A stretch of DNA of 64,000 nt from Polaromonas sp. AER18D-145 (lineage in GTDB: Bacteria > Pseudomonadota > Gammaproteobacteria > Burkholderiales > Burkholderiaceae_C), in contig NZ_NBZV01000005.1 of assembly GCF_002379095.1 (NCBI RefSeq), positions 62,001 to 126,000 on the forward strand, written 5' to 3'. Position 1 is the stretch's first letter. Every line of letters starts with the position of its first letter. Below are positions 1 through 64,000 of the stretch, piece by piece. Both the position numbers and the translations under genes were made by a program. The notes beneath the pieces were generated by a model. It did not search any database. It saw only the letters and a program-made list of their open reading frames with translations, and was not told the origin of the DNA.

Positions 1-348
1 TGCTTCATCATGGGCCTGCAAAACGCCATCATCACCAAGATCTCGAACGCCGAGATCCGCACCACCCACATGACCGGGGTCATCACCGACCTGGGCATCG
101 AGCTGGGGCGCCTGATCTACTGGAACCAGTCGAAAAAGGCCAACAGCATCCAGTTTGTCGCGGCCAACACCGACAAGCTATTCATCCATGCCACCCTGCT
201 CGGGCTGTTTTTTTCGGGCGGCCTGTTTGGCGCCGTCGCCTTCAAGGCCATGGGCTTCAGCGCCACCCTGCCGATCGCCCTGCTGCTGGTGGCGATGGCC
301 CTGCCGGCGGTTGCGCTGGACCTGCGCAAGATCGCGAGGTCGCTGTGA
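1..348 (+). CDS. DUF1275 (YoaK-type) membrane protein, C-terminal part
   Basis: Only the 3' end is in the window; the reading frame is open from base 1, so the start lies upstream. The visible part begins with the DUF1275 hallmark GLQNA...RTTHMTGVITDLG, a small-residue-rich motif of this inner-membrane family. It is followed by two hydrophobic segments (about codons 62-85 and 88-105) and a short basic tail. The family is thought to be a multi-pass transporter-like protein of unknown substrate. The stop codon overlaps the GTG start of the next gene (GTGA), so the two are probably translated together. Function beyond membrane location is not known. Confidence 0.85.
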   Translation, partial: CFIMGLQNAIITKISNAEIRTTHMTGVITDLGIELGRLIYWNQSKKANSIQFVAANTDKLFIHATLLGLFFSGGLFGAVAFKAMGFSATLPIALLLVAMALPAVALDLRKIARSL

Positions 349-1115
349 CACTGGCGTCCGATGATTTTCAGTCGCTGCAGTACGTCAAACCCTTTGTGCG
401 GGAGGACGGCGCATCGAAGTCGCTGCATTTCACGCTGGGTGAGCTGCAAAGCCGCATGCTCATGCACCAGCCCTGGCGGCTGGACCTGGACTACACCCGG
501 ACCATGATGGGTTTTCTGCTGTTCCAGCCCGCGCCGGCCCATATCGGCATGATCGGGCTGGGCGGCGGCTCGCTGGCCAAGTTCTGCCACCGGCAGTTGC
601 CGGCCTCGCGCATGACCGTGCTCGAGATCAACCCGCATGTGATCGCCCTGCGGCGCGAGTTCCAGATTCCCGACGACGACGAACGGTTTGCGGTGATCGC
701 CGCCGACGGCGCGCTTTACCTGCAGGCCGCAGCGCCGGCCTTCGATGTGCTGCTGGTCGACGGTTTCGACCAGGACGGCCAGCCTGCGGCGCTGTGCTCC
801 CAGCGTTTTTATGACGACTGCTTTGCCGCCCTGGGCGAGGACGGTGTGCTGGCGGTCAACCTGCACCACGACCACCCCGATTACCCGGTGCTGGCCGGCC
901 GCATCCACCGCAGCTTCAGCGGCAACGCGGTCGAAGTCATGGCCGCAGAAAAAAGCAACGCGATTGTGTTTGCCTCCCGCGGCCCGGCCATTTCACCGCG
1001 CCGCGTGAACCTGGCCAGAAGCCTGGCCGGCTTGGACGACGCGGCGCGCCTGCAGCTCAAAGCCGAGCTGGGGCGCATCGCCTGGGAAATGAAAGACCTC
1101 GCCGGGGAAGCTTAG
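345..1115 (+). CDS. Spermidine synthase-like (polyamine aminopropyltransferase fold) protein
   Basis: A protein of 256 residues with a Rossmann methyltransferase core. The nucleotide-binding motif GLGGGSLAK lies near residue 76, followed by an acidic end of strand 2 (VLEINPHV) and the LLVDGFDQDGQ segment that occupies the position of the catalytic region in spermidine synthases. Length and motifs match the short spermidine-synthase-like proteins common in Burkholderiales, which lack the N-terminal beta-strand domain of true SpeE. The true substrate is therefore uncertain, and it could be a methyltransferase-like enzyme. The start is GTG, overlapping the previous stop by 4 nt, which indicates an operon with the DUF1275 gene. 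Confidence 0.8.
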   Translation: MTLASDDFQSLQYVKPFVREDGASKSLHFTLGELQSRMLMHQPWRLDLDYTRTMMGFLLFQPAPAHIGMIGLGGGSLAKFCHRQLPASRMTVLEINPHVIALRREFQIPDDDERFAVIAADGALYLQAAAPAFDVLLVDGFDQDGQPAALCSQRFYDDCFAALGEDGVLAVNLHHDHPDYPVLAGRIHRSFSGNAVEVMAAEKSNAIVFASRGPAISPRRVNLARSLAGLDDAARLQLKAELGRIAWEMKDLAGEA

Positions 1116-1214
1116 GGGAGCCAGGCCGCCGACGGCAGGGCGCGCCCCTGTCCCACGCCAGCGGGTCGGCGTGCAGGCACACTGGAAGCTTCCCGACGGA
1201 CACGAAGGATCAGG

Positions 1215-1491
1215 ATGAGCCAGAAAACCAATTTTTCGTTTGACATCCACTACCCGGCCGACACCCGCGCCCAAGGCACAACGCACGCAGCTGATGGCCT
1301 CGCTGGGTCCGACGCTGCAGGCGCTGTTTGCCGCTGACGACAGCGCGGCCACGGTGGCCGTCAGCGACAGCCACCAGGGCAGCGGCCACAAGATAGTCGA
1401 GCTGGTAACCAGCTTGCAGGACAGGCAGATTGCAAGCATCCTGAAGGCGTTTTCCGAACAGCACGGTTTGTCCGTGCAGGCGCTCGAATAG
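1215..1491 (+). pseudogene. Small conserved-looking ORF split by an apparent frameshift
   Basis: An ATG at 1215 has a good ribosome-binding site (GAAGGA about 7 nt upstream) and opens a frame (MSQKTNFSFDIHYPADTRAQ) that ends at a TGA at 1335-1337. A second frame (+1) covers 1240-1491 and reads through LMASLGPTLQALF and VELVTSLQDRQIASILKAF with normal codon bias for this genome, but has only a TTG start with no ribosome-binding site. Joining the first about 19 codons to the second frame near 1270 would give one protein of about 90 residues. This looks like a broken gene, a programmed shift or a sequencing error. The family is not recognised. Confidence 0.45.
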
Positions 1492-1520
1492 CTGCCCCGG
1501 GCCGCATCGGCCAGCCGATC

Positions 1521-1574
1521 GCTATGAAATCAGGAGCTGCTTGCGTCCACGGATACTGGGCCAGAGCGTTTTTT
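1521..1574 (+). repeat. 54-nt interspersed repeat, copy 1
   Basis: It starts GCTATGAAATCAGGAGCTGC and continues TTGCGTCC...GGGCCAGAG, ending in a T run. It has the shared layout of the family: a GCTAT...AGC near-palindrome, then GCGC/GCGT, then GGGC..AGAGC, then T-rich. It lies between the plus-strand small ORF and the stop of the convergent metallopeptidase gene. Confidence 0.7.
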
Positions 1575-1576
1575 GA

Positions 1577-2896
1577 TCAGGGCCGGCTTTGCTGCTGGCC
1601 CTGATCCTGTCCCTGTCCATCGCCTGCCCCGTCGCGGACGGAAGTCACCACCAGGTGGATGAAATGCAGCTTGGCCACCACTTCGCGCGGCAGCACAAAG
1701 GGGTAAAAGTCGGGCTGCCCCATGGCGCGCGACATTTCGTTGAGCAGCGTGGTCAGCCGGGTCCACTGGTTCAGGAAGTCCAGGAACACCTGCGCCCCCG
1801 GGTGATCCGGCTGGTACAGCGCATCCAGCGTGAAGGGCGTGAACTCCAGCTGGGCGCTTTCGGCCGACAGGCCAAAACTCAGGGCCGTGTCGACGGTGTC
1901 GCGCATGTGCAGGTAGTGGGCCCAGCACTCGGCCCAGTCTTCCCAGGGATGCACGCTGGCGTACGCACTCACGTAGTGCAGCGCCCAGTCCGGCCGCGGC
2001 CCCTGCTCGTAATTGGCCTGCAGGCTGGCCAGGTAATCCTGGCTTTCATCGCCGAACAGCGCCCGGAAATCCTGCTGCCAGGACGTGCCGGCAACCAGGC
2101 GGTCCCAGTAGTAGTGGCCGACCTCGTGGCGGAAGTGGCCCAGCAAGGTGCGGTAAGGCTCATGCATGGCCTTGCGTGTGGCCTCGCGCGTGGCGTCGTC
2201 GGCTTCGTTGAGGTTGAGGGTGATGAGCCCGGTGTCGTGCCCGGTCATGATGTGCGGACCGAAGTCGGGGGAACGCAGGAAGTCGAACATCAGGCCGTGT
2301 TCGCTGTCCTCACTCGCCCGCGACGCCACCGGCAGGCCCAGCACCAGCAGCGCCGACACCAGGCGCCGCTTGGACAGCTCGATGTTGCCCCACAGTTCGC
2401 CGTTGTCCGGGTGCGCCGGGTCGTTCAGGTCGGGAATCGTGCGGTTGAGGCGACAGGCCTGGCACAGCAGCAGTTGGGGCTGGTCATGGCTGACCGGCAC
2501 CAGCCAGTTGCAGGCCGCCGGGGTATGCAGGTTGGCGCAGCGGAGGTATACCGCCGCTGTGTCGGGCTGCGCAGCGCCGTCCGGCCCCGGCGCACGGCCG
2601 CCCTCGGACTGCCACGCGACCCAGGTGTCGGGCTGCTCGCCCGGCATCAGGGGCAGGAGGCTGGCCTGCGCCGGGTCGTAACCCAGCGCCGTGCCGCAGG
2701 CCAGGCAGGTGCTGTTCCTGAAAAACACGGGACAGCCGCACTGGCAGTGGTAGGCACGGCCGGCCAGACGCGGCAGATGGGCGGGGGCGGAGGAAGGGCT
2801 GTCGTTGAACAAGGGAATTTCTCGAAGCGCCTGACGCGGTGAACAAGGGCGACAGGCCGGTGGTGCCGGCGGGCCGTTTCCTTTGAAGTTTCCCAT
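1577..2896 (-). CDS. Zinc-ribbon plus putative zinc metallopeptidase (DUF2248 type)
   Basis: About 439 residues. An N-terminal zinc-ribbon has two Cys pairs (CQC near residues 51-53 and CLAC near 64-67). The body carries HEVGHYYW (His257, Glu258, His261), the gluzincin-type HExxH signature, with a downstream WEDWAECWAHYLHM segment that probably supplies the third metal ligand. This layout matches the DUF2248 'putative zinc-binding metallopeptidase' family of Proteobacteria; the substrate is unknown. It has no signal peptide. The first ATG is at 2896; a TTG at 2905 would add three residues. The about 48 residues before the zinc-ribbon are proline-rich and longer than I expect for the family, so the real start is uncertain. 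Confidence 0.8.
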   Translation of the reverse strand: MGNFKGNGPPAPPACRPCSPRQALREIPLFNDSPSSAPAHLPRLAGRAYHCQCGCPVFFRNSTCLACGTALGYDPAQASLLPLMPGEQPDTWVAWQSEGGRAPGPDGAAQPDTAAVYLRCANLHTPAACNWLVPVSHDQPQLLLCQACRLNRTIPDLNDPAHPDNGELWGNIELSKRRLVSALLVLGLPVASRASEDSEHGLMFDFLRSPDFGPHIMTGHDTGLITLNLNEADDATREATRKAMHEPYRTLLGHFRHEVGHYYWDRLVAGTSWQQDFRALFGDESQDYLASLQANYEQGPRPDWALHYVSAYASVHPWEDWAECWAHYLHMRDTVDTALSFGLSAESAQLEFTPFTLDALYQPDHPGAQVFLDFLNQWTRLTTLLNEMSRAMGQPDFYPFVLPREVVAKLHFIHLVVTSVRDGAGDGQGQDQGQQQSRP

Positions 2897-3022
2897 GTTC
2901 GCCAAGCCGTCCGGGCACCCGCCCGCCTTGTCCTTCTGTCAGTCTTTGCCGACAAAAAATGGCATGCGCCCGCCTGGCTTTTATCATCAGGGCACCGGTT
3001 CACATCAATTCAAAGGAAAACC

Positions 3023-3214
3023 ATGCCCACCTACCACGTCGAAATGATGGAAGGCCGCACCATCGAGCAGAAGAAAAAGCTGGTCGCCGAGATCACCCGC
3101 GTCAGTGTCGACATCCTGGGCGGCGCGCCCGATTCGGTGGATGTGATCATCACCGACATCAAGCGCGAGAACTGGTCCACCGGCGGCAAGCTCTGGTCCG
3201 AACCGCGCGACTGA
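3023..3214 (+). CDS. 4-oxalocrotonate tautomerase family protein
   Basis: A 63-residue protein, the usual size for 4-OT subunits. Pro2 directly follows the initiator Met (MPTYHVEM); after Met removal it is the catalytic base of the family. The IEQKKKLVAEIT helix and the C-terminal IKRENWSTGGKLW segment also match. Such enzymes interconvert enol and keto forms in aromatic meta-cleavage pathways and form hexamers. No other aromatic degradation genes lie beside it, so its substrate is unknown. A clear AAAGGA ribosome-binding site at 3011-3016 supports the start. The next gene, an MFS transporter, follows within 40 nt. Confidence 0.88.
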   Translation: MPTYHVEMMEGRTIEQKKKLVAEITRVSVDILGGAPDSVDVIITDIKRENWSTGGKLWSEPRD

Positions 3215-3251
3215 TGCCAGTTCGTTGCGCCGCGGCGGAGCAAAGCCGGTC

Positions 3252-4721
3252 GTGAGCCGCCCTTCCACGCTGGACGAGATGCAGGCGCGTTACGGCGCGC
3301 GTTACCGCTGGCTGCTGCTGCTCTCGGTGATGACAGGCACGATGGCCTCCATCATGTCCTCGACCATCGTCAACGTGGCGATTCCCGACATGAGCCAGCA
3401 CTTCACCCTGGGCCAGGAGCGGGCGCAATGGGTCACCTCGGGCTTCATGGTGGCGATGACGGTCTCCATGCTGACCACGCCCTGGCTGCTGGCACGTTAT
3501 GGCTACCGCCGCACCTATGTGGGCACCATGCTGCTGCTGCTGGCCGGCGGCATCGTCGGCGGCTTTGCCAACAGCTTCGCGCTGGTGCTGGGCGCGCGTG
3601 TGGCCGAGGGCCTGGCGGCCGGCGTGGTGCAGCCGATTCCGGCCATCATCATCATGCGGGCCTTCGCGCCGCACGAACAGGGGCGCGCCAGCGGCATCTT
3701 CGGCATGGGCGTGGTGCTGGCACCGGCCATCGGCCCCAGCCTGGGTGGCGTGCTGGTCGACTTGTTCGGCTGGCGTTCGATTTTTTTCATGGTGATCCCG
3801 TTTTGCCTGGCCTCGTTGTGGATGGCCTACCGCTATGTGCCGGTCACCTCGCCAGGCGGCGTCGCGCCGAACCGCAAGGGCGCCACCCTGGACTGGCGCG
3901 GCCTGCTGCTGGGCGGCGCCGGCACCCTGTGCCTGCTCAACGGCATGGTGGCCCTGCATGGCGGCTCGGCGCTGCAAGCGGCCTTGCTGCTGGGCGGCGC
4001 GGCGCTGGCGCTGGTGGCGTTTCTGGCCTGGCAGCGGCGCATGGCCGCCACCGGGCGCGAACCGCTGATGAATCTGGCGCTGTTCGGCTACCGGACGTTT
4101 GCGATGGGCAGCATCGTGGCCTTCATCTACGGCACGGCGCTGTTTGGCTCCACCTACCTGCTGCCGGTCTACATGCAGCTGGGGCTGGGCCTGTCGGCCT
4201 CCTATGTCGGCACCATCCTGCTGCCCGCCGGTTTTGTGCTGGCGGTCACGATTGCGCTGGTGGGCCGGCTGGCCGACCGCCACCCCACCTATTTGCTGGT
4301 GAGCATCGGGCTGGCGCTGCTGGCCCTGTCGTTTGCGCTGATGCTGACGGTGACGCTGACCAGCGCCATCTGGGTGCTGGTGCTCTGGGCCATCCTGGGC
4401 CGCATCGGGCTGGGTTTCATCTTGCCGTCGCTCAACCTCGGCTCCTTGCGGGCGCTCGACCACAGCCTGATTTCACAAGGGTCGAGCGCCATCAACTTCG
4501 TGCGCATGCTGGGCGGCGCCATCGGCGTGAGCCTGTGCGGCATCGTGCTGGAATGGCGGCTCGCGGCGCATGGCGATTCGCTGACGCAGGCCGCGACCAG
4601 CCCGGCGCGGCTGGCCGCGTTCAACGAGTCCTTCATGATGCTGGCTGCGCTGTGCGCGCTGGCGCTGGTGGCGGCCTGGCGCCTGCGCGAAGTGCCGCTG
4701 GCTTCTTCCAACAGGTCCTGA
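3252..4721 (+). CDS. MFS multidrug exporter, DHA2 (EmrB/QacA) type
   Basis: About 489 residues with roughly 14 hydrophobic segments, the size and topology of the 14-helix DHA2 family of proton-driven drug exporters in the inner membrane. Helix 1 carries IMSSTIVNVAIPDM, the typical D1-like motif, followed by ERAQWVTSGFMV and, after helix 5, the antiporter motif region GMGVVLAPAIGPSLGG (motif C). GTG at 3252 is preferred over a TTG 27 nt upstream because it places SRPSTLDEMQARY before helix 1, as in relatives, and has a purine-rich stretch upstream. No EmrA-type membrane-fusion partner is adjacent. The substrate cannot be predicted. Confidence 0.88.
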   Translation: MSRPSTLDEMQARYGARYRWLLLLSVMTGTMASIMSSTIVNVAIPDMSQHFTLGQERAQWVTSGFMVAMTVSMLTTPWLLARYGYRRTYVGTMLLLLAGGIVGGFANSFALVLGARVAEGLAAGVVQPIPAIIIMRAFAPHEQGRASGIFGMGVVLAPAIGPSLGGVLVDLFGWRSIFFMVIPFCLASLWMAYRYVPVTSPGGVAPNRKGATLDWRGLLLGGAGTLCLLNGMVALHGGSALQAALLLGGAALALVAFLAWQRRMAATGREPLMNLALFGYRTFAMGSIVAFIYGTALFGSTYLLPVYMQLGLGLSASYVGTILLPAGFVLAVTIALVGRLADRHPTYLLVSIGLALLALSFALMLTVTLTSAIWVLVLWAILGRIGLGFILPSLNLGSLRALDHSLISQGSSAINFVRMLGGAIGVSLCGIVLEWRLAAHGDSLTQAATSPARLAAFNESFMMLAALCALALVAAWRLREVPLASSNRS

Positions 4722-4724
4722 ATC

Positions 4725-5513
4725 ATGTGCCAACTCCTCGGCATGAACTGCAACACGCCGACCGACGTGACCTTCAGCTTCAGCGGTTTTGCGCAACGCG
4801 GCGGCAACACCGGCGAACACACGGACGGCTGGGGCATCGCCTTTTTTGAAGGCGACGGCAGCGGCGGCGGCAGCGACAAGGGCCTGCGCCATTTTGTCGA
4901 CCACCAGTCGGCGTGCGCCTCACCCGTGGCCGAACTGATACGGCGCTACCCGATCAAGAGCCGCAACGTCATTGCCCACATCCGCAAGGCCACGCAGGGA
5001 CGGGTGGCGCTGGAAAACTGCCACCCCTTCGTGCGGGAGCTGTGGGGCCGCTACTGGGTGTTCGCGCACAACGGCGATCTCAAGGATTTTTCACCGCGCC
5101 TGCACGGCAGCTTCCGGCCGGTGGGCACGACCGACAGCGAACGCGCGTTTTGCTGGATCATGCAGGAGCTGGCCAAATCCCACGCCGGTGTGCCCAGCGT
5201 GGGCGAGCTGACCCTGACCCTGCGCGAACTGGCGGCGCAGATCGCGCCACACGGCACCTTCAACTTTTTACTCGGCAACGGCCAGGCCTTGTGGGCCCAT
5301 GCCTCGACCAGCCTGTACTACGTGGAACGCAAACACCCGTTTGCCCACGCCACGCTCAGCGATGAAGACCTCAGCGTGAACTTTGCCGAACACACACAGC
5401 CGACCGACCGGGTCGCGGTGGTGGTGACGGCGCCGCTGACCACCAACGAGCACTGGGTCGCCTTTGCGCCGGGCGAGCTCAAGGTCTTCGAAGACGGCGC
5501 CCTGCGCGCCTGA
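4725..5513 (+). CDS. Class II glutamine amidotransferase (YafJ-like)
   Basis: 262 residues that match the small stand-alone class II glutamine amidotransferases (YafJ/EgtC group). Cys2 right after the initiator Met is the N-terminal nucleophile. The GDGSGGG loop and HIRKATQGRVALENCHPF and VFAHNGDL segments are the conserved glutamine-binding and oxyanion regions. The family hydrolyses glutamine to glutamate and ammonia; the acceptor is unknown unless a synthase domain is attached, and none is present. It begins 3 nt after the MFS stop, so it may share that transcript. A 54-nt repeat begins 4 nt after its stop. Confidence 0.88.
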   Translation: MCQLLGMNCNTPTDVTFSFSGFAQRGGNTGEHTDGWGIAFFEGDGSGGGSDKGLRHFVDHQSACASPVAELIRRYPIKSRNVIAHIRKATQGRVALENCHPFVRELWGRYWVFAHNGDLKDFSPRLHGSFRPVGTTDSERAFCWIMQELAKSHAGVPSVGELTLTLRELAAQIAPHGTFNFLLGNGQALWAHASTSLYYVERKHPFAHATLSDEDLSVNFAEHTQPTDRVAVVVTAPLTTNEHWVAFAPGELKVFEDGALRA

Positions 5514-5516
5514 ATT

Positions 5517-5570
5517 GCTATTTAATCAGGAGCATTGCCGCATGGGCAGCGTGGGCCAGCGCCGTTTTTG
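5517..5570 (+). repeat. 54-nt interspersed repeat, copy 2
   Basis: It reads GCTATTTAATCAGGAGCATT, then GCCGCATGGGC...GGGCCAGCGCC and a T run. It fills the space between the convergent stops of the amidotransferase gene and gshB, a typical place for this family. Confidence 0.65.
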
Positions 5571-5576
5571 CCTGTT

Positions 5577-6518
5577 TTAGAGGGTGGCTTCGAGCGCATC
5601 GACAAACATCGCCGCCACGTCGAAACCGGTCTGGTCGAAAATTTCCTGGAAGCAGGTCGGGCTGGTCACGTTGATCTCGGTCACGCAGTCGCCGATCACG
5701 TCGACCCCGGCCAGCAGCAGGCCGCGGCTGTGCAGGATGGGGCCCAGCGCCTCGGCGATCTCGCGGTCGCGCGCCGACAGGGGCAGCGCCACGCCTTTGC
5801 CGCCAGCCGCCAGGTTGCCGCGCACCTCGCTGCCCTGCGGGATGCGCGCCAGGCTGTGCGGCACGGGCCGGCCACCGATGATCAGCACGCGTTTGTCGCC
5901 CTTGACGATCTCGGGCAGGAACTTCTGCACCATCAGGCTTTGCGCGCCGTGGCGGTTCAGCGTTTCGGTGATGGAGCCCAGGTTCAGGCCGTCGGGCCCG
6001 ACGCGGAAAATGCCCATGCCGCCCATGCCGTCCAGCGGCTTGAGGATGATGTCCTGGTGTTCGGCGTGGAAACGCTTGATGTCCTCGGGGTCGCGCGTCA
6101 CCAGCGTGGGGCCGATGAACTGCGGGAACTCCATGATGGCGAGTTTTTCCGGGTGGTCGCGCAGCGCGCGCGGCTTGTTGAAGACCCGCGCGCCGTCGCG
6201 CTCGGCCTGCTCCAGCAGGTGGGTGGCGTAAAAATACTCGCTGTCGAACGGCGGGTCCTTGCGCATCAGGATGGCGTCGAAGTCTTTCAGCGCGACCTGG
6301 CGCGTGCCGCGCTCGGTGAACCACTCCTGCGTGTCGCCGGTCAGCGTGATGTCGCGCACATGGGCCATCACGGGTGCGCCGCGCTGCCACATCAGGTCCT
6401 GCTGTTCGCAGGCGCTGATGCGATGGCCGCGCCGCTGCGCCTCGCGCATCATCGCGAAGGTGGTGTCCTTGTAGATCTTGAAAGAGGCCAGCGGGTCGGC
6501 AATGAAGAGAATATCCAT
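5577..6518 (-). CDS. gshB: Glutathione synthetase
   Basis: 313 residues, the normal length of proteobacterial GshB. It opens with MDILFIADPLASFKIYKD, the conserved N-terminal strand and loop, and contains the ATP-grasp segments ILKPLDGMGGMGIFRV and VINVTSPT-like C-terminal region (TEINVTSPTCFQEI). It joins glycine to gamma-glutamylcysteine using ATP in the cytoplasm. Its partner gshA is 4 kb away on the same strand, separated by benE and kup, so the pathway genes are near but not contiguous. The ATG start is unambiguous. A 54-nt repeat sits immediately downstream. Confidence 0.97.
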   Translation of the reverse strand: MDILFIADPLASFKIYKDTTFAMMREAQRRGHRISACEQQDLMWQRGAPVMAHVRDITLTGDTQEWFTERGTRQVALKDFDAILMRKDPPFDSEYFYATHLLEQAERDGARVFNKPRALRDHPEKLAIMEFPQFIGPTLVTRDPEDIKRFHAEHQDIILKPLDGMGGMGIFRVGPDGLNLGSITETLNRHGAQSLMVQKFLPEIVKGDKRVLIIGGRPVPHSLARIPQGSEVRGNLAAGGKGVALPLSARDREIAEALGPILHSRGLLLAGVDVIGDCVTEINVTSPTCFQEIFDQTGFDVAAMFVDALEATL

Positions 6519-6553
6519 GAGCGGGGTCCATCAGTAAAAGGGGTGGTGACTGC

Positions 6554-7753
6554 TCAGGCAGCGCGCTGCCGGTATTGTTGTACAAATAGCGCCATCGCGC
6601 CGGCCACCACGCCCCAGAAGGCCGAGCCGATGCCGGCAATGGCCACGCCCGACAGCGTGACCAGAAAAGTGATCAGCGCGGCCTCGCGGTGCGACTCGTC
6701 GCGCACCGCCAGCGCCAGGCCGCTGCCTATCGTGCCCAGCAAGGCGAGCCCGGCAATTGCCACCACCAGTTCCTTGGGGAAAGCCGTGAGCAGGCCGGTC
6801 ACGGCAGCGCCAAAAATGCCGATCACGACGTAGATGGCGCCACAGGCCACCGCTGCGGTGTAACGCTTGCGCGGGTCCTCGTGCGCTTCGGGGCCCATGC
6901 AGATGGCGGCCGTGATGGCGCTGAGGTTCAGCGCAAACCCGCCAAAAGGCGCGAGCAGCAGCGTCACCAGGCCGGTGAGCGTGATGACCTTGGACACCGG
7001 GATGCCGCCGTCCGGCGCGTCGGGTCCGTACCCCGCGGCCCGAATGGCCGCCACGCCCGGCAGGTTTTGCGAGGCCATGGTCACCACGAACAGCGGCAGC
7101 GCCAGGCTGACAATCGCCGCCAGCGTGAACTGCGGCGCGACAAACACCGGCAGGGCCAATGAAAAGTTCATCGCCGACCAGGCCATCTCGCCGCGCGCGG
7201 CCACGAACACAATGGCGCCAAACAAGGTCAGCACCACCGCGTAACGCGGCATGAAACGCTTGCCCAGCAGGTAGATCGCCAGCATCAGCAGCACCAGCGG
7301 CAAGGCGGTCTGCGCTGCGGCAAAAGCCTGCAGGCCAAAACGCGCCAGCACGCCGGCCAGCAGGGCCGACGCAATCGCCAGTGGAATGCGGTTCATGACT
7401 TTTTCAAACCAGCCGGTCACGCCAAACAGCGTGATCAGCGCCGCACTGACCATGAAGGCCGCCACCGCCTCGCCCATCGAAAACCCGCCCGCCAGCCCCG
7501 CCGTGGCAAGTACCGCCGCGCCCGGCGTAGACCAGGCCACCATGACCGGCTTTTTCAGCCACAGCGAAGGAATCGCAGAACACAGCCCCATGCCCCAGCC
7601 CAGCGCCCACATCCACGAGCTGATCTGTTCCGGCGTGGCGTTGAAGGCCTGCGCCGCCTGGAAAACAATGGCGACTGAACTCGTGAAGCCGACCAGGACG
7701 GCGACGAAGCCTGCGGTGAAGGCGGAGAGGTTGAGGTCTCTGAAAAATTGCAT
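6554..7753 (-). CDS. benE: BenE-family benzoate/H+ symporter
   Basis: About 399 residues, almost entirely hydrophobic, with about 12 membrane segments. The sequence around WMWALGWGMGLCSAIPSLW and VMVAWSTPGAAVLATA is characteristic of the BenE benzoate transporter family (part of the nucleobase/ascorbate-type fold). It is an inner-membrane transporter; benzoate as substrate follows from the family and has not been shown here, since no benzoate catabolic genes lie nearby. The start was placed at the ATG giving MQFFRDLNLSAF; an upstream in-frame ATG at 7786 would add 11 residues with no better ribosome-binding site. It lies 35 nt upstream of gshB. Confidence 0.9.
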   Translation of the reverse strand: MQFFRDLNLSAFTAGFVAVLVGFTSSVAIVFQAAQAFNATPEQISSWMWALGWGMGLCSAIPSLWLKKPVMVAWSTPGAAVLATAGLAGGFSMGEAVAAFMVSAALITLFGVTGWFEKVMNRIPLAIASALLAGVLARFGLQAFAAAQTALPLVLLMLAIYLLGKRFMPRYAVVLTLFGAIVFVAARGEMAWSAMNFSLALPVFVAPQFTLAAIVSLALPLFVVTMASQNLPGVAAIRAAGYGPDAPDGGIPVSKVITLTGLVTLLLAPFGGFALNLSAITAAICMGPEAHEDPRKRYTAAVACGAIYVVIGIFGAAVTGLLTAFPKELVVAIAGLALLGTIGSGLALAVRDESHREAALITFLVTLSGVAIAGIGSAFWGVVAGAMALFVQQYRQRAA

Positions 7754-8157
7754 CCGGGGATTTTGGCAGGGTTGCGCAAAAAACATGAGGCATCACGCTG
7801 CGTCCGCGGTCTGCCCCGGACAGTAGGACGGACTCCCCACTCCCACCCCTATCCCCTGCCCTCGCCCCGCTGGGCGATGGAGGGGGACTTCATTTGGCCG
7901 CGTGTGCTGCGCCCGCGTGCAAACATCACGGCCGCTTGGCTCCGACATGACGCGCAACGCGTGTCATGTCTCCCCGCACCCGCATTTGTTCCTCCACCCG
8001 TCGGGCTGGGCCGAGGAGCGCAGCCGAAAGTGGATCAGGGCGAGCGATTGTTTGAGCCGAAGGCGAGTTCGAGCTCGACCCCACTTTCGGCGAGCACCGG
8101 AGGTTGCCCCGGAGCGCAGCGCAGGGGACCCAGACCATCGGGTCGCCTTTTCTTTTG

Positions 8158-8193
8158 CTTACTTTTCTTTTGGCGACGCAAAAGAAAAGTGAG
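8158..8193. repeat. Long A/T-rich hairpin, Comamonadaceae-type repeat
   Basis: CTTACTTTTCTTTTG (8158-8172), the loop GCGACG, then CAAAAGAAAAGTGAG (8179-8193). The arms pair over 15 bp with one mismatch. It stands out from the GC-rich background. With the T-rich or A-rich flank on either strand it could act as a bidirectional transcription terminator for kup. Confidence 0.65.
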
Positions 8194-8258
8194 TTGCCGC
8201 CGGGCAACCCCCGGCTTGCTGGCAAACCACCGCCCCCGGAATCAACAGACGGCTTCAA

Positions 8259-8278
8259 CCCTTCGACAGGCTCAGGGC
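8259..8278 (+). repeat. REP-like element (CCCTTCGACAGGCTCAGGGC)
   Basis: A 20-nt imperfect palindrome, CCCTTCGACAGGCTCAGGGC, whose ends pair as CCCT/AGGG. An inverted relative occurs at 45317-45336. This motif is widespread in many Proteobacteria as an intergenic REP-type sequence. Confidence 0.6.
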
Positions 8279-8311
8279 AGGCCGAGCTCCGCCCGAACGG
8301 TGCGCTACAAC

Positions 8312-8366
8312 GCTATTAATTCAATAGCTGCTTACGCTCATGGGACAAGGGCTGCAACCATAAAAT
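8312..8366 (+). repeat. 54-nt interspersed repeat, copy 3
   Basis: It begins with the near-perfect palindrome GCTATTAATTCAATAGC, then TGCTTACGC and AAGGGCTGCAACC, ending in AAAAT. At 55 nt it is the clearest full member. It lies 7 nt beyond the kup stop. Confidence 0.75.
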
Positions 8367-8373
8367 ACCAGGG

Positions 8374-10242
8374 TCAAATCTCGATCTTGCTACCCAACTC
8401 CACCACCGAGTTGTTCGGCAAATTGAGGAAGTCCGCCGCGCCGCTGGCGTTGTGGTGCATCTGCGCAAACAGCTTCTCGCGCCACGGCGCCATGCCGCTG
8501 CCTATGGTGGGCACCACCACGTCGCGCGAGAGGAAGTAGCTGGTCGTCATGACGTCCAGTTCGCAGCCGCGCGTGCGCATCTGCTCCAGCGCCTTCGGCA
8601 GGTCCGGGTCATTCTTGAAACCGTAGTGAATCACCACCTGCCAGCAGTTGTGGCCCAGCGACTCGATCGCGAGCCGCTTGTCCATGCCTATCCATGGCAC
8701 CTCATGGTTGCGCACCGTGACAAACAGGTTCTGCTCGTGCAGCACCTTGTTGTGCTTGAGGTTGTGCAGCAGCGCATTGGGCACGGCGCCCGGCTCGGCG
8801 GTCAGGAACACCGCCGTGCCTTCCACGCGGGCCGGCGGGTTGATGAACACCGCTTCCAGGAAGCTGGGCAGGTCGATCGCATCGGCTCGCAGTTTCTCGT
8901 TGAGCAAGGCCCGCCCCTGCTTCCAGGTCATCATCAGGGTGAAGATGATCCCGCCAATGGCCAGCGGGAACCAGCCGCCGGCAAACAGCTTCATCAGGTT
9001 GGAGGCGAAGAAGGCGAAATCCACGACGAAGAAGACACCGGTGGCGGCGATACACAGCCACAGCGGGTATTTCCAGGCGTGGCGGATGACAAAGAAAGTC
9101 AAAATCGTGGTGATCAGCATGTCCAGCGTGACAGCGATGCCGTAAGCCGCCGCCAGGTTGCTCGACGAGCGGAACATCACCACGGCCAGCACGATGGTGA
9201 CAAACAGGCCCCAGTTCACCAGGGGAATGTAGATCTGCCCGGTGTCGCGTACGCTGGTGTGCTGGATGTTCAGGCGCGGCAGGTAACCCAGCTGGATCAC
9301 CTGCTTGGTCACACTGAAGGCCCCCGTGATCAACGCCTGCGAGGCGATCACCGTCGCCATGGTGGCCAGCAGCACCAGCGGCAACAGCGCCCAATCCGGA
9401 GCCATCAGGTAAAAAGGGTTTTTCACGGCTTCCGGGTTGCTCAGCAACAGCGCGCCCTGGCCGAAATAATTCAGGGTCAGGGCAGGCATGACCACGGCAA
9501 ACCAGGCCAGGCGAATCGGCTTCTTGCCGAAGTGGCCGAGGTCGGCATACAAGGCCTCGGCGCCCGTCACGCACAGCACCACCGCGCCGAGAATGATGAA
9601 GGTCGTCCCCGGGTTGAACCACATGAACATCACGGCGTAATGCGGGCTCAGTGCCTTGAGAATGATGGGGTTGGTGATGATCTGCGCCGCGCCCAGCACT
9701 GCCAGCACGGCAAACCAGACCAGGGTGATCGGGCCAAAAAACTTGCCAATGCCGGCGGTACCGCGCTTTTGCACGGCAAAGAGCGCAAACAGGATCACCA
9801 GCGTGGCCGGGATCACGTACTGCTTGAAGGCCGGCGAGATGATCTCCAGGCCCTCGACCGCCGACAGCACCGAGATGGCGGGCGTGATCACGCCGTCGCC
9901 GTAAAACAGCGAGGTGCCGAAAATGCCGATGATCAGGAGAACACGCCGCAGCTCCGGCTTGTCCTTGACCGCCTGCGAGGCCAGCGCCAGCATGGCGACC
10001 AGCCCCCCCTCGCCGTTGTTGTCGGCACGCAGCACCAGCAACACGTACTTGATCGAAACAATGACGGTCAGCGTCCAGAAGAAGATGGACAGGATGCCGT
10101 AAATGTTGTCAGGGGTAAACGCGACGTGCCCGGAGCCGAAGACTTCCTTGATGGCATACAGGACGCTGGTTCCGATGTCGCCGTAGACGACGCCGATGGC
10201 GCCCAAAGTCAGCGCCGCGAGAGATGATTTATTACTGGACAC
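8374..10242 (-). CDS. kup: Kup-type low-affinity potassium transporter
   Basis: 622 residues, the same length as E. coli Kup. It starts with [20 protein letters not shown], the conserved first helix with the GDIGTSPLY-type motif, then [16 protein letters not shown], the family signature, and about 12 membrane segments. A C-terminal cytoplasmic domain of about 150 residues follows. It takes up K+ with H+ at the inner membrane. The start codon is GTG at 10240-10242 with no strong ribosome-binding site, so a nearby alternative start is possible. A 17-bp perfect inverted repeat lies about 133 nt upstream (10375-10391). Confidence 0.95.
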
Positions 10243-10374
10243 AAAAAAATTCCCGCTTGGGCTGGATCAGTCAGGTGCCAGCGGCGGGAAGGGTTGCCAT
10301 GAGGAACACTATTTTGCGCCTCGTCCGGCACTTGGCAAGTCAGCGCAGACCCCTAATCGCGAGAATGCTGTATT

Positions 10375-10391
10375 TTGTTGCACTGCAACAA
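10375..10391. promoter_or_regulatory. 17-bp perfect inverted repeat, candidate operator
   Basis: TTGTTGCACTGCAACAA: two perfect 8-bp arms around one central base. The sequence has the TGCA...TGCA pattern seen in sites of PhaR-type and some other regulators, but I cannot name the protein. It lies upstream of kup on the minus strand in an A/T-rich patch (TATTTTGTTG) that could contain promoter elements. Confidence 0.45.
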
Positions 10392-10450
10392 CTTGTAACA
10401 ACGGCGCGAAGCGGCCGGTTTCCTTGCCGGATGGAAAGGGCACGAAATTC

Positions 10451-10504
10451 GCTTCGTTTTTGATAGCTGCCAGCGCCCGTCCATCAAGGGCTGAAGGCCA
10501 AAAA
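10451..10504 (+). repeat. 54-nt interspersed repeat, copy 4
   Basis: GCTTCGTTTTTGATAGCTGC followed by CAGCGCCCGTCC and AAGGGCTGAAGGCC, then A-rich. All parts of the family pattern are present. It sits between the kup start and the gshA stop. Confidence 0.7.
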
Positions 10505-10661
10505 GCCTTCAAGACCCGGATGGGAGGCGCGGGTAGCAACTGCATCTTCCTTTTCCCAGCAGCCGCGGGCAGGCCGGCTTTGCCGGATGCCTCGCGGCGT
10601 CCCCTGCAAGAGGAAACGGCACTACACGCAGCGCAGCGAAGTGAGAACGATAGGGGTGAGC

Positions 10662-11957
10662 TCAGTCATACACCTCGGCGTCCGGGTCGGTGGCTTCCAG
10701 CTCGTAACTGGCGGCCAACATGGCCAGCCGGCCAATCACGCCATACATGTAGAAGCGGTTCGGCCCGCTGGAGCCGGGTTGGACGCCAGGTTGCGGCAGG
10801 CGGCCGCTTTCGGCAAACGCCAGCGGCACGAAGCTGGCGCCGGGGGCGTTGAGGTTTTCGTCGATGCCGCGGTCGGCGTGCACGCGGTAAAAACCGCCCA
10901 CCACATAACGGTCCATCATGTAGACCACCGGCTCAGCCACCGCGTCGTTGATGCGCTCATGGGTCTGCACCCCTTCCTGGATGATGACCTCGGACAGCTG
11001 CTGGCCGTCCTTGGTGGTGCTCATCTTGTTTTTGGTCTTGCGGCTGAGCTCGTCGAGGTCTTTGACGTCGCGCACCGTCATGATGCCCATGCCGCAGGTG
11101 CCGTTGTCGGCCTTGACGATGACAAACGGCTTTTCGTTGATGCCATATTCCTTGTACTTGCGCTTGATCTTGGTCAGCAGCGCGTCGACATTGGTGGTCA
11201 GGCAGTCCATGCCCGTGCCTTCGGCGATGTTGACCTCGCCGCACTTGGCAAACATCGGGTTGATCAGCCAGGGGTCCACGCCCAGCAGCTTGCCGAAACG
11301 CTTGGACACCTCCTCATAGGCCTGGAAATGGCGCGACTTGCGCCGCACCGACCAGCCCGCATGCAGCGGCGGCAGCAAATACTGCTCGTTGAGGTCTTCC
11401 AGCATGCCGGGAATGCCGGCCGACAGGTCGTTGTTGAGCAGGATGGTGCAGGGGTCGAAGTTTTTCAGCCCCAGGCGCCGGTCGGTGCGCACCAGCGGCT
11501 CCAGCGTGATCTGCTCGCCGGTGGGCAGGGTCAGCGTGGTCGGCTCGGTGATTTCCGGGCTCAGCGAGCCAAAACGCACGTTGAGCCCGGCCTGGTGAAA
11601 AATCCGCTTGAGCTGCAGGATGTTGGCCAGGTAAAAGGTGTTGCGCGTGTGGTTTTCAGGAATGACCAGCAGGTTGCGCGCCTCGGGACAGATCTTCTCG
11701 ATCGCCGCCATCGCCGCCTGGACCGCCAGCGGCAGCATTTCGGGTGTCAGGTTGTTCCAGCCGGCGGGATACAGGTTGGTGTCCACCGGCGCCAGCTTGA
11801 AGCCGGCGTTGCGCACATCGACCGAGCTGTAAAACGGCGGCGTATGCTCCATCCACTCCAGGCGGAACCAGCGCTCGATCGCCGGCGTGGTGTCCAGGAT
11901 GCGCTGCTCGAGTTCGTTGATCGGGCCGTTCAGGGCAGTGATGAGATGCGGAACCAT
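10662..11957 (-). CDS. gshA: Glutamate-cysteine ligase, proteobacterial (Acidithiobacillus-type) family
   Basis: 431 residues matching the GshA type described in Acidithiobacillus and common in Betaproteobacteria, which is unrelated in sequence to E. coli GshA. Conserved stretches include FKLAPVDTNLYPAGWNNL near residue 53, VIPENHTRNTFYL, and the ATP-grasp-like FVIVKADNGTCGMGIM. It makes gamma-glutamylcysteine, the first step of glutathione synthesis, in the cytoplasm. An AGAGGA ribosome-binding site lies 6 nt before the ATG. gshB lies downstream on the same strand beyond kup and benE. The FkbM gene ends 95 nt upstream. Confidence 0.95.
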   Translation of the reverse strand: MVPHLITALNGPINELEQRILDTTPAIERWFRLEWMEHTPPFYSSVDVRNAGFKLAPVDTNLYPAGWNNLTPEMLPLAVQAAMAAIEKICPEARNLLVIPENHTRNTFYLANILQLKRIFHQAGLNVRFGSLSPEITEPTTLTLPTGEQITLEPLVRTDRRLGLKNFDPCTILLNNDLSAGIPGMLEDLNEQYLLPPLHAGWSVRRKSRHFQAYEEVSKRFGKLLGVDPWLINPMFAKCGEVNIAEGTGMDCLTTNVDALLTKIKRKYKEYGINEKPFVIVKADNGTCGMGIMTVRDVKDLDELSRKTKNKMSTTKDGQQLSEVIIQEGVQTHERINDAVAEPVVYMMDRYVVGGFYRVHADRGIDENLNAPGASFVPLAFAESGRLPQPGVQPGSSGPNRFYMYGVIGRLAMLAASYELEATDPDAEVYD

Positions 11958-12052
11958 GGAATCCTCTGGAGAATGGGAAGCAGGGAAAGAGGTTGGGCCG
12001 AAATGCGCCGCTTCAAGTTGGACTGTTGCGGCCCGTCAGGGTGGCGAGGCCA

Positions 12053-12850
12053 TCAGCTGAACTTGATGCGGGAAAGGCAGGGGTCACTGCGATGGATCGC
12101 AAGAAGGTTGATGCCGACCTGGTGGTGCTGATACCCGTATTTTTCAAGCAGCTGCTTCAGTGCCGCCGCATCAAGCTTGATCGTCTCGACCAGCATCATC
12201 GGCTTGTGGGCTTCGATGGACTGGAGGGCGCCGGCCAGCCCCTCCATCTCCATACCCTCAATATCCAGCTTGAGAAAATCCAGCCGGGATAGACCCAGGC
12301 CATCGACGGTGATCATGTTCACCGCCTGCCCGCCCGCGGGGGAGTAGTCAATCGCCTGTCCGATAAATTCATTCCTGACACTCTGGCGCAGCTCCAGCGA
12401 GCCAAAGCTGGCCGGCTTCAAATAGTCAGGCCTGGGAATGGTGATGCTGCCCGCCTCACCGCCCAACGCTGCGTGGTGCACGGTGGCGTTGAAACAGTTG
12501 TTGAGCGCAACATTGCCGGCCAGGGCGTAAAAGACGCGCTCCTGCGCCTCCACGGCAATGACTTGCCCCCAGCCATGCATGTGCCGGGCCCACTCGATGG
12601 TGTGCACACCGATATTGGCGCCACCGTCGATGGCAACCACGCCGTCGCCAAACACCTGCCGCCGCAGCGTGAGCATGTCCAGGGCCAGCTGCACTTCCTG
12701 GGGGTCGAACCAGGAGCTTTCAAAAATCTGGTGCCCGACGCCATAGCCCCGCTTTTCATCCACCATGCGGTAGTCGTTGCGGTTGACGATCATGGTCCCA
12801 TGCCCGGAGGACACCAGAACAAAGGGCAAGGGACGGAGAATGCGTGTCAA
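12053..12850 (-). CDS. FkbM-family methyltransferase
   Basis: About 265 residues with an S-adenosylmethionine-binding core: [18 protein letters not shown] (motif I, near residue 72), then [15 protein letters not shown], and [16 protein letters not shown], the hallmark of FkbM methyltransferases. These methylate oxygen atoms of sugars or small molecules; the target here is unknown. The TTG start overlaps the proA stop (TTGA) and has a GAGGTG sequence about 6 nt upstream inside proA, which suggests translational coupling; an ATG at 12793 would remove 19 residues. No polysaccharide genes surround it, so the link with proline synthesis looks accidental or acquired. Confidence 0.85.
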
Positions 12851-14169
12851 ACCCGCACCTCGCCGTTGCCCAGCACCACGTACTTCAGCGAGGTCAGGCC
12901 CTCGATGCCGACCGGGCCGCGGGCGTGGAACTTGTCCGTGGAGATGCCGATCTCCGCACCCAGGCCGAACTCGAAGCCATCAGCGAAGCGGGTGCTCGCA
13001 TTCACCATGACGCTGGCCGAATCGACTTCGCGCAGAAACTGCTGGGCGTGCATGTGGTCGCGCGTGAGGATGGCGTCGGTGTGGTGGCTGGAGTACTGGT
13101 TGATGTGGGCAATCGCTTCGTCCACACCGGCCACCACCTTGATGCTGATCACCGGCGCCAGGTATTCCTCGTACCAGTCCTGCTCGCTGGCGGGCTGAAC
13201 CACGGCTTGCGGCACGCCTGCAAGAATCGCCCGGGCTTCGGCATCGCAACGCATCTCCACCCCCTTGGCGGCGTAGATGGCGCCGATTTTCGGCAGGAAG
13301 TCCGCCGCCACGCCGCGCGCCACCAGCAGCCCTTCGCTGGCGTTGCAAGGACTGTATTTGCTGGTCTTGGCGTTGTCGGCCACGGCCACGGCCATGGCCA
13401 TGTCGCAGGGGTCGTCCACATAGACATGACAGTTGCCGTCCAGGTGTTTGATGACCGGCACTTTCGCGTCGCGGCTGATGCGCTCGATCAGGCCTTTGCC
13501 GCCGCGCGGAATGATCACGTCCACATACTGCGGCATGGTGATCAGGAGGCCGACCGCCGCACGGTCGATGGTGGGAACCAGCTGCACGGCCTCTTGCGGC
13601 AGGCCGGCGTCCCGCAGCGCCTGGTGCACCAGGGCCGCCAGCGCCTTGTTCGACTCGATCGCCTCCGAGCCGCCGCGCAGGATGCAGGCGTTGCCGCTCT
13701 TGATGGCCAGCGACGCGGCTTCGATCGTGACGTTGGGCCGGCTTTCGTAAATCATGCCGAACACGCCGATGGGCACACGCATCTGGCCGACGCGGATGCC
13801 GCTGGGCTGCTGCTTCATGCCGATGATTTCGCCGATCACGTCGGGCATGGCGGCGAGCTGCTCGCACCCCGCGGCCACCGTGGCGATGTCCTTGGCCCCC
13901 AGCTTGAGGCGGTCCAGCATCGGACCGGCCAGGCCGGCCGCGGCCGCCCGTTCGAGGTCGCGCTGGTTGGCCGCCTGCAAGGGCGCGATGTTCTGGCGCA
14001 GCAAGCCGGCCAGCGCCAAGAGCGCTCTGTTTTTAATAGCAGCCGGCGCCCGCGCAGTCTGGGCCGAGGCCGATTTTGCTTTGGAACCCATGACCGCCAT
14101 CAGGCCTGCCAGTTCGGGGTCGGCTTGGCCGGTTCGGGCCAGCGTGTTGGAAAGATCAGGCGCGTTCAT
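12847..14169 (-). CDS. proA: Gamma-glutamyl phosphate reductase
   Basis: 440 residues. It contains [24 protein letters not shown] and the catalytic cysteine in [10 protein letters not shown] (Cys275), both diagnostic of ProA, and ends in [18 protein letters not shown]. It reduces gamma-glutamyl phosphate to glutamate semialdehyde for proline synthesis with NADPH. No proB is nearby. Codons 31-49 coincide with a 54-nt interspersed repeat read antisense and include AT-rich codons such as ATT AAA AAC AGA that are unusual for this genome. The first about 20 residues extend beyond E. coli ProA. It begins 42 nt after the hemerythrin gene. Confidence 0.97.
14024..14077 (+). repeat. 54-nt repeat-like segment inside proA, copy 5
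   Basis: GCTCTGTTTTTAATAGCAGC then CGGCGCCCGCGCAG and GGGCCGAGGCCGATTTT match the family pattern at exactly 54 nt. It lies within codons 31-49 of proA, antisense to the gene. The encoded residues still align with other ProA proteins without a visible gap, so chance resemblance cannot be excluded. Confidence 0.5.
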
Positions 14170-14211
14170 GGCCCTATTTTGCCCGTATTCATGCGCCGGG
14201 GAGCACGGCCG

Positions 14212-14793
14212 TCACTTCTGGGCGGGCACGCCGCGGCGCTGCATCATGTCCTGGCTCATGGCCTGCAGGGCGTCAGCCGTCAGCGTGGCCTGCGCCGCGG
14301 GGTAGGCCAGGTGGTCCTCGTCCGCCAGGTGGCGCACGTACAGTGCGGCAAACCGGTTCAGCGCAGCGGTCCGGGCAGGGTCCAGCGGCGTCCAGTCCGC
14401 AGCCGGGCTGTCGGTGATGGCCTGCAGCACGCTGCGCGCCAAAGGCCAGACGGCCTCCATGTCGCGGTGGTCCTGCAGCAGGCGCTGCACCAGGGCGCGC
14501 AGGCCGGCGTCCGGCCCGGCCAGCAGCGGCGGGAACACGTGGATCTCCTCGTCCTGGTGGTGCAGGGGCGCGGCGAGGTCGAAGTAACGCATCACGTCAC
14601 GCGCGGCCTGCCGCGCGGCATCGTCGCAGCCGCGCTCCAGCAGATGCTGCTGCAGGCGTGCCAGCAAGGCCAGCATGCGCTCGACCCGCTCGTGGCAGGC
14701 GCCCAGCATCTCGAAAGGCGCTTCAAAACCGGCCCCGGGCGCATGAAAACCGGGCAGGGCCTGCGCCCGCGCACTGCGGCGCACCGTGCCCAT
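14212..14793 (-). CDS. Hemerythrin-like (HHE) protein
   Basis: About 193 residues, all helical in character, with a hemerythrin HHE pattern: His34 in GACHERVERM, the cluster PLHHQDEEIHVFP (about residues 77-89), a later QDHRDME and VRHLADEDHLAYP. These His/Glu/Asp residues fit a di-iron four-helix bundle that binds O2 or NO or protects and repairs iron centres. It is the last clear member of the nitrate-respiration gene run, starting 1 nt after the preceding stop. The ATG at 14793 is chosen because the longer frame would run into the upstream gene. Confidence 0.82.
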   Translation of the reverse strand: MGTVRRSARAQALPGFHAPGAGFEAPFEMLGACHERVERMLALLARLQQHLLERGCDDAARQAARDVMRYFDLAAPLHHQDEEIHVFPPLLAGPDAGLRALVQRLLQDHRDMEAVWPLARSVLQAITDSPAADWTPLDPARTAALNRFAALYVRHLADEDHLAYPAAQATLTADALQAMSQDMMQRRGVPAQK

Positions 14794-14794
14794 G

Positions 14795-15199
14795 TCAGCC
14801 GAACTGCACCGGCTGGCCCTGCGGGTCAAACGGGATGAAAGCGCCAATCTGGCCCTGCTTGATGGACTCGACCATGCGCTGCAGCGGCTCCTCGGCATCT
14901 TCGGTGGTGGGCGCGCGGTTCACCGAGCCACCCAGTGCAGCGGCAAACACCAGGCCCCAGTTGTGGCCGAACTGGCTGGACTCCTGCACCAGCGCGGCAA
15001 ACGAGCTCAGCTCTTCCGGCCGTTTGTCCACACACATCAGCGGCACCAGCGCACCGCCCTGGCCGGCCTCAAAACGTTCGCGCTGCACTGGCGTGCTGTC
15101 CTCGGGCAGCTCCACGCCGGTGAACACAAACAGCAGGCGCTGCGGCTCGGGCTGGGCCCGGGCTGCCTGCAGCAGGTCGTCAAAACTCAGAATGTCCAT
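14795..15199 (-). CDS. Small conserved protein of unknown function in the nar/nrdJ run
   Basis: 134 residues beginning MDILSFDDLLQAARAQPEPQ and containing RLLFVFTGVELPED, GGALVPLMCVDK and a C-terminal IGAFIPFDPQGQPVQF. I do not recognise a catalytic motif, membrane segment or signal peptide. Similar proteins in Burkholderiales have, as I recall, sometimes been given a ribonucleotide-reductase name, probably from their neighbourhood, because the sequence has none of the reductase motifs. It lies 12 nt after the nitroreductase and 1 nt before the hemerythrin gene, so it belongs to the same transcript and perhaps the same anaerobic programme. Confidence 0.75.
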   Translation of the reverse strand: MDILSFDDLLQAARAQPEPQRLLFVFTGVELPEDSTPVQRERFEAGQGGALVPLMCVDKRPEELSSFAALVQESSQFGHNWGLVFAAALGGSVNRAPTTEDAEEPLQRMVESIKQGQIGAFIPFDPQGQPVQFG

Positions 15200-15211
15200 C
15201 GGTTGATCCAG

Positions 15212-15892
15212 TCACAGGGAATAAAAAGAATCCGCCGGTTCGCGCCCCGGCGCGCCCCCGTCGGCAGAAAGGCTGCTTACAAAATCCGGCGGCGCAGGGC
15301 GCAGGCGCGCGGGCTTGCGCGACTGGGCCGTGCCGATGCTGACAAAACACAGCGCCTGTTCACCGGCCGCCAGGCCAAACAGGGCGCGCAGGCCGACGGA
15401 CTTCAGCGCCTTGCCGCTGGTCAATGCCGAACCATACCCCAATGCGGTGGCCATGAGCAGCATGTTCTGGATCGCGCAGCCGGCAGATACGGTGCGTTCG
15501 GCCAGGTCAATCTCCGCATCGCCGCGCTGGCCATCGACGACCACCAGCATCAGCAAGGGAGCGCGGTGCGCTTTTTCGCGCGCCTGGGCCAGTTGCTCCG
15601 GGGTGGCCTGGGCGTCGCGCGCCATCAGCGCCGCGCCGAACACTTCGGCCAGCCGCGCGCGCGCCGCCTGCGGCACGAGCACCAGGCGCCAGGGTTGCAG
15701 TTGCCCGTGGTCGGGCGCCGTGGCCGCCGCGGTCAGGATCATGCCGAGCTGCTTCGCATCGGGACCGGGTGCCAGCAGGCGTTTGGGCAAAATGGTCTGG
15801 CGTGACTGCATCAGCGTCACCGCCAGGCTGGCGGGATCATGGTCAGGCGCGGTAGATAGTGGCAACGGGGCCGGAACGGCAAGCAGGTTCAT
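15212..15892 (-). CDS. Nitroreductase-family flavoprotein
   Basis: About 226 residues with the FMN-binding nitroreductase pattern: MQSRQTILPKRLLAPGPD near the N-terminus, TAAATAPDHGQLQPWRLVLV, the mid-protein GCAIQNMLLMATALGYGSA helix and a C-terminal FVSIGTAQSRKPARLRP. It probably uses NAD(P)H to reduce a nitro or quinone compound; the physiological substrate is unknown. The ATG at 15892 is preceded by GAGGGGG, a strong ribosome-binding site, and lies 10 nt after the nnrS stop. It is part of the gene run with nrdJ and nar. Confidence 0.88.
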   Translation of the reverse strand: MNLLAVPAPLPLSTAPDHDPASLAVTLMQSRQTILPKRLLAPGPDAKQLGMILTAAATAPDHGQLQPWRLVLVPQAARARLAEVFGAALMARDAQATPEQLAQAREKAHRAPLLMLVVVDGQRGDAEIDLAERTVSAGCAIQNMLLMATALGYGSALTSGKALKSVGLRALFGLAAGEQALCFVSIGTAQSRKPARLRPAPPDFVSSLSADGGAPGREPADSFYSL

Positions 15893-15902
15893 CAGTACCC
15901 CC

Positions 15903-17225
15903 TCAACCGGGCCGCGCGTCAGCACGCAGGCGGCCATACCAGTTGCCCAGCCGCACACCCCACACCCCCATGACACCGGCCCACAACAGCGCGGCCGCCA
16001 GCAGCAGCCAGCCCGCAAGTGCCGTTTGCGCGGCAGCCACAATGCGCAACAGCGTCGCGGCCTGCAGCAGCCAGAACAGCGTCCAGATCAGGTTGTCGGC
16101 CACCAGCGCACGGCCGCTGTGGCCACAGGACACCCGCGTGACCATGGCCAGCATCAGCGACGCCAGGCAGCCCATGGTCAGCGCATGCAGCGACCCGAGG
16201 GCCAGCACCGGCGCGTCCTGTCCCAGGCCCAGCCACTGCGAGAGCCCCCCGAGCACCAGCGCCAGGCCGAGCCAGAAAAATCCGATGTGCAGCATGGCCA
16301 GCAAACGGTTCTTGAAGCTTTGCACCAGCCCCCAAACGACAGCGAGCCAGAGCAGCACGCCGCCCGCGGCCAGTTCGAAGGCACCGCGTGCCACCTGCCA
16401 GACCGTGCCTGCCGTGCCTTGCAGCGGACCGTCCAGCTCGACCCACACGGCTACCACCTCGGCCGCGGCGACGGCCAGCATCAGCCACAACACCCAGAAC
16501 GGACGCCAGGCGTCGATGCGCGGCAGGGCACTGGACGTGAAAAACGGAATCATGCGGTGCGCCACCGAGACATAGACCACCACCACAAACCCCCACAACC
16601 CGGTGAGGATGCAGGCGCGCGCCACGTCGGGCTCGCCCAGCAGCAGGCTGAGCGCCAGACCGGCCAAGCTCAGGCAGCCCACGATGCAGGCCGCGCCTGC
16701 CGTGCGCGCATGCACCTGGTCGTCAGCCTGACTGCGCCGGACCAGCCCCCAGAACAACGCCGTCACCCAGGACAGCCCCGCACAGGCCAGCACCAGCCCG
16801 GCCAATGCCGTCAGGCCATGCAGGTGCGCGCCGGCCAGGCACAGCAGCCAGCCTGCTGCATGCAGCAGCAGTGGCACGCGAAGCTGCCGGGGCGTCAGAG
16901 GCGGCACGCCCAGCCATTTGGGCCCGGCCGTGAAGAGGAAACCCGAGAAGAACAGAGGAATAAAACCAAAGGTCATGACCGCACCATGGGCCAGCGAGGG
17001 CGACAGCGCATAGGGCAGGCTCAGCACGGGACTGACGCGGTCAAGCTGCACCAGCGCCCACCAGCTGCCTGCGGCCACCAGCACCACCATGGCCAGAAAA
17101 AAACCCAGCCGGTGCGGCGCCAGCAGCAGATGGCTGGCGCGCCAGCGGCGGTCCACGCTGGCCCGCTCGCTGGCCGTGGGTTTGCCCGGCCTCACCCGCA
17201 GGGCGATGACCGGGCGCTCACTCAT
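15903..17225 (-). CDS. nnrS: NnrS family heme- and copper-containing membrane protein
   Basis: About 440 residues with roughly 12 membrane segments. Conserved NnrS pieces include LSPSLAHGAVMTFGFIPLFF, SGFLFTAGPKWLGVPPL, VAHRMIPFFTSSAL and LHALTMGCLASLMLAMVTRV, each with a histidine placed to bind metal. NnrS proteins are linked to denitrification and to tolerance of nitric oxide in the cytoplasmic membrane. Its ATG overlaps the nrdJ stop (ATGA), so the two are translationally coupled. Context in a nitrate respiration cluster agrees with a role against NO made during nitrite turnover. Confidence 0.92.
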   Translation of the reverse strand: MSERPVIALRVRPGKPTASERASVDRRWRASHLLLAPHRLGFFLAMVVLVAAGSWWALVQLDRVSPVLSLPYALSPSLAHGAVMTFGFIPLFFSGFLFTAGPKWLGVPPLTPRQLRVPLLLHAAGWLLCLAGAHLHGLTALAGLVLACAGLSWVTALFWGLVRRSQADDQVHARTAGAACIVGCLSLAGLALSLLLGEPDVARACILTGLWGFVVVVYVSVAHRMIPFFTSSALPRIDAWRPFWVLWLMLAVAAAEVVAVWVELDGPLQGTAGTVWQVARGAFELAAGGVLLWLAVVWGLVQSFKNRLLAMLHIGFFWLGLALVLGGLSQWLGLGQDAPVLALGSLHALTMGCLASLMLAMVTRVSCGHSGRALVADNLIWTLFWLLQAATLLRIVAAAQTALAGWLLLAAALLWAGVMGVWGVRLGNWYGRLRADARPG

Positions 17226-20200
17226 CCGCAAACGCCCAGGTGGCCGCACTGGGTGCAGTAGTCACAACCGTCCTTGCGGATCACCGCGTGGGCGCCACAT
17301 TCGCTGCACTTCTTGCCCGCCATCACCGGTGGCGCAAGCGCCATGTCGACTTGGGGCTCCACCACGGTTGCGACGCTGGCAACGCCCTGCTGGGCGCGCC
17401 GCGCAATGATGTTCTGCACCGCATAGGCAATGGCTGCAACTTCCGAGTCGTGCCACAGCGGCACGCGTGTGCCGTCGGCCTTCTCATAGGTGCCCAGCCG
17501 CACCGGGCCACGGTCCCAGGCCACCTTGCGCATGTCGCTGAGCGCACGCTCGAGGAAGCCGCCGCGCGCGGCCAGCGACAGCATGCGCATGCTGGAGGTG
17601 ATCCACTGCTGCGACTCGCCGCTTTGTCCCACCGGCATGAAAAACTCGATGGCACGTTCAACCGTGCCCTCGCCGCTGGCCGACGGCACCGGCAGGAAAG
17701 ACACCACGATGTAGAGCGTTTTGTGGCCTTCCTGCGTCCAGTAGTCGACTTTTTCGGCGACGGCCGACAAGGCGCCCTTGGGTCGGCTCTCGATCACCGT
17801 GCGCATCGGATCCATGGGCACCGCCGTGGCCGGCGCGGCGGCGGGCGCATGGGTCTCCAGCACCGAGCCCAGAATCGCATTGGGCCGGTAGGTGGCCAGG
17901 CCCTTGAGCTTGGCGCGCCAGGCCTGCTGGTACAGGCTCTTGAAATCCTCGTAGGCGTAGTCGACCGGCACGTTGACGGTTTTGGAGATCGCCGTGTCCA
18001 CAAAGGGCTGCACCGCTTCCATCATGCCAATGTGGCTGTCCGCCGACATCTCGAGCGCCGAAACAAAGTAACCGGGCAGCTTGTCCACGTCGCCGCCGAG
18101 TTCGCGGTACAGGCGCCAAGCATGGTCTTCCACCGCGTATTCGGTGGTGCTGCCATCGGACTCGCGTTTCTTGCGCCGGTACATCCACGAAAACGGTGGC
18201 TCGATGCCGTTCGACGCGTTGTCGGCAAACGCCAGGCTGACCGTGCCGGTCGGTGCAATCGACAGCAAGTGGCTGTTGCGGATGCCGTTGGCGCGGATGG
18301 CCTGTTGCAGGGCAGCCGGCAAACGGCTGGCAAAGGTGCCTGCGGCAAGATACCCGTCGGCGTCGAACTTCGGAAATGCGCCCTTTTCTTTCGCCAGTGC
18401 GACCGAGGCGGCGTAAGCCGCATCGCGCATGGCGACAGCAATACGCGCCGCCATCTCGCGCCCCTCGGGCGCGTCGTAACGCAGGCACAACATGGCCAGC
18501 GCATTGCCCAGGCCGGTAAAACCGACCCCGATGCGGCGCTTGGCGGCCGACTCGGCCTGCTGCTGCGGCAGCGGCCAGAAGGTCACGTCCAGCACGTTGT
18601 CGAGAGCACGCACCTGGGTGGTCACCGACTTGGCGAAAGCCTCGAAATCAAAGTCCGGCACGCCATTGAAGCCAAAGGGATGGCGCACAAAACGCGTGAG
18701 GATGATGGGTCCGAGGTCGCAGCAGCCATAGGGCGGCAGGGGTTGCTCGCCGCAGTTGTGCACGTAAAGACCGTTGGCGTCAAAGGCATGGATGTCAGCC
18801 ACCGTCACATCGAAAACGTCCTCGCAGCCGTCTTCGGTCAGCGACTCGACCGTGGCTGTGAAGCGCTCGCGGTTGAGGCTGCGGTTGTAGCTGCCCAGCG
18901 CATGGTCCAGCCGCTCGGCCTTGTCGGTATCGGCAAACCCGATGCGCTCGGCGTAGATACGCAGGTTGTCCCCGCTGATGACCAGCTCATGCTGTGCTGC
19001 CGTTTCGTAGAGCTTGAGGCCGCCTCGCCCGTCGGGCAGGGGTCGCTCTTGCGCCAATCGGCGGTTCTGGTAAATCGTTGAGACGATGCCCAGTCGCAGC
19101 AACATGCGCTGCGCCGTCTGGAGCAAAGGCAGATCGCTTTGCGACAGGCGCACACTGACGCCTTTTTCCTGCGAACCCTGAACGGAGCCATCGGCATCGA
19201 ACAGTCCGCGCAACAGGCCCGCTGCGAACGCTGAAGACGTTTTCTCCATCGTAGGCGTGAGGGTCTTGTGGCCCGGCCGCATTCCCATACCATGCGCGAG
19301 CTGGCCCAAGGCGGCAGAAGCCATGCGCGCCTCGCCGCGCCCTGCCACCGGACGCTGAAAGCCGCAGAAATCAGCCCGATGGCACAGCGTGGCCGCAGCC
19401 GCTTCGGCCGCCTGCACAATGCCACCTGCGCCGGTTTGGGCGTAAGCCACGGCACCATTTCCGACGACCTTCAACTCGGGCGCCCAGACCGAAATCACGG
19501 CCTTTTCGCTATTGAGCGTGCCATCGCCGACCAGCAGCCCCAGCAGGTAGCCTTGCGCCTCGGTGCCGACGCCCTCCCAGCCGCCCACCGAACGGTGATC
19601 GTTCAGCAAAATCTCATCGCCGGGCCGCAACTGCCCGGCTTCAACCCACTCGGCTTGCAGCGTGTAACGGGTCCTGCACGCCACGCGCCGTACCCGGTGC
19701 TCGGCAGTGAGGTGCAAGGCATGTCCTTCGCGTGTTTTCAAAGCCAGCACGGGTTTATAACCCGTGCTGAAAAACCCTTCGCTCTCCACGGCGTACGCCT
19801 TGCCATCGACCACCGCACTGAAGGGCCGCCCCACGAGGTCCAACACCTGTGCCGGTCCATCCGTCGTCATCACCCACGTATCGGCCGTGACGCAGGGATT
19901 GGTCGCCGCAATCTCTTCGCAGTAACGCAGGTTGTTGTCCTGGTTGATGTGGTCCAGGAACAGGATGCCGGGCTCGGCGAAGTCGTAGGCCGAATGCATC
20001 ACGGTGTCCCACAACTCGCGCGCGGCCACGGTCTGGTAGACCCACAGGCCGTCGGCACGCTGGAACGCGCCTTGCGCGATCAGCGGGGCACCGGGTTTGG
20101 CCTTGTGCACCAGCTCCCAGGGCTGGTCTTCGGCCAGGGCGTGCATGAACGCGTCCGGCATGCCGACCGACACATTGAAGTTGTTCCAGCGCCCGGGCGT

Positions 20201-20785
20201 GCGCTTGGCGGTGATGAACTCGTGCACATCAGGATGGTCGATGCGCAGCACGCCCATCTGCGCGCCGCGCCGCGCGCCGGCGCTCTCCACGGTGGAGCAG
20301 GACTGGTCAAACACATTGATGTAGCTGCACGGACCGGAGGCCATGGACGCTGTCGCCTTGACCTCGGCGCCGCGCGGCCGGATGCGTGAAAAATCGTAAC
20401 CCACGCCGCCACCGCGCCGCATGGTTTCGGCGGCTTCGCGCAAGGCCTCGTAAATGCCGGGGTAGCCGCCGTCATCGACGCCCTGGATGCAGTCGCCCAC
20501 GGGCTGCACAAAGCAGTTGATCAGGGTCGCCTGGATGGCCGTGCCGGCCGCGCTCATGATGCGGCCGGCGCCGATGGCGCCAGCGTGCAGGTTCTCGAGG
20601 AACAGGGCCTCGTGTTTGGCGCGCTCCGCTTCGGGTTCGACCGAGGCCAGGGCCCGCGCCACGCGCCGGTACAGGTCTTCCACACCCGACTCGCCGGGTT
20701 TGAGGTATTTTTCCTTCAGCACGTCGTGGCTGATGGGCTGGGTGGCCGTCATGTCCTGAGGCCGACCGAATTGATCGCGTTTCAT
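17222..20785 (-). CDS. nrdJ: Adenosylcobalamin-dependent class II ribonucleotide reductase with intein
   Basis: The precursor is 1187 residues; removing a 380-residue intein (residues 298-677) leaves an 807-residue enzyme. Reductase features are LINCFVQPVGD near the N-terminus, RRGGGVGYDFSRIRPRG, SAGARRGAQMGVLRIDHPD, NPC|GEQPLPPYGCC around the splice site, SIAPTGTVSLAF, a TSCPD-type segment and a C-terminal zinc-ribbon (CSEC...CDYCTQCG). It reduces ribonucleotides using a radical from B12 and works with or without oxygen. The ATG overlaps the upstream stop (ATGA). Location inside the nitrate-respiration gene run suggests use during anaerobic growth. No nrdAB is in the window. Confidence 0.95.
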   Translation of the reverse strand: MKRDQFGRPQDMTATQPISHDVLKEKYLKPGESGVEDLYRRVARALASVEPEAERAKHEALFLENLHAGAIGAGRIMSAAGTAIQATLINCFVQPVGDCIQGVDDGGYPGIYEALREAAETMRRGGGVGYDFSRIRPRGAEVKATASMASGPCSYINVFDQSCSTVESAGARRGAQMGVLRIDHPDVHEFITAKRTPGRWNNFNVSVGMPDAFMHALAEDQPWELVHKAKPGAPLIAQGAFQRADGLWVYQTVAARELWDTVMHSAYDFAEPGILFLDHINQDNNLRYCEEIAATNPCVTADTWVMTTDGPAQVLDLVGRPFSAVVDGKAYAVESEGFFSTGYKPVLALKTREGHALHLTAEHRVRRVACRTRYTLQAEWVEAGQLRPGDEILLNDHRSVGGWEGVGTEAQGYLLGLLVGDGTLNSEKAVISVWAPELKVVGNGAVAYAQTGAGGIVQAAEAAAATLCHRADFCGFQRPVAGRGEARMASAALGQLAHGMGMRPGHKTLTPTMEKTSSAFAAGLLRGLFDADGSVQGSQEKGVSVRLSQSDLPLLQTAQRMLLRLGIVSTIYQNRRLAQERPLPDGRGGLKLYETAAQHELVISGDNLRIYAERIGFADTDKAERLDHALGSYNRSLNRERFTATVESLTEDGCEDVFDVTVADIHAFDANGLYVHNCGEQPLPPYGCCDLGPIILTRFVRHPFGFNGVPDFDFEAFAKSVTTQVRALDNVLDVTFWPLPQQQAESAAKRRIGVGFTGLGNALAMLCLRYDAPEGREMAARIAVAMRDAAYAASVALAKEKGAFPKFDADGYLAAGTFASRLPAALQQAIRANGIRNSHLLSIAPTGTVSLAFADNASNGIEPPFSWMYRRKKRESDGSTTEYAVEDHAWRLYRELGGDVDKLPGYFVSALEMSADSHIGMMEAVQPFVDTAISKTVNVPVDYAYEDFKSLYQQAWRAKLKGLATYRPNAILGSVLETHAPAAAPATAVPMDPMRTVIESRPKGALSAVAEKVDYWTQEGHKTLYIVVSFLPVPSASGEGTVERAIEFFMPVGQSGESQQWITSSMRMLSLAARGGFLERALSDMRKVAWDRGPVRLGTYEKADGTRVPLWHDSEVAAIAYAVQNIIARRAQQGVASVATVVEPQVDMALAPPVMAGKKCSECGAHAVIRKDGCDYCTQCGHLGVCG
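18755..19894 (-). mobile_element. LAGLIDADG intein inside nrdJ
   Basis: A 380-codon in-frame insertion. Splice features are Cys1 (CVTADTWVMTTDG, block A), TAEH in block B (HLTAEHRV), block F (CEDVFDVTVADIHAF), the terminal His-Asn (YVHN) and a Cys +1 supplied by the host enzyme. The endonuclease part has both dodecapeptide motifs, GYLLGLLVGDGTL and GLLRGLFDADGSV, with their acidic residues intact. It interrupts NPC-GEQ exactly before the cysteine expected to carry the thiyl radical, so the enzyme is inactive until splicing occurs. Base composition is close to that of the host gene. All key residues are present, so splicing should work. Confidence 0.93.
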
Positions 20786-22050
20786 GCTTGTGCTCCTGCG
20801 AGGGACGCTGCTGGCCGGATTCCGCCGAGCAGCCACTGCATCAATTCTTGCACCGAACGGATCTGGTCGCCAAACGGCAGGCGGGCAGCACCACGGAAGA
20901 AAAGGCCTTTGCGCGTGTTGCCGTCAAACGCATGGCCGAGCTGCTGGTCGATGCAGAACTGGCCCATGCTGGCCACGCCATCGCGCAGGCCGCAGTGGGC
21001 CAGGCAGTCAAACGACATGTTGCATTTGGCCTTGACATGGGCCGCCGCCTGGAGTTTGGGCTCAAGCCGGATGTATTTGTCCAGCCACGGCGTGCGCACC
21101 GCACGCGCCGGCAGGCCGGCCACACTGACGAACTCCACCATGTCTTCCGGCTTGGCTTCGGCCAGCACCTTCTTGAAGGCGGGATCGGCATCACACTCCT
21201 GGGTCACGGCAAACGCCGTTCCCAACTGCACCGCCGAAGCGCCCAGGGCCTGCAGGCGCAGGATGTCGTCCCGGCAGTTGATGCCGCCGGCCGCAATCAG
21301 CGGAATTTCGCGCTCGATGCCCGCCGTCTTGAAAAATTCCAGCACCTGCGGGATGACCACTTCGAAATCGAAGCGCGAATCATGCAGGTCCGCGACCTTC
21401 GCCGCGCCCAGATGACCGCCCGCCAATCCCGGGTGCTCGATCACGATGGCATCGGGCAGGCGGCCCTTTTTTTGCCACTTGCGCACCAGCAATTGCACGC
21501 CCCGCGCATCCGACAGGATGGGGATCAGCGCGACCTTGGGATAGTCACGCGCCAGCTCCGGCAAATCCAGCGGCAGGCCGGCGCCGACCACCAGGGCATC
21601 GGCACCGCTGGCCAGCGCCTGGCGCACGTAATCTTCGTAGGCGCCGAGCGCCTTCATGATGTTCACGGCTATCAGGCCACGGCCCTGTGCCAGCTGGCGC
21701 GCCCGGCGGATTTCGCGGTCCAGCGCCTCGAGATTGGCCGCATTGATCACGGCTTTCGCATCGGGCTCCTTGTCCAGGTGGCCCGTTTTGGCCATCAGGT
21801 CCGGATGCAGGCGCCGCAAGTCCACGGAAGACACCGTGCCGACCCCGCCCAGCCGGGCCACCGCGCCGGCCAGGCCACCGGCCGACACACACACCCCCAT
21901 GCCGCCCTGCACCACCGGAATCAGGTCCTTGCCGCCCAGCCGCCAGGGCCGCAGGCCCGAATCGTGGGCAAGTGTCTGCAGTATCGCGGCGGCCGCCGCC
22001 GAATCGACGCTTGCCTTGACGGCCAGGTCAGTCGCTAATGATTTGTCCAT
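20782..22050 (-). CDS. Nitronate monooxygenase-family (2-nitropropane dioxygenase-like) flavoprotein
   Basis: About 422 residues forming a TIM-barrel flavoprotein. PVVQGGMGVCVSAGGLAGAV at the N-terminal strand, PDAIVIEHPGLAGGHLG with the catalytic-type His, PLIAAGGINCRDDILRLQALGASAVQLGTAF as the phosphate-binding region for FMN. These match nitronate monooxygenases and enoyl-reductase relatives. The C-terminal about 70 residues contain a Cys-rich CNMSFDCLAHCGLRDG segment typical of a longer subfamily whose activity I cannot state. The ATG at 22050 lies inside the end of the carbonic anhydrase gene (23 nt overlap); the stop overlaps the nrdJ start. Confidence 0.85.
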   Translation of the reverse strand: MDKSLATDLAVKASVDSAAAAAILQTLAHDSGLRPWRLGGKDLIPVVQGGMGVCVSAGGLAGAVARLGGVGTVSSVDLRRLHPDLMAKTGHLDKEPDAKAVINAANLEALDREIRRARQLAQGRGLIAVNIMKALGAYEDYVRQALASGADALVVGAGLPLDLPELARDYPKVALIPILSDARGVQLLVRKWQKKGRLPDAIVIEHPGLAGGHLGAAKVADLHDSRFDFEVVIPQVLEFFKTAGIEREIPLIAAGGINCRDDILRLQALGASAVQLGTAFAVTQECDADPAFKKVLAEAKPEDMVEFVSVAGLPARAVRTPWLDKYIRLEPKLQAAAHVKAKCNMSFDCLAHCGLRDGVASMGQFCIDQQLGHAFDGNTRKGLFFRGAARLPFGDQIRSVQELMQWLLGGIRPAASLAGAQA

Positions 22051-22720
22051 CGTGCTCCACATAAGGTTGATACGGGCCAGTGCCACTGTTGGAGGCTATC
22101 GCAGCGGGCACAAAACTTCCTTGCCGTACATCAAAGATGTGGATTTCACCGTCCTCAATCACGTAATGCCAGCCATGCAGCGTCAAAACGCCCTTCTCGA
22201 CCTCGCGCCGCACCATGGGGTAGGCCATCAGGCGCTCGAGCTGCAGCACCACGAGCCGCTGCTCGGTCCGGCGCAGGGCTTCGGGGCTGGCCTGGACCGG
22301 CAGCAAGGCCTCGGTGGCCAGCTTGAGCCAGGCCTGCAGGGCAACGGCTTCCTCGGGCACACCTTCATAGGCGGCCCGGATGGCGCCGCAGTGGCTGTGG
22401 CCGCAGACAATGATGCGCTCGACATGCAGGCTGAGCACCGCGAACTCGATCGCCGCCATCGTGCCGTGCAAGCCATGCGAGCCGTCGTAAGGGGGAACAA
22501 ACGCCCCCACATTGCGCACGATGAAGAGTTCGCCCGGGCCGGCACCGGTCAGCAGGTAAGGCACCACACGCGAATCCGAGCAGCCGATGAACAGGGTCTT
22601 GGGATGCTGCCCCTGCGCCACCAGGTCCTGGAAGCGCTGCTGGTGCAGCGGGAAATAATCGGAATGGAAACGCCGCAAGCGAAGCAGCAACTCGTCCGCG
22701 CTTGCGACGTCTTCGGTCAT
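22028..22720 (-). CDS. Beta-class carbonic anhydrase
   Basis: 230 residues. Zinc ligands are Cys47 (FIGCSDSRVVP), His108 and Cys111 (VCGHSHCGAI), with the Asp49-Arg51 pair that controls the active site. It interconverts CO2 and bicarbonate in the cytoplasm. Its start overlaps the stop of the PpiC-like gene (ATGA) and its end overlaps the next gene, so it is embedded in the nar/nrdJ gene run. Its reason for being there is not obvious; bicarbonate supply for anaerobic biosynthesis or a role with nitrite and pH are possibilities only. Confidence 0.95.
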   Translation of the reverse strand: MTEDVASADELLLRLRRFHSDYFPLHQQRFQDLVAQGQHPKTLFIGCSDSRVVPYLLTGAGPGELFIVRNVGAFVPPYDGSHGLHGTMAAIEFAVLSLHVERIIVCGHSHCGAIRAAYEGVPEEAVALQAWLKLATEALLPVQASPEALRRTEQRLVVLQLERLMAYPMVRREVEKGVLTLHGWHYVIEDGEIHIFDVRQGSFVPAAIASNSGTGPYQPYVEHDGQIISD

Positions 22721-23577
22721 TGGACCAGCGGCGAATCAGCCCCTTCCAGGGCAATGCCTTCGACCTCCGCCTCCCCCACCAGCAGGCTCATGTACTGGTG
22801 CAGGGCCCGGGCGCGCGACTGCATGGTCAACAGGGCCGCAATGCGCTCGCGCACTTCCTCATAGGCGGGCTGGGTGCCGCTGCGGCGCTCAAGCACATCG
22901 ATGATGTGAAAACCGAAACGCGTGTGGAACAGGCGCGGATGCACGCCGGTGCCGGTTTGCGCATGCTGGAGGTGAAACAGCTCCGTCGCCAGTTCGGGCG
23001 CGCAGTCGTCCGGCGTTATCCAGCCGAGGTCGCCGCCCTGGGCGCTGCTCGGGCAGTTGGACAGTTCGGCGGCCAACTGGGCAAACCGCTCTGGGGACAC
23101 CCCCTTGTGCGACAGCTCCAGCAAGGCGCGTTCGGCATGCACGGTGAGTGCCTGGACGTTGACACCGGGCGTGACGGCAAACAGGATGTGCCGCACGTGC
23201 AGCGCCTGGCCCACCAGAAACTGTGCCTTGTGGGCCTCGTAATAGCGCCGGCCTTCGGCGTCGCTCGGCTGGGGGCTGACCACCTGCCGGTCCACCATGG
23301 CCTCGATGATCTCGCGTTCGGCCTGGCCCAGTTCCGGGGTGGTCAAGCCAGTGTGGCGCGGCAGCAGGCCTTGCGACACCGCCTGCTGGCGCAGCAGTTC
23401 GGTGTAGGCCAGTTCGCGCAGCGTGGCCGTGTCCGGACGCTGCCCGGGTGCATGCAGGGCGATGCCATTGACGAAGGCCGTGGGCTGAACTGGCTCGGCG
23501 GCTGCAGGGCCGCACTGGCAGGAACCACTGCCGCAGCCCTGGGCGGCGGCGGGTGAAGAAAGCGTCTGGGTGGTCAT
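22717..23577 (-). CDS. PpiC/NifM-like peptidyl-prolyl isomerase with Cys-rich N-terminus
   Basis: About 286 residues. The N-terminal 25 residues carry a Cys cluster, GCGSGSCQCG, before a helical region and a parvulin domain (LHVRHILFAVTPGVNVQALT ... GGDLGWITPDDCAPELATE ... FGFHIIDV). There is no signal peptide, so it is cytoplasmic, unlike SurA or PrsA. Similar proteins are found at the end of narGHJI operons in Betaproteobacteria and resemble NifM, which matures the nitrogenase iron protein. A role in folding or cofactor loading of nitrate reductase is a reasonable inference. It begins 34 nt after narI and overlaps the carbonic anhydrase start by 4 nt. Confidence 0.88.
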   Translation of the reverse strand: MTTQTLSSPAAAQGCGSGSCQCGPAAAEPVQPTAFVNGIALHAPGQRPDTATLRELAYTELLRQQAVSQGLLPRHTGLTTPELGQAEREIIEAMVDRQVVSPQPSDAEGRRYYEAHKAQFLVGQALHVRHILFAVTPGVNVQALTVHAERALLELSHKGVSPERFAQLAAELSNCPSSAQGGDLGWITPDDCAPELATELFHLQHAQTGTGVHPRLFHTRFGFHIIDVLERRSGTQPAYEEVRERIAALLTMQSRARALHQYMSLLVGEAEVEGIALEGADSPLVQ

Positions 23578-23611
23578 GGAGGGAGCCTCGTTTCTTGCAG
23601 TGCTTAACGGG

Positions 23612-24334
23612 TTAACGGCCGCCGGGCGACTTCGCCCCGGGGACGCCAAGGCGGCGGCTGCGCACGACCTGGTAGGGACGGAACAGGTAAGCGACCGATC
23701 CGAAGCCGCTCCACACATGAACCAGGCGGCTGAAGGGGAACAGCAGGAAGATGGTCATCCCGAACACGATGTGAAAACGGTAGGGCCAGGGCAGGACGGC
23801 CAGCGCTGCAGAGTCCACCTCGCGCAGGGTCAGAATGCGCTGCGCCCATTCGGCCAGGATCAGCATCACGCTGCCGTCGGCGTGTCCCCACGAATATGGC
23901 AAGGTGATCAGGCCCACCACCAGCTGGACCCACAGGATCAGCAGGATCGCGAGATCGGTCTTGTGGCTGGTGTAGCGGATGCGCGGGTCAAACATGCGCC
24001 GGTAAATCAGCATCGACAGGCCGATGAAACAGATGAAGCCGGCAATGCCGCCCGCGTAAATCGCCATGCGCTGCTTGGTCGCGGCGTCCATGAAAAAACC
24101 ATACACCGCGTGGGGTGTCAGCAGGCCGACCAGATGGCCGAAGAACAGGAACAGGATGCCCACGTGGAACAGGTTGCTGCCCCAGCGCAGCAGCCCGGTG
24201 CGCAGCAGCTGCGAGGAGTCGCTTTTCCAGGTGTACTGGTCGCGGTCGAAGCGGATCAGGCTGCCGAGCAAAAACACGGTCAGGCAGATGTAGGGATAAA
24301 CACCAAAAAGAAATCCGTGAAGTCCGGGGCTCAT
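23612..24334 (-). CDS. narI: Respiratory nitrate reductase gamma subunit (cytochrome b)
   Basis: 240 residues with five membrane segments. The four heme-ligand histidines of NarI are present: His57 and His67 (NLFHVGILFLFFGHLVG) and His188 and His206 (YRFHIVFG and RLVHVWSG). It takes electrons from quinol at the periplasmic side and passes them through two b hemes to NarH. The start overlaps the narJ stop by 4 nt. The length is slightly above E. coli NarI because of a short basic tail. Confidence 0.97.
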   Translation of the reverse strand: MSPGLHGFLFGVYPYICLTVFLLGSLIRFDRDQYTWKSDSSQLLRTGLLRWGSNLFHVGILFLFFGHLVGLLTPHAVYGFFMDAATKQRMAIYAGGIAGFICFIGLSMLIYRRMFDPRIRYTSHKTDLAILLILWVQLVVGLITLPYSWGHADGSVMLILAEWAQRILTLREVDSAALAVLPWPYRFHIVFGMTIFLLFPFSRLVHVWSGFGSVAYLFRPYQVVRSRRLGVPGAKSPGGR

Positions 24335-25038
24335 GCTTGTACTCCTTGGGTGGGCCGTGCCTTGCGCACGTGAGGCACGATGTGGATGGGTTGCGGCTGG
24401 TCCGGCCTGGCCTGGCCCTTGGACGAGCAGCCATCAAAGACGACCGGCTCTTCCCAGACCGCGTCGATAGCTTCTTCCGCCGCGATCTGCACCGGCTGGG
24501 CCTTCTCCCCGGCCAGCTCCAGCAAGGCACCCAGCACGGAGGCGTAGGCACTTTCGCGCTGCTGCAGCGCCGCGAAAATCGCATTGAAGATATGCGCCAT
24601 CTCGGCCAGAAACTCGCGCGCCTCGCGCGGCGGCTGGGTCGAGGTGAATTCGAGCACCACCGGCAGGAAGTCCGGCATCTCGCCTTCCGCCAGATACATG
24701 CCGGCCTTCTCGTAGGTCTGCGCCAGGTCAATCATGGCCGGCCCGCGATCGCGCGAGTCACCGTGTACATGTTCGAACAGGTGCAGCGAGGTGGCGCGGC
24801 CCCGGTCGAACAACTCGACATAAGCCGCCTCGGTCTCGAGCGCCGGGGCAAGCGCGAGCGCCTCGATCAGGGCATCCAGCTCGGCCAGCCGCAGCGGCTC
24901 CAGCGCACGCTCTTCGTGCAGTGCCTCGCGCAGCGCGCCCAGATGGCTGCGCAGCTCGGCATCGGGATAAGCAAGCAGCCGGGCCAGCACACGCAGGCTC
25001 TTCGAAGCCACAGCGGGGGTGTTGTTGAAAAGTGTCAT
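24331..25038 (-). CDS. narJ: Nitrate reductase molybdenum cofactor assembly chaperone
   Basis: 235 residues, the expected size for NarJ. Conserved stretches are LRVLARLLAYPDAELRSHL near the N-terminus and SLHLFEHVHGDSRDRGPAMIDL, the family's most conserved motif, followed by GEMPDFLPVVLEF. NarJ binds the N-terminus of NarG and allows insertion of the molybdenum cofactor before membrane attachment; it is not part of the final enzyme. It lies 3 nt downstream of narH and overlaps narI. Confidence 0.97.
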   Translation of the reverse strand: MTLFNNTPAVASKSLRVLARLLAYPDAELRSHLGALREALHEERALEPLRLAELDALIEALALAPALETEAAYVELFDRGRATSLHLFEHVHGDSRDRGPAMIDLAQTYEKAGMYLAEGEMPDFLPVVLEFTSTQPPREAREFLAEMAHIFNAIFAALQQRESAYASVLGALLELAGEKAQPVQIAAEEAIDAVWEEPVVFDGCSSKGQARPDQPQPIHIVPHVRKARPTQGVQA

Positions 25039-25041
25039 GGT

Positions 25042-26574
25042 TCAGACCTCCACCTTGATGGGAATAGTGCGTTTCTTGTTGCCGCCGAACAGGCTGACGT
25101 CGCTGGCGCCGTCGGAGCAACCATTGCCGAAGGTAAAGCCGCAGCCGCCGCGCATGTCGAATGCGTTCTCGGCGTATTCGCGGTGGGTGCTCGGGATCAC
25201 GAAGCGGTCTTCGTAGTTGGCAATCGCCATGATGTGGTACATCTCCTCGACCTCGGCCACAGTGAGCCCGGCTTGCTCCAGCACGGCCAGGTTCTGCACC
25301 TGGTCCACATGTTTGCTGCGCTGGTAGGACCGCATCGCCAGCATGCGTTGCAGTGAACGGATCACCGGTGCCGTGTCGCCCGCGGTCAGCAGGTTGGCCA
25401 GGTACTGCACGGGAATGCGCATCTGCGCGATGTCGGGCAGCTCGCCGTTGATGCCGATCTGGCCGGCGTTGGCCGCCGAGGTGATCGGCGACAGCGGCGG
25501 GACGTACCAGACCATGGGCAAGGTGCGGTACTCGGGGTGCAGCGGCAGTGCCACCTTCCATTCCACCGCCATCTTGTAAACCGGGCTGCGGCGGGCGCCT
25601 TCCAGCCAGGCGTCGGGAATGCCGTCCTTGCGCGCCTGTTCAATCACTTTCGGATCGTTCGGGTCCAGGAAGATGTCGAGTTGTGCCTGGTACAGGTCCT
25701 TGTCGTCTTCCACGCTGGCCGCTTCCTGGATGCGGTCGGCGTCATACAGCACCACACCGAGGTAACGGATGCGGCCCACGCAGGTTTCGCTGCAGACGGT
25801 GGGCTGGCCGGCTTCAATGCGCGGATAGCAGAAGGTACATTTCTCGGCCTTGCCGCTTTTCCAGTTGTAATAAATCTTCTTGTACGGGCAGCCCGAGACA
25901 CACATGCGCCAGCCGCGGCACTTGTCCTGGTCGATCAGCACGATGCCGTCTTCCTCGCGCTTGTAGATCGAGCCCGAAGGGCAGGACGCCACACAGGCCG
26001 GGTTCAGGCAATGCTCGCACAGGCGCGGCAAATACATCATGAAGGTGTTTTCGAACTGGCCCACCATGTCTTTCTGGACCTGATCGAAGTTCGCCAGGTT
26101 GGCGTCCTTGCTGCGCTTGGAAAATTCGCCGCCGAGGATCTCTTCCCAGTTCGGACCCCACTCGATTTTTTCCATGCGCTTGCCGGTGATCAGGCTGCGC
26201 GGCCGCGCCGTTGGCGTGGCCTGCATCTCTGGCGCCGACTGCAGATGGTCGTAGTCGAAGGTGAAGGGCTCGTAGTAGTCATCGATCTGCGGCATGTTCG
26301 GGTTGGAGAAGATGCGCATCAGCAGCTTCCACTTGCCCCCCTGGCGCGGCTCGATGGAACCGTCGGCCTTGCGTACCCAGCCGCCGTTCCATTTGTCCTG
26401 GTTTTCCCACTCCTTGGGGTAACCGATGCCGGGCTTGGTTTCGACGTTGTTGAACCAGGCGTATTCCATGCCGGGACGGCTGGTCCAGACGTTTTTGCAG
26501 GTGACCGAACAGGTGTGGCAACCAATGCACTTGTCCAGGTTCAGCACCATGCCGATTTGCGCGCGTACCTTCAT
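25042..26574 (-). CDS. narH: Respiratory nitrate reductase beta subunit
   Basis: 510 residues. Iron-sulfur ligands are clear: CIGCHTCSVTC near the N-terminus, CEHCLNPACVASCP, CRGWRMCVSGCP (the Trp in place of a Cys marks the [3Fe-4S] cluster) and CTFC...CSETCVGR. It carries electrons from NarI hemes to NarG through one 3Fe-4S and three 4Fe-4S clusters on the cytoplasmic face of the membrane. The start overlaps the narG stop by 4 nt. Confidence 0.98.
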   Translation of the reverse strand: MKVRAQIGMVLNLDKCIGCHTCSVTCKNVWTSRPGMEYAWFNNVETKPGIGYPKEWENQDKWNGGWVRKADGSIEPRQGGKWKLLMRIFSNPNMPQIDDYYEPFTFDYDHLQSAPEMQATPTARPRSLITGKRMEKIEWGPNWEEILGGEFSKRSKDANLANFDQVQKDMVGQFENTFMMYLPRLCEHCLNPACVASCPSGSIYKREEDGIVLIDQDKCRGWRMCVSGCPYKKIYYNWKSGKAEKCTFCYPRIEAGQPTVCSETCVGRIRYLGVVLYDADRIQEAASVEDDKDLYQAQLDIFLDPNDPKVIEQARKDGIPDAWLEGARRSPVYKMAVEWKVALPLHPEYRTLPMVWYVPPLSPITSAANAGQIGINGELPDIAQMRIPVQYLANLLTAGDTAPVIRSLQRMLAMRSYQRSKHVDQVQNLAVLEQAGLTVAEVEEMYHIMAIANYEDRFVIPSTHREYAENAFDMRGGCGFTFGNGCSDGASDVSLFGGNKKRTIPIKVEV

Positions 26575-29500
26575 GCTGCCTCTCCCATTTGTTGCACGGC
26601 GAATGCTCGCTCGTCGTCGCGCGGCGTGTCCAGCCAGTCCACCTTGTCCATCTTGCGCACCACGACGAATTCGTCGCGGTTGGTGCCTATAGTTCCGTAG
26701 TAGTTGAAGCCGTAGGAAAGCTGCGCGTAGCCGCCAATCATGTGCGTCGGCTTGAGCACGATGCGCGTGACCGAGTTGTGGATGCCGCCGCGCTGGCCAG
26801 TGATCTCCGAACCCGGGGTGTTGACGATTTTTTCCTGCGCGTGGTACATCATCACCATGCCGGGCTTGACGCGCTGGCTGACGACAGCCCGCGCGGCAAT
26901 CGCGCCGTTGACGTTGTAGGCCTCGATCCAGTCGTTGTCTTCCACGCCGATGAGCTTGGCGTCATCTTCACTGAGCCAGATGATGGGCCCGCCCCGGCTC
27001 AGCGTCAGCATCAACAGGTTGTCGGTGTACGTCGAGTGGATGCCCCACTTCTGGTGCGGCGTGATGAAGTTCAGCAATATCTCGGTGTTGCCATTGGTAC
27101 GAATACCGTGCACCCCGGCGGTGGCCTTCAGGTTCACCGGCGGCCGGTAGCTGGCCAGGCCCTCGCCGAAAGCCAGCATCCACGGGTGGTCCTGGTAGAA
27201 CTGCTGGCGGCCCGTGAGGGTGCGCCATGGGATCAGTTCATGCACATTGGTGTAGCCGGCGTTGTACGACACGGTTTCCGATTCGATGCCGCTCCAGGTC
27301 GGCGAGCTGATGATCTTGCGCGGTTGCGCCTGGATGTCGCGGAAGCGGATTTTCTCGTCCTCGCGGTGCAGCGCCAGATGGGTGTGCTCACGGCCGGTCT
27401 GCTTACCCAGTGCCGCCCAGGCCTTGACCGCCACGTGGCCGTTGGTTTCGGGTGCGAGTTGCAGCACCATTTCGCAGGCGTCGATGTCGCTGTTGATGCG
27501 CGGCATGCCCTGGGTCACGCCGGGCTCGGTCACCAGGCCGTTGAGTTCGCCGAGCTGCCGCACTTCGGTTTCGGTGTTCCAGGCAATGCCCTTGCCGCCG
27601 TTGCCCACCTTGTTGAGCAGGGGGCCGACGGCCGTGAAACGTTTGTAGACGTTGGGATAGTCGCGTTCGACCACCTGCATCTGGGGCGCCGTCTTGCCGG
27701 GCACCAGTTCGCACTCGCCACGTTTCCAGTCCTTGACGTCAAACGGCTGGGCCAGCTCGCCCGGCGAGTCGTGCATCACCGGGGTGAGCACCATTTCCTT
27801 CTCGACACCAAGATGGCCTTCGCACAGCTCGCTGAATTTTTTCGCGAAGCCCTTGTAGATTTCCCAGTCGCTTTTCGATTGCCACACCGGGTCCACCGCG
27901 GTCGACAGCGGATGGATGAAGGGGTGCATGTCGCTGGTGTTGAGGTCGTTCTTTTCGTACCAGGTTGCGGTCGGCAGCACGATGTCGGAGTACAGGCAGG
28001 TCGTGCTCATGCGGAAGTCAAGCGTGACCAGCAGGTCCAGCTTGCCCTCGGGCGCCTTGTCGTGCCAGACCACTTCCTCGGGCTTGCCTTCTTCGGCGCC
28101 GAGGTCTTTGCCCTGAACACCGTTGTCTGTACCCAGCAGATGCTTGAGGAAGTACTCATGGCCCTTGCCCGACGAACCGATGATGTTGGAGCGCCAGACA
28201 AACATGTTGCGCGGCCAGTTGTCGGGATGGTCCGGATCCTCACAGCTCATCTTGAGCGAGCCATCCTTGAGCGACTTGACGACATAGTCCTTGGCATCCA
28301 GGCCCGCGGCCTGCGCATCCTTGACCACCTGCATGGGGTTGGTCTGCAATTGCGGCGCGCTCGGCAACCAGCCCATGCGCTCGGCGCGCACGTTGTAGTC
28401 GATCATGCTGCCGCCGTAGAGCTTCTTGTCTGCGAGTGGAGACAGCACCTCGTCCACGCCAAGCTTCTCGTAACGCCACTGGTCGGTGTGCGCATAAAAG
28501 AAGCTGGTCGAATTCATCTGCCGGGGTGGGCGGATCCAGTCGAGCGCGAAGGCCAGCGGCGTCCAGCCGGTCTGCGGCCGCAGCTTTTCCTGGCCCACGT
28601 AGTGCGCCCAGCCGCCACCGCTCTTGCCGATGCATCCGCACATCATCAGCATGTTGATGACGCTGCGGTAATTCATGTCACTGTGGTACCAGTGGTTCAT
28701 GCCGGCGCCGATGATGACCATGGACCGGCCCTCGGTCTTCTCGGCATTGTCGGCAAACTGGCGCGCAACGGCGATCACCTGGTCGCGCGGCACACCAGTG
28801 ATCTGCTCCTGCCAGGCCGGGGTGTAGGGGGTGTTGTCGTCAAAGTCGGCGGCAGCCAGTTCACCGGGCAAGCCGCGGGGAATGCCGTACTGCGCGACCT
28901 GCAGGTCGAACACCGTCGCCACCAGGGCCGAGCGCTCCTCACCGGCCTTGCCGAGTGAAATGCGCTGCACCGGTACCGTACGCACCAGAACATCACCTTG
29001 CTCGTTGTTCTGGAAATGGTCATGGTGGATGCCGCCGAAGTACGGAAAGCCGACCTTGGCGCTGTCGGCGCTGGGTGCCTCACCCTCCATCACCGACAGC
29101 TTGAGCGTGACCTCGTCACCCTGGCGCGCCTCCTTGGACTCCAGGTTCCACTGCCCGGCGTCGGCACGGCCATCCGGGCCCCAGCGAAAGCCGATGGCAC
29201 CGTGCGGCAGCACGACCTTGCCCTGCGCGTCGAAGGCCACGGTTTTCCACTCGGGGTTGTTCGCCTGGCCCAGCTTGCCGTTGAAGTCGGATGCACGCAC
29301 ATAACGGTCCGGCACCAGGACGGTCTCGCCATTTTCCAGCTGGTGCTCCTTGAGCATCACCAGCATGGGCAGGTCGGTGTAGCGGCGTGCATAGTCGTCG
29401 AAATAGGCCGAACGCGGCTTGCCGTTGCCGCCGAAATAGAAGTCCTTCAGGATCACATGCCCCATGGCCATGGCGACCGCAGCGTCGGTGCCCTGCTTGG

Positions 29501-30389
29501 GGTGCAGCCACAGGTCGGAGAGTTTGGCGACCTCGGAATAGTCGGGCGTGATCGCCACGGTCTTGGTGCCCTTGTAACGGACTTCGGTGAAGAAGTGCGC
29601 ATCGGGGGTGCGCGTCTGCGGCACGTTGGAGCCCCAGGCAATGATGAAACCCGAGTTGTACCAGTCGGCCGACTCCGGCACGTCGGTCTGCTCACCCCAG
29701 ACCTGCGGACTCGACGGAGGCAGGTCGCAATACCAGTCGTAAAAACTCATGCACACGCCGCCTATCAGCGACAGGTAGCGCGAACCGGAGGCGTAGCTGA
29801 CCATGGACATCGCCGGGATCGGCGAGAAACCGATGATGCGGTCGGCGCCGTGCTTCTTGATCGTGTGGACATTGGAGGCCGCAATGATTTCGTTGACCTC
29901 GTCCCAGCTGGAACGCACAAAACCGCCGAGGCCGCGCACGCTCTGGTAGTCGCGCCGCTTGGCGTCGTCCTGCACCACGGCCGCCCAGGCCTCCACCGGC
30001 GGCAGCGTCAAGCGCGCTTCGCGCCAGTGCTTGAGCAGGCGCGCACGCACCATGGGGTACTTGACGCGGTTGGCGCTGTACAGGTACCAGCTGTAGCTGG
30101 CGCCGCGCGAGCAGCCGCGCGGCTCGTGGTTGGGCATGTCCCAGCGCGTGCGCGGGTAGTCGGTCTGCTGGGTTTCCCAGGTGACAATGCCGCCCTTGAC
30201 ATAAATCTTCCACGAGCATGATCCGGTGCAGTTCACGCCATGGGTGCTGCGCACAATCTTGTCGTGTGCCCAGCGGTTGCGGTAGGCGTCTTCCCAGGTC
30301 CGGTCTTCGGCGGTGGTGACGCCGTGCTCCCCGGAGAACGACTCCCTGGGGTTGGAAAAGTGGCTCAGTCGATCAAGAAAATGACTCAT
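26571..30389 (-). CDS. narG: Respiratory nitrate reductase alpha subunit
   Basis: 1272 residues, close to the usual 1240-1280. The N-terminal iron-sulfur motif with a histidine ligand is present (STHGVNCTGSCSW), then MPNHEPRGCSRGASYSWYLY. The molybdenum ligand Asp lies in TDVPESADWYNSGFIIAWGS. It binds the bis-MGD cofactor and reduces nitrate to nitrite in the cytoplasm, and lacks a twin-arginine export signal, as expected for membrane-bound cytoplasmic NarG. ATG follows narK2 by 42 nt. NarJ and perhaps the PpiC-like protein help its maturation. Confidence 0.98.
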   Translation of the reverse strand: MSHFLDRLSHFSNPRESFSGEHGVTTAEDRTWEDAYRNRWAHDKIVRSTHGVNCTGSCSWKIYVKGGIVTWETQQTDYPRTRWDMPNHEPRGCSRGASYSWYLYSANRVKYPMVRARLLKHWREARLTLPPVEAWAAVVQDDAKRRDYQSVRGLGGFVRSSWDEVNEIIAASNVHTIKKHGADRIIGFSPIPAMSMVSYASGSRYLSLIGGVCMSFYDWYCDLPPSSPQVWGEQTDVPESADWYNSGFIIAWGSNVPQTRTPDAHFFTEVRYKGTKTVAITPDYSEVAKLSDLWLHPKQGTDAAVAMAMGHVILKDFYFGGNGKPRSAYFDDYARRYTDLPMLVMLKEHQLENGETVLVPDRYVRASDFNGKLGQANNPEWKTVAFDAQGKVVLPHGAIGFRWGPDGRADAGQWNLESKEARQGDEVTLKLSVMEGEAPSADSAKVGFPYFGGIHHDHFQNNEQGDVLVRTVPVQRISLGKAGEERSALVATVFDLQVAQYGIPRGLPGELAAADFDDNTPYTPAWQEQITGVPRDQVIAVARQFADNAEKTEGRSMVIIGAGMNHWYHSDMNYRSVINMLMMCGCIGKSGGGWAHYVGQEKLRPQTGWTPLAFALDWIRPPRQMNSTSFFYAHTDQWRYEKLGVDEVLSPLADKKLYGGSMIDYNVRAERMGWLPSAPQLQTNPMQVVKDAQAAGLDAKDYVVKSLKDGSLKMSCEDPDHPDNWPRNMFVWRSNIIGSSGKGHEYFLKHLLGTDNGVQGKDLGAEEGKPEEVVWHDKAPEGKLDLLVTLDFRMSTTCLYSDIVLPTATWYEKNDLNTSDMHPFIHPLSTAVDPVWQSKSDWEIYKGFAKKFSELCEGHLGVEKEMVLTPVMHDSPGELAQPFDVKDWKRGECELVPGKTAPQMQVVERDYPNVYKRFTAVGPLLNKVGNGGKGIAWNTETEVRQLGELNGLVTEPGVTQGMPRINSDIDACEMVLQLAPETNGHVAVKAWAALGKQTGREHTHLALHREDEKIRFRDIQAQPRKIISSPTWSGIESETVSYNAGYTNVHELIPWRTLTGRQQFYQDHPWMLAFGEGLASYRPPVNLKATAGVHGIRTNGNTEILLNFITPHQKWGIHSTYTDNLLMLTLSRGGPIIWLSEDDAKLIGVEDNDWIEAYNVNGAIAARAVVSQRVKPGMVMMYHAQEKIVNTPGSEITGQRGGIHNSVTRIVLKPTHMIGGYAQLSYGFNYYGTIGTNRDEFVVVRKMDKVDWLDTPRDDERAFAVQQMGEAA

Positions 30390-30431
30390 TTGATTCTCCG
30401 GTAAAGCGGTAAAAGCGGGCCCAGCGGTGGC

Positions 30432-32060
30432 TCAGGGGTTTTTGATTTCGGCGCCGCGGCGCAGGTAAAACCACCAGTTCAGCACCAGGCACAGGGCGTA
30501 GAAGATGGCAAAGCCGTACATGGCGTTTTCCGGCGTGCCGGCCTTGATCTGCGCACCGATGACCACCGGGGCGATGAAGGCGCCGTAGGCGGCAATGGCC
30601 GAGGTCCAGCCCAGCACCGGGCCGGCCTGCTGGCGGTCGAAGATGACGCCAATCGTGCGGAAGGTGGAGCCGTTGCCGATGCCGCTGGCCGCAAACAGCA
30701 AGACGAACAGCACCATGAAGACCAGGAAGTACTGCTCGGGCGTGGCCGACTTGTAGGCCAGCAGCATGACGTAACCCACGGCCACGGAGGCCACCACCAT
30801 GACGGCAGAGATGATCTGCGTCACGATGGAGCCGCCAACCTTGTCCGAGACCCAGCCGCCCACGGGCCGGATCAGCGCGCCGACAAAGGGGCCGATCCAG
30901 GCAAAGGTCAGCGCCGACGGTGCGTTCGGGTTCTTCAGCGTGTGCTGCATGACGCCGGCGGCGTCGGGCACATGGCTGATGCCGAAGATCACCGTGATCG
31001 CCAGCGGCAGGGCCATCGAAAAACCGATGAAGGAACCGAAGGTCACGATGTAGAGCAGGGTCAGCGACCAGGTGTGCTTGTTGCTGAAAATGGAGAACTG
31101 TTTGGCAATGGCTTCCTTCATCGGACCGAAGGCCGTCACCTTGAGCACCATCAGGGTGCTGACCACGATCAGCGGCATGGCGATCCACATGTTGAGCAGG
31201 CCCAGCCCGGTGGGCTTGGGCAGGTAGAGATAGAGCCCGACACCGGCCGGCACAAAGGACAGGGTGTAGAGCCAGATGATCTTCAAGAAGGCCGGGATCG
31301 TGCCGCCGATGGCGGGCGAGACGGTGGTCAGGTTGTTCATGCCGAAGAAGCAGATGACCGACAGCGGCACCAGCGACAGCAGCCAGGCGAAGCCGGCGTT
31401 CTGGATCCAGGTGGGTGTTCCGGCCGTGATTTTTCCGAGGATCCAGCCGCTGTCCTTGACCAGCGTCATCGATTCGCCACCGAAACTGCCGAAGAGGCCG
31501 ACGGTCATCACCAGAGGAATCACGACTTGCATGGCAGTGACGCCGAAGTTGCCCAGGCCTGCATTGAGGCCGAGCGCTGTGCCCTGCAGCCGCTTGGGAA
31601 AGAAGGTGCTGATGTTGGACATCGAACTGGCGAAGTTGCCGCCCCCCACGCCCGACCACAGCGCCATCAGCTGGAAGGACCACAGTGGCCACTCGGGGTG
31701 TTGCAGCACGATGCCGGTGCCGATGGCCGGCGCCAGCAGCATGGACGTCGTCAGGAAGATGGTGTTGCGCCCGCCGGCCAGCCGGATCAGGAAGGAGGCC
31801 GGAATGCGCATGGTGGCGCCGGCCAGGCCCGCAATGGCCGTCAGCGTGAAGAGTTCGGCCTGGGTAAACGGGAAACCCAGGTTGAGCATCTGGACGGTGA
31901 TGATGCCCCACATGCCCCAGACGGCAAAGCCGCACAGCAGGCTGGGCACGGAGATCCAGAGGTTGCGGTAGGCAATGCGCTTGCCGGTGCTCTCCCAGAA
32001 CTGCTCGTCCTCGGGACGCCAGTCGGTGATGTCAACGCTGGAACTGGTTTTGGTATTCAT
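30432..32060 (-). CDS. narK2: Nitrate/nitrite transporter, NarK2-like
   Basis: 542 residues in the MFS nitrate-nitrite porter family, longer than NarK1 because of added loops such as the GESMTLVKDSGWILGK region. Family motifs include VGGGNFASSMSNISTFFPKR and GLNAGLGNFGVTAMQ (glycine-rich nitrate signature), and a second FGSFIGFSMALPLAI in the C-terminal half. It probably exchanges nitrate for nitrite across the inner membrane. It is second in a tandem pair with narK1, 34 nt apart, upstream of narG. The assignment as type 2 rests on length and position and is tentative. Confidence 0.9.
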   Translation of the reverse strand: MNTKTSSSVDITDWRPEDEQFWESTGKRIAYRNLWISVPSLLCGFAVWGMWGIITVQMLNLGFPFTQAELFTLTAIAGLAGATMRIPASFLIRLAGGRNTIFLTTSMLLAPAIGTGIVLQHPEWPLWSFQLMALWSGVGGGNFASSMSNISTFFPKRLQGTALGLNAGLGNFGVTAMQVVIPLVMTVGLFGSFGGESMTLVKDSGWILGKITAGTPTWIQNAGFAWLLSLVPLSVICFFGMNNLTTVSPAIGGTIPAFLKIIWLYTLSFVPAGVGLYLYLPKPTGLGLLNMWIAMPLIVVSTLMVLKVTAFGPMKEAIAKQFSIFSNKHTWSLTLLYIVTFGSFIGFSMALPLAITVIFGISHVPDAAGVMQHTLKNPNAPSALTFAWIGPFVGALIRPVGGWVSDKVGGSIVTQIISAVMVVASVAVGYVMLLAYKSATPEQYFLVFMVLFVLLFAASGIGNGSTFRTIGVIFDRQQAGPVLGWTSAIAAYGAFIAPVVIGAQIKAGTPENAMYGFAIFYALCLVLNWWFYLRRGAEIKNP

Positions 32061-32094
32061 GGTGCTTCCTCGAAAAAGGGGTCTGTTTCAGGTT

Positions 32095-33357
32095 TCATGC
32101 CTGTGCGCCGGACGCGTTCTTGCCCATGACTTCGGTGCGGCGCACCTCGGTCCAGTACATCCAGATCAGCGAGACCCAGACGACGCCGTACATGAACATG
32201 AAGGCGCTGGAGCGGATGCCGGTCAGGTCCATCAGGCCGCCGAAGATGATGGGCAGCACAAAACCGCCCAGGCCGCCGGCCAGCCCGACAATGCCGCTGA
32301 TCGCGCCGATGTTGGCGCCGTAGTCGTCGCTGATGTATTTGAAGACGCTGGCCTTGCCGAAGGCCCAGGCGATGCCCAGGATGAACATCAGCGCGGTGAA
32401 GGTGTAGACGTTCAGGCCGATGTGGAAGGTCGCGGGCCCGTTGACCGTGAGAATGGTGAAGTCGGTCTGCGGGTAGGACAGCAGGAACAGGCAGACCCAA
32501 CTCACCCACATCACCCACCAAGTCACGCTGTGTGCGCCGTATTTGTCGGACAGGATGCCGCCAAAGGCGCGCAGCACGCCACCGGGCAGCGAGAAACACG
32601 CCGCCAGCAGCGCTGCCACGCGAATGTCGAGGCCAAATTCGCCCACGTAGTACTGCACCATCCAGAGGGACAGGGCCACATAGCCGCCGAACACAATGCT
32701 GTAGTACTGGCAGTACTTGAGGACTTTCGGGTCCTTCAAGGCCTTGAGCTGGTCGCTGAACTTGACGTGGCTGGGCACCAGGTGCGACGGGTCGCTGTAG
32801 CTGAACAGCCAGAACAGCACCAGCGCAGCCAGCATGATGACCGCATACACCTGCGGCACCATGGCCCAGCCAAAGGCCACCAGCAACACCGGCGCCACAA
32901 ACTTGTTGACGGCGGCACCCGAGTTGCCGGCGCCGTACACACCCATCGCCATGCCCTGACGATTTTTCGGGAACCAGCGCGCCACATAGGGCGTGCCCAC
33001 CGAGAAGGAGCCACCGGCCAGGCCGACAAACAGGCCGATCACCAGGAAGTGCCAGTAGGCCGTGGCGTAACTCATGAGCCAGATCGCGGGCACGGTGATG
33101 GCCATCAGGATCGCCATGACGATGCGGCCGCCGTAGCGGTCGGTCCAGATGCCCAGCGGGACGCGGATCAGGGAGCCCGTCAGCACCGGCGTGGCCGCGA
33201 GCAGGCCGAACTCGGTGGCATTGAGGTTGAGCATCTTCTTGATCGGGATGCCGATCACGCCGAACATCATCCAGACCATGAAGCAGACGGTGAACGCCAG
33301 CGTGCTGACAATCAGCACCGACCATGCTTTTCTTGAATTGCCCAGTTCAGAGGCCAT
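32095..33357 (-). CDS. narK1: Nitrate transporter, NarK1-like
   Basis: About 420 residues with 12 membrane segments. WSVLIVSTLAFTVCFMVWMMF starts helix 1; GLAGGSFSVGTPYVARWFPK and GVYGAGNSGAAVNKF carry the two conserved family signatures. NarK1-type proteins import nitrate with protons and start respiration. The ATG at 33357 has a good GGAGA ribosome-binding site; a longer frame upstream has no support. An FNR-type box at 33508-33521 lies about 150 nt upstream, which suggests that this is the first gene of the anaerobic transcript. Confidence 0.92.
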   Translation of the reverse strand: MASELGNSRKAWSVLIVSTLAFTVCFMVWMMFGVIGIPIKKMLNLNATEFGLLAATPVLTGSLIRVPLGIWTDRYGGRIVMAILMAITVPAIWLMSYATAYWHFLVIGLFVGLAGGSFSVGTPYVARWFPKNRQGMAMGVYGAGNSGAAVNKFVAPVLLVAFGWAMVPQVYAVIMLAALVLFWLFSYSDPSHLVPSHVKFSDQLKALKDPKVLKYCQYYSIVFGGYVALSLWMVQYYVGEFGLDIRVAALLAACFSLPGGVLRAFGGILSDKYGAHSVTWWVMWVSWVCLFLLSYPQTDFTILTVNGPATFHIGLNVYTFTALMFILGIAWAFGKASVFKYISDDYGANIGAISGIVGLAGGLGGFVLPIIFGGLMDLTGIRSSAFMFMYGVVWVSLIWMYWTEVRRTEVMGKNASGAQA

Positions 33358-33507
33358 GTTGTTTCTCCAGACACATGGCATGACTGTCGGCCTTTTCCGC
33401 CCCCTTGAATATCCTCCTTTGGAACGTGGTGAAGAGGCCGGAAAAGCAATGGCGGCCCGCGCCGCCATCGTTCTGAAGAACTAGGGCCGGGTCAAGCTGC
33501 CCCGGGC

Positions 33508-33521
33508 TTGATCTTTGTCAA
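33508..33521 (-). promoter_or_regulatory. FNR/Dnr-type anaerobic regulator box upstream of narK1
   Basis: On the minus strand it reads TTGAC-AAAG-ATCAA, one base away from the FNR/Dnr consensus TTGAT-N4-ATCAA. It lies about 150 nt before the narK1 ATG and overlaps the narL stop codon. Position and direction fit oxygen- or NO-responsive activation of the nar transcript. Confidence 0.6.
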
Positions 33522-34231
33522 CCGAGCTCCCGGCCAGCCGCGTATACAGCCGCTTGCACCCGCGAACTGAGCTGCAGCTTGCGCAGGATGTGCTGGACGT
33601 GAATCTTCACCGTCGTCTCCGCGATGTCGAGCTTGCGGGCAATCACCTTGTTGCTGTCGCCGCACGCGATCAGCGCCAGCACCTCGCGCTCGCGCGCCGA
33701 CAGCAGCGCGATGGCCGAAGCCTCCTGCAGGCCCGGCACCGGGAGCTCCCCGTTACGGCCGCCATTCACCGCAGCGACCTCGCCATTGGCGGTCGGCGGG
33801 GCCTTGGACCGAAAAGCAGCCACCAGCTTGGTCATCATTTCGGGGCTGACCACCGACTCCCCGTCCAGCACCTTGATGATGGATTCCGACAGGCGATCGA
33901 GTTCCACGGTTTTCAGCAGGTAGCCGTCGGCGCCGGCCTGCAGCGCGGCAGACAGGTCGTCCTCGTTCTCGCTCACCGTCAGCATCAGGATGCGGGTGCC
34001 GGGCGCCGCGTCCTTGAGCGTCGCGATGCCGTCCACGCCCAGCACACCAGGCAGGTGGTTGTCCAGCAGGATCAGGTCCGGCTTGCTGCGTTCCACGCAG
34101 CGCAACGCCTCGCCGATGTCGCCGGCCTCGCCCGCCACATGGAAACGTCCGTCCTGCGAGAGCAGCGCAACGAGACCGCGGCGAAACAGGGTGTGGTCGT
34201 CAACCACCAGCAGGGCAATGGGCATCGTCAT
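33518..34231 (-). CDS. narL: Nitrate/nitrite response regulator
   Basis: 237 residues. Receiver domain with the acidic pair DD at 11-12, phospho-acceptor Asp57 (LILLDNHLPG) and a conserved Lys near 107 (GYLLK). A linker of about 40 residues then leads to a LuxR-type helix-turn-helix (LLSAREREVLALIACGDSNKVIARKLDIAETTVKIHVQHIL). It lies 9 nt after narX, its likely sensor. By family it controls nar and other anaerobic promoters in response to nitrate. The ATG gives MTMPIALLVV; a second ATG two codons later is equally possible. Confidence 0.95.
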   Translation of the reverse strand: MTMPIALLVVDDHTLFRRGLVALLSQDGRFHVAGEAGDIGEALRCVERSKPDLILLDNHLPGVLGVDGIATLKDAAPGTRILMLTVSENEDDLSAALQAGADGYLLKTVELDRLSESIIKVLDGESVVSPEMMTKLVAAFRSKAPPTANGEVAAVNGGRNGELPVPGLQEASAIALLSAREREVLALIACGDSNKVIARKLDIAETTVKIHVQHILRKLQLSSRVQAAVYAAGRELG

Positions 34232-34240
34232 GTCTTGTCC

Positions 34241-36172
34241 TCAGTCGCCGCCCGCGCCAGCCACCAGGGCCGCGACGGCCGGGGTCTTGGCCGCGACGCC
34301 GCTACCGACCACCGGGTGCGGCGGCAGCGTCAGTGTCACGGTGGTTCCCTGGCCCGCCCTGGAAACGATCTCGACCTCGGCGCCTATGCGCCCGGCCCGC
34401 TCGCGCATGATGGTGAGGCCGACATGGGACTGTCCGGGGTGCTTGTCGGTGTCGAAGCCGGCGCCGTTGTCGCGCACCACAAAACGCCAGCGCGCGCCCT
34501 TGTTCACGTCGAGGCCGACCTGCGTGGCGCTGGCATGCTTTCGTATGTTGGACAGGGCTTCCTGGAGCACATGCAGCACCTGCACCTGCACGTCGGAAGG
34601 CAGGGGCAGGCCCTGCCCCTGCACCTGCAACTGGGCTGGCAAACCCGTCTGGCTCTGGAACTTCTGCAGGGTTTCCTGCAGGGCCTGCTCGATGTCATCG
34701 GTGTTGGTGCGCGTGCGGAAATGCACCAGCAACTCCCGGACATCGCTGATGCTTTCGCGCAGGCCGACGTCCAGCTCGTCCAGCGCACCCTGCACCTGGG
34801 GCGCCTGCTCCTTCTGCACGGCTGTCCGCAGCAGCTGCACCTGGATCTTGAGAAAGGCCAGGGATTGCGCAATCGAATCATGCAGGTTGCGCGCCAGCAA
34901 CGCACGCTCCTCCGCCACCGCCGCCTCCCGGTCCAGGGCGTCGGCGCGCAAACCTTCCAGCGAACTGGCCAGGTGGCTGGCCAACGCATCCAGCAGTTCG
35001 ATCTCATCGGCACTCAGCAGGACGGGCGTGCGAAAGAACAGGTTGAACTCGCCGAGCAGGCGCTGCTGCAGGCGTATCGGCACCGTGACGACGCTTTCGT
35101 AGCCGACCTTGGCGCAGTGGCGCACCGGCGCTTCGTCGTGGCTGAGGATGGGAATCACGCGGGTGCGCGCGTCCGGCCGCAGGTTGCCGCAGGCGCAGGC
35201 GCCGGCCAGCAGGCTGCGCTCTTCCTCCACCAGCTCCTGCGGGAAACAGTCGGAAGCCAGCATCAGGTAGCGCTGGTTGGCATCATCGGACCAGCGGACA
35301 ACGGCGGCGTCGGCCTTCATCACGGCGCGCACGCGCTGGGCAAAGCCGCGTGCCAGCTCGTCAATGCTGCCGGCCTGGGCCAGAAAGGCGCTGACCTTGT
35401 ACAGCGCCTCCAGCCGCGCGCGTTGCGCCTCGATGCGCCGCGTCTTGGCCTCGACCTTGGCTTCCAGCCCCTCATACAGCGACTGCAGGGTGATGGCCAT
35501 ATGGTTGAAACCGGCCGCCACCTGGCCGAACTCGTCCACGGTATCGACCTCGATGCGTGTCCTGAAATCGCCGGACTCCAGCTTGCGCAAGCCCTGCCGG
35601 AGCTGTGCCAGGGGGTTGATCACATACATGTAGCCGGTGAAAAGCATGATGACTGCCCCGCCAATGGCCAGCGCCAGCATCAGGAACTGGAACAGGTTCA
35701 GGATGGCGGTCAGCCGGGACAGGTGCTGCTCGATCACCAGCACCAGCCGGTCACTGGCGTCCACAAACGCGCCCCCGGCCTTCAGCAGCTCCTGCGCCGC
35801 CGGCGCCGGCTCGGCCAGCCATAGCGCCCGCTGGGTGCGCCACAGCGACTCGACATCATTGAAACGCGCCCGCACCTGATCGTCCCAGGGCACAAACAGC
35901 GGCCGGGAGGCGTCGCCCTCGCGCAGCAGGGCCAGGCTCTCGTCGAACCGGGCTACCAGCGCCTGCAGTTCGGCGCGTTCCACGCCGGCCTGCACGGCGC
36001 TGGCCAGGCGCCAGGTCTGCATGCGCATGCGCCCGGCTTCGTTGACGGCCGCGGCGCCGCCTTCGATCTGCCAGGTCACCCACAGGGTCAGCCCGATGGA
36101 GACCAGGGCCACCACCAGCAGGCTGGCCCCGATGCGCATGAGCTTTTTGGAGAGCGAGGCGGTGTGCTGCAT
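34241..36172 (-). CDS. narX: Nitrate/nitrite sensor histidine kinase
   Basis: 643 residues. Two membrane helices (about 14-34 and 160-184) flank a periplasmic sensor domain. It starts with the P-box NEAGRMRMQTWRLA (residues 44-57), which binds nitrate in NarX/NarQ. A HAMP segment, coiled coil and GAF-like module with Cys326, Cys328 and Cys353 follow, then the HisKA_3 domain with His431 (LLARNLHDSIAQSLAFLKIQ) and a C-terminal ATPase domain (NIRKHA, DNGAGFD). It phosphorylates NarL. Its own promoter must lie in 36173-36334, where I see no clear regulator box. Confidence 0.95.
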   Translation of the reverse strand: MQHTASLSKKLMRIGASLLVVALVSIGLTLWVTWQIEGGAAAVNEAGRMRMQTWRLASAVQAGVERAELQALVARFDESLALLREGDASRPLFVPWDDQVRARFNDVESLWRTQRALWLAEPAPAAQELLKAGGAFVDASDRLVLVIEQHLSRLTAILNLFQFLMLALAIGGAVIMLFTGYMYVINPLAQLRQGLRKLESGDFRTRIEVDTVDEFGQVAAGFNHMAITLQSLYEGLEAKVEAKTRRIEAQRARLEALYKVSAFLAQAGSIDELARGFAQRVRAVMKADAAVVRWSDDANQRYLMLASDCFPQELVEEERSLLAGACACGNLRPDARTRVIPILSHDEAPVRHCAKVGYESVVTVPIRLQQRLLGEFNLFFRTPVLLSADEIELLDALASHLASSLEGLRADALDREAAVAEERALLARNLHDSIAQSLAFLKIQVQLLRTAVQKEQAPQVQGALDELDVGLRESISDVRELLVHFRTRTNTDDIEQALQETLQKFQSQTGLPAQLQVQGQGLPLPSDVQVQVLHVLQEALSNIRKHASATQVGLDVNKGARWRFVVRDNGAGFDTDKHPGQSHVGLTIMRERAGRIGAEVEIVSRAGQGTTVTLTLPPHPVVGSGVAAKTPAVAALVAGAGGD

Positions 36173-36334
36173 GCGCTAGTAGGCTGAATCAGTGAAATCG
36201 CTGGCAAGCGGCTGCCCAGCGGTGTGCCAGGCAAGGCGCAAAGCACAGACGGGCCCGCAGGCCCGGCGCGCATTTGCAACGCCGCATGGTGCGACGAGGG
36301 GCGGTCGAGTGACAGTGAATTTCATGGATTCAGC

Positions 36335-37447
36335 CTACCCGGGCCTGTTCACAGTCTGGCGTGCGCCGCGGGCGGTGGCTGTGGGCGCCGTGCAGGCGCC
36401 GCACACCATGCCGGCCAGGCGCTGCAGCGCCTGCCAGCCGTCGGCCGGCCAGTCGGGCTGCTTCAGGCCTTTGACGATGCCGTCGACCTTGTGGGCGGCA
36501 TGCAGCAAATTGGCCAGCGTGGTGTCGCCCATGTGGGGCAACACCCGCTCGAACAGTTTTTCCTTGACGCCCCAGACGCGGTTTTCGCGCAGGGCCATCG
36601 GCATGGGCCGGCCCGTGCCCAGCGCGTCCTTGACCCGCTTCATGCTGCGGATGTCCTCGCTCAGGGCCCAGTGCACCAGCACCTCGGATTCGCCCTCGGA
36701 CTGCAGGCCGTCGAGCATGCGCTGGACGCGCAGCGCCTGGCCGCCGAGCACCGCTTCGGACAACTTGAACACGTCGTACCGCGCGACATTGAGCACGGCG
36801 TTTTCGACCTGGTCGAAACCCAGTTCTGCCGACGCCTCCCCGCCGGGGGGATACAGCAGGCCCAGCTTCTGGATCTCCTGGTGCGCAGCCAGCAGGTTGC
36901 CTTCCACCCGGTCGGCAAAAAACTGCAGTGTGCGCTGGCCCTCCTCGCCTTGCGCCACGCGCTGGCCCTGCTGCTGCAGGCGCTGCGCGATCCACTGCGG
37001 CAGGTTGCGGCGGTCAATCGGGTCGAACTTGACCGTGGTGCCAAAACTTTCCAGCGCGCCAAACCACGCACCCTTGGTCGTCATGCTGTCCAGGCGGGGC
37101 AGCAGCACCAGGGTCAGCGTGCTGTCGTCGCCCTGCGCGCGTTCGGCAATCTGCTGCAGCGCGACCGAGCCGTCCTTGCCGGGCTTGCCGCTGGGGATGC
37201 GGATCTCCACGATCTGTTTGTCGGCAAACAGGCTCAACGAGCCGCCGCTGGCCAACACCTCGCTCCAGTCGAAATGGGCACCGGCCACCGTGTGCACCGT
37301 GCGCTCGGTGTAACCCTGGGCCCGCGCGGCTGCGCGCAGCGCGTCAGCGAACTCCTGCACCAGCAGCGGCTCGTCGCCGTGCAGGGTGTACAGGCTTTTG
37401 AGCCCGCGCTTGAGGTGGTCGGAAAGTTGGGCGGGCGCCAGGTTCAT
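36335..37447 (-). CDS. holA: DNA polymerase III delta subunit
   Basis: 370 residues, near the usual 340-350, with a short extra basic tail (TARGARQTVNRPG). Features: GLKSLYTLHGDEPLLVQEFADALR at the N-terminus, EIRIPSGKPGKDG, and KLGLLYPPGGEASAELGFDQVENAV in the middle, typical of delta. It opens the sliding clamp within the clamp loader. In related genomes holA normally follows lptE; here an arginase on the opposite strand separates them, so holA must use a separate promoter within or beyond that insertion. Confidence 0.95.
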   Translation of the reverse strand: MNLAPAQLSDHLKRGLKSLYTLHGDEPLLVQEFADALRAAARAQGYTERTVHTVAGAHFDWSEVLASGGSLSLFADKQIVEIRIPSGKPGKDGSVALQQIAERAQGDDSTLTLVLLPRLDSMTTKGAWFGALESFGTTVKFDPIDRRNLPQWIAQRLQQQGQRVAQGEEGQRTLQFFADRVEGNLLAAHQEIQKLGLLYPPGGEASAELGFDQVENAVLNVARYDVFKLSEAVLGGQALRVQRMLDGLQSEGESEVLVHWALSEDIRSMKRVKDALGTGRPMPMALRENRVWGVKEKLFERVLPHMGDTTLANLLHAAHKVDGIVKGLKQPDWPADGWQALQRLAGMVCGACTAPTATARGARQTVNRPG

Positions 37448-37532
37448 GGTGACCCAAGTTTAGCGGCTGGGGGTTTTGCATCAAGTCCTCCTGGCCTGGC
37501 AGACGCGGCTTGGGGGCGGCATACTGCTTCCC

Positions 37533-38456
37533 ATGACACAACGCATTCGCCTGATTGGCGCGCCCACCGACATTGGCGCGGGTACCCGCGGCGCCTCCAT
37601 GGGGCCTGAGGCGCTGCGCGTGGCCGGCCTGCAGGCCACGCTGGAAGGCCGCGGCCTGCAGGTGAAGGACGACGGCAACCTGGGCGGCCCGCCCAACCCG
37701 TGGCAAGCGCCGGTTCGGGGTTACCGCCACCTGGCCGAAGTGGCCGCCTGGAACCGCTCGGTGCATGAGGCCGTGTTCTCGGCCCTCAGCGAGGGCGACC
37801 TGCCCCTCCTGCTGGGCGGCGACCACTGCCTGGCCATCGGCTCCATCAGCGCCGTGGCACGCCGCTGCCGCCAGACCGGCCAGGCGCTGCGTGTCCTGTG
37901 GCTGGACGCGCACGCCGACTTCAATACCGACAGCCTGACCCCCACCGGCAACACCCACGGCAACACCCACGGCATGCCCGTGGCCGTGTTGTGCGGGCAC
38001 GGCCCGTCCGAGCTGACCGGCATCGGCGGTGTGGTTCCGGCGATCCCGGCCTCGGCCGTCCGGCAGATCGGCATTCGCAGCGTCGACGAAGGCGAAAAAC
38101 ACTTGATCCGGCAGTCGGGCCTGGAAGTGTTCGACATGCGTTACATCGACGAGCAGGGCATGCGGCACACCATGGAAGCGGCGCTGGCCGGTGTCGATGC
38201 GCAGACCCACCTGCATGTGAGTTTTGACGTGGATTTCCTCGATGCGATGATTGCGCCCGGTGTGGCCACGGCCGTCAAGGGCGGCCCGACTTACCGCGAA
38301 GCCCAACTGTGCATGGAGATGATCGCCGACACCGGCCGCCTGGCCTCGCTGGACGTGATGGAACTCAACCCGGCCCTGGATGTGCGCAACGGCACGGCCG
38401 AGGTGGTACTGGAACTGGTCGAAAGCCTGTTCGGCAAAAGCACGCTGATGCGCTGA
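37533..38456 (+). CDS. rocF: Arginase
   Basis: 307 residues of the ureohydrolase family. Manganese ligands are visible: GGDHCLAIGSI, LDAHADFNT (DxHxD) and SFDVDFLDAMIAPGV (DxDxxD). It splits arginine to ornithine and urea. The catalytic-histidine loop, normally GNxHGxP once, appears twice: G139-N-T-H-G and N144-T-H-G-M, caused by a 12-nt tandem duplication at 37947-37970. It is the only plus-strand gene in a long minus-strand region and lies between holA and lptE, which are usually adjacent. The start ATG at 37533 gives MTQRIRLIGAP; no urease genes are seen here. Confidence 0.92.
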   Translation: MTQRIRLIGAPTDIGAGTRGASMGPEALRVAGLQATLEGRGLQVKDDGNLGGPPNPWQAPVRGYRHLAEVAAWNRSVHEAVFSALSEGDLPLLLGGDHCLAIGSISAVARRCRQTGQALRVLWLDAHADFNTDSLTPTGNTHGNTHGMPVAVLCGHGPSELTGIGGVVPAIPASAVRQIGIRSVDEGEKHLIRQSGLEVFDMRYIDEQGMRHTMEAALAGVDAQTHLHVSFDVDFLDAMIAPGVATAVKGGPTYREAQLCMEMIADTGRLASLDVMELNPALDVRNGTAEVVLELVESLFGKSTLMR

Positions 38457-38491
38457 TCTTCAAGAGATCGGGTCGCACCGGCGTCGTTCGC

Positions 38492-38545
38492 GCTACTGAA
38501 TTAATAGCTGCTTGCGCCCGCAGTTATTGGGCTCGCGCCCGATTT
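38492..38545 (+). repeat. 54-nt interspersed repeat, copy 6
   Basis: GCTACTGAATTAATAGCTGC then TTGCGCCCGCAG, GGGCTCGCGCCCGATTT; exactly 54 nt. It marks the junction between the arginase insertion and lptE. Confidence 0.75.
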
Positions 38546-38582
38546 CATGACATATTCCGGCCTGCGGCGCAGGCCCGCCGCG

Positions 38583-39083
38583 TCAGATCTCCTTGACGGC
38601 AGCCAGACGGCGCAGGATCTGCTGGACGATGTCGCTCTGCATGTCGCGGTACAGCAGCGCCTCCTCGGTTTCCTTGGCCAGCACCGCGGACTCGTTGAAG
38701 CTGATGTCGCGCTGCAGCACGATTTCGGCGGGGGGGATCAGCAACTTGCCCTTGAGCGTGCGCAGCTGGAACCTGAACCGCGTGCGCAGCTGGAACTCGC
38801 GCACCTGCCCAGAAGCATTGATGCCCACCACGGTTTTTTCGCGCTGGTCGAGCAACACATCGAGAATCACGTCCGCCTGAGCGATCAGGCGGGCGTCGCG
38901 GATCACCTTCACCGTTCCGCCGGCTTCCAGGTTGCGGTTGAGCTCGGTCCCCAGCGTCGAGGTTTCGGCCGCACCGCTGTATATGGTCTTGAACGCATAG
39001 TTGGGGGCCTTGCGCAAGGCAAAACCGCAGGCACTCAGGCTCCAGGCCGCCGCAGCGGACAACAGGAAAACGCGACGTTGCAT
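38583..39083 (-). CDS. lptE: LPS-assembly lipoprotein LptE
   Basis: 166 residues. A signal peptide ends in the lipobox LSAC with Cys19 as the lipidated residue. The body has the LptE-type FALRKAPNYAFKTIYSG and REFQLRTRFRFQLRTLKGKLLIPP segments. LptE plugs LptD in the outer membrane and helps lipopolysaccharide insertion. It starts 11 nt after leuS, the conserved arrangement in Proteobacteria, though the usual next gene, holA, is displaced. Confidence 0.93.
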   Translation of the reverse strand: MQRRVFLLSAAAAWSLSACGFALRKAPNYAFKTIYSGAAETSTLGTELNRNLEAGGTVKVIRDARLIAQADVILDVLLDQREKTVVGINASGQVREFQLRTRFRFQLRTLKGKLLIPPAEIVLQRDISFNESAVLAKETEEALLYRDMQSDIVQQILRRLAAVKEI

Positions 39084-39094
39084 GGTGGCTTCCT

Positions 39095-41743
39095 TCAGAC
39101 GACGATGTTGACCAGGCGGCCCGGCACAACGATGACTTTTTTGGCCGGGGCGCCGGCGGCCTGCTTGACAAACGCGTCGCAGGCCAGCGCCGCCGCCTCG
39201 ATCGCGGCCTTGTCGGCGCCGGCGGGCACGGTGACCGAGCCGCGCAGCTTGCCGTTGATCTGCAGCACCAGCTCGATCTCGTCCTGCACCAGGGCGGATT
39301 CATCAACCTCGGGCCAGGGCGCATCGAGCAGGCCGCCATGGTCTTTGGCAAAACCGAGATCCTCCCACAGGGCGTGCGCCACATGCGGCGTCGCAGGGTA
39401 AAGGCAACGCAGCAGGATGCCCATGCCGTCGCGCAGGGCAAACGCCGCGCCGGCCGACATCTGGCCCTTGAAGTCTTCCAGCGCATTGAGCAGCTTCATG
39501 CTGCCCGACACCACGGTGTTGTACTGCATGCGCTGGTAGTCGTAGTCGATCTGCTTGAGCACCGTGTGGATCTCGCGCCGCAGCGCCTGCGTTTCCTTGT
39601 CAAATACGGCCCCAGCCTTTTTGGGACGGGCGCCGGCAGCTCCTAATTGCATAGCATCGAGCTTGACGCCGAAGTTCCAGACGCGGCGCAGGAAACGGTA
39701 GGAGCCCTCGACGCCCGCGTCGTTCCACTCCAGCGTGGCTTCCGGCGGGGAGGTGAACATGGTGTACAGGCGCGCGGTGTCGGCGCCGTATTTCTCGATC
39801 AGGTCCTGCGGATCGACGCCGTTGTTCTTGCTCTTGCTCATGGTGCCCACGCCTTCGTAGGTGACCATGGAGCCGTCCTTCCTGAGCTTGGCGCCAATGA
39901 CCTTGCCCTGTTCGTCGTGCACGTCGTCCACATCTGCCGGCCAGAAGTACTCGACGCCGCCTTTCTCGCCCTTGCGCGAGTAGATGTGGTTGAGCACCAT
40001 GCCCTGGGTCAGCAGTTTGGTGAAGGGTTCGTCCACCTTGACCAGGCCCATGTCGCGCATGACCTTGGTCCAGAAACGCGCATACAGCAGGTGCAGGATG
40101 GCGTGTTCGATGCCGCCTATGTACTGGTCCATCGGCATCCAGTAGTTGGCGCCCTCCGCGACCATTTTTTCCTCGTTCTTCGGGTCGCAGTAACGCATGT
40201 AATACCAGGACGAATCAACGAAGGTGTCCATGGTGTCGGTCTCGCGCCGCGCCGGCTTGCCGCAGACCGGGCAGATCACGCCGGCATGGAAACCTTCATG
40301 CTTGTGCAGCGGGTTGCCCGAGCCATCGGGCACGCAGTCCTGCGGCAACACCACCGGCAGGTCTTTTTCCGGCACCGGCACCGCGCCGTGTTCCTCGCAG
40401 TGAATGATCGGAATTGGCGTGCCCCAGTAACGCTGGCGGCTCACACCCCAGTCGCGCAGGCGCCAGGTGGTTTTTTTCTCGCCCAGGCCCTTGGCGGCCA
40501 GGTCGGCGGCCACGGCATCGACCGCCGCCTTGAAGGCCAGGCCGTCGTATTTGCCGGAGTGGATCGCGACGCCCTGCTGCTTGTCGCCGTACCAGTCGGC
40601 CCAGGCCTCAAGGCTGTAGGTCTTGCCGGGGACATCCGTGACCTGCTTGATGGGCAGCTTGTATTTCTTCGCGAACTCGAAGTCGCGTTCGTCGTGCGCG
40701 GGCACACCCATGACCGCACCGTCGCCGTAACTCATGAGCACGTAGTTGCCGACCCAGACTTCCACAGCCTCGCCGGTCAGCGGGTGGGTGACAAACAGGC
40801 CGGTGCGCTCGCCTTTTTTTTCCTGCGTGGCCAGTTCGGCCTCGGTGGTGCCGCCGGACTTGCATTCCTCGATGAAGGCCGTGAGTTTCGGGTTAGCCGC
40901 CGCCGCGTGGAGCGCCAGCGGGTGTTCGGGCGCCACGGCGCAGAAGGTCACACCCATGATGGTGTCGGCGCGCGTCGTGAAGACGTACATCTTCCCGTCG
41001 CCGATCAGTGCACCGTCTGCGCCCTGGATGTCGTGCGTGAACGCAAAACGCACGCCTTCGCTTTTGCCGATCCAGTTTTCCTGCATCAGCTTGACGCGTT
41101 CGGGCCAGCCCGGCAGCTTGTTGCTGACGCTGTCGAGCAGTTCTTCGGCGTAGTCGGTGATCTTCAGGTAGTAGCCGGGGATCTCGCGCTTTTCAACCAC
41201 GGCGCCGGTGCGCCAGCCCTTGCCGTCGATCACCTGCTCGTTGGCCAGCACGGTCTGGTCCACCGGGTCCCAGTTGACGACCTGGGTCTTGCGGTAGGCA
41301 ATGCCCTTATCCAGCATTTTGAGGAACAGCCACTGGTTCCACTTGTAATAACTCGGGTCGCAGGTGGCGACCTCGCGGCTCCAGTCGATCGCCAGCCCCA
41401 TCGCCTGCATCTGCTTTTTCATGTAGGCGATGTTGTCGTAGGTCCACTGCGCCGGTGGCACGCCGTTTTTCATCGCGGCGTTTTCGGCCGGCAGGCCGAA
41501 CGCGTCCCAGCCCATGGGCATGAGCACGTTGTAGCCCTTCATGCGCAGGTAACGCGTGAGCATGTCGTTGATGGTGTAGTTGCGCACATGGCCCATGTGC
41601 AGCTTGCCGCTGGGGTAGGGCAGCATGGAGCAGGCGTAATACTTCTTTTTGGACGGGTCTTCGGTGACGCGGTAGGCATCCGCGGCGGTCCAGTGGGTTT
41701 GCGCACTGCGCTCAACGTCGAGGTGGTTGTATTTGTCTTGCAT
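39095..41743 (-). CDS. leuS: Leucyl-tRNA synthetase
   Basis: 882 residues. HMGH (49-52, in [11 protein letters not shown]) and the KMSKS-type loop ([13 protein letters not shown]) define the class I active site; the editing domain and the zinc-binding CPVC are present. It charges tRNA-Leu in the cytoplasm. Codons 697-714 ([18 protein letters not shown]) are exactly one copy of the 54-nt interspersed repeat, read in frame on the coding strand, located in the linker between the catalytic region and the anticodon-binding helices. This linker varies in length between species, which may explain why it tolerates the insertion. Confidence 0.97.
39602..39655 (-). repeat. 54-nt interspersed repeat inside leuS, copy 7
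   Basis: On the leuS strand it reads GCTATGCAATTAGGAGCTGC, then CGGCGCCCGTCCC, AAGGCTGGGGCCGTATTT. It is exactly 18 codons long and in frame, and adds a basic Lys-Lys segment to LeuRS. Confidence 0.7.
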
Positions 41744-41836
41744 GGCGCACGGAAGATGGAAAAGGATGAAGCAGCCTCTTGCTGCCGGTTGCAGGGATTT
41801 TAGGCGCTGGACCGGGCTTGCCCCGCTGGAGCGCCT

Positions 41837-42283
41837 TCAGGGCCGGGTCGCAGGGGCTGGCGTCGCGGTGGCGGGGGCGTTCGCCACGAAGCCGATGCGG
41901 TTCAGGCCGGCTTTTTGCGCGATGCCCATAACCTCGACGATGCGGCCATAAGGCACGGCCTCGTCGGCACGCAGTTGCACTTCGGTGTCGGGGTTCAGCG
42001 CAGCGCTTTGCCTGAGGCGCTGGTCCAGCTGGTCGCTGGAGACCGGCTGGTCATTCAGAAAAGCCTGGCCGGCCTTGTCGACCACCAGCGTGACGTATTT
42101 CGGCGCCTCGTTTGGCCGCGCGGCGTCACTTTTGGGCAGGTCCAGCTTGATCGAGCTGGCCAGCAGGGGCGCGGTGATGATGAAGATCACCACCAGCACC
42201 AGCATCACGTCCACCAGCGGGGTGACGTTGATCTCGCTCATGGGCTGGGCGCCCTGGGTGCGTTCAAGGCGGCCGAAGCTCAT
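41837..42283 (-). CDS. exbD: ExbD/TolR-family biopolymer transport protein
   Basis: 148 residues with a single N-terminal membrane helix (PLVDVMLVLVVIFIITAPLL) that carries the essential Asp in the NVTPLVDVMLVL motif, then a periplasmic domain (AVPYGRIVEVMGIAQKAG). With ExbB it uses proton flow to energise TonB or a Tol-like system. It has a short Pro/Ala-rich tail. The gene is separated from its partner exbB by a 232-nt spacer containing two tandem repeat units, which is wider than normal for this pair. It ends 93 nt before leuS. Confidence 0.9.
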   Translation of the reverse strand: MSFGRLERTQGAQPMSEINVTPLVDVMLVLVVIFIITAPLLASSIKLDLPKSDAARPNEAPKYVTLVVDKAGQAFLNDQPVSSDQLDQRLRQSAALNPDTEVQLRADEAVPYGRIVEVMGIAQKAGLNRIGFVANAPATATPAPATRP

Positions 42284-42294
42284 GACAAATGGCC

Positions 42295-42440
42295 CCCACG
42301 CTTGTCGCTTCGCGTACTGCGCTGCCCCCCGAGGGGGCGCTGCGCCTGCGGCCCGGCGAAGCCGGTTCCGCGGCCCCGGCTGGTGGAGAGGGAACTCCCA
42401 CGCTTGTCGCTTTGCGTACTGCGCTGTCCCCCGAGGGGGC
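42295..42440. repeat. Two direct 44-bp repeat units between exbB and exbD
   Basis: Units at 42295-42338 and 42397-42440 start CCCACGCTTGTCGCTT and end CCCCCGAGGGGGC; they differ at only two positions over 44 bp. The CCCCCGAGGGGGC end is palindromic. Related copies lie at 45356-45404 (inverted) and 48755-48800. The spacer between the units is GC-rich and non-coding. Confidence 0.7.
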
Positions 42441-42515
42441 CGTCATATTCCTTGGGACGGCCCGGCGGAAAATGGCCTTCCGCGCCGGGTACTTGGCAGG
42501 CAATGGTGCACATGG

Positions 42516-43160
42516 TCAGTCTTTGCGACTGAGTAACAGCTCGCGCAAATCATAGGCAAACCCTTCCAGGTCAGCCTCGATGCGGCCGATGTTGCGGCCG
42601 AAGATGTTGTAGGCCAGCACCGCCGGGATGGCCACGGCCAGGCCGGCGGCGGTCATGATCAGCGCCTCGCCGACCGGGCCGGACACCTTGTCAATGGTGA
42701 TCTGGCCGGCCGCGGCAATGCCGGTCAGCGCGTGGTAAATGCCCCAGACGGTGCCCAGCAGGCCGACAAAGGGCGCGGTGGAACCGACGGTGGCAAGCAG
42801 GACCTGGCCGTACTGCAGCTTGTGCAGCACCGCGTGCAGCGCATCGCGCAGGACCCGCGTCAGCTGCTGGGACCTGTCGCCGGCCGAGGCCAGCGTGCCG
42901 CCGGCCTGCAGCCTAGTGGCGGCGATCAGGGGCAGCACCAGTGCCTCGCGGTCGAAAGCAGCCACCTTGGGCTGGGCCTCCTCGACAGAGGCGGACTGCC
43001 AGAACACCGCCGTGCTGCGCGCCACATCGCCGGCTGCCCGCTGGAGCAGCCAGGTTTTCCAGACAATCACGACCCAGCTGGCCACCGACATCGCCAGCAA
43101 CAACACTGCCACGAGCCCGGTCACGGCATCGCCCTGGGTGATCAGCGCGAGCACGTTCAT
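42516..43160 (-). CDS. exbB: ExbB/TolQ-family proton channel protein
   Basis: 214 residues with three membrane segments (about 10-35, 115-140 and 160-185). The MotA/TolQ/ExbB signature is clear: LLATVGSTAPFVGLLGTVWGIYHAL and GPVGEALIMTAAGLAVAIPAVLAYNIF. It forms the proton channel that, with ExbD, drives TonB- or Tol-dependent transport in the inner membrane. It begins 4 nt after dapB. Because no TonB or Tol-Pal gene is adjacent, the exact system it serves is not certain; the neighbourhood with fur favours iron uptake. Confidence 0.9.
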   Translation of the reverse strand: MNVLALITQGDAVTGLVAVLLLAMSVASWVVIVWKTWLLQRAAGDVARSTAVFWQSASVEEAQPKVAAFDREALVLPLIAATRLQAGGTLASAGDRSQQLTRVLRDALHAVLHKLQYGQVLLATVGSTAPFVGLLGTVWGIYHALTGIAAAGQITIDKVSGPVGEALIMTAAGLAVAIPAVLAYNIFGRNIGRIEADLEGFAYDLRELLLSRKD

Positions 43161-43164
43161 GGGT

Positions 43165-43986
43165 TCACTTCAAACTGAGCACATCGAACATGTCGAACAG
43201 GCCAGCCGATTTGCCGGCCAGAAAACGCGCGGCCCGCAGGCTGCCCTGGGCGTAGGTGGCGCGGCTGGAGGATTTGTGGGTGATTTCAATACGTTCGCCG
43301 GTACCGGCAAACAGCACGGTGTGGTCACCGACAATGTCGCCGCCGCGAATCGTCGCAAAACCGATGGACGAGGGGTCACGCTCGCCGGTCACGCCTTCGC
43401 GGGCGTACACCGCGCAGTCCTTGAGGTCGCGACCCAGCGCGCCGGCGATCACCTCGCCCATTTTCAGCGCGGTGCCGGACGGCGCATCGACCTTGTGCCG
43501 GTGGTGGGCCTCGATGATTTCGATGTCGTAGCCGGTGTTCAGGGCTTTGGCGGCCATTTCGAGCAGCTTGAGCGTGACGTTCACCCCCACACTCATGTTG
43601 GGCGCCATGACGATGGCGATGTCCCTGGCGGCAGCGGCGATGTCGGCTTTTTGCGCGTCGGAAAATCCGGTCGTGCCGATCACCAGCTTGACGCCGAGTT
43701 CGCGGCATTGGGCCAGGTGGGCCATTGTGCCTTCGGGGCGGGTGAAATCGATCAGCACCTGGGCGCCGCCCAGACCGGCGGCCAGGTCGGCGGTGATCAT
43801 GACGCCGCTGGCCTGTCCGAGGAAGGCCGCGGCATCGCTTCCCAGAGCCGGGCTGGTGGCCACATCCAGCGCGCCGCTCAGCTGGCAGTCGCCGCTGGTG
43901 CGCACCGCCTCGACCAGCATCTGGCCCATGCGGCCGCTGGCGCCGGCCACCGCGATGCGCAGAGGGGCCTGCTGCAGTACGCTCAC
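43165..43986 (-). CDS. dapB: 4-hydroxy-tetrahydrodipicolinate reductase
   Basis: 273 residues. NAD(P)H-binding [19 protein letters not shown] at the N-terminus, then [15 protein letters not shown], the active-site motif [23 protein letters not shown] with the catalytic His and Lys, and a C-terminal [21 protein letters not shown]. It forms tetrahydrodipicolinate for lysine and cell-wall diaminopimelate synthesis. Its start overlaps the bamE stop by 4 nt, a conserved pairing in Burkholderiales. Confidence 0.97.
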
Positions 43987-44573
43987 CGGGCCGGGCTTTC
44001 CAGCGGAGGGTAGCTGGCGGCCGACGGCGCGGACACGGCGGGTGTTGGCGGGGTGGTGGTGGCCGTCGCGGCCGGCTTCTTTTCGGCGGCCTTGAGCTGC
44101 TCTTCGGTCAGCTCCAGCACCGGCACCTTGCCGAGCTTGCGGCGGGAGTCCAGCTTGGCGACGAAATCCGACTCGCTGGGCATGGTGTCGCCCTCGAACC
44201 GCTCGAGGGCCTCACCCTTGAAAAAGACCGTGAGCCTGAGTGCCTGCGGCTCCACGCCCTGGCGCTTCAGGGTAAACACATAGTCCCATCGGTCCGCATG
44301 GAACACGCTGGCCAGCAGCGGTGTGCCCAGCACCTGGCGCACCTGGTCGCGGGACATGCCGGGCTTGAGCAGCTCGACCTGTTCCCTGGAGACGAAGTTG
44401 CCCTGGACAACCTCGACCTTGTAGGGCGTGATCCAGTTGACGGGGTTGATTTTGCTTTCGCTCAAGCCCCCGGTCACGCCCTTGCTGCTGCCGCAGGCAG
44501 CCAGTCCGGCGCAGGCCAGGACGGCGAAAGCGGTGTGGAGGCCGCGACGGTAATTTGCACGCATGGCTGACAT
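43983..44573 (-). CDS. bamE: Outer membrane assembly lipoprotein BamE (SmpA/OmlA)
   Basis: 196 residues. A signal peptide ends at the lipobox LAAC (Cys27). The SmpA/OmlA domain follows: [48 protein letters not shown] low-complexity Ala/Thr/Pro tail of about 50 residues is extra compared with E. coli BamE. It is part of the BAM complex that inserts beta-barrel proteins. The ATG at 44573 lacks a strong ribosome-binding site; an ATG three codons downstream is an alternative. It is divergent from fur. Confidence 0.93.
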
Positions 44574-44703
44574 AGTAGGGAGGTGTAGCGATATGATTGG
44601 CCATTGTAGCGGCAGGGTGCCGCCGCGTACGCGCCTCCCGCCCCTGAATGCCGAGCCTGCACAGGCCCCGACTGCGGCCCCTTTTCCTCAGGAAGCCTCC
44701 CCC

Positions 44704-45156
44704 ATGAGCAACATCGACGAACTCAAGAACACCGGACTGAAAGCCACCCTGCCGCGCCTGAAGATCCTGGAGATTTTCCAGGCCGGCAAGCAGCGGCACA
44801 TGACGGCGGAAGATGTTTTCCGGGTGCTGCTGGAAGACCGGTCCGACATCGGGCTGGCCACGGTTTACCGCGTGTTGACCCAGTTTGAGCAGGCCGGCCT
44901 GCTCAACCGCAGCAATTTCGAATCCGGCAAGGCCGTCTATGAAATCAACGAAGGCCAGCACCATGACCACCTGGTGTGCCTCGATTGCGGCAAGGTCGAG
45001 GAGTTTTACGACGCGGAAATCGAAAAGCGCCAGCACGCGGTCGCCAAGGCCAAGGGTTTTGCGATCGCCGACCATTCGCTGTCGATGTATGCCAACTGCA
45101 CCAAGGACAAGTGCCCGAACCGTCCCGTGTCGCCACGGCATCCGCACCACGGCTGA
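44704..45156 (+). CDS. fur: Ferric uptake regulator
   Basis: 150 residues. A winged-helix N-terminal domain ([41 protein letters not shown]) and a metal-binding dimer domain with [16 protein letters not shown] (Cys92, Cys95) and CTKDKC (Cys132, Cys137). It represses iron-uptake genes when Fe2+ is bound. The ATG at 44704 has an AGGAAG ribosome-binding site; upstream codons in the same frame are unlike the family. It is divergent from bamE across 130 nt, the conserved Burkholderiales order. The C-terminal His-rich tail is typical. Confidence 0.96.
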
Positions 45157-45202
45157 TTTTTGATGGAAATGGGCGGCAGCCCCTGACTGGCGGGTGCAAA
45201 CA

Positions 45203-45219
45203 GCTATTAATTCAATAGC
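45203..45219 (+). repeat. 54-nt repeat family, partial copy 8
   Basis: Only the leading near-palindrome GCTATTAATTCAATAGC is well kept; the rest (ATGAGGCGAGGG) is diverged. It lies 46 nt after the fur stop. Confidence 0.6.
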
Positions 45220-45316
45220 AAAATATGAGGCGAGGGTTTCGCGCCGGGCCGCTCACGAAGTGGGCGAGCGCAGGTGCTCTCAATTCAAGCAGGGGCCGCG
45301 GAACCGGCCTTGGCCT

Positions 45317-45404
45317 GTCCTGAGTTTGTCGAAGGGCCGGGCCGCAGGCGCAACGGCCCCCTCGGGGGGCAAGAGAGCTACACGCAGTGAGCGACCGTGG
45401 GGGC
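45317..45404 (-). repeat. REP-like element and inverted GC-rich repeat before hprK end
   Basis: 45317-45336 is the reverse complement of a CCCTTCGACA...CTCAGGAC element like the one at 8259. 45356-45404 on the minus strand reads GCCCCCACGGTCGCTCACTG...CCCCCCGAGGGGGC, nearly identical to the copy after corA at 48755-48800. The palindromic GCCCCCTCGGGGGGC could end transcription from either side. Confidence 0.6.
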
Positions 45405-45407
45405 TAT

Positions 45408-46358
45408 TCAGCCGCCCCGCTCCATGGCCTGGCGGTGGCGTTCGACAAACTCCTGGTAGGTGTCGATGCCGCGCAGCTGCAGGATGACATTGCGCACCGC
45501 GGCCTCGACCAGCACCGCGATGTTGCGCCCGGCCACCACCTGGATGATCACCTTGCGCACCGGAATGCCCAGCACGTCCTGGGTCAGCGGCTCATAGGGG
45601 ATGCGCTCGTACTCGCGCTCCAGCGTTTCGCGCCGCACCAGGTGCACGATGAGCTTGAGCCGCATCTTGCGCCGCACCGCCGTCTCGCCAAAAATCGCCT
45701 TGATGTCGAGCAGGCCGATGCCGCGCACTTCGAGCAGGTTCTGCAGCAGTTCCGGGCAGCGGCCCTCGATGGTGGTCTGGTTGATGCGGTACAGGTCCAC
45801 CGCGTCATCGGCCACCAGGCCGTGCCCGCGCGAGATCAGCTCCAGGCCCAGCTCGCTTTTGCCGAGACCCGATTCGCCGGTGATCATCAGGCCCACGCCG
45901 AGGATGTCCATGAACACGCCGTGCATGGAGGTCCGGTCGGCAAAATGTTTGGACAGGTAGGCCCGCAGCACGTCGATCACAAACGCAGCCGATTCCTTCG
46001 TGGCAAACATGGGTATCTGGGCGCGCTCGCACATGGACAGCAGCGTGTCGGGCGCCACCTGGCCGTCGGCAATGATCAGTACCGGCGGCTCCAGGGTGAC
46101 GATGCGCGCAATGCGGCGGGCGCAGTCTTCGGGGGAGCCCCGGCTCAGGTAGGCCACTTCGCGCTCGCCGAGCAGCTGCACCCGGTAGGGGTGGATGTAA
46201 TTGAGGTAGCCGACCAGGTCGGCGCCGGAACGGGCCGCCCGCACGGCGACCTCGTCGAAGCGCCGTTCCGAGGCGCCCAGCCCGGCCACCCATTCCCACT
46301 TCAGCGCGGCGCGGTGGTCCTCAAACAGGACGTCGGCGCTGACGACGGTGGGCTTCAT
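45408..46358 (-). CDS. hprK: HPr kinase/phosphorylase
   Basis: 316 residues. Walker A GESGLGKS (161-168) followed by [21 protein letters not shown] and the HPrK signature [11 protein letters not shown]. It phosphorylates a serine on HPr and reverses it. In Betaproteobacteria it is linked to the nitrogen-type PTS rather than sugar uptake. The start lies 44 nt after ptsN, the conserved order. The N-terminal domain ([22 protein letters not shown]) matches Betaproteobacterial homologues. Confidence 0.96.
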
Positions 46359-46402
46359 GCCGCGGGGGAGGGGAAAATCTGCGTCACGGTCACGCGGGCG
46401 GG

Positions 46403-46876
46403 TCAGGGGCTGACAGCGTGGCTGGACCGCCAGGAGGCAATCAGCTGGTGCAGCGCAGCCGCGTCGGTGCTGGCTTTGAGCCGCTCGCGCAGGGCGCTGT
46501 CGCTGAGCAGTTCGGCGATTTCGGACAGAATCTCGAGGTGTTTCTGGGTGGCCGCTTCGGGCACCAGCAGGAAAATCAGCAAGCCCACGGCCTGCTCGTC
46601 AGGCGCGTCAAAGCCGATCGGGGCGTGCAGCTGGAACACCGCCGCCATCGGGGCTTTCAGGCCCTTGATGCGTCCGTGCGGAATCGCCACGCCATGGCCC
46701 AGCCCAGTCGAGCCCAGACGCTCACGCGCGAAGAGGCTGTCGGTGATCAGCGCCCGGTTCAGGCCATGCAGGTTTTCAAACAGCAGGCCGGCTTCTTCAA
46801 AAGCACGCTTCTTGCTGGTGGCCTCGACACTGACCAGAACCTGGGTAGGGGGCAATATTTGCGAAAGACGGTTCAT
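46403..46876 (-). CDS. ptsN: Nitrogen PTS EIIA protein
   Basis: 157 residues of the EIIA-Ntr family. The phosphorylated histidine is His67 in [15 protein letters not shown]. It takes part in a regulatory phosphorelay with PtsP and Npr that responds to nitrogen and potassium state; the kup gene elsewhere in the window is a possible functional link, by analogy to E. coli. It starts 154 nt downstream of the hpf stop, across a strong terminator, so it may have its own promoter. Confidence 0.95.
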
Positions 46877-46935
46877 AACAAGGTTAGAGTCGCCGAATTA
46901 TGCACTTTCGTGTGCATGGCGGCCATCCGGCCCAT

Positions 46936-46963
46936 AAAAAAGCCGCCTGAGGGCACAGGCGGC
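46936..46963 (-). terminator. Rho-independent terminator after hpf
   Basis: On the minus strand, GCCGCCTG-TGCCCT-CAGGCGGC (8-bp perfect stem, 6-nt loop) is followed directly by TTTTTTAT. It ends the hpf transcript before ptsN. Confidence 0.85.
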
Positions 46964-47030
46964 CTTCCGGAGGGGGATCTGGAGGCAGCACGGGGTGGCA
47001 TTTTCCGCCAGCCGCCGCCTGCGGCGTCGC

Positions 47031-47360
47031 TCACATCTCCCGCTTGGCAGTCACATGGTGGTGATCCTGGGTTTTGGTCTTGTAGCGGCCGACCTGGCGG
47101 TCCAGCTTGTCAGCGAGTTCATCAACCGCTGCATACAGGTCAGCATGCGAACTTTCGGCGAACAGGTCACGTCCCTTGACATGCACATTGCACTCGGCTC
47201 TCTGGCGCAACTCCTTTTCCTTCATGTTATCCACCGTCAACAGGACCTTCACATCCACCACCTGATCAAAATGCCGCGTAATCCGATCCAGCTTGCTGGT
47301 CACGTAACCGCGCAAGGCGGGGGTAACTTCAAGGTGGTGACCGCTGATCGTCAAATTCAT
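47031..47360 (-). CDS. hpf: Ribosome hibernation promoting factor
   Basis: 109 residues (short type). The family pattern is seen in [43 protein letters not shown] and [25 protein letters not shown]. It binds the ribosome decoding site and promotes inactive 100S dimers in stationary phase. ATG at 47360 has an AAGGAG ribosome-binding site; a longer frame to 47402 has none. The rpoN gene that usually precedes hpf in Proteobacteria is absent here; a non-coding region and divergent corA take its place. Confidence 0.95.
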
Positions 47361-47767
47361 AAAGAGACTCCTTTTCCATGGCTGGAGGGGGGTTAAAAAC
47401 ACCGCTTTGGCAGGCCTGCCGGGCGGCGGACGGACAACTCTCTTGTTTTCACTATGCGCCCGAACCGGGGTAAACGCAACCGTGCATCACAACAAAAAAT
47501 GAAACGGTCGGAAAAGGTCCTTGCCCCCCGGCGGGAACCTGGCGGTGGGCCGGAACAGGTAGTGAAATCCGGGCCAAAATGCCATAATCGCAGCTTGGTC
47601 AATACGGAGAAATCCTTGGAAAGCAGCCCCAGTCGCTAGCTTTCAGCACCGCAGACTGACGCCAGCGTCATCCCGGGGTTGAAAGCGATGCCACCATCCA
47701 CAACCCCGCCAACGCCGGGCAGACGCCTGCCCGGTGCCGGCGCCCCCAAACCGATTGGGAGCCAGTC
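47361..47767. other. Divergent intergenic region of hpf and corA
   Basis: About 407 nt. It contains a perfect 12-bp palindrome GGCAGGCCTGCC at 47409-47420 near hpf, and a structured corA leader (see separate entry). An open minus frame at 47393-47602 has no start signal and looks random. No regulator box was recognised. Confidence 0.55.
47639..47734 (+). promoter_or_regulatory. Structured leader upstream of corA
   Basis: Element 1: outer stem GCTTTCA (47639-47645) with TGAAAGC (47680-47686), enclosing the hairpin TGACGC-CA-GCGTCA (47657-47670). Element 2: a perfect 8-bp hairpin CCGGGCAG-ACGC-CTGCCCGG (47715-47734), which ends 33 nt before the corA ATG. Such a leader could control corA by Mg2+ or by termination, as mRNA leaders do for other Mg2+ transporters. 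I do not recognise a known riboswitch class. Confidence 0.4.
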
Positions 47768-48754
47768 ATGCTCAATATTTTCACGCTCGCCAACGGGCGC
47801 CTGTTCCAGGAAGAGATCGAATCGCTGGAGGAGCTGTCCCGGTTCCAGCCGATCTGGGTGGACCTGGAGTCACCCACGCTGGAAGAAAAACGCTGGATCA
47901 AGCAGTATTACGGCCTGTCGATTCCCGAAGACGTGATGGACGAGGACATCGAGGAGTCGGCGCGCTTTTACGAAGAAGACAACGGCGAGCTGCACATCCG
48001 CTCGGACTTCCTGATTGCCGACGACGAGGAGCCCCGCACCGTGCGGGTGGCCTTCATCCTGAACCTGGTCAATGACAACCTCAAGAGCAAGGGGGTGCTG
48101 TTTTCGATCCACGACGAGGACGTGCCGGTGTTCCGCCTGCTGCGCATGCGCGCGCGCCGGGCCCCGGGCCTGATCGAGGACGCCAAGGAAGTGCTGCTCA
48201 AGCTGTTCGACGCCGATGCCGAATACTCGGCCGATACCCTGGAAGGCATTTACATCGACCTTGAAAAGGTCAGCACCAAGGTGTTGTCCGGCGATGTGAC
48301 GGACGTGATGGCCGGCGAGGTGCTGGGCGCCATCGCCCGCCACGAGGACCTGAGCGGGCGCATCCGCCGCAATGTGATGGACACGCGCCGCGCCGTGAGC
48401 TTCATGATGCGCAGCAAGATGCTCAACAGCGAACAGTTCGAGGAGGCGCGCCAGATCCTGCGCGACATCGACTCGCTGGACTCCCACACGGCTTTTCTTT
48501 TCGACAAGATCAACTTCCTGATGGACGCCACGGTCGGTTTCATCAACATCAACCAGAACAAGATCATCAAGATCTTCTCGGTGGCCAGCGTCGCCCTGCT
48601 GCCGCCCACGCTGATCGCCAGCGTGTACGGCATGAACTTCAAGCTGATGCCGGAACTCGACTGGGCGCTGGGTTACCCGTATGCGCTGGTCCTGATGGCG
48701 GCGAGTGCGGTGGTGCCGATGTGGTACTTCCGGCGACGCGGCTGGTTGAAATAG
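47768..48754 (+). CDS. corA: CorA magnesium/cobalt transporter
   Basis: 328 residues. A large cytoplasmic N-terminal domain rich in acid residues, a long helix, then two C-terminal membrane helices with the diagnostic YGMNF at the end of helix 1 (SVYGMNFKLMPEL). It forms a pentameric Mg2+ channel in the inner membrane. The ATG at 47768 lies after a GGGAGCC sequence. The mRNA has a 5' leader with two strong hairpins. A GC-rich repeat with a palindromic CCCCCGAGGGGGC follows directly after the stop. Confidence 0.96.
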   Translation: MLNIFTLANGRLFQEEIESLEELSRFQPIWVDLESPTLEEKRWIKQYYGLSIPEDVMDEDIEESARFYEEDNGELHIRSDFLIADDEEPRTVRVAFILNLVNDNLKSKGVLFSIHDEDVPVFRLLRMRARRAPGLIEDAKEVLLKLFDADAEYSADTLEGIYIDLEKVSTKVLSGDVTDVMAGEVLGAIARHEDLSGRIRRNVMDTRRAVSFMMRSKMLNSEQFEEARQILRDIDSLDSHTAFLFDKINFLMDATVGFININQNKIIKIFSVASVALLPPTLIASVYGMNFKLMPELDWALGYPYALVLMAASAVVPMWYFRRRGWLK

Positions 48755-48800
48755 CCCCCACGGTCGCTCACTGCGTGTAGCTCCCTGCCCCCGAGGGGGC
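48755..48800 (+). repeat. GC-rich palindromic repeat after corA
   Basis: It starts CCCCCACGGTCGCTCACTG and ends CCCCCGAGGGGGC, and is closely related to the inverted copy at 45356-45404 and to the tandem units at 42295-42440. Its position 1 nt after the corA stop fits a terminator-like role. Confidence 0.65.
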
Positions 48801-48898
48801 CGCCGCGCCTGCGGACTGGCAGAGCCAGATCCGCGGCCCCTGCTGGTCTGAAGAGTCCACACGGCTGCTCGCGGCAGTCCGTCCGGCGCTTGCCAGTT

Positions 48899-48952
48899 AA
48901 ATCGGCAGCAATCCCTTGCGTGACGGGCGCCACCAGCTACTTTATTGATAGC
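48899..48952 (-). repeat. 54-nt interspersed repeat, copy 9 (overlaps mtnN end)
   Basis: On the minus strand GCTATCAATAAAGTAGCTGG then TGGCGCCCGTCAC and AAGGGATTGCTGCCGATTT; exactly 54 nt. Its first 16 bases form the final codons and stop codon (TAG) of mtnN. Confidence 0.75.
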
Positions 48953-49695
48953 GAAAGCAGAAACCGCTCAACAATGGCCTGCGCGTAATGGCTGGCCACC
49001 TGGTCCACAAAGCGGGAGAAATCCACATGGGCGCTGTCATCGGCCCGGTCTGAAATCGTGCGCATGGCGGCAAAAGGCACGCCGTAATCCAGGCAGACCT
49101 GGGCCACGGCGGCGCCCTCCATCTCGACGGCCAGCACCGCGTGCCCGGCGCCGGCCAGCACGGCCTGCAGGGCCTGCGACTCGGCGGAACCCGAGACAAA
49201 CCGGTCACCGCTGGCCAGCAGGCCCTGGTGGACGCGGGCCTGCGGAAAGCGCTGCGCGGACCGGTCCGCGTCCACCGGGGCCAGCGCGGCGCAGGCCGCC
49301 GCGTAGAGCAGCGCGGTCAGGGCCGTGTCACCGTCGAACCGGGCTTTCCCGTAAAACGGCACCTCGTAGCGCGGAAAAAGCGGCGAGACGTCGAGGTCGT
49401 GCTGCAGGAAATCGGTCGCCACCACCACATCACCGACCTGCACGCCCTCGCCCAGCCCGCCGGCCACGCCGGTGAACACCACGCGGCCCACACCGAAACG
49501 CTCGATCAGCGCCGTCGCCGTGGTGGCAGCGGCCACCTTGCCAATTTTTGACAACGCCAGCACCACGGGCTGGCCATGCAGCTCACCCTGCCAGAAGTCG
49601 CGGCCGGCATGGCGGATTTTCTGCGGCCGCTGCAGCAGCTCCAGCAGACCCCGCTGTTCTTCGGCGAGGGCGCTCAGGATGGCGGTAGGTTTCAT
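48937..49695 (-). CDS. mtnN: 5'-methylthioadenosine/S-adenosylhomocysteine nucleosidase
   Basis: 252 residues. VLALSKIGKVAAATTATALIERF, VFTGVAGGLGEGVQVGDVVVATDFLQHDLD and the active-site VLAVEMEGAAVAQVCLDYGVPF are characteristic, the last including the Glu that binds the ribose. It removes adenine from methylthioadenosine and S-adenosylhomocysteine. The ATG at 49695 gives MKPTAILSAL. The C-terminal LSIK and the stop codon come from a 54-nt interspersed repeat, so the original end of the gene may have been slightly different. Confidence 0.94.
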   Translation of the reverse strand: MKPTAILSALAEEQRGLLELLQRPQKIRHAGRDFWQGELHGQPVVLALSKIGKVAAATTATALIERFGVGRVVFTGVAGGLGEGVQVGDVVVATDFLQHDLDVSPLFPRYEVPFYGKARFDGDTALTALLYAAACAALAPVDADRSAQRFPQARVHQGLLASGDRFVSGSAESQALQAVLAGAGHAVLAVEMEGAAVAQVCLDYGVPFAAMRTISDRADDSAHVDFSRFVDQVASHYAQAIVERFLLSLSIK

Positions 49696-49741
49696 GGCTG
49701 CAAGTTTGCCCGAACGGGTGCCCGTCCATATGGCCGCACCA

Positions 49742-49771
49742 GAAAAAAGGCAGCCGGAGCCGCCTTTTTTC
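49742..49771. terminator. Bidirectional intrinsic terminator between fadD and mtnN
   Basis: GAAAAAAGGC (49742-49751) pairs perfectly with GCCTTTTTTC (49762-49771) over 10 bp around a 10-nt loop. The A and T runs give a U-tail in both directions; it ends fadD on the minus strand, 17 nt past its stop. Confidence 0.8.
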
Positions 49772-49787
49772 ACCTGCCGGGCCTGCG

Positions 49788-51476
49788 CTACTTCTTGTCG
49801 CGCAATTCCCGGCGCAGGATCTTGCCGACCGGAGTTTTCGGCAGTTCGGTGCGGAACTCGACCACCTTGGGCTGCTTGTAACCGGTCAGGTTGGTCTTGC
49901 AGAACTCGCGCACCTGGGCTTCGGTCAGGTCCGGGTTCTTCTTGACGATGACCAGCTTGACGGCCTCGCCCGACTTGTCGTCCGCCACCCCGACGCAGGC
50001 GCACTCCATCACGCCGTCCATGCCGGAGACCACGTCTTCGACCTCGTTCGGGTAGACATTGAAACCGCTGACCAGAATCATGTCCTTCTTGCGGTCCACG
50101 ATCTTGAAGAAGCCGCGCTCGTCGACCACACCGATATCGCCCGACTTGAAGTAACCGTCCGGCGTCATGACCTTCGCGGTTTCGTCAGGGCGCTGCCAGT
50201 AGCCGGCCATGACCTGCGGGCCCTTGATGGCGATCTCGCCGGGCTGGCCGGGCGGCACCTCGTTGCCGTCGTCGTCGAGCAGCTTGAAATAAGTACTGGG
50301 AATCGGTACACCAATGGTGCCGGTGAAGACCTTGCTGTTGGTCGGGTTGCAACTGGCCGACGGCGAGGTTTCCGAGAGGCCGTAGCCTTCACAGATCGGG
50401 CAACCGGTTTTTTCCAGCCAAAGCTTGGCCACCGCGCTTTGCACCGCCATGCCGCCGCCCAGCGACACCTTCAGGTGCGACCAGTCCACGGTGTTGAAGT
50501 CGGGATGGTTGGCCAGGCCGTTGAACAGCGTGTTGACCGCCGGGAAGCTGTGCACCTTGTGTTTGGACAGCTCCTTGAGCACGGCCGGCAGGTCGCGCGG
50601 GTTCGGGATCAGGATGTTCTTGCCGCCGGTGCGCATGCCCAGCATCATGTTCACGGTGAACGCGAAGATATGGTACAGCGGCAGCGCGCAGACATAGGTC
50701 GGCTGCACACCCGCCTCCATGCCGGCCATGGCCGGGCCGTTCCAGGCTTCGGACTGAAGCACGTTGGCAATCACATTGCGGTGCAACAGCACGGCGCCCT
50801 TGGAAACACCGGTGGTGCCGCCGGTGTACTGCAACACCGCCACGTCGTCAGGCTTGATGTCGGGCCGCTTGAGGCTGCCGCGCGTCCCCTGGGCCACCGC
50901 GTCATTGAAACGCACGGCCCCCGGCAAATTGAAGGTCGGCACCATTTTCTTGACGTTGCGAACCACGTAGTTGACCAGCGCACCCTTGAGCACGCCGAGC
51001 TGGTCGCCCATGGCCGTGAGCACCACATGCTTGACCGGCGTATTCGCAATGCACTGTTCCAGCGTGTTGGCGAAGTTTTCGATGATGACGATCGCCTTGG
51101 AGCCCGAATCCTTGAGCTGGTGCTCCAGCTCTCGCGGCGTGTACAGGGGATTGACGTTGACAACCACATAACCGGCGCGCAGGATGGCCGCCACCGTGAC
51201 CGGGTACTGCGGCACATTGGGCATCATGATGGCGACGCGATCGCCCTTGACCAGCCCCAAGCCCTGCAGGTAGGCGGCAAAAGCCTGCGACAGGCTGTCG
51301 GTCTGGCCGAAGGTGATGTCCTTGCCCATGAAGCTGTAGGCCACGGCCGAAGCGTTTTTGGAAAAACTTTCTTCCATCAGCGCTACCAGTGAAGCGTATT
51401 GGGACGCATCGATATCGGTCGGCACGCCCGGCGGATAGGCGCTCAGCCAGGGACGGTCGAGGGTGGCTGCATTCAT
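49788..51476 (-). CDS. fadD: Long-chain fatty acid-CoA ligase
   Basis: 562 residues of the AMP-forming acyl-CoA synthetase family. The phosphate-binding loop YTGGTTGVSKGAVLLHRN and the motifs EGYGLSETSP and YFKSGDIGVVDERGFFKIVDRKKDMI are all present, ending with the catalytic Lys in TPVGKILRRELRD. It activates fatty acids for beta-oxidation. The ATG at 51476 has a GGAGAAG ribosome-binding site; a frame upstream adds 10 residues. Upstream lies an imperfect palindrome CGTTTTCC-CTA-GGAAACG-like (51549-51566) that could be an operator. Confidence 0.94.
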   Translation of the reverse strand: MNAATLDRPWLSAYPPGVPTDIDASQYASLVALMEESFSKNASAVAYSFMGKDITFGQTDSLSQAFAAYLQGLGLVKGDRVAIMMPNVPQYPVTVAAILRAGYVVVNVNPLYTPRELEHQLKDSGSKAIVIIENFANTLEQCIANTPVKHVVLTAMGDQLGVLKGALVNYVVRNVKKMVPTFNLPGAVRFNDAVAQGTRGSLKRPDIKPDDVAVLQYTGGTTGVSKGAVLLHRNVIANVLQSEAWNGPAMAGMEAGVQPTYVCALPLYHIFAFTVNMMLGMRTGGKNILIPNPRDLPAVLKELSKHKVHSFPAVNTLFNGLANHPDFNTVDWSHLKVSLGGGMAVQSAVAKLWLEKTGCPICEGYGLSETSPSASCNPTNSKVFTGTIGVPIPSTYFKLLDDDGNEVPPGQPGEIAIKGPQVMAGYWQRPDETAKVMTPDGYFKSGDIGVVDERGFFKIVDRKKDMILVSGFNVYPNEVEDVVSGMDGVMECACVGVADDKSGEAVKLVIVKKNPDLTEAQVREFCKTNLTGYKQPKVVEFRTELPKTPVGKILRRELRDKK

Positions 51477-51634
51477 GCTTGTCTTCTCCAGATGACGATT
51501 GAACAACTGCCACGGATTGTCGTGGCGCGACCCTCTGCGGGGCTATTGCGTTTTCCCTAGGAAACGGCCAAATCAGAAGGGAAGCCCCTCTAATTCATGT
51601 CTTTTGTGCCGAAAAAGCGGCGAACGGCAACGAA

Positions 51635-53068
51635 TTACTCAATCGCCTTGCCCATGTCCTCGATGACCTTTTTCGCGTCGCCGAAGACCATCATGGTCTT
51701 GTCCATGTAGAACAGCTCGTTGTCCAGGCCGGCGTAACCGGCGGCCATCGACCGTTTGTTGACGATGACGGTTTTGGCCTTGTAGGCCTCGAGGATGGGC
51801 ATGCCGTAGATGGCGCTGCCCTTGACGTGGGCCGCCGGGTTGACCACATCGTTGGCCCCCAGGATGATGGCCACGTCGGCCTGGCCGAACTCGGCGTTGA
51901 TGTCTTCCATCTCAAACACCTGGTCATAAGGCACCTCGGCCTCCGCCAGCAGCACGTTCATGTGGCCGGGCATGCGGCCCGCCACCGGATGGATCGCGTA
52001 TTTGACGTTGACACCGCGGTCGGTGAGTTTTTGCGCGAGCTCCTTGACCGAATGCTGGGCCCGCGCCACCGCCAGGCCGTACCCCGGCACGATGATCACG
52101 GTTTCGGCATTGCCCAGGATGAAGGCCGCGTCATCGGCCGAGCCGGACTTGACCGGACGCTGCTCCTTGGCGCCGGCGGCTGCCGTGCCCGCCTCACCGC
52201 CGAAGCCGCCCAGGATCACGTTGAAGAAGGAGCGGTTCATCGCCTTGCACATGATGTAGGACAGGATGGCACCGGACGAGCCGACCAGCGAGCCGGCCAC
52301 GATCAGCATGGCATTGTTCAGCGAAAAGCCGATGCCGGCCGCGGCCCAGCCCGAGTAGCTGTTGAGCATGGACACGACGACCGGCATGTCGGCGCCGCCG
52401 ATCGGGATGATGATCAGCACGCCCAGCACGAAGGACAGGGCCAGCATCGCAAAAAAGGCCGTCCAGTTGCCGGTGAACATGAAGACCAGGCCGAGCGCCA
52501 GCGTGGCGATGCCCAGCACCAGGTTGATCATGTGCTGGCCGGCAAACGTCACCGGCGCGCCCTGAAACAGGCGGAACTTGTATTTGCCGCTGAGCTTGCC
52601 GAAGGCAATCACCGAGCCGCTGAAGGTGATCGCGCCGATCGCCGCACCGAGGAACAGCTCCAGCCGGTTGCCGGCCGGAATCGCCGCCGTGGGCAGGCCC
52701 GCGGCCACGATGCCGAAGGCGTCGGGCTCAGCCATGGCGGCCACCGCGATGAACACCGCGGCCAGGCCGATCATGCTGTGCATGAAGGCGACCAGTTCGG
52801 GCATCTTGGTCATCTCGACGCGTTTGGCCATGATCGTGCCGGCGCTGCCGCCGACCAGCAAGGCACCCAGCACGTAGACCATGCCGGACGCCTTGCCGCC
52901 GGAGATTTCCACGATCAGCGCGCCGGTGGTCAGGACGGCGATCGCCATGCCCACCATGCCGAACAGGTTGCCGCGAATGGAACTGGTGGGATGCGACAGG
53001 CCCTTGAGCGCCTGGATGAAACAGACCGAAGCCACCAGATACAGCAGCGTGACGAGGTTCATGCTCAT
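51635..53068 (-). CDS. pntB: NAD(P) transhydrogenase beta subunit
   Basis: 477 residues. The N-terminal half holds about eight membrane segments of the proton channel; the C-terminal half is the NADP(H)-binding domain ([58 protein letters not shown]). With PntA it couples proton entry to NADPH formation from NADH. The start overlaps pntAb by 4 nt. The alpha subunit is split into two genes, the arrangement common in Alphaproteobacteria and Burkholderiales. Confidence 0.97.
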
Positions 53069-53391
53069 TTGGCGGCTCCTGCATCAGCGGCAGCTGTTTT
53101 CTTTTCTTTCTTGCGGAACATCTCCAGCATGCGGCGCGTGACGAGGAAGCCACCGAACACATTGACCGCGGCCAGCGCCACGGCGAGCACGCCCATGGTC
53201 TTGCCCAGCGGCGTGACCGTCAGCGCGGCGGCCAGCATGGCGCCGACGATGACAATGGCCGAAATCGCATTGGTCACCGCCATCAGCGGCGTGTGCAGGG
53301 CGGGCGTGACGGTCCACACCACGTGGTAACCCACGTAAATGGCCAGCACGAAGATGATGAGGTTGATGATGGTGGGTGACACTGCATCCAT
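53065..53391 (-). CDS. pntAb: NAD(P) transhydrogenase alpha subunit, membrane part
   Basis: 108 residues with three membrane helices ([56 protein letters not shown]). [12 protein letters not shown] is the conserved membrane segment of PntA's C-terminal part. A short charged tail follows. It lies between pntAa (77 nt upstream) and pntB (4-nt overlap). Confidence 0.95.
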
Positions 53392-53468
53392 GGTCTTCTT
53401 CTCCTGGTGGGCTGGCGCTGCCGCCTGGCCCGTGAAAGTGGGTTATTGCTTCTTGGCTTCGCGTGGAA

Positions 53469-54584
53469 CTACTTGCGCTTGACTTCGCCGCCCTGCGTCA
53501 TCAGGCAGGCCGCCACGATGTCGTCTTCGAGGTCGATGTTGAGCGCGCCTTCCTTGCTGATGACCAGCTTGAGGAAGTCCAGCAGGTTGCGGGCGTACAG
53601 CGCGCTGGCGTCGGCGGCGACCAGCGCCGGCACATTGGTCTCGCCGATCAGCGTGACACCGTGTTTGACCACGGTTTTGCCGGGTTCGGTCAGCGGGCAG
53701 TTGCCACCTTGCGGCGCGGCCAGATCGACAATCACGCTGCCCGGCTTCATGGCCTTGACCATGTCTTCGGTCACCAGCACGGGGGCGGCACGGCCCGGAA
53801 TCAGCGCGGTGGTGATCACGACATCGGCCAGGGCCACGCGTTTGGCGACCTCGGCCTTTTGCCGCTCCAGCCAGCTTGGTGGCATGGGTTTGGCATACCC
53901 GCCGACACCGACGGCCGCTTCGCGCTCTTCGTCGGTCTCGTAAGGCACGTCGATGAACTTGCCGCCCAGCGACTCGACCTGCTCCTTGACGCTGGGGCGC
54001 ACGTCGCTGGCCTCGATCACCGCGCCCAGGCGTTTGGCCGTGGCAATCGCCTGCAAGCCGGCCACACCAACGCCCAGGATCACCACGCGGGCGGCCTTGA
54101 CGGTGCCGGCGGCGGTCATCAGCATCGGGAAAAAGCGCTGATAGCTGTCGGCCGCCATCATCACGGCCTTGTAGCCGGCGATGTTGGCCTGCGACGAGAG
54201 CACGTCCATGCTTTGCGCGCGGCTGGTGCGCGGCGCGGCTTCCAGGGCAAACGAGGTCAGCTGGGCGCCCGCCAGGCGCTGCAGGCCGGCGGGGTCAAAC
54301 GGATTGAGCATGCCGACCAGCACCGTGCCGGCCTGGGCCAGGCCGATCTCGCTGTCCAGCGGACAACGCACCTTGAGCACGATGTCGGACGCATAGGCGC
54401 CGGCGGCATCGGTGATCTCCGCACCCGCGGCGACATAGGCCTCATCGGGCACGCTGGCGGCCACGCCGGCACCCGACTGGATGCAGACGGTGTGGCCCTG
54501 GCTTTTTAGTTTTTTGGCCGTCTCGGGCGTGACGGCAACGCGTGTTTCCCCCGCCGTGATTTCGGCCGGTACCCCGATTCGCAT
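53469..54584 (-). CDS. pntAa: NAD(P) transhydrogenase alpha subunit, NAD-binding part
   Basis: 371 residues. It starts MRIGVPAEITAGETRVAVTPET, the alanine-dehydrogenase/PntA N-terminal signature, and has the NAD-binding ARVVILGVGVAGLQAIATAKRLGAVIEASDVR. It is the soluble domain that binds NADH. Together with pntAb and pntB it forms the complete enzyme. It is divergent from nudJ; the 147-nt gap 54585-54731 holds both promoters. Confidence 0.97.
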   Translation of the reverse strand: MRIGVPAEITAGETRVAVTPETAKKLKSQGHTVCIQSGAGVAASVPDEAYVAAGAEITDAAGAYASDIVLKVRCPLDSEIGLAQAGTVLVGMLNPFDPAGLQRLAGAQLTSFALEAAPRTSRAQSMDVLSSQANIAGYKAVMMAADSYQRFFPMLMTAAGTVKAARVVILGVGVAGLQAIATAKRLGAVIEASDVRPSVKEQVESLGGKFIDVPYETDEEREAAVGVGGYAKPMPPSWLERQKAEVAKRVALADVVITTALIPGRAAPVLVTEDMVKAMKPGSVIVDLAAPQGGNCPLTEPGKTVVKHGVTLIGETNVPALVAADASALYARNLLDFLKLVISKEGALNIDLEDDIVAACLMTQGGEVKRK

Positions 54585-54731
54585 GGGTGTCTCCTCGTTG
54601 CGTAAGTAGTTCTACGTGAAATTGTTACCTGTCAGCGAGCTTACATGAGTTTCCTGGCCTTTTTTTGGACGCTGCTCTCTGGAAGTCCCACAGGCTCCAG
54701 TGCGCACAGGCGGCCCACGGATAATGCTGCG

Positions 54732-55229
54732 ATGAATACACGATGGAAACCCAGTGTCACGGTCGCCGCCATCATCGAGCGCGAGGGCCGGTTTTTGCTG
54801 GTGGAGGAACACACGCAGGATGGCCTGCGCCTGAACAATCCGGCCGGCCACCTGGACCCGGGCGAAAGCCCGATCCAGGGTTGCGCCCGGGAAACGCTGG
54901 AGGAGACCGCATTTCACTTCACGCCGCAGTCGCTGGTGGGTATCTATATGTCGCGCTTCGAAAAACCGGTGCCTGGCCAGGACATCCCGCTGGACATCAC
55001 CTACCTGCGTTTTGCCTTTTGCGGCACGCTGGGCGAGGAAATGGTCGGGCAGGCGCTGGACGAAGGCATTGTGCGCACCCTGTGGCTGACCCCTGAGGAG
55101 ATCAGGGCTTGCACTCACTTGCACCGGAGCCCCCTGTTGCTGACCTGCATGGAAGACTACCTGGCAGGCAAGCGTTACCCGGTGGACCTGCTGACCACCG
55201 ACCCCAGCGTCTACGACGCCAGGCCCTGA
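54732..55229 (+). CDS. nudJ: Nudix hydrolase, NudJ-like phosphatase
   Basis: 165 residues. Nudix box GHLDPGESPIQGCARETLEETAF (residues 39-61, given here as overlapping pieces GHLDPGESPIQG and CARETLEETAF) keeps the R-E-x-x-E-E core, but the usual Gly near the end is Ala60. It resembles E. coli NudJ, and as in E. coli it lies directly before mnmA, 38 nt away. NudJ removes phosphate from nucleotides and from hydroxymethylpyrimidine pyrophosphate. The ATG at 54732 gives MNTRWKPSVTVAAI; a longer upstream frame is not like the family. Confidence 0.88.
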   Translation: MNTRWKPSVTVAAIIEREGRFLLVEEHTQDGLRLNNPAGHLDPGESPIQGCARETLEETAFHFTPQSLVGIYMSRFEKPVPGQDIPLDITYLRFAFCGTLGEEMVGQALDEGIVRTLWLTPEEIRACTHLHRSPLLLTCMEDYLAGKRYPVDLLTTDPSVYDARP

Positions 55230-55267
55230 GCCGCTCGCCCCATCGCGTCACCACCTAAAATGCTGCA

Positions 55268-56419
55268 ATGCACAAGCAACGTATCGTTGTCGGTTTGAGC
55301 GGCGGCGTGGACTCCGCGGTGACGGCGCACCTGCTCAAACAACAGGGCCATGAAGTCATCGGCATCTTCATGAAGAACTGGGAAGATGACGACGACAGCG
55401 AGTTCTGCTCGTCCAACATCGACTTTGTCGACGCCGCGGCGGTGGCCGACGTGATCGGCATCGCCATCGAACATGTCAACTTTGCCGCCGACTACAAGGA
55501 CCGGGTGTTTGCCGAGTTCCTGCGCGAGTACCAGGCCGGCCGCACGCCGAATCCCGACATCCTGTGCAACGCCGAGATCAAGTTCAAGGCCTTTCTGGAC
55601 CACGCGATGCGGCTGGGCGCCGAAAAAATCGCCACCGGGCACTATGCCCGCGTTCGCAGGAACGAAGCCACCGGCCTGCACGAACTGCTCAAGGGCCTGG
55701 ACCCGTCCAAGGACCAGAGCTATTTCCTGCACCGGCTGAACCAGGCGCAGCTGTCCAAAACGCTGTTCCCGGTCGGTGAGCTGAAGAAGACCGAGGTGCG
55801 GCGCATCGCCGACGAGATCGGCCTGCCGAACGCGAAGAAAAAGGACTCGACCGGCATCTGCTTCATCGGTGAACGGCCTTTTCGCGAGTTCCTGAACCGC
55901 TACATCGCCAAGGCGCCGGGGCCAATCAGGAACGACCAGGGCCGGGTACTGGGCGAACATGTGGGCCTGAGTTTTTACACCCTGGGCCAGCGCCAAGGCC
56001 TGGGCATTGGCGGCGTGAAGGCGCGCGGCGCCGAGCTCAAGGCGGTGCAGGCGCTGGGCCAACGCGGTGTCGGCGAGCACGAGCCCTGGTTTGTGGCGCG
56101 CAAGGATATGGCGACCAACACCCTCTGGGTGGTGCAGGGTCACGACCACCCCTGGCTGTTGTCCACGCAGGTGCAGGTGCAGGACTGCAGCTGGGTCGCC
56201 GGTGCGCCACCGGCCTTGGGGGCCATGGCCGCCAAAACGCGCTACCGGCAGACCGACGCCGCCTGCACGCTGGTGACCGCTTCCGCCACACAGGCCGAAC
56301 TGCGCTTCGAGCAGCCGCAGTGGGCGGTGACGCCCGGCCAGTCGGCCGTGCTCTACCAGGGCGAGGTCTGCCTGGGCGGCGGCGTGATTGCCGCGAGCAA
56401 CACGCCGGCGCTGCCTTGA
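55268..56419 (+). CDS. mnmA: tRNA-specific 2-thiouridylase
   Basis: 383 residues. PP-loop [10 protein letters not shown] (11-20) binds ATP; catalytic cysteines are Cys100 ([11 protein letters not shown]) and Cys198 (STGICFIGE). It puts sulfur on U34 of tRNA for Lys, Glu and Gln. The C-terminal beta-barrel ([14 protein letters not shown]) is intact. It follows nudJ, as in E. coli. A 54-nt repeat begins 24 nt after its stop. Confidence 0.97.
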
Positions 56420-56443
56420 GCCCGTCTTCCGATTTTTGCGGTC

Positions 56444-56497
56444 AAATCAGGGCTTAGCCCTTGATACATACGCGCTGATAGCTACTGATTTCATAGC
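56444..56497 (-). repeat. 54-nt interspersed repeat, copy 10
   Basis: On the minus strand GCTATGAAATCAGTAGCTAT then CAGCGCGTATGT, AAGGGCTAAGCCCTGATTT; exactly 54 nt. It lies between the convergent stops of mnmA and the histidine kinase gene. Confidence 0.75.
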
Positions 56498-56516
56498 ATA
56501 TCGCACAACAAACCGG

Positions 56517-58343
56517 TTACGGAATCCGTATTTCAACGGCCGTGCGGCCCGCCCGGCTTTCGATGGCGACGGCCACGCCAATCGCGCTTGCCCGCTCACG
56601 CATCGACAGCAACCCCTTGCGCGGCGCGGCGGCGGCGTCGAACCCGCGTCCGTTGTCGACGACGCGCAGGCACACGCCGGCGCCGGCCATTTCGGCCTCG
56701 ATCGCCAGCGTCGTCGCCTGCGAATGCTGCAGCACATTGGACAGCGCCTCGAACACCATGAACTGCAGCTGGCGCATGGCGTTGGCGTCCATGTGCGCGA
56801 CCGGCTCGAGGCTGCCGACCACCCACTGCAGCTCGATGTCCGACGCGGCAAAACGCGGCTCCAGCCGGTAACGCAGGTTGGCCAGCAGCGAGCTGATGTC
56901 GCCCGGCAGCAAATGCATGGCGTCGATGGACAGCTTGAGCTGGTCCAGCGTGTAACGCAGCGTCTGCAAAACGTCGTCGGTGCTGGCCTTGCCCGACTGC
57001 AGCTGCCGGATCGCGGCGCTCAGGTGCGCGCCCACGCCGTCGTGCATGTCGCGCAGGATGCGGGTGCGCTCGCTGACCCGCTCCTGCTCGCGCGCCAGTT
57101 GTTCGACCTGGCGGTAGGTCTGGCCCAGCTCGCGCTCTTTCTGCGAGATGCGGGAAGACAGGTTGTTCATCAGGTCGCGCGCCTGGGTGCTGACCTCGCG
57201 AAAACGCGTGATCACGATATAGGCCAACGCCAGCCCGAACAGCACCGACGAGTAACGCAGCAGGGTGTTGTCGGCGTAGGACGGGCTGATGCGGAAAACA
57301 AACCAGTCGCGCAGGCCCACCAGCACATTGACAAAAAGCGCCGCGGCCACCACCCGGTGTGACGGCGTGGCGTTGCGCAGCGCGCGCCAGCTGAAAAAGC
57401 CGATAAAGCAGGTGAACGTCAGTGCGTAAGCGCCGTACCAGGCGGTCAGCACATGCGGGGATGCAAACACCAGTGCCCATGCAATCAGTGGCAGGCCCAT
57501 GGCAAACAGTGTCCAGGTCATGCGGTTGAACCAGACCGCCGGCCTGAGCTCGGACCAGCCGGCCACCCGCACGCCAAAACTTCCCATGCAGGTCAGCCAG
57601 CCGCCCGTCATCATCACCGTCACCATGCCCCAGGCCGGCCAGGGCAACGGCGGGTTTTCAATCAGCACATCGCTGACGCGCACCGTCCAGAACAGCTCAG
57701 CGAGCCCGCCCAGCAGGTACATCGGGTCGCGCACAGCGCGGTAGGCCCGCGCCGGGTCGGTCTGCGTGAACCACAAGGCCAGCGCCACCATGCCGACCAT
57801 GAAGCTGAGCACCACCACCACCAGCGTTCCGGTTGCGCGCCAGTTGTAGTCGCTGCGGTAAAGCCGCCTGACCTCCTCGTCCGGCCCCATCACCGGCGCT
57901 GCCAACCCGCCGCGCCGGCCCACGTCGGTGCGGACATGGATCAACAGCCGGTTGGAGGGCCGCAGGAGATCTGTCGCGACGGGCACAAAACGTGGCACCT
58001 TGGCGTAGTCGCCCCCATTGAACTTTGTCAGGTCGCCATTTTTTTCCAGCAGATTGCCGTTGAGCCAGATTTCATAAGCGTTGCCCAGCCTGGGTATGTA
58101 GATGGCATAGGATTTGGCGCTGGTGGCCGGCGGTCCGAAGTCAATTTCAAAGGTGGCCGCGCCGGCCAGCCCGGGATGACGCCGGTCCCAGTGGTAGGGC
58201 AGCTCGACACTGGACGGCACCGGCGCCCCGCCCTGCAGCGTGACGAGGGCCCTGGCCTGGCGCAGTTCCTGCACCTCGGCCTGGGCGCTGCCCCACCCGA
58301 GCAGGGCCCACACCAGCCCACACCAGAGACTGCCGACACGCAT
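56517..58343 (-). CDS. Sensor histidine kinase with extracytoplasmic domain and seven-helix-type membrane region
   Basis: 608 residues. Signal peptide (residues 1-22, ending AQA), a periplasmic beta-rich domain (about 23-165; PYHWDRRHPGLAGAATFEI, IYIPRLGNAYEIWLNGNLL) like sugar-binding DISM domains, then about seven membrane helices (170-382), a coiled coil and a HisKA_3 domain with His434 (ILRDMHDGVGAHLSAAIRQL) and an ATPase domain (NGRGFD). The layout resembles 7TMR-DISM receptors; the signal is unknown, perhaps a carbohydrate. Its partner regulator lies 19 nt upstream on the same strand. Confidence 0.88.
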   Translation of the reverse strand: MRVGSLWCGLVWALLGWGSAQAEVQELRQARALVTLQGGAPVPSSVELPYHWDRRHPGLAGAATFEIDFGPPATSAKSYAIYIPRLGNAYEIWLNGNLLEKNGDLTKFNGGDYAKVPRFVPVATDLLRPSNRLLIHVRTDVGRRGGLAAPVMGPDEEVRRLYRSDYNWRATGTLVVVVLSFMVGMVALALWFTQTDPARAYRAVRDPMYLLGGLAELFWTVRVSDVLIENPPLPWPAWGMVTVMMTGGWLTCMGSFGVRVAGWSELRPAVWFNRMTWTLFAMGLPLIAWALVFASPHVLTAWYGAYALTFTCFIGFFSWRALRNATPSHRVVAAALFVNVLVGLRDWFVFRISPSYADNTLLRYSSVLFGLALAYIVITRFREVSTQARDLMNNLSSRISQKERELGQTYRQVEQLAREQERVSERTRILRDMHDGVGAHLSAAIRQLQSGKASTDDVLQTLRYTLDQLKLSIDAMHLLPGDISSLLANLRYRLEPRFAASDIELQWVVGSLEPVAHMDANAMRQLQFMVFEALSNVLQHSQATTLAIEAEMAGAGVCLRVVDNGRGFDAAAAPRKGLLSMRERASAIGVAVAIESRAGRTAVEIRIP

Positions 58344-58362
58344 GTCTTCAGGCCCCCACGGC

Positions 58363-59100
58363 TCAGCGCGAGCCGGTCGCCGTCGGCGGCTGCAGCAGGC
58401 CCAGCCGGGTCGCCTCGTAAACCGCCTCGCTTTTGGAGTGCACCGCAAGCTTGGTGTAGAGGTTCTTGATGTGGGACTGGACGGTATGCACGCTCACACT
58501 CTTGAGTCTTGAAATTTCCGCATAGGAAAAGCCGCGCGCGATCAGCTCCAGGACTTCCTGCTCCCGCACGGACAGCAGCGCACGGCCGGGGCCAGCGACA
58601 GCCGTCTCGCCCGGGCCGCGCACCCCTGCTCCGGCCGCCGCAGCGGCGGGCGCCTGATCGACCAGGTGCAGCGCACGGTACTTGGCCAGCACCCGGCGCG
58701 CGATCATCGGCGAGATCGGCGAGGCGCCGTCCTTCATCTCCAGAATCGTGTGCGCAATGTTGTCCGGCGTGAAATCCTTCTGGATGTAACCGAGGGCGCC
58801 GGCTTCGACGCTGGACAGCACGCTGTCTTCGTCGCCAAACATCGAAATCACCAGCGCCTCGCACGAGGGCCGCAAGCGCCCCGCCAGCCGGATCAGGTCC
58901 AGCCCGTTGCCATCGGGCAGCGCCAGGTCCGTCAGCAGGATATCGATGACCTGGTTCTTGTCCTCGATCAGCGCCCGGGCTTCCTCGAAGGTGCCCACGC
59001 CGGCGACCAGATGCAGCTGCCCACAGCCCGAGACGCTGTCCGCGAAGAAGTCCCGCGTCGGAACATCGTCCTCAACAATCAGTACGCGCCATTCGGGCAT
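58363..59100 (-). CDS. LuxR-type response regulator
   Basis: 245 residues. A receiver domain with acidic residues DD at 11-12 and the phosphorylated Asp58 (ILLTDLALPDGNG), an Ala/Gly-rich linker and a LuxR helix-turn-helix (LLSVREQEVLELIARGFSYAEISRLKSVSVHTVQSHIKNLYTKL). It pairs with the downstream kinase. The ATG at 59100 gives MPEWRVLIVEDD; an upstream ATG adds 16 residues with no support. The target is unknown; the nearest gene upstream on the same strand is the MipA-like outer membrane protein, separated by a 54-nt repeat. Confidence 0.9.
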   Translation of the reverse strand: MPEWRVLIVEDDVPTRDFFADSVSGCGQLHLVAGVGTFEEARALIEDKNQVIDILLTDLALPDGNGLDLIRLAGRLRPSCEALVISMFGDEDSVLSSVEAGALGYIQKDFTPDNIAHTILEMKDGASPISPMIARRVLAKYRALHLVDQAPAAAAAGAGVRGPGETAVAGPGRALLSVREQEVLELIARGFSYAEISRLKSVSVHTVQSHIKNLYTKLAVHSKSEAVYEATRLGLLQPPTATGSR

Positions 59101-59288
59101 GGGTGAAATCTTTGGAAGAGGCTGCACAGCAGCCGATGATAAAGGCATGACTCAGGGACAGCAGGCGTGGAACCCGCTTGCGGCATGCGCGTCAACCTCC
59201 ACTGTTAACGCTGTACGTGCCGGCGGCAATCCCCCGTTTATGGGGCTGGCCGCACATGAGCGCCGGCGCTTGTCGATGATTGAAAGGA

Positions 59289-59342
59289 AAATAGGCCTTT
59301 TGCCCTTTTCAGACGGGCGCCATTAGCTCTTTTTTTGATAGC
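59289..59342 (-). repeat. 54-nt interspersed repeat, copy 11
   Basis: On the minus strand GCTATCAAAAAAAGAGCTAA then TGGCGCCCGTCTG, AAAGGGCAAAAGGCCTATTT; 54 nt. It lies 11 nt after the stop of the outer membrane protein gene. Confidence 0.75.
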
Positions 59343-59353
59343 AAGTCTGCGCC

Positions 59354-60781
59354 CTACAGCACGGTTTCGAGGTAGGTGTAGATGTAGTTGGAGCCGCCGT
59401 TGACGTTGCCCAGCAGGCGCGAGGCGCCAAAGATCCCGGAACGGTGCGACACGCCGAAGCCGAGATAGGTGTTCTTCAGCGCGCGTGACCCCACCAGGTC
59501 GCCCAGGCTGACGTCGATGCTCGGGTCCAGGTAGTTGAGCAGCCGCGAGGTCTGGCGCCCGCGCGCTGCCTGGCTGCTGGACTCGCTGTAGGGCACACGT
59601 TGCGCGAGCGATACCCCGATGCCCAGGCCGAGTCGGGTCTTGACGCGATCGCTCCATGGAAAGCCGTAGTAATAGGCCTTCATGAAGGCGTCGAACTGCA
59701 GCCCGTTGAGCGCCAGCCCGCGGTCGACGTGCTGCAACAGGCCGACGTAACCGACGATGTCCAGCGGCCAGCCATTGAGCTGCTCGATGAAAGGCTTGCC
59801 GATCTGCACGCCTGCGATGCGTGTCGAGTTGACCTTGGCTGTCGAAGCGCAGGTCAGCGTGATGATCTTGGCCAGGTGGCAGCCGTCTTCCGTGGACTTG
59901 CCGTACAGCACCTTGACGTGGGTGGGTGAACTTTCCTCGGCCCAGTGCTGCTTGTGGGTGCCGAAATCGTAGGCGGCGCCAAAATACACGGCGGTCTGCG
60001 GCGCCTTGCGGACAATCGGGCTGCCCTTCACCTTGCTGCTCAGGTCGGTGCGCGAGACGCCGCCCAGCAGGCGCCAGCCGTCGCTCAGTGCGTAGGCTGC
60101 ATACAGCCCCAGCGTGGTGTTGATGCCGCTGCCGGCCGCGTAAGCCGGCCGCGTCCCGGTGGCTTCGCCGGGCCGCACGCCGTAGTAATAGTTGTTCAGT
60201 CTGGCATCGCGCATGGCCACCGTCAGGCTGGGGCGCAGCGTGAGCCGTCCCGAGCGCCAGTCGTGGCTGAAGCCCAGCCGCACTTCCCGGCCTCTGGAAA
60301 AGCCCGACACATCCTGCACAAACTCCGCCTGCACGGTTCCCCAGGGCTGGCGGTAGCGCCAGGACACGCCAGCGTCCAGACCGGCGCCGCGCTCGGCCAT
60401 GCCGGCCAGGCTGGCCGGTAAGCGGTCGTCGCTGAAGCCCTCGAAGCGCTGATCGAGGAACAGGTCGACCCGCTGCGCCTCGTCCTTGAAGACCTTCACC
60501 CCCACGCGGCTGGCGTGAAGAAACAGGCGCTCGCCTTCGTAAAGGTAAAGTGGCATCAGGTCATAACGCACGCCGCCGCCCACGTAGGGCGACTGCTCGG
60601 CACGCACCAGGAAGCCCAGCCCGGCACTGCCGGACCCGTCGAGCAGATCGCTGAGGGTATCGGTGTTGGCATGGGCCGCCGGTACGAGCAGGCAACCCGC
60701 CGCCAGCAGGATGGCGCCCAGCGGCTTGCACAAGGCGGTCAGGCGCAGGCCTGTTTTTTCAGGATCGGGGTGGGGGCTCAT
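59354..60781 (-). CDS. MipA/OmpV-family outer membrane protein, long form
   Basis: 475 residues. A signal peptide ends around residue 38 (VPAAHA). The first about 260 residues match the MipA/OmpV family of outer-membrane barrels (EQSPYVGGGVRYDLMPLYLYEGERLFLH, GVSRTDLSSKVKGSPIV). The remaining about 200 residues (from SPTHVKVLYGKSTEDGCHL to NYIYTYLETVL) add a second beta-rich region with two Cys in DGCHLAKIITLTC, longer than the usual about 250-residue family members. MipA proteins interact with murein enzymes or respond to antibiotics; the role of the extra part is unknown. No strong ribosome-binding site was seen. Confidence 0.8.
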   Translation of the reverse strand: MSPHPDPEKTGLRLTALCKPLGAILLAAGCLLVPAAHANTDTLSDLLDGSGSAGLGFLVRAEQSPYVGGGVRYDLMPLYLYEGERLFLHASRVGVKVFKDEAQRVDLFLDQRFEGFSDDRLPASLAGMAERGAGLDAGVSWRYRQPWGTVQAEFVQDVSGFSRGREVRLGFSHDWRSGRLTLRPSLTVAMRDARLNNYYYGVRPGEATGTRPAYAAGSGINTTLGLYAAYALSDGWRLLGGVSRTDLSSKVKGSPIVRKAPQTAVYFGAAYDFGTHKQHWAEESSPTHVKVLYGKSTEDGCHLAKIITLTCASTAKVNSTRIAGVQIGKPFIEQLNGWPLDIVGYVGLLQHVDRGLALNGLQFDAFMKAYYYGFPWSDRVKTRLGLGIGVSLAQRVPYSESSSQAARGRQTSRLLNYLDPSIDVSLGDLVGSRALKNTYLGFGVSHRSGIFGASRLLGNVNGGSNYIYTYLETVL

Positions 60782-60891
60782 CTCGGCACTTTCAGTTGGC
60801 AGGTTTTCATCCTAGCCAACAAAGCCCTGCCGAAACGGTCCGTGCCTGAAAACGGGGCCGGCGCCTACAGGGGTGCAGGGTGCCGGTTGAC

Positions 60892-60913
60892 AAAAACCGT
60901 TGCATCAACGGTT
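60892..60913 (-). terminator. Rho-independent terminator after ssb
   Basis: On the minus strand AACCGTTG-ATG-CAACGGTT (8-bp perfect stem) runs into TTTTTG. It lies 16 nt after the ssb stop. Confidence 0.8.
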
Positions 60914-60929
60914 CAGACGGGAAAGCCGG

Positions 60930-61430
60930 TCAGAACGGAATGTCGTCGTCCATGTCGTCAAAGCCGCTGGCGGCCTTGGTCGGTGCAGGCGCAGGCGCAC
61001 GGGGGGCTGGCGCCGGCGCACGCGGCGCGGCCACCGGACGGGAATACTGGCGTTCGCCGCCATCGCCGTCACCGTCACCGCCGGGCGAACCCATGCCTTC
61101 CCGGCTACCGAGCATCTGCATTTCGCTGGCGATGATGTCGGTCGCGTATTTCTCGACGCCGTCCTTGTCGGTGTACTTGCGCGTTTTCAGGCGCCCTTCA
61201 ATGTAAACCGAGCGGCCTTTCTTGAGGTACTCGCCGACGATCTCGGCCTGGCGGCCGAAAAAGCTGACGCGGTGCCATTCGGTCTCCTCGACCATCTCAC
61301 CGGCCTTGTTCTTGTACTTGCTGCTGGTGGCCAGCGCGATGTTGGCCACGGCGTCGCCGCTGGGCAGGTAACGCACTTCGGGGTCGCGGCCCAAGTTGCC
61401 GACGAGGATGACTTTGTTGACAGATGCCAT
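60930..61430 (-). CDS. ssb: Single-stranded DNA-binding protein
   Basis: 166 residues. N-terminal OB fold starts [48 protein letters not shown] is conserved; a Gly/Pro/Ala-rich linker ends in the acidic tip DDMDDDIPF that recruits partner proteins. The AGGAGA ribosome-binding site before 61430 fixes the start. It is placed between the MFS gene and a terminator, the uvrA-MFS-ssb order conserved in Betaproteobacteria. Confidence 0.97.
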
Positions 61431-61449
61431 GGCATGTTCTCCTAATTTT

Positions 61450-62694
61450 TCACAGTTTAACTGGCTGGGCCGCCACCGCACCAGCCGCTTCGGAGCCGGC
61501 CGGCCCGGAAACCGGCGCGACGGCATGCCGTCCTGGCGCCTTCATCGGCCAGGCCACCAGCAGCCACAGCAGCATGAGCCCGCCGCAGGCCGCAAACAGG
61601 GCTTGTGCCCCCGCGGTTTTGGCCAGCCAGCCGCCCAGGGCGCCGCCGGCAAAAAATCCGAGCGACTGCAGTGTGTTGTAGACCCCGAGCGCCGCACCGC
61701 GGGAATGGGCCGGCGCCACCCGTGACGCCAGGCTGGGCTGGGAGGCCTCAAGCACATTGAAGCCGCAGAAAAACAGGAACAGCAAGGCGCCCAGCCAAGC
61801 CAGGCTGGGGCTGCCCTGCATCGCCACGCCCATCAGTCCGAACTGCACCAGCGTGATCAGGCCCACCGCGGCCAGGAACACGGCGCGCAGGAAGCCGCGC
61901 TTTTCCATGGGGAACAGCGTGAACCCCATCACCAGGAAGGAGGCCAGCACCGCCGGCAGGTAGACCTGCCAGTGGCTGTCCTTGTCCAGCCCGGCCTGCA
62001 CCAGCAGCGCGGGAATGGCCACCCACATGGCCAGCTGGACGGCGTGCAGCACAAACACGCCGACATCGAGGCGCAGCAAGGCCGGGTGGCTCAAGACCTC
62101 GGCAAGGCTGCCGCGCGGCCGGTTCACGTGTTGCGCCGGCTCGGGCGGCACCCACCAGATCACCACCACGATGCCGGCCAGCGCCAGCAAACCGGTGAAG
62201 GCAAACAGCCCGCCCAGGCCAACCTGCGCGGCCAGCAGCGGCGCCAGCACCAGCGACAGCGCAAACATCAGGGCAATGCTGGCGCCCACCAGCGCCATGG
62301 CCTTGGTGCGCACCTCGTCGCGCGTGGTGTCGGCCAGCAGCGCGGTGACGGCGGCCGAAATGGCGCCAGCGCCCTGCAGCGACCGCCCAATGATCAGCCA
62401 GGTCAGGTCGGGCGCCCAGGTGGCGACAAAACTGCCCAGCGCAAACACCACCAAGCCAAACACAATGACTTTCTTGCGGCCCAGCCAGTCCGAGGCCATG
62501 CCAAAGGGAATCTGCAGCAGGCCCTGGGTCAGGCCGTAAATGCCCATGGCCAGACCGACACGCGCCGGGTCGTCACCGCCCGGGTAACGCGCCGCCTCCA
62601 GCGCAAACACCGGCAGCACCAGGAAGAGCCCGAGCATGCGCAGCGCAAAAATCGAGGCCAACGACGCGCTGGCGCGCCGCTCGGTCGCGGTCAT
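61450..62694 (-). CDS. MFS transporter, YajR-like
   Basis: About 414 residues with 12 membrane segments: [23 protein letters not shown] in helix 1, then motif A ([20 protein letters not shown]) and motif B ([21 protein letters not shown]). It is a likely proton-driven exporter; the substrate is not known. Members of this group sit between ssb and uvrA in many Betaproteobacteria. The ATG at 62694 gives [12 protein letters not shown]. It is divergent from uvrA. Confidence 0.9.
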
Positions 62695-63001
62695 GGGGTA
62701 GGAAGGCAGGTGGGGGCGGGCTGAGGACACAGAGGAGGGCTGGAAAATTTGAAAACCAAAAAAGGCTGGCGGGGTCATCCGCGGAAGATAAGACCTATTG
62801 TCTTTGAATTGGACCGCGTTTCATTTGCCCCTGCGCAAGCACGAACTGCGCCCACGCCGGGCGACAGGAGCCCGCCCCATAGCCCTGGAACCCCGAAAAA
62901 CACACATCGGTCTATGATGGAGGGTTTTGCGGCGCCCCTACACAGTGAACTCTCCCACCGACGGCCAATACCTCTCCCCCGCAGCCGCAGAAGGCAGGCA
63001 C
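62695..63001. other. Divergent region before uvrA
   Basis: About 300 nt containing the uvrA promoter region and either the 5' end of uvrA or its leader. TATGAT at 62913-62918 is a possible -10 element for uvrA. I do not see a LexA (SOS) box. Nothing else was recognised. Confidence 0.45.
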
Positions 63002-64000
63002 GTGGCCGAACCTGACCAGAGCCGCTATCTGGCCCAGGCCTTGGCGGCCCAGCGCATCAGCGTCCGCGGCGCGCGCACGCACAACCTCAAGAACATCGAC
63101 CTCGACATTCCGCGCAACCAGCTGGTGGTGATCACCGGGCTGAGCGGTTCGGGCAAGTCCTCGCTGGCTTTTGACACGCTGTACGCCGAGGGCCAGCGCC
63201 GTTATGTCGAAAGCCTGAGCACCTACGCGCGGCAGTTCCTGCAGCTGATGGACAAGCCCGATGTGGACATGATCGAAGGCCTGTCGCCGGCGATTTCCAT
63301 CGAGCAGAAGGCCACCTCGCACAACCCGCGCTCCACCGTGGGCACGGTGACCGAAATCCACGACTACCTGCGCCTGCTGTTTGCGCGCGCCGGCACCCCC
63401 TTCTGCCCCGAGCATGATTTGCCGCTGCAGGCGCAAAGCGTCAGCGAGATGGTCGACCATGTGCTGGCGCTGCCCGAAGACACCAAACTCATGATCCTGG
63501 CGCCGGTGGCGCGTGAACGCAAGGGTGAGTTCGTCGATGTGTTCGCCGAGATGCAGGCCCAGGGGTATGTGCGCTTTCGCGTGGACGGCACGGCGTATGA
63601 GTTTGACGAGTTGCCCAAGCTCAAGAAAGCCGAAAAACACAACATCGACGTGGTGATCGACCGGCTCAAGGTGCGGCCCGACATGCAGCAGCGTCTGGCC
63701 GAAAGTTTCGAGGCCGCGCTGCGTCTGGCCGACGGCAAGGCGCTGGCGATGGAAATGGACTCCGGCCAGGAGCACCTGTTCAGCGCCAAGTTTTCCTGCC
63801 CGGTCTGCAGCTACTCGCTCAGCGAGATGGAGCCGCGCCTGTTTTCCTTCAACTCGCCGGTGGGCGCCTGCCCGAGCTGCGACGGCCTGGGCCACAGGGA
63901 ATTTTTCGACCCGGCCCGTGTGGTGGCCTTCCCGTCGCTGAGCCTGGCCAGCGGCGCCGTCAAGGGCTGGGACAGGCGCAATGCCTATTACTTCGCCATG
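63002..64000 (+). CDS. uvrA: Excinuclease ABC subunit A, N-terminal part
   Basis: 333 codons; the gene runs past the window end. Walker [18 protein letters not shown] (about 45-61), [20 protein letters not shown], and zinc-binding CPVC...CPSC residues in [10 protein letters not shown] and [10 protein letters not shown] are typical of UvrA. It finds DNA damage with UvrB. GTG at 63002 has a GAAGG-type ribosome-binding site and gives [10 protein letters not shown]; another in-frame GTG at 62945 would add 19 residues and begins closer to the proposed promoter, so the start is uncertain. Confidence 0.95.

Follow-up and report, generated by a model that had tools for sequence, protein, structure and literature searches.

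An intein with LAGLIDADG motifs directly before the active-site cysteine of a class II ribonucleotide reductase in Polaromonas

The nrdJ gene of Polaromonas sp. AER18D-145 encodes a class II ribonucleotide reductase (RNR) whose reading frame is interrupted at the active site by a long in-frame insertion. This raises the question of whether the insertion serves the enzyme, for instance as a control point, or is an element that maintains itself in the gene. The window analysed is a 64,000-nucleotide stretch of contig NZ_NBZV01000005.1, in which the NrdJ precursor of 1187 residues (807 without the insertion) is encoded at 17222-20785 on the minus strand. A first-pass annotation, made from the sequence alone, had described the insertion as a 380-residue LAGLIDADG intein, and its coordinates and residues proved exact (Table 1). 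The segment is translated without a stop from an initial Cys to a final His-Asn, while the other two minus-strand frames across it are not open, with eight stops each.

Table 1. Features of the intein and its host NrdJ. Residue counts are over 119 inteins, with P0001 and P0054 left out.
Feature	Position	Strand	Remark
Intein, 380 aa, between TNP and CGEQ of NrdJ	18755..19894	-	clean gap against intein-free sisters
Intein Cys1 codon	19892..19894	-	kept in 119/119 inteins
Splicing block B, T63-A-E-H66	19697..19708	-	T63 and H66 in 119/119 inteins
First LAGLIDADG motif, residues 116-125, ends GDG, D124	19520..19549	-	D124 in 117/119 inteins
Second LAGLIDADG motif, residues 227-236, FDADG, D233	19187..19216	-	D233 in 119/119 inteins
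Intein C-terminal His379-Asn380	18755..18760	-	119/119 inteins
Cys+1 codon, NPC-GEQ cysteine of NrdJ	18752..18754	-	equals Cys322 of T. maritima NrdJ by alignment
N-extein of NrdJ, 297 aa	19895..20785	-	
C-extein of NrdJ, 510 aa + stop	17222..18754	-	

All the residues of a class 1 intein are present, namely Cys at position 1, the TxxH of block B (TAEH), the His-Asn end, and Cys+1; these were the splicing residues that the annotation had listed, and Cys1, T63, H66, and the His-Asn end are invariant in the 119 inteins compared. Its claim of two endonuclease motifs with intact acidic residues also stands, D124 and D233 both being there. On the precursor, Pfam models detect LAGLIDADG_3 and the intein splicing domain as well as the RNR barrel. 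The splicing domain passes its cut-off (35.8 bits) when the 380 residues are searched alone (37.8 bits), and lies below it for the whole precursor (33.7 bits) and in a search of the genome (21.6 bits). The predicted structure of the intein contains a Hint splicing fold and a LAGLIDADG domain, with low confidence for the 13 C-terminal residues (368-380). PI-PfuI (PDB 1dq3), which we take to be the RNR intein of P. furiosus, has 15% sequence identity to it. NCBIfam assigns the host protein to NrdJ_Z, above the cut-off. Searches of the host genome with PF14528 and PF14890 revealed no second intein; both match at the intein locus only, PF14890 with a score below its cut-off.

Both halves of NrdJ can be aligned to the B12-dependent RNR of T. 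maritima (1xje, 1xjk). Cys322 of that enzyme, in the motif TNPC, has two counterparts: residue 298 (intein Cys1), with which the N-part ends, and residue 678 (Cys+1), with which the C-part begins. Cys+1 would therefore take the place of Cys322 once the protein is spliced, and this residue is presumably the thiyl-radical cysteine of class II RNR. The alignment bears out the earlier statement that the insertion lies exactly before the active-site cysteine, and the observation of a LAGLIDADG intein directly before the radical cysteine of NrdJ is confirmed. Judging from this position, the unspliced precursor should be unable to present a normal active site and hence be inactive, as the annotation had proposed in calling the enzyme off until splicing.

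Class 1 splicing chemistry is established, and the residues and modelled fold of the NrdJ intein suggest how it would proceed here. After translation, Cys1 would attack the bond to Pro-1 and the chain would then be transferred to Cys+1. Cyclisation of Asn380 would release the intein and rejoin NrdJ with its radical cysteine intact, so that NrdJ activity would be delayed until splicing. Pro-1 is found in all of the best 80 of at least 515 relatives, and a proline at this position slows the first splicing step, as it does in the RIR1 intein of M. thermautotrophicus. A distinctly unlikely extension of this is that Pro-1 and the active-site junction make excision rate-limiting for NrdJ maturation, with oxidation of Cys1 or Cys+1 delaying excision. 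If so, intein-plus strains would start anaerobic dNTP synthesis later than their intein-minus sisters, and G000/G069 is a natural filled and empty pair in which such a delay could be measured directly.

The N-extein has a match at E 1e-30 or better in 44 of 87 Polaromonas genomes. Its absence at this threshold from the remaining 43 indicates that nrdJ is accessory in the genus; among the 49 genomes with completeness of 90% or more and contamination of 5% or less, 22 likewise lack it. Matches to the intein query occur in 20 of the 87 genomes. Fifteen of these have the intein lineage of the window at the site (G003 among them, interrupted by a contig end), three (G019, G062, and G023) hold a second lineage of 33% identity at the same site, and two (G075 and G096) match through inteins in genes read as class I NrdA. 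The NrdJ site is filled in at least 18 of the 44 nrdJ-bearing genomes, five of which were left unread at the site (G074, G080, G091, G096, and G110). Intein-free copies were read in 22 cases, 21 with TNPCGE and one with SNPCGE, and comprise 21 genomes without any intein-query match plus a second copy in G020. This last is a draft genome with a filled and an empty nrdJ (L042 and L081) whose exteins are 88.9% identical, reflecting either mixed strains or two gene copies. The second lineage (L048, L049, and L050, in G019, G062, and G023), like L114 in G331 (31% identity), sits at NP/C, where the slash marks the junction, and ends in Gly-Gln rather than His-Asn. In the genes read as class I NrdA (L051 in G075 and L052 in G096), the intein directly follows the cysteine of NLC-TEI, and L052 seems to hold another intein before GGKRKGAVC.

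Comparison with intein-free relatives was one of the checks that the annotation had suggested, naming a fixed enzyme domain in relatives as the finding that would speak against an intein. The segment is in frame and under purifying selection, as such a domain would be. This reading is nevertheless almost inconceivable, since the alignments have a clean gap at the intein, all 22 intein-free copies join NP directly to CGE, and the segment carries the full set of intein motifs and the fold; we rejected it on the evidence of these relatives. It is also highly improbable that the intein helps the enzyme to assemble, for example by keeping the barrel open while the protein folds or takes up its cofactor, prior to excision. 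We know of no metal site at the intein junction in class II RNR, which we count against this role, and the 21 Polaromonas genomes that have an empty nrdJ and no intein-query match anywhere indicate that the intein is dispensable there. A precedent for such assistance does exist in the Aquifex aeolicus NrdB intein, which is described as splitting two iron ligands, the protein made with the intein having more iron and being twice as active (PMC8772380).

The intein does not follow the phylogeny of its host gene. An extein tree of 35 rows (13 filled and 22 empty), built without G085 because its N-extein is truncated, demands at least 12 changes of intein state, six of them forced by well-supported branches. 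Intein state fits this tree no better than shuffled labels do (469 of 500 were as low). The extein and intein trees both leave out G019, G062, and G023, which hold the other lineage, and G003, which is interrupted by a contig end. On the extein tree the nrdJ of the window (G000) adjoins that of the intein-free G069 (support 97/90), and both belong to a six-row clade (100/99) that includes the filled gene of G090. Extein DNA of G000 and G090 is 94.6% identical, whereas their intein DNA is 80.3% identical; dS is 0.22 for the exteins and 0.87 for the inteins. The two inteins do not group, and constraining them to one clade is rejected by the AU test (p 0.00046; log-likelihood lower by 77). Given this conflict in identity, tree, and dS, the simplest reading is that the G000 and G090 inteins were acquired separately, from different donors. 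Some copies may nevertheless be inherited with the gene, since intein and extein identity are correlated within the genus (Spearman 0.46; 66 pairs, which are not independent, G034 left out); G015 and G077 are grouped in both trees. No near-identical donor was found, the best among the database matches listed having 86% protein identity and the best of 13 in-genus inteins 81.8% DNA identity. A phage or plasmid donor was sought and rejected, with no match of at least 60% identity among 50,697 records of phages and 72,556 of plasmids.

Purifying selection acts on the endonuclease (residues 106-338), for which dN/dS has a median of 0.114 over 78 pairs. The corresponding medians are 0.138 for residues 1-105 and 0.088 for residues 339-380, though these intein ratios are rough because dS is near 1. 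Pairs with saturated dS were left out (1 of 78 for residues 1-105 and 6 of 78 for residues 339-380). The exteins have a dN/dS of 0.105 over 66 pairs, G034 again being left out of the means. An endonuclease that has been kept fits homing rather than a domesticated switch. Decaying endonucleases do occur at the same site in relatives: L112 (G459) is without the first motif, and L116 (G242) has GHG in place of GDG.

The annotation had further proposed that splicing is a control point dependent on oxygen or NO, suited to an anaerobic gene context. The neighbours of nrdJ encode NnrS, a nitroreductase, a hemerythrin, a nitronate monooxygenase, a carbonic anhydrase, a PpiC-type isomerase, and the gamma and delta subunits of nitrate reductase. 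Three sisters align along the nrdJ block at 94-96%, one with the intein (L120) and two without (L121 and L122), and L122 has a further 3.1-kb stretch at 91%. The alignments of L121 and L122 are gapped at the intein, yet both keep the same nar/NnrS neighbourhood, so this context belongs to nrdJ and not to the intein. One further RNR large subunit is encoded in the genome, on another contig, and is a class I alpha by NCBIfam models (NrdE_NrdA, 697 bits against a cut-off of 341).

A switch of this kind, in which oxidised Cys1 or Cys+1 would keep NrdJ unspliced until conditions become reducing and anaerobic, is very unlikely. In its favour are the NnrS, nitrate reductase, and hemerythrin neighbours and the catalytic places of both cysteines, of which Cys+1 is at the radical cysteine position. 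The host residue C289, nine residues before the junction, is also nearly invariant in 25 NrdJ precursors. Two Cys nucleophiles are, however, an ordinary state of a class 1 intein. The control-point proposal also runs against the two intein-free sisters in the same context, the occupancy of at least 18 of 44 nrdJ-bearing genomes in a scatter resembling shuffled labels on the gene tree, the maintained endonuclease, and the class I large subunit encoded in the same genome. The non-catalytic cysteines of the intein are likewise unconserved: those at 73, 171, 177, and 357 are Cys in 5, 1, 10, and 19 of 119 inteins, respectively, and no intein column except Cys1 has Cys in more than 31 of the 119. 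By these counts, which do not extend to the host C289, the intein contains no conserved cysteine that could serve as a disulfide partner. Mycobacterium smegmatis DnaB intein 1, a well-studied redox intein, resembles the NrdJ intein in having a catalytic cysteine, but is a class 3 intein whose catalytic Cys is described as pairing with a second Cys as a disulfide (PMC6195587), and the intein of the window has no conserved equivalent within itself. Any intein of this kind could have its Cys1 or Cys+1 oxidised or nitrosated directly, which would not set the NrdJ intein apart. Nothing that we found suggests an oxygen-switch role, and what speaks for a control point is the position of the insertion.

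We therefore consider it very probable that a full-length class 1 intein occupies the NP/C site of class II RNR, that it carries a LAGLIDADG homing endonuclease, and that it persists by homing and not by regulation. The intact motifs, clean insertion, patchy presence, and conflict between intein and extein point to a homing step in which nrdJ alleles without the intein would be cut by the endonuclease at their conserved active-site codons and would then receive a copy of the element. Homing, together with difficult loss from an active-site codon, would then account for persistence of the element better than regulation of the enzyme. The best reading of the NrdJ insertion is that of a selfish homing intein, not of a fixed control element.

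Inteins at the NP/C site of NrdJ are already known and common, and the window adds one further member. As a single finding, one more sequence at a widespread intein site has little weight. Its use is as a system, because one active-site codon in Polaromonas is either empty or holds one of two very different intein lineages, and some empty and filled genes are about 95% identical in DNA, which would allow both the cost of an active-site intein and its homing between living species to be measured cleanly. In a 2014 survey the rir1-b allele is reported from 15 halobacteria, 55 bacteria, and five other euryarchaea, and its table includes Polaromonas sp. JS666 (with the phylum printed as Cyanobacteria) and Acidovorax sp. 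NO-1 and CF316 (PMC4071816). Two of the listed strains, Acidovorax NO-1 and CF316 (L137 and L138), have the intein of the window at TNP/C...HN/CGEQ, a match to rir1-b by strain and gene, and the only difference found is divergence in sequence. The NrdJa intein of Azotobacter chroococcum NCIMB 8003 is similar by description, being a LAGLIDADG-3 intein at residues 321-690 (about 370 aa) of a class II RNR; it is reported as missing in the A. vinelandii ortholog and as possibly shared by a few gamma- and betaproteobacteria (PMC4465626, 2015).

Within the family, matches at E 1e-15 or better were found in 51 of 399 sampled genomes and 36 of 141 genera, some of them remote (about 30% identity) and including the second lineage. 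Among named genomes, at least 515 relatives were found by a scan, and the best 80 of them all begin TNP/C; 78 of these end in HN followed by C(G/A)EQ, one in SN followed by CAEQ, and one is interrupted by a contig end. An apparently split intein in G399 was rejected as an assembly break, given that its parts lie at the ends of contigs C12 (311471 bases) and C45 (197039 bases) and that there is a common repeated insert.

Inteins are also found in phage RNR genes, including SPbeta BnrdE and IMG/VR contigs, and most are homologous to the NrdJ intein over residues 1-380, with at most 47% identity for the viral contigs and about 27% for the SPbeta group. Split phage RNR genes have been reviewed (PMC3653736). 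Among 34 loci on IMG/VR contigs, some of which look like near-copies of one another, 26 join at NP/C with Cys+1 (one of these ending in Ser-Asn), four align one residue later, after NPC (three with Ser+1), and four fit neither pattern. L225, L232, and L235 hold inteins at this downstream position with Ser+1, adjoining NP/C. The inteins of L234 and L235, about 144 and 127 aa long at the RNR active-site cysteine, are too short for an endonuclease. When 53 inteins (26 viral) were compared in a quick, unrooted protein tree, the bacterial lineage fell among the viral ones, with the second Polaromonas lineage far outside. Finally, Extensimonas L117, L097, and L118 (compare L146 and L178) carry a similar in-frame insert of about 50 residues at two different places in two species. 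The insert is located within the endonuclease part or at its margin and looks like a translatable short repeat element.
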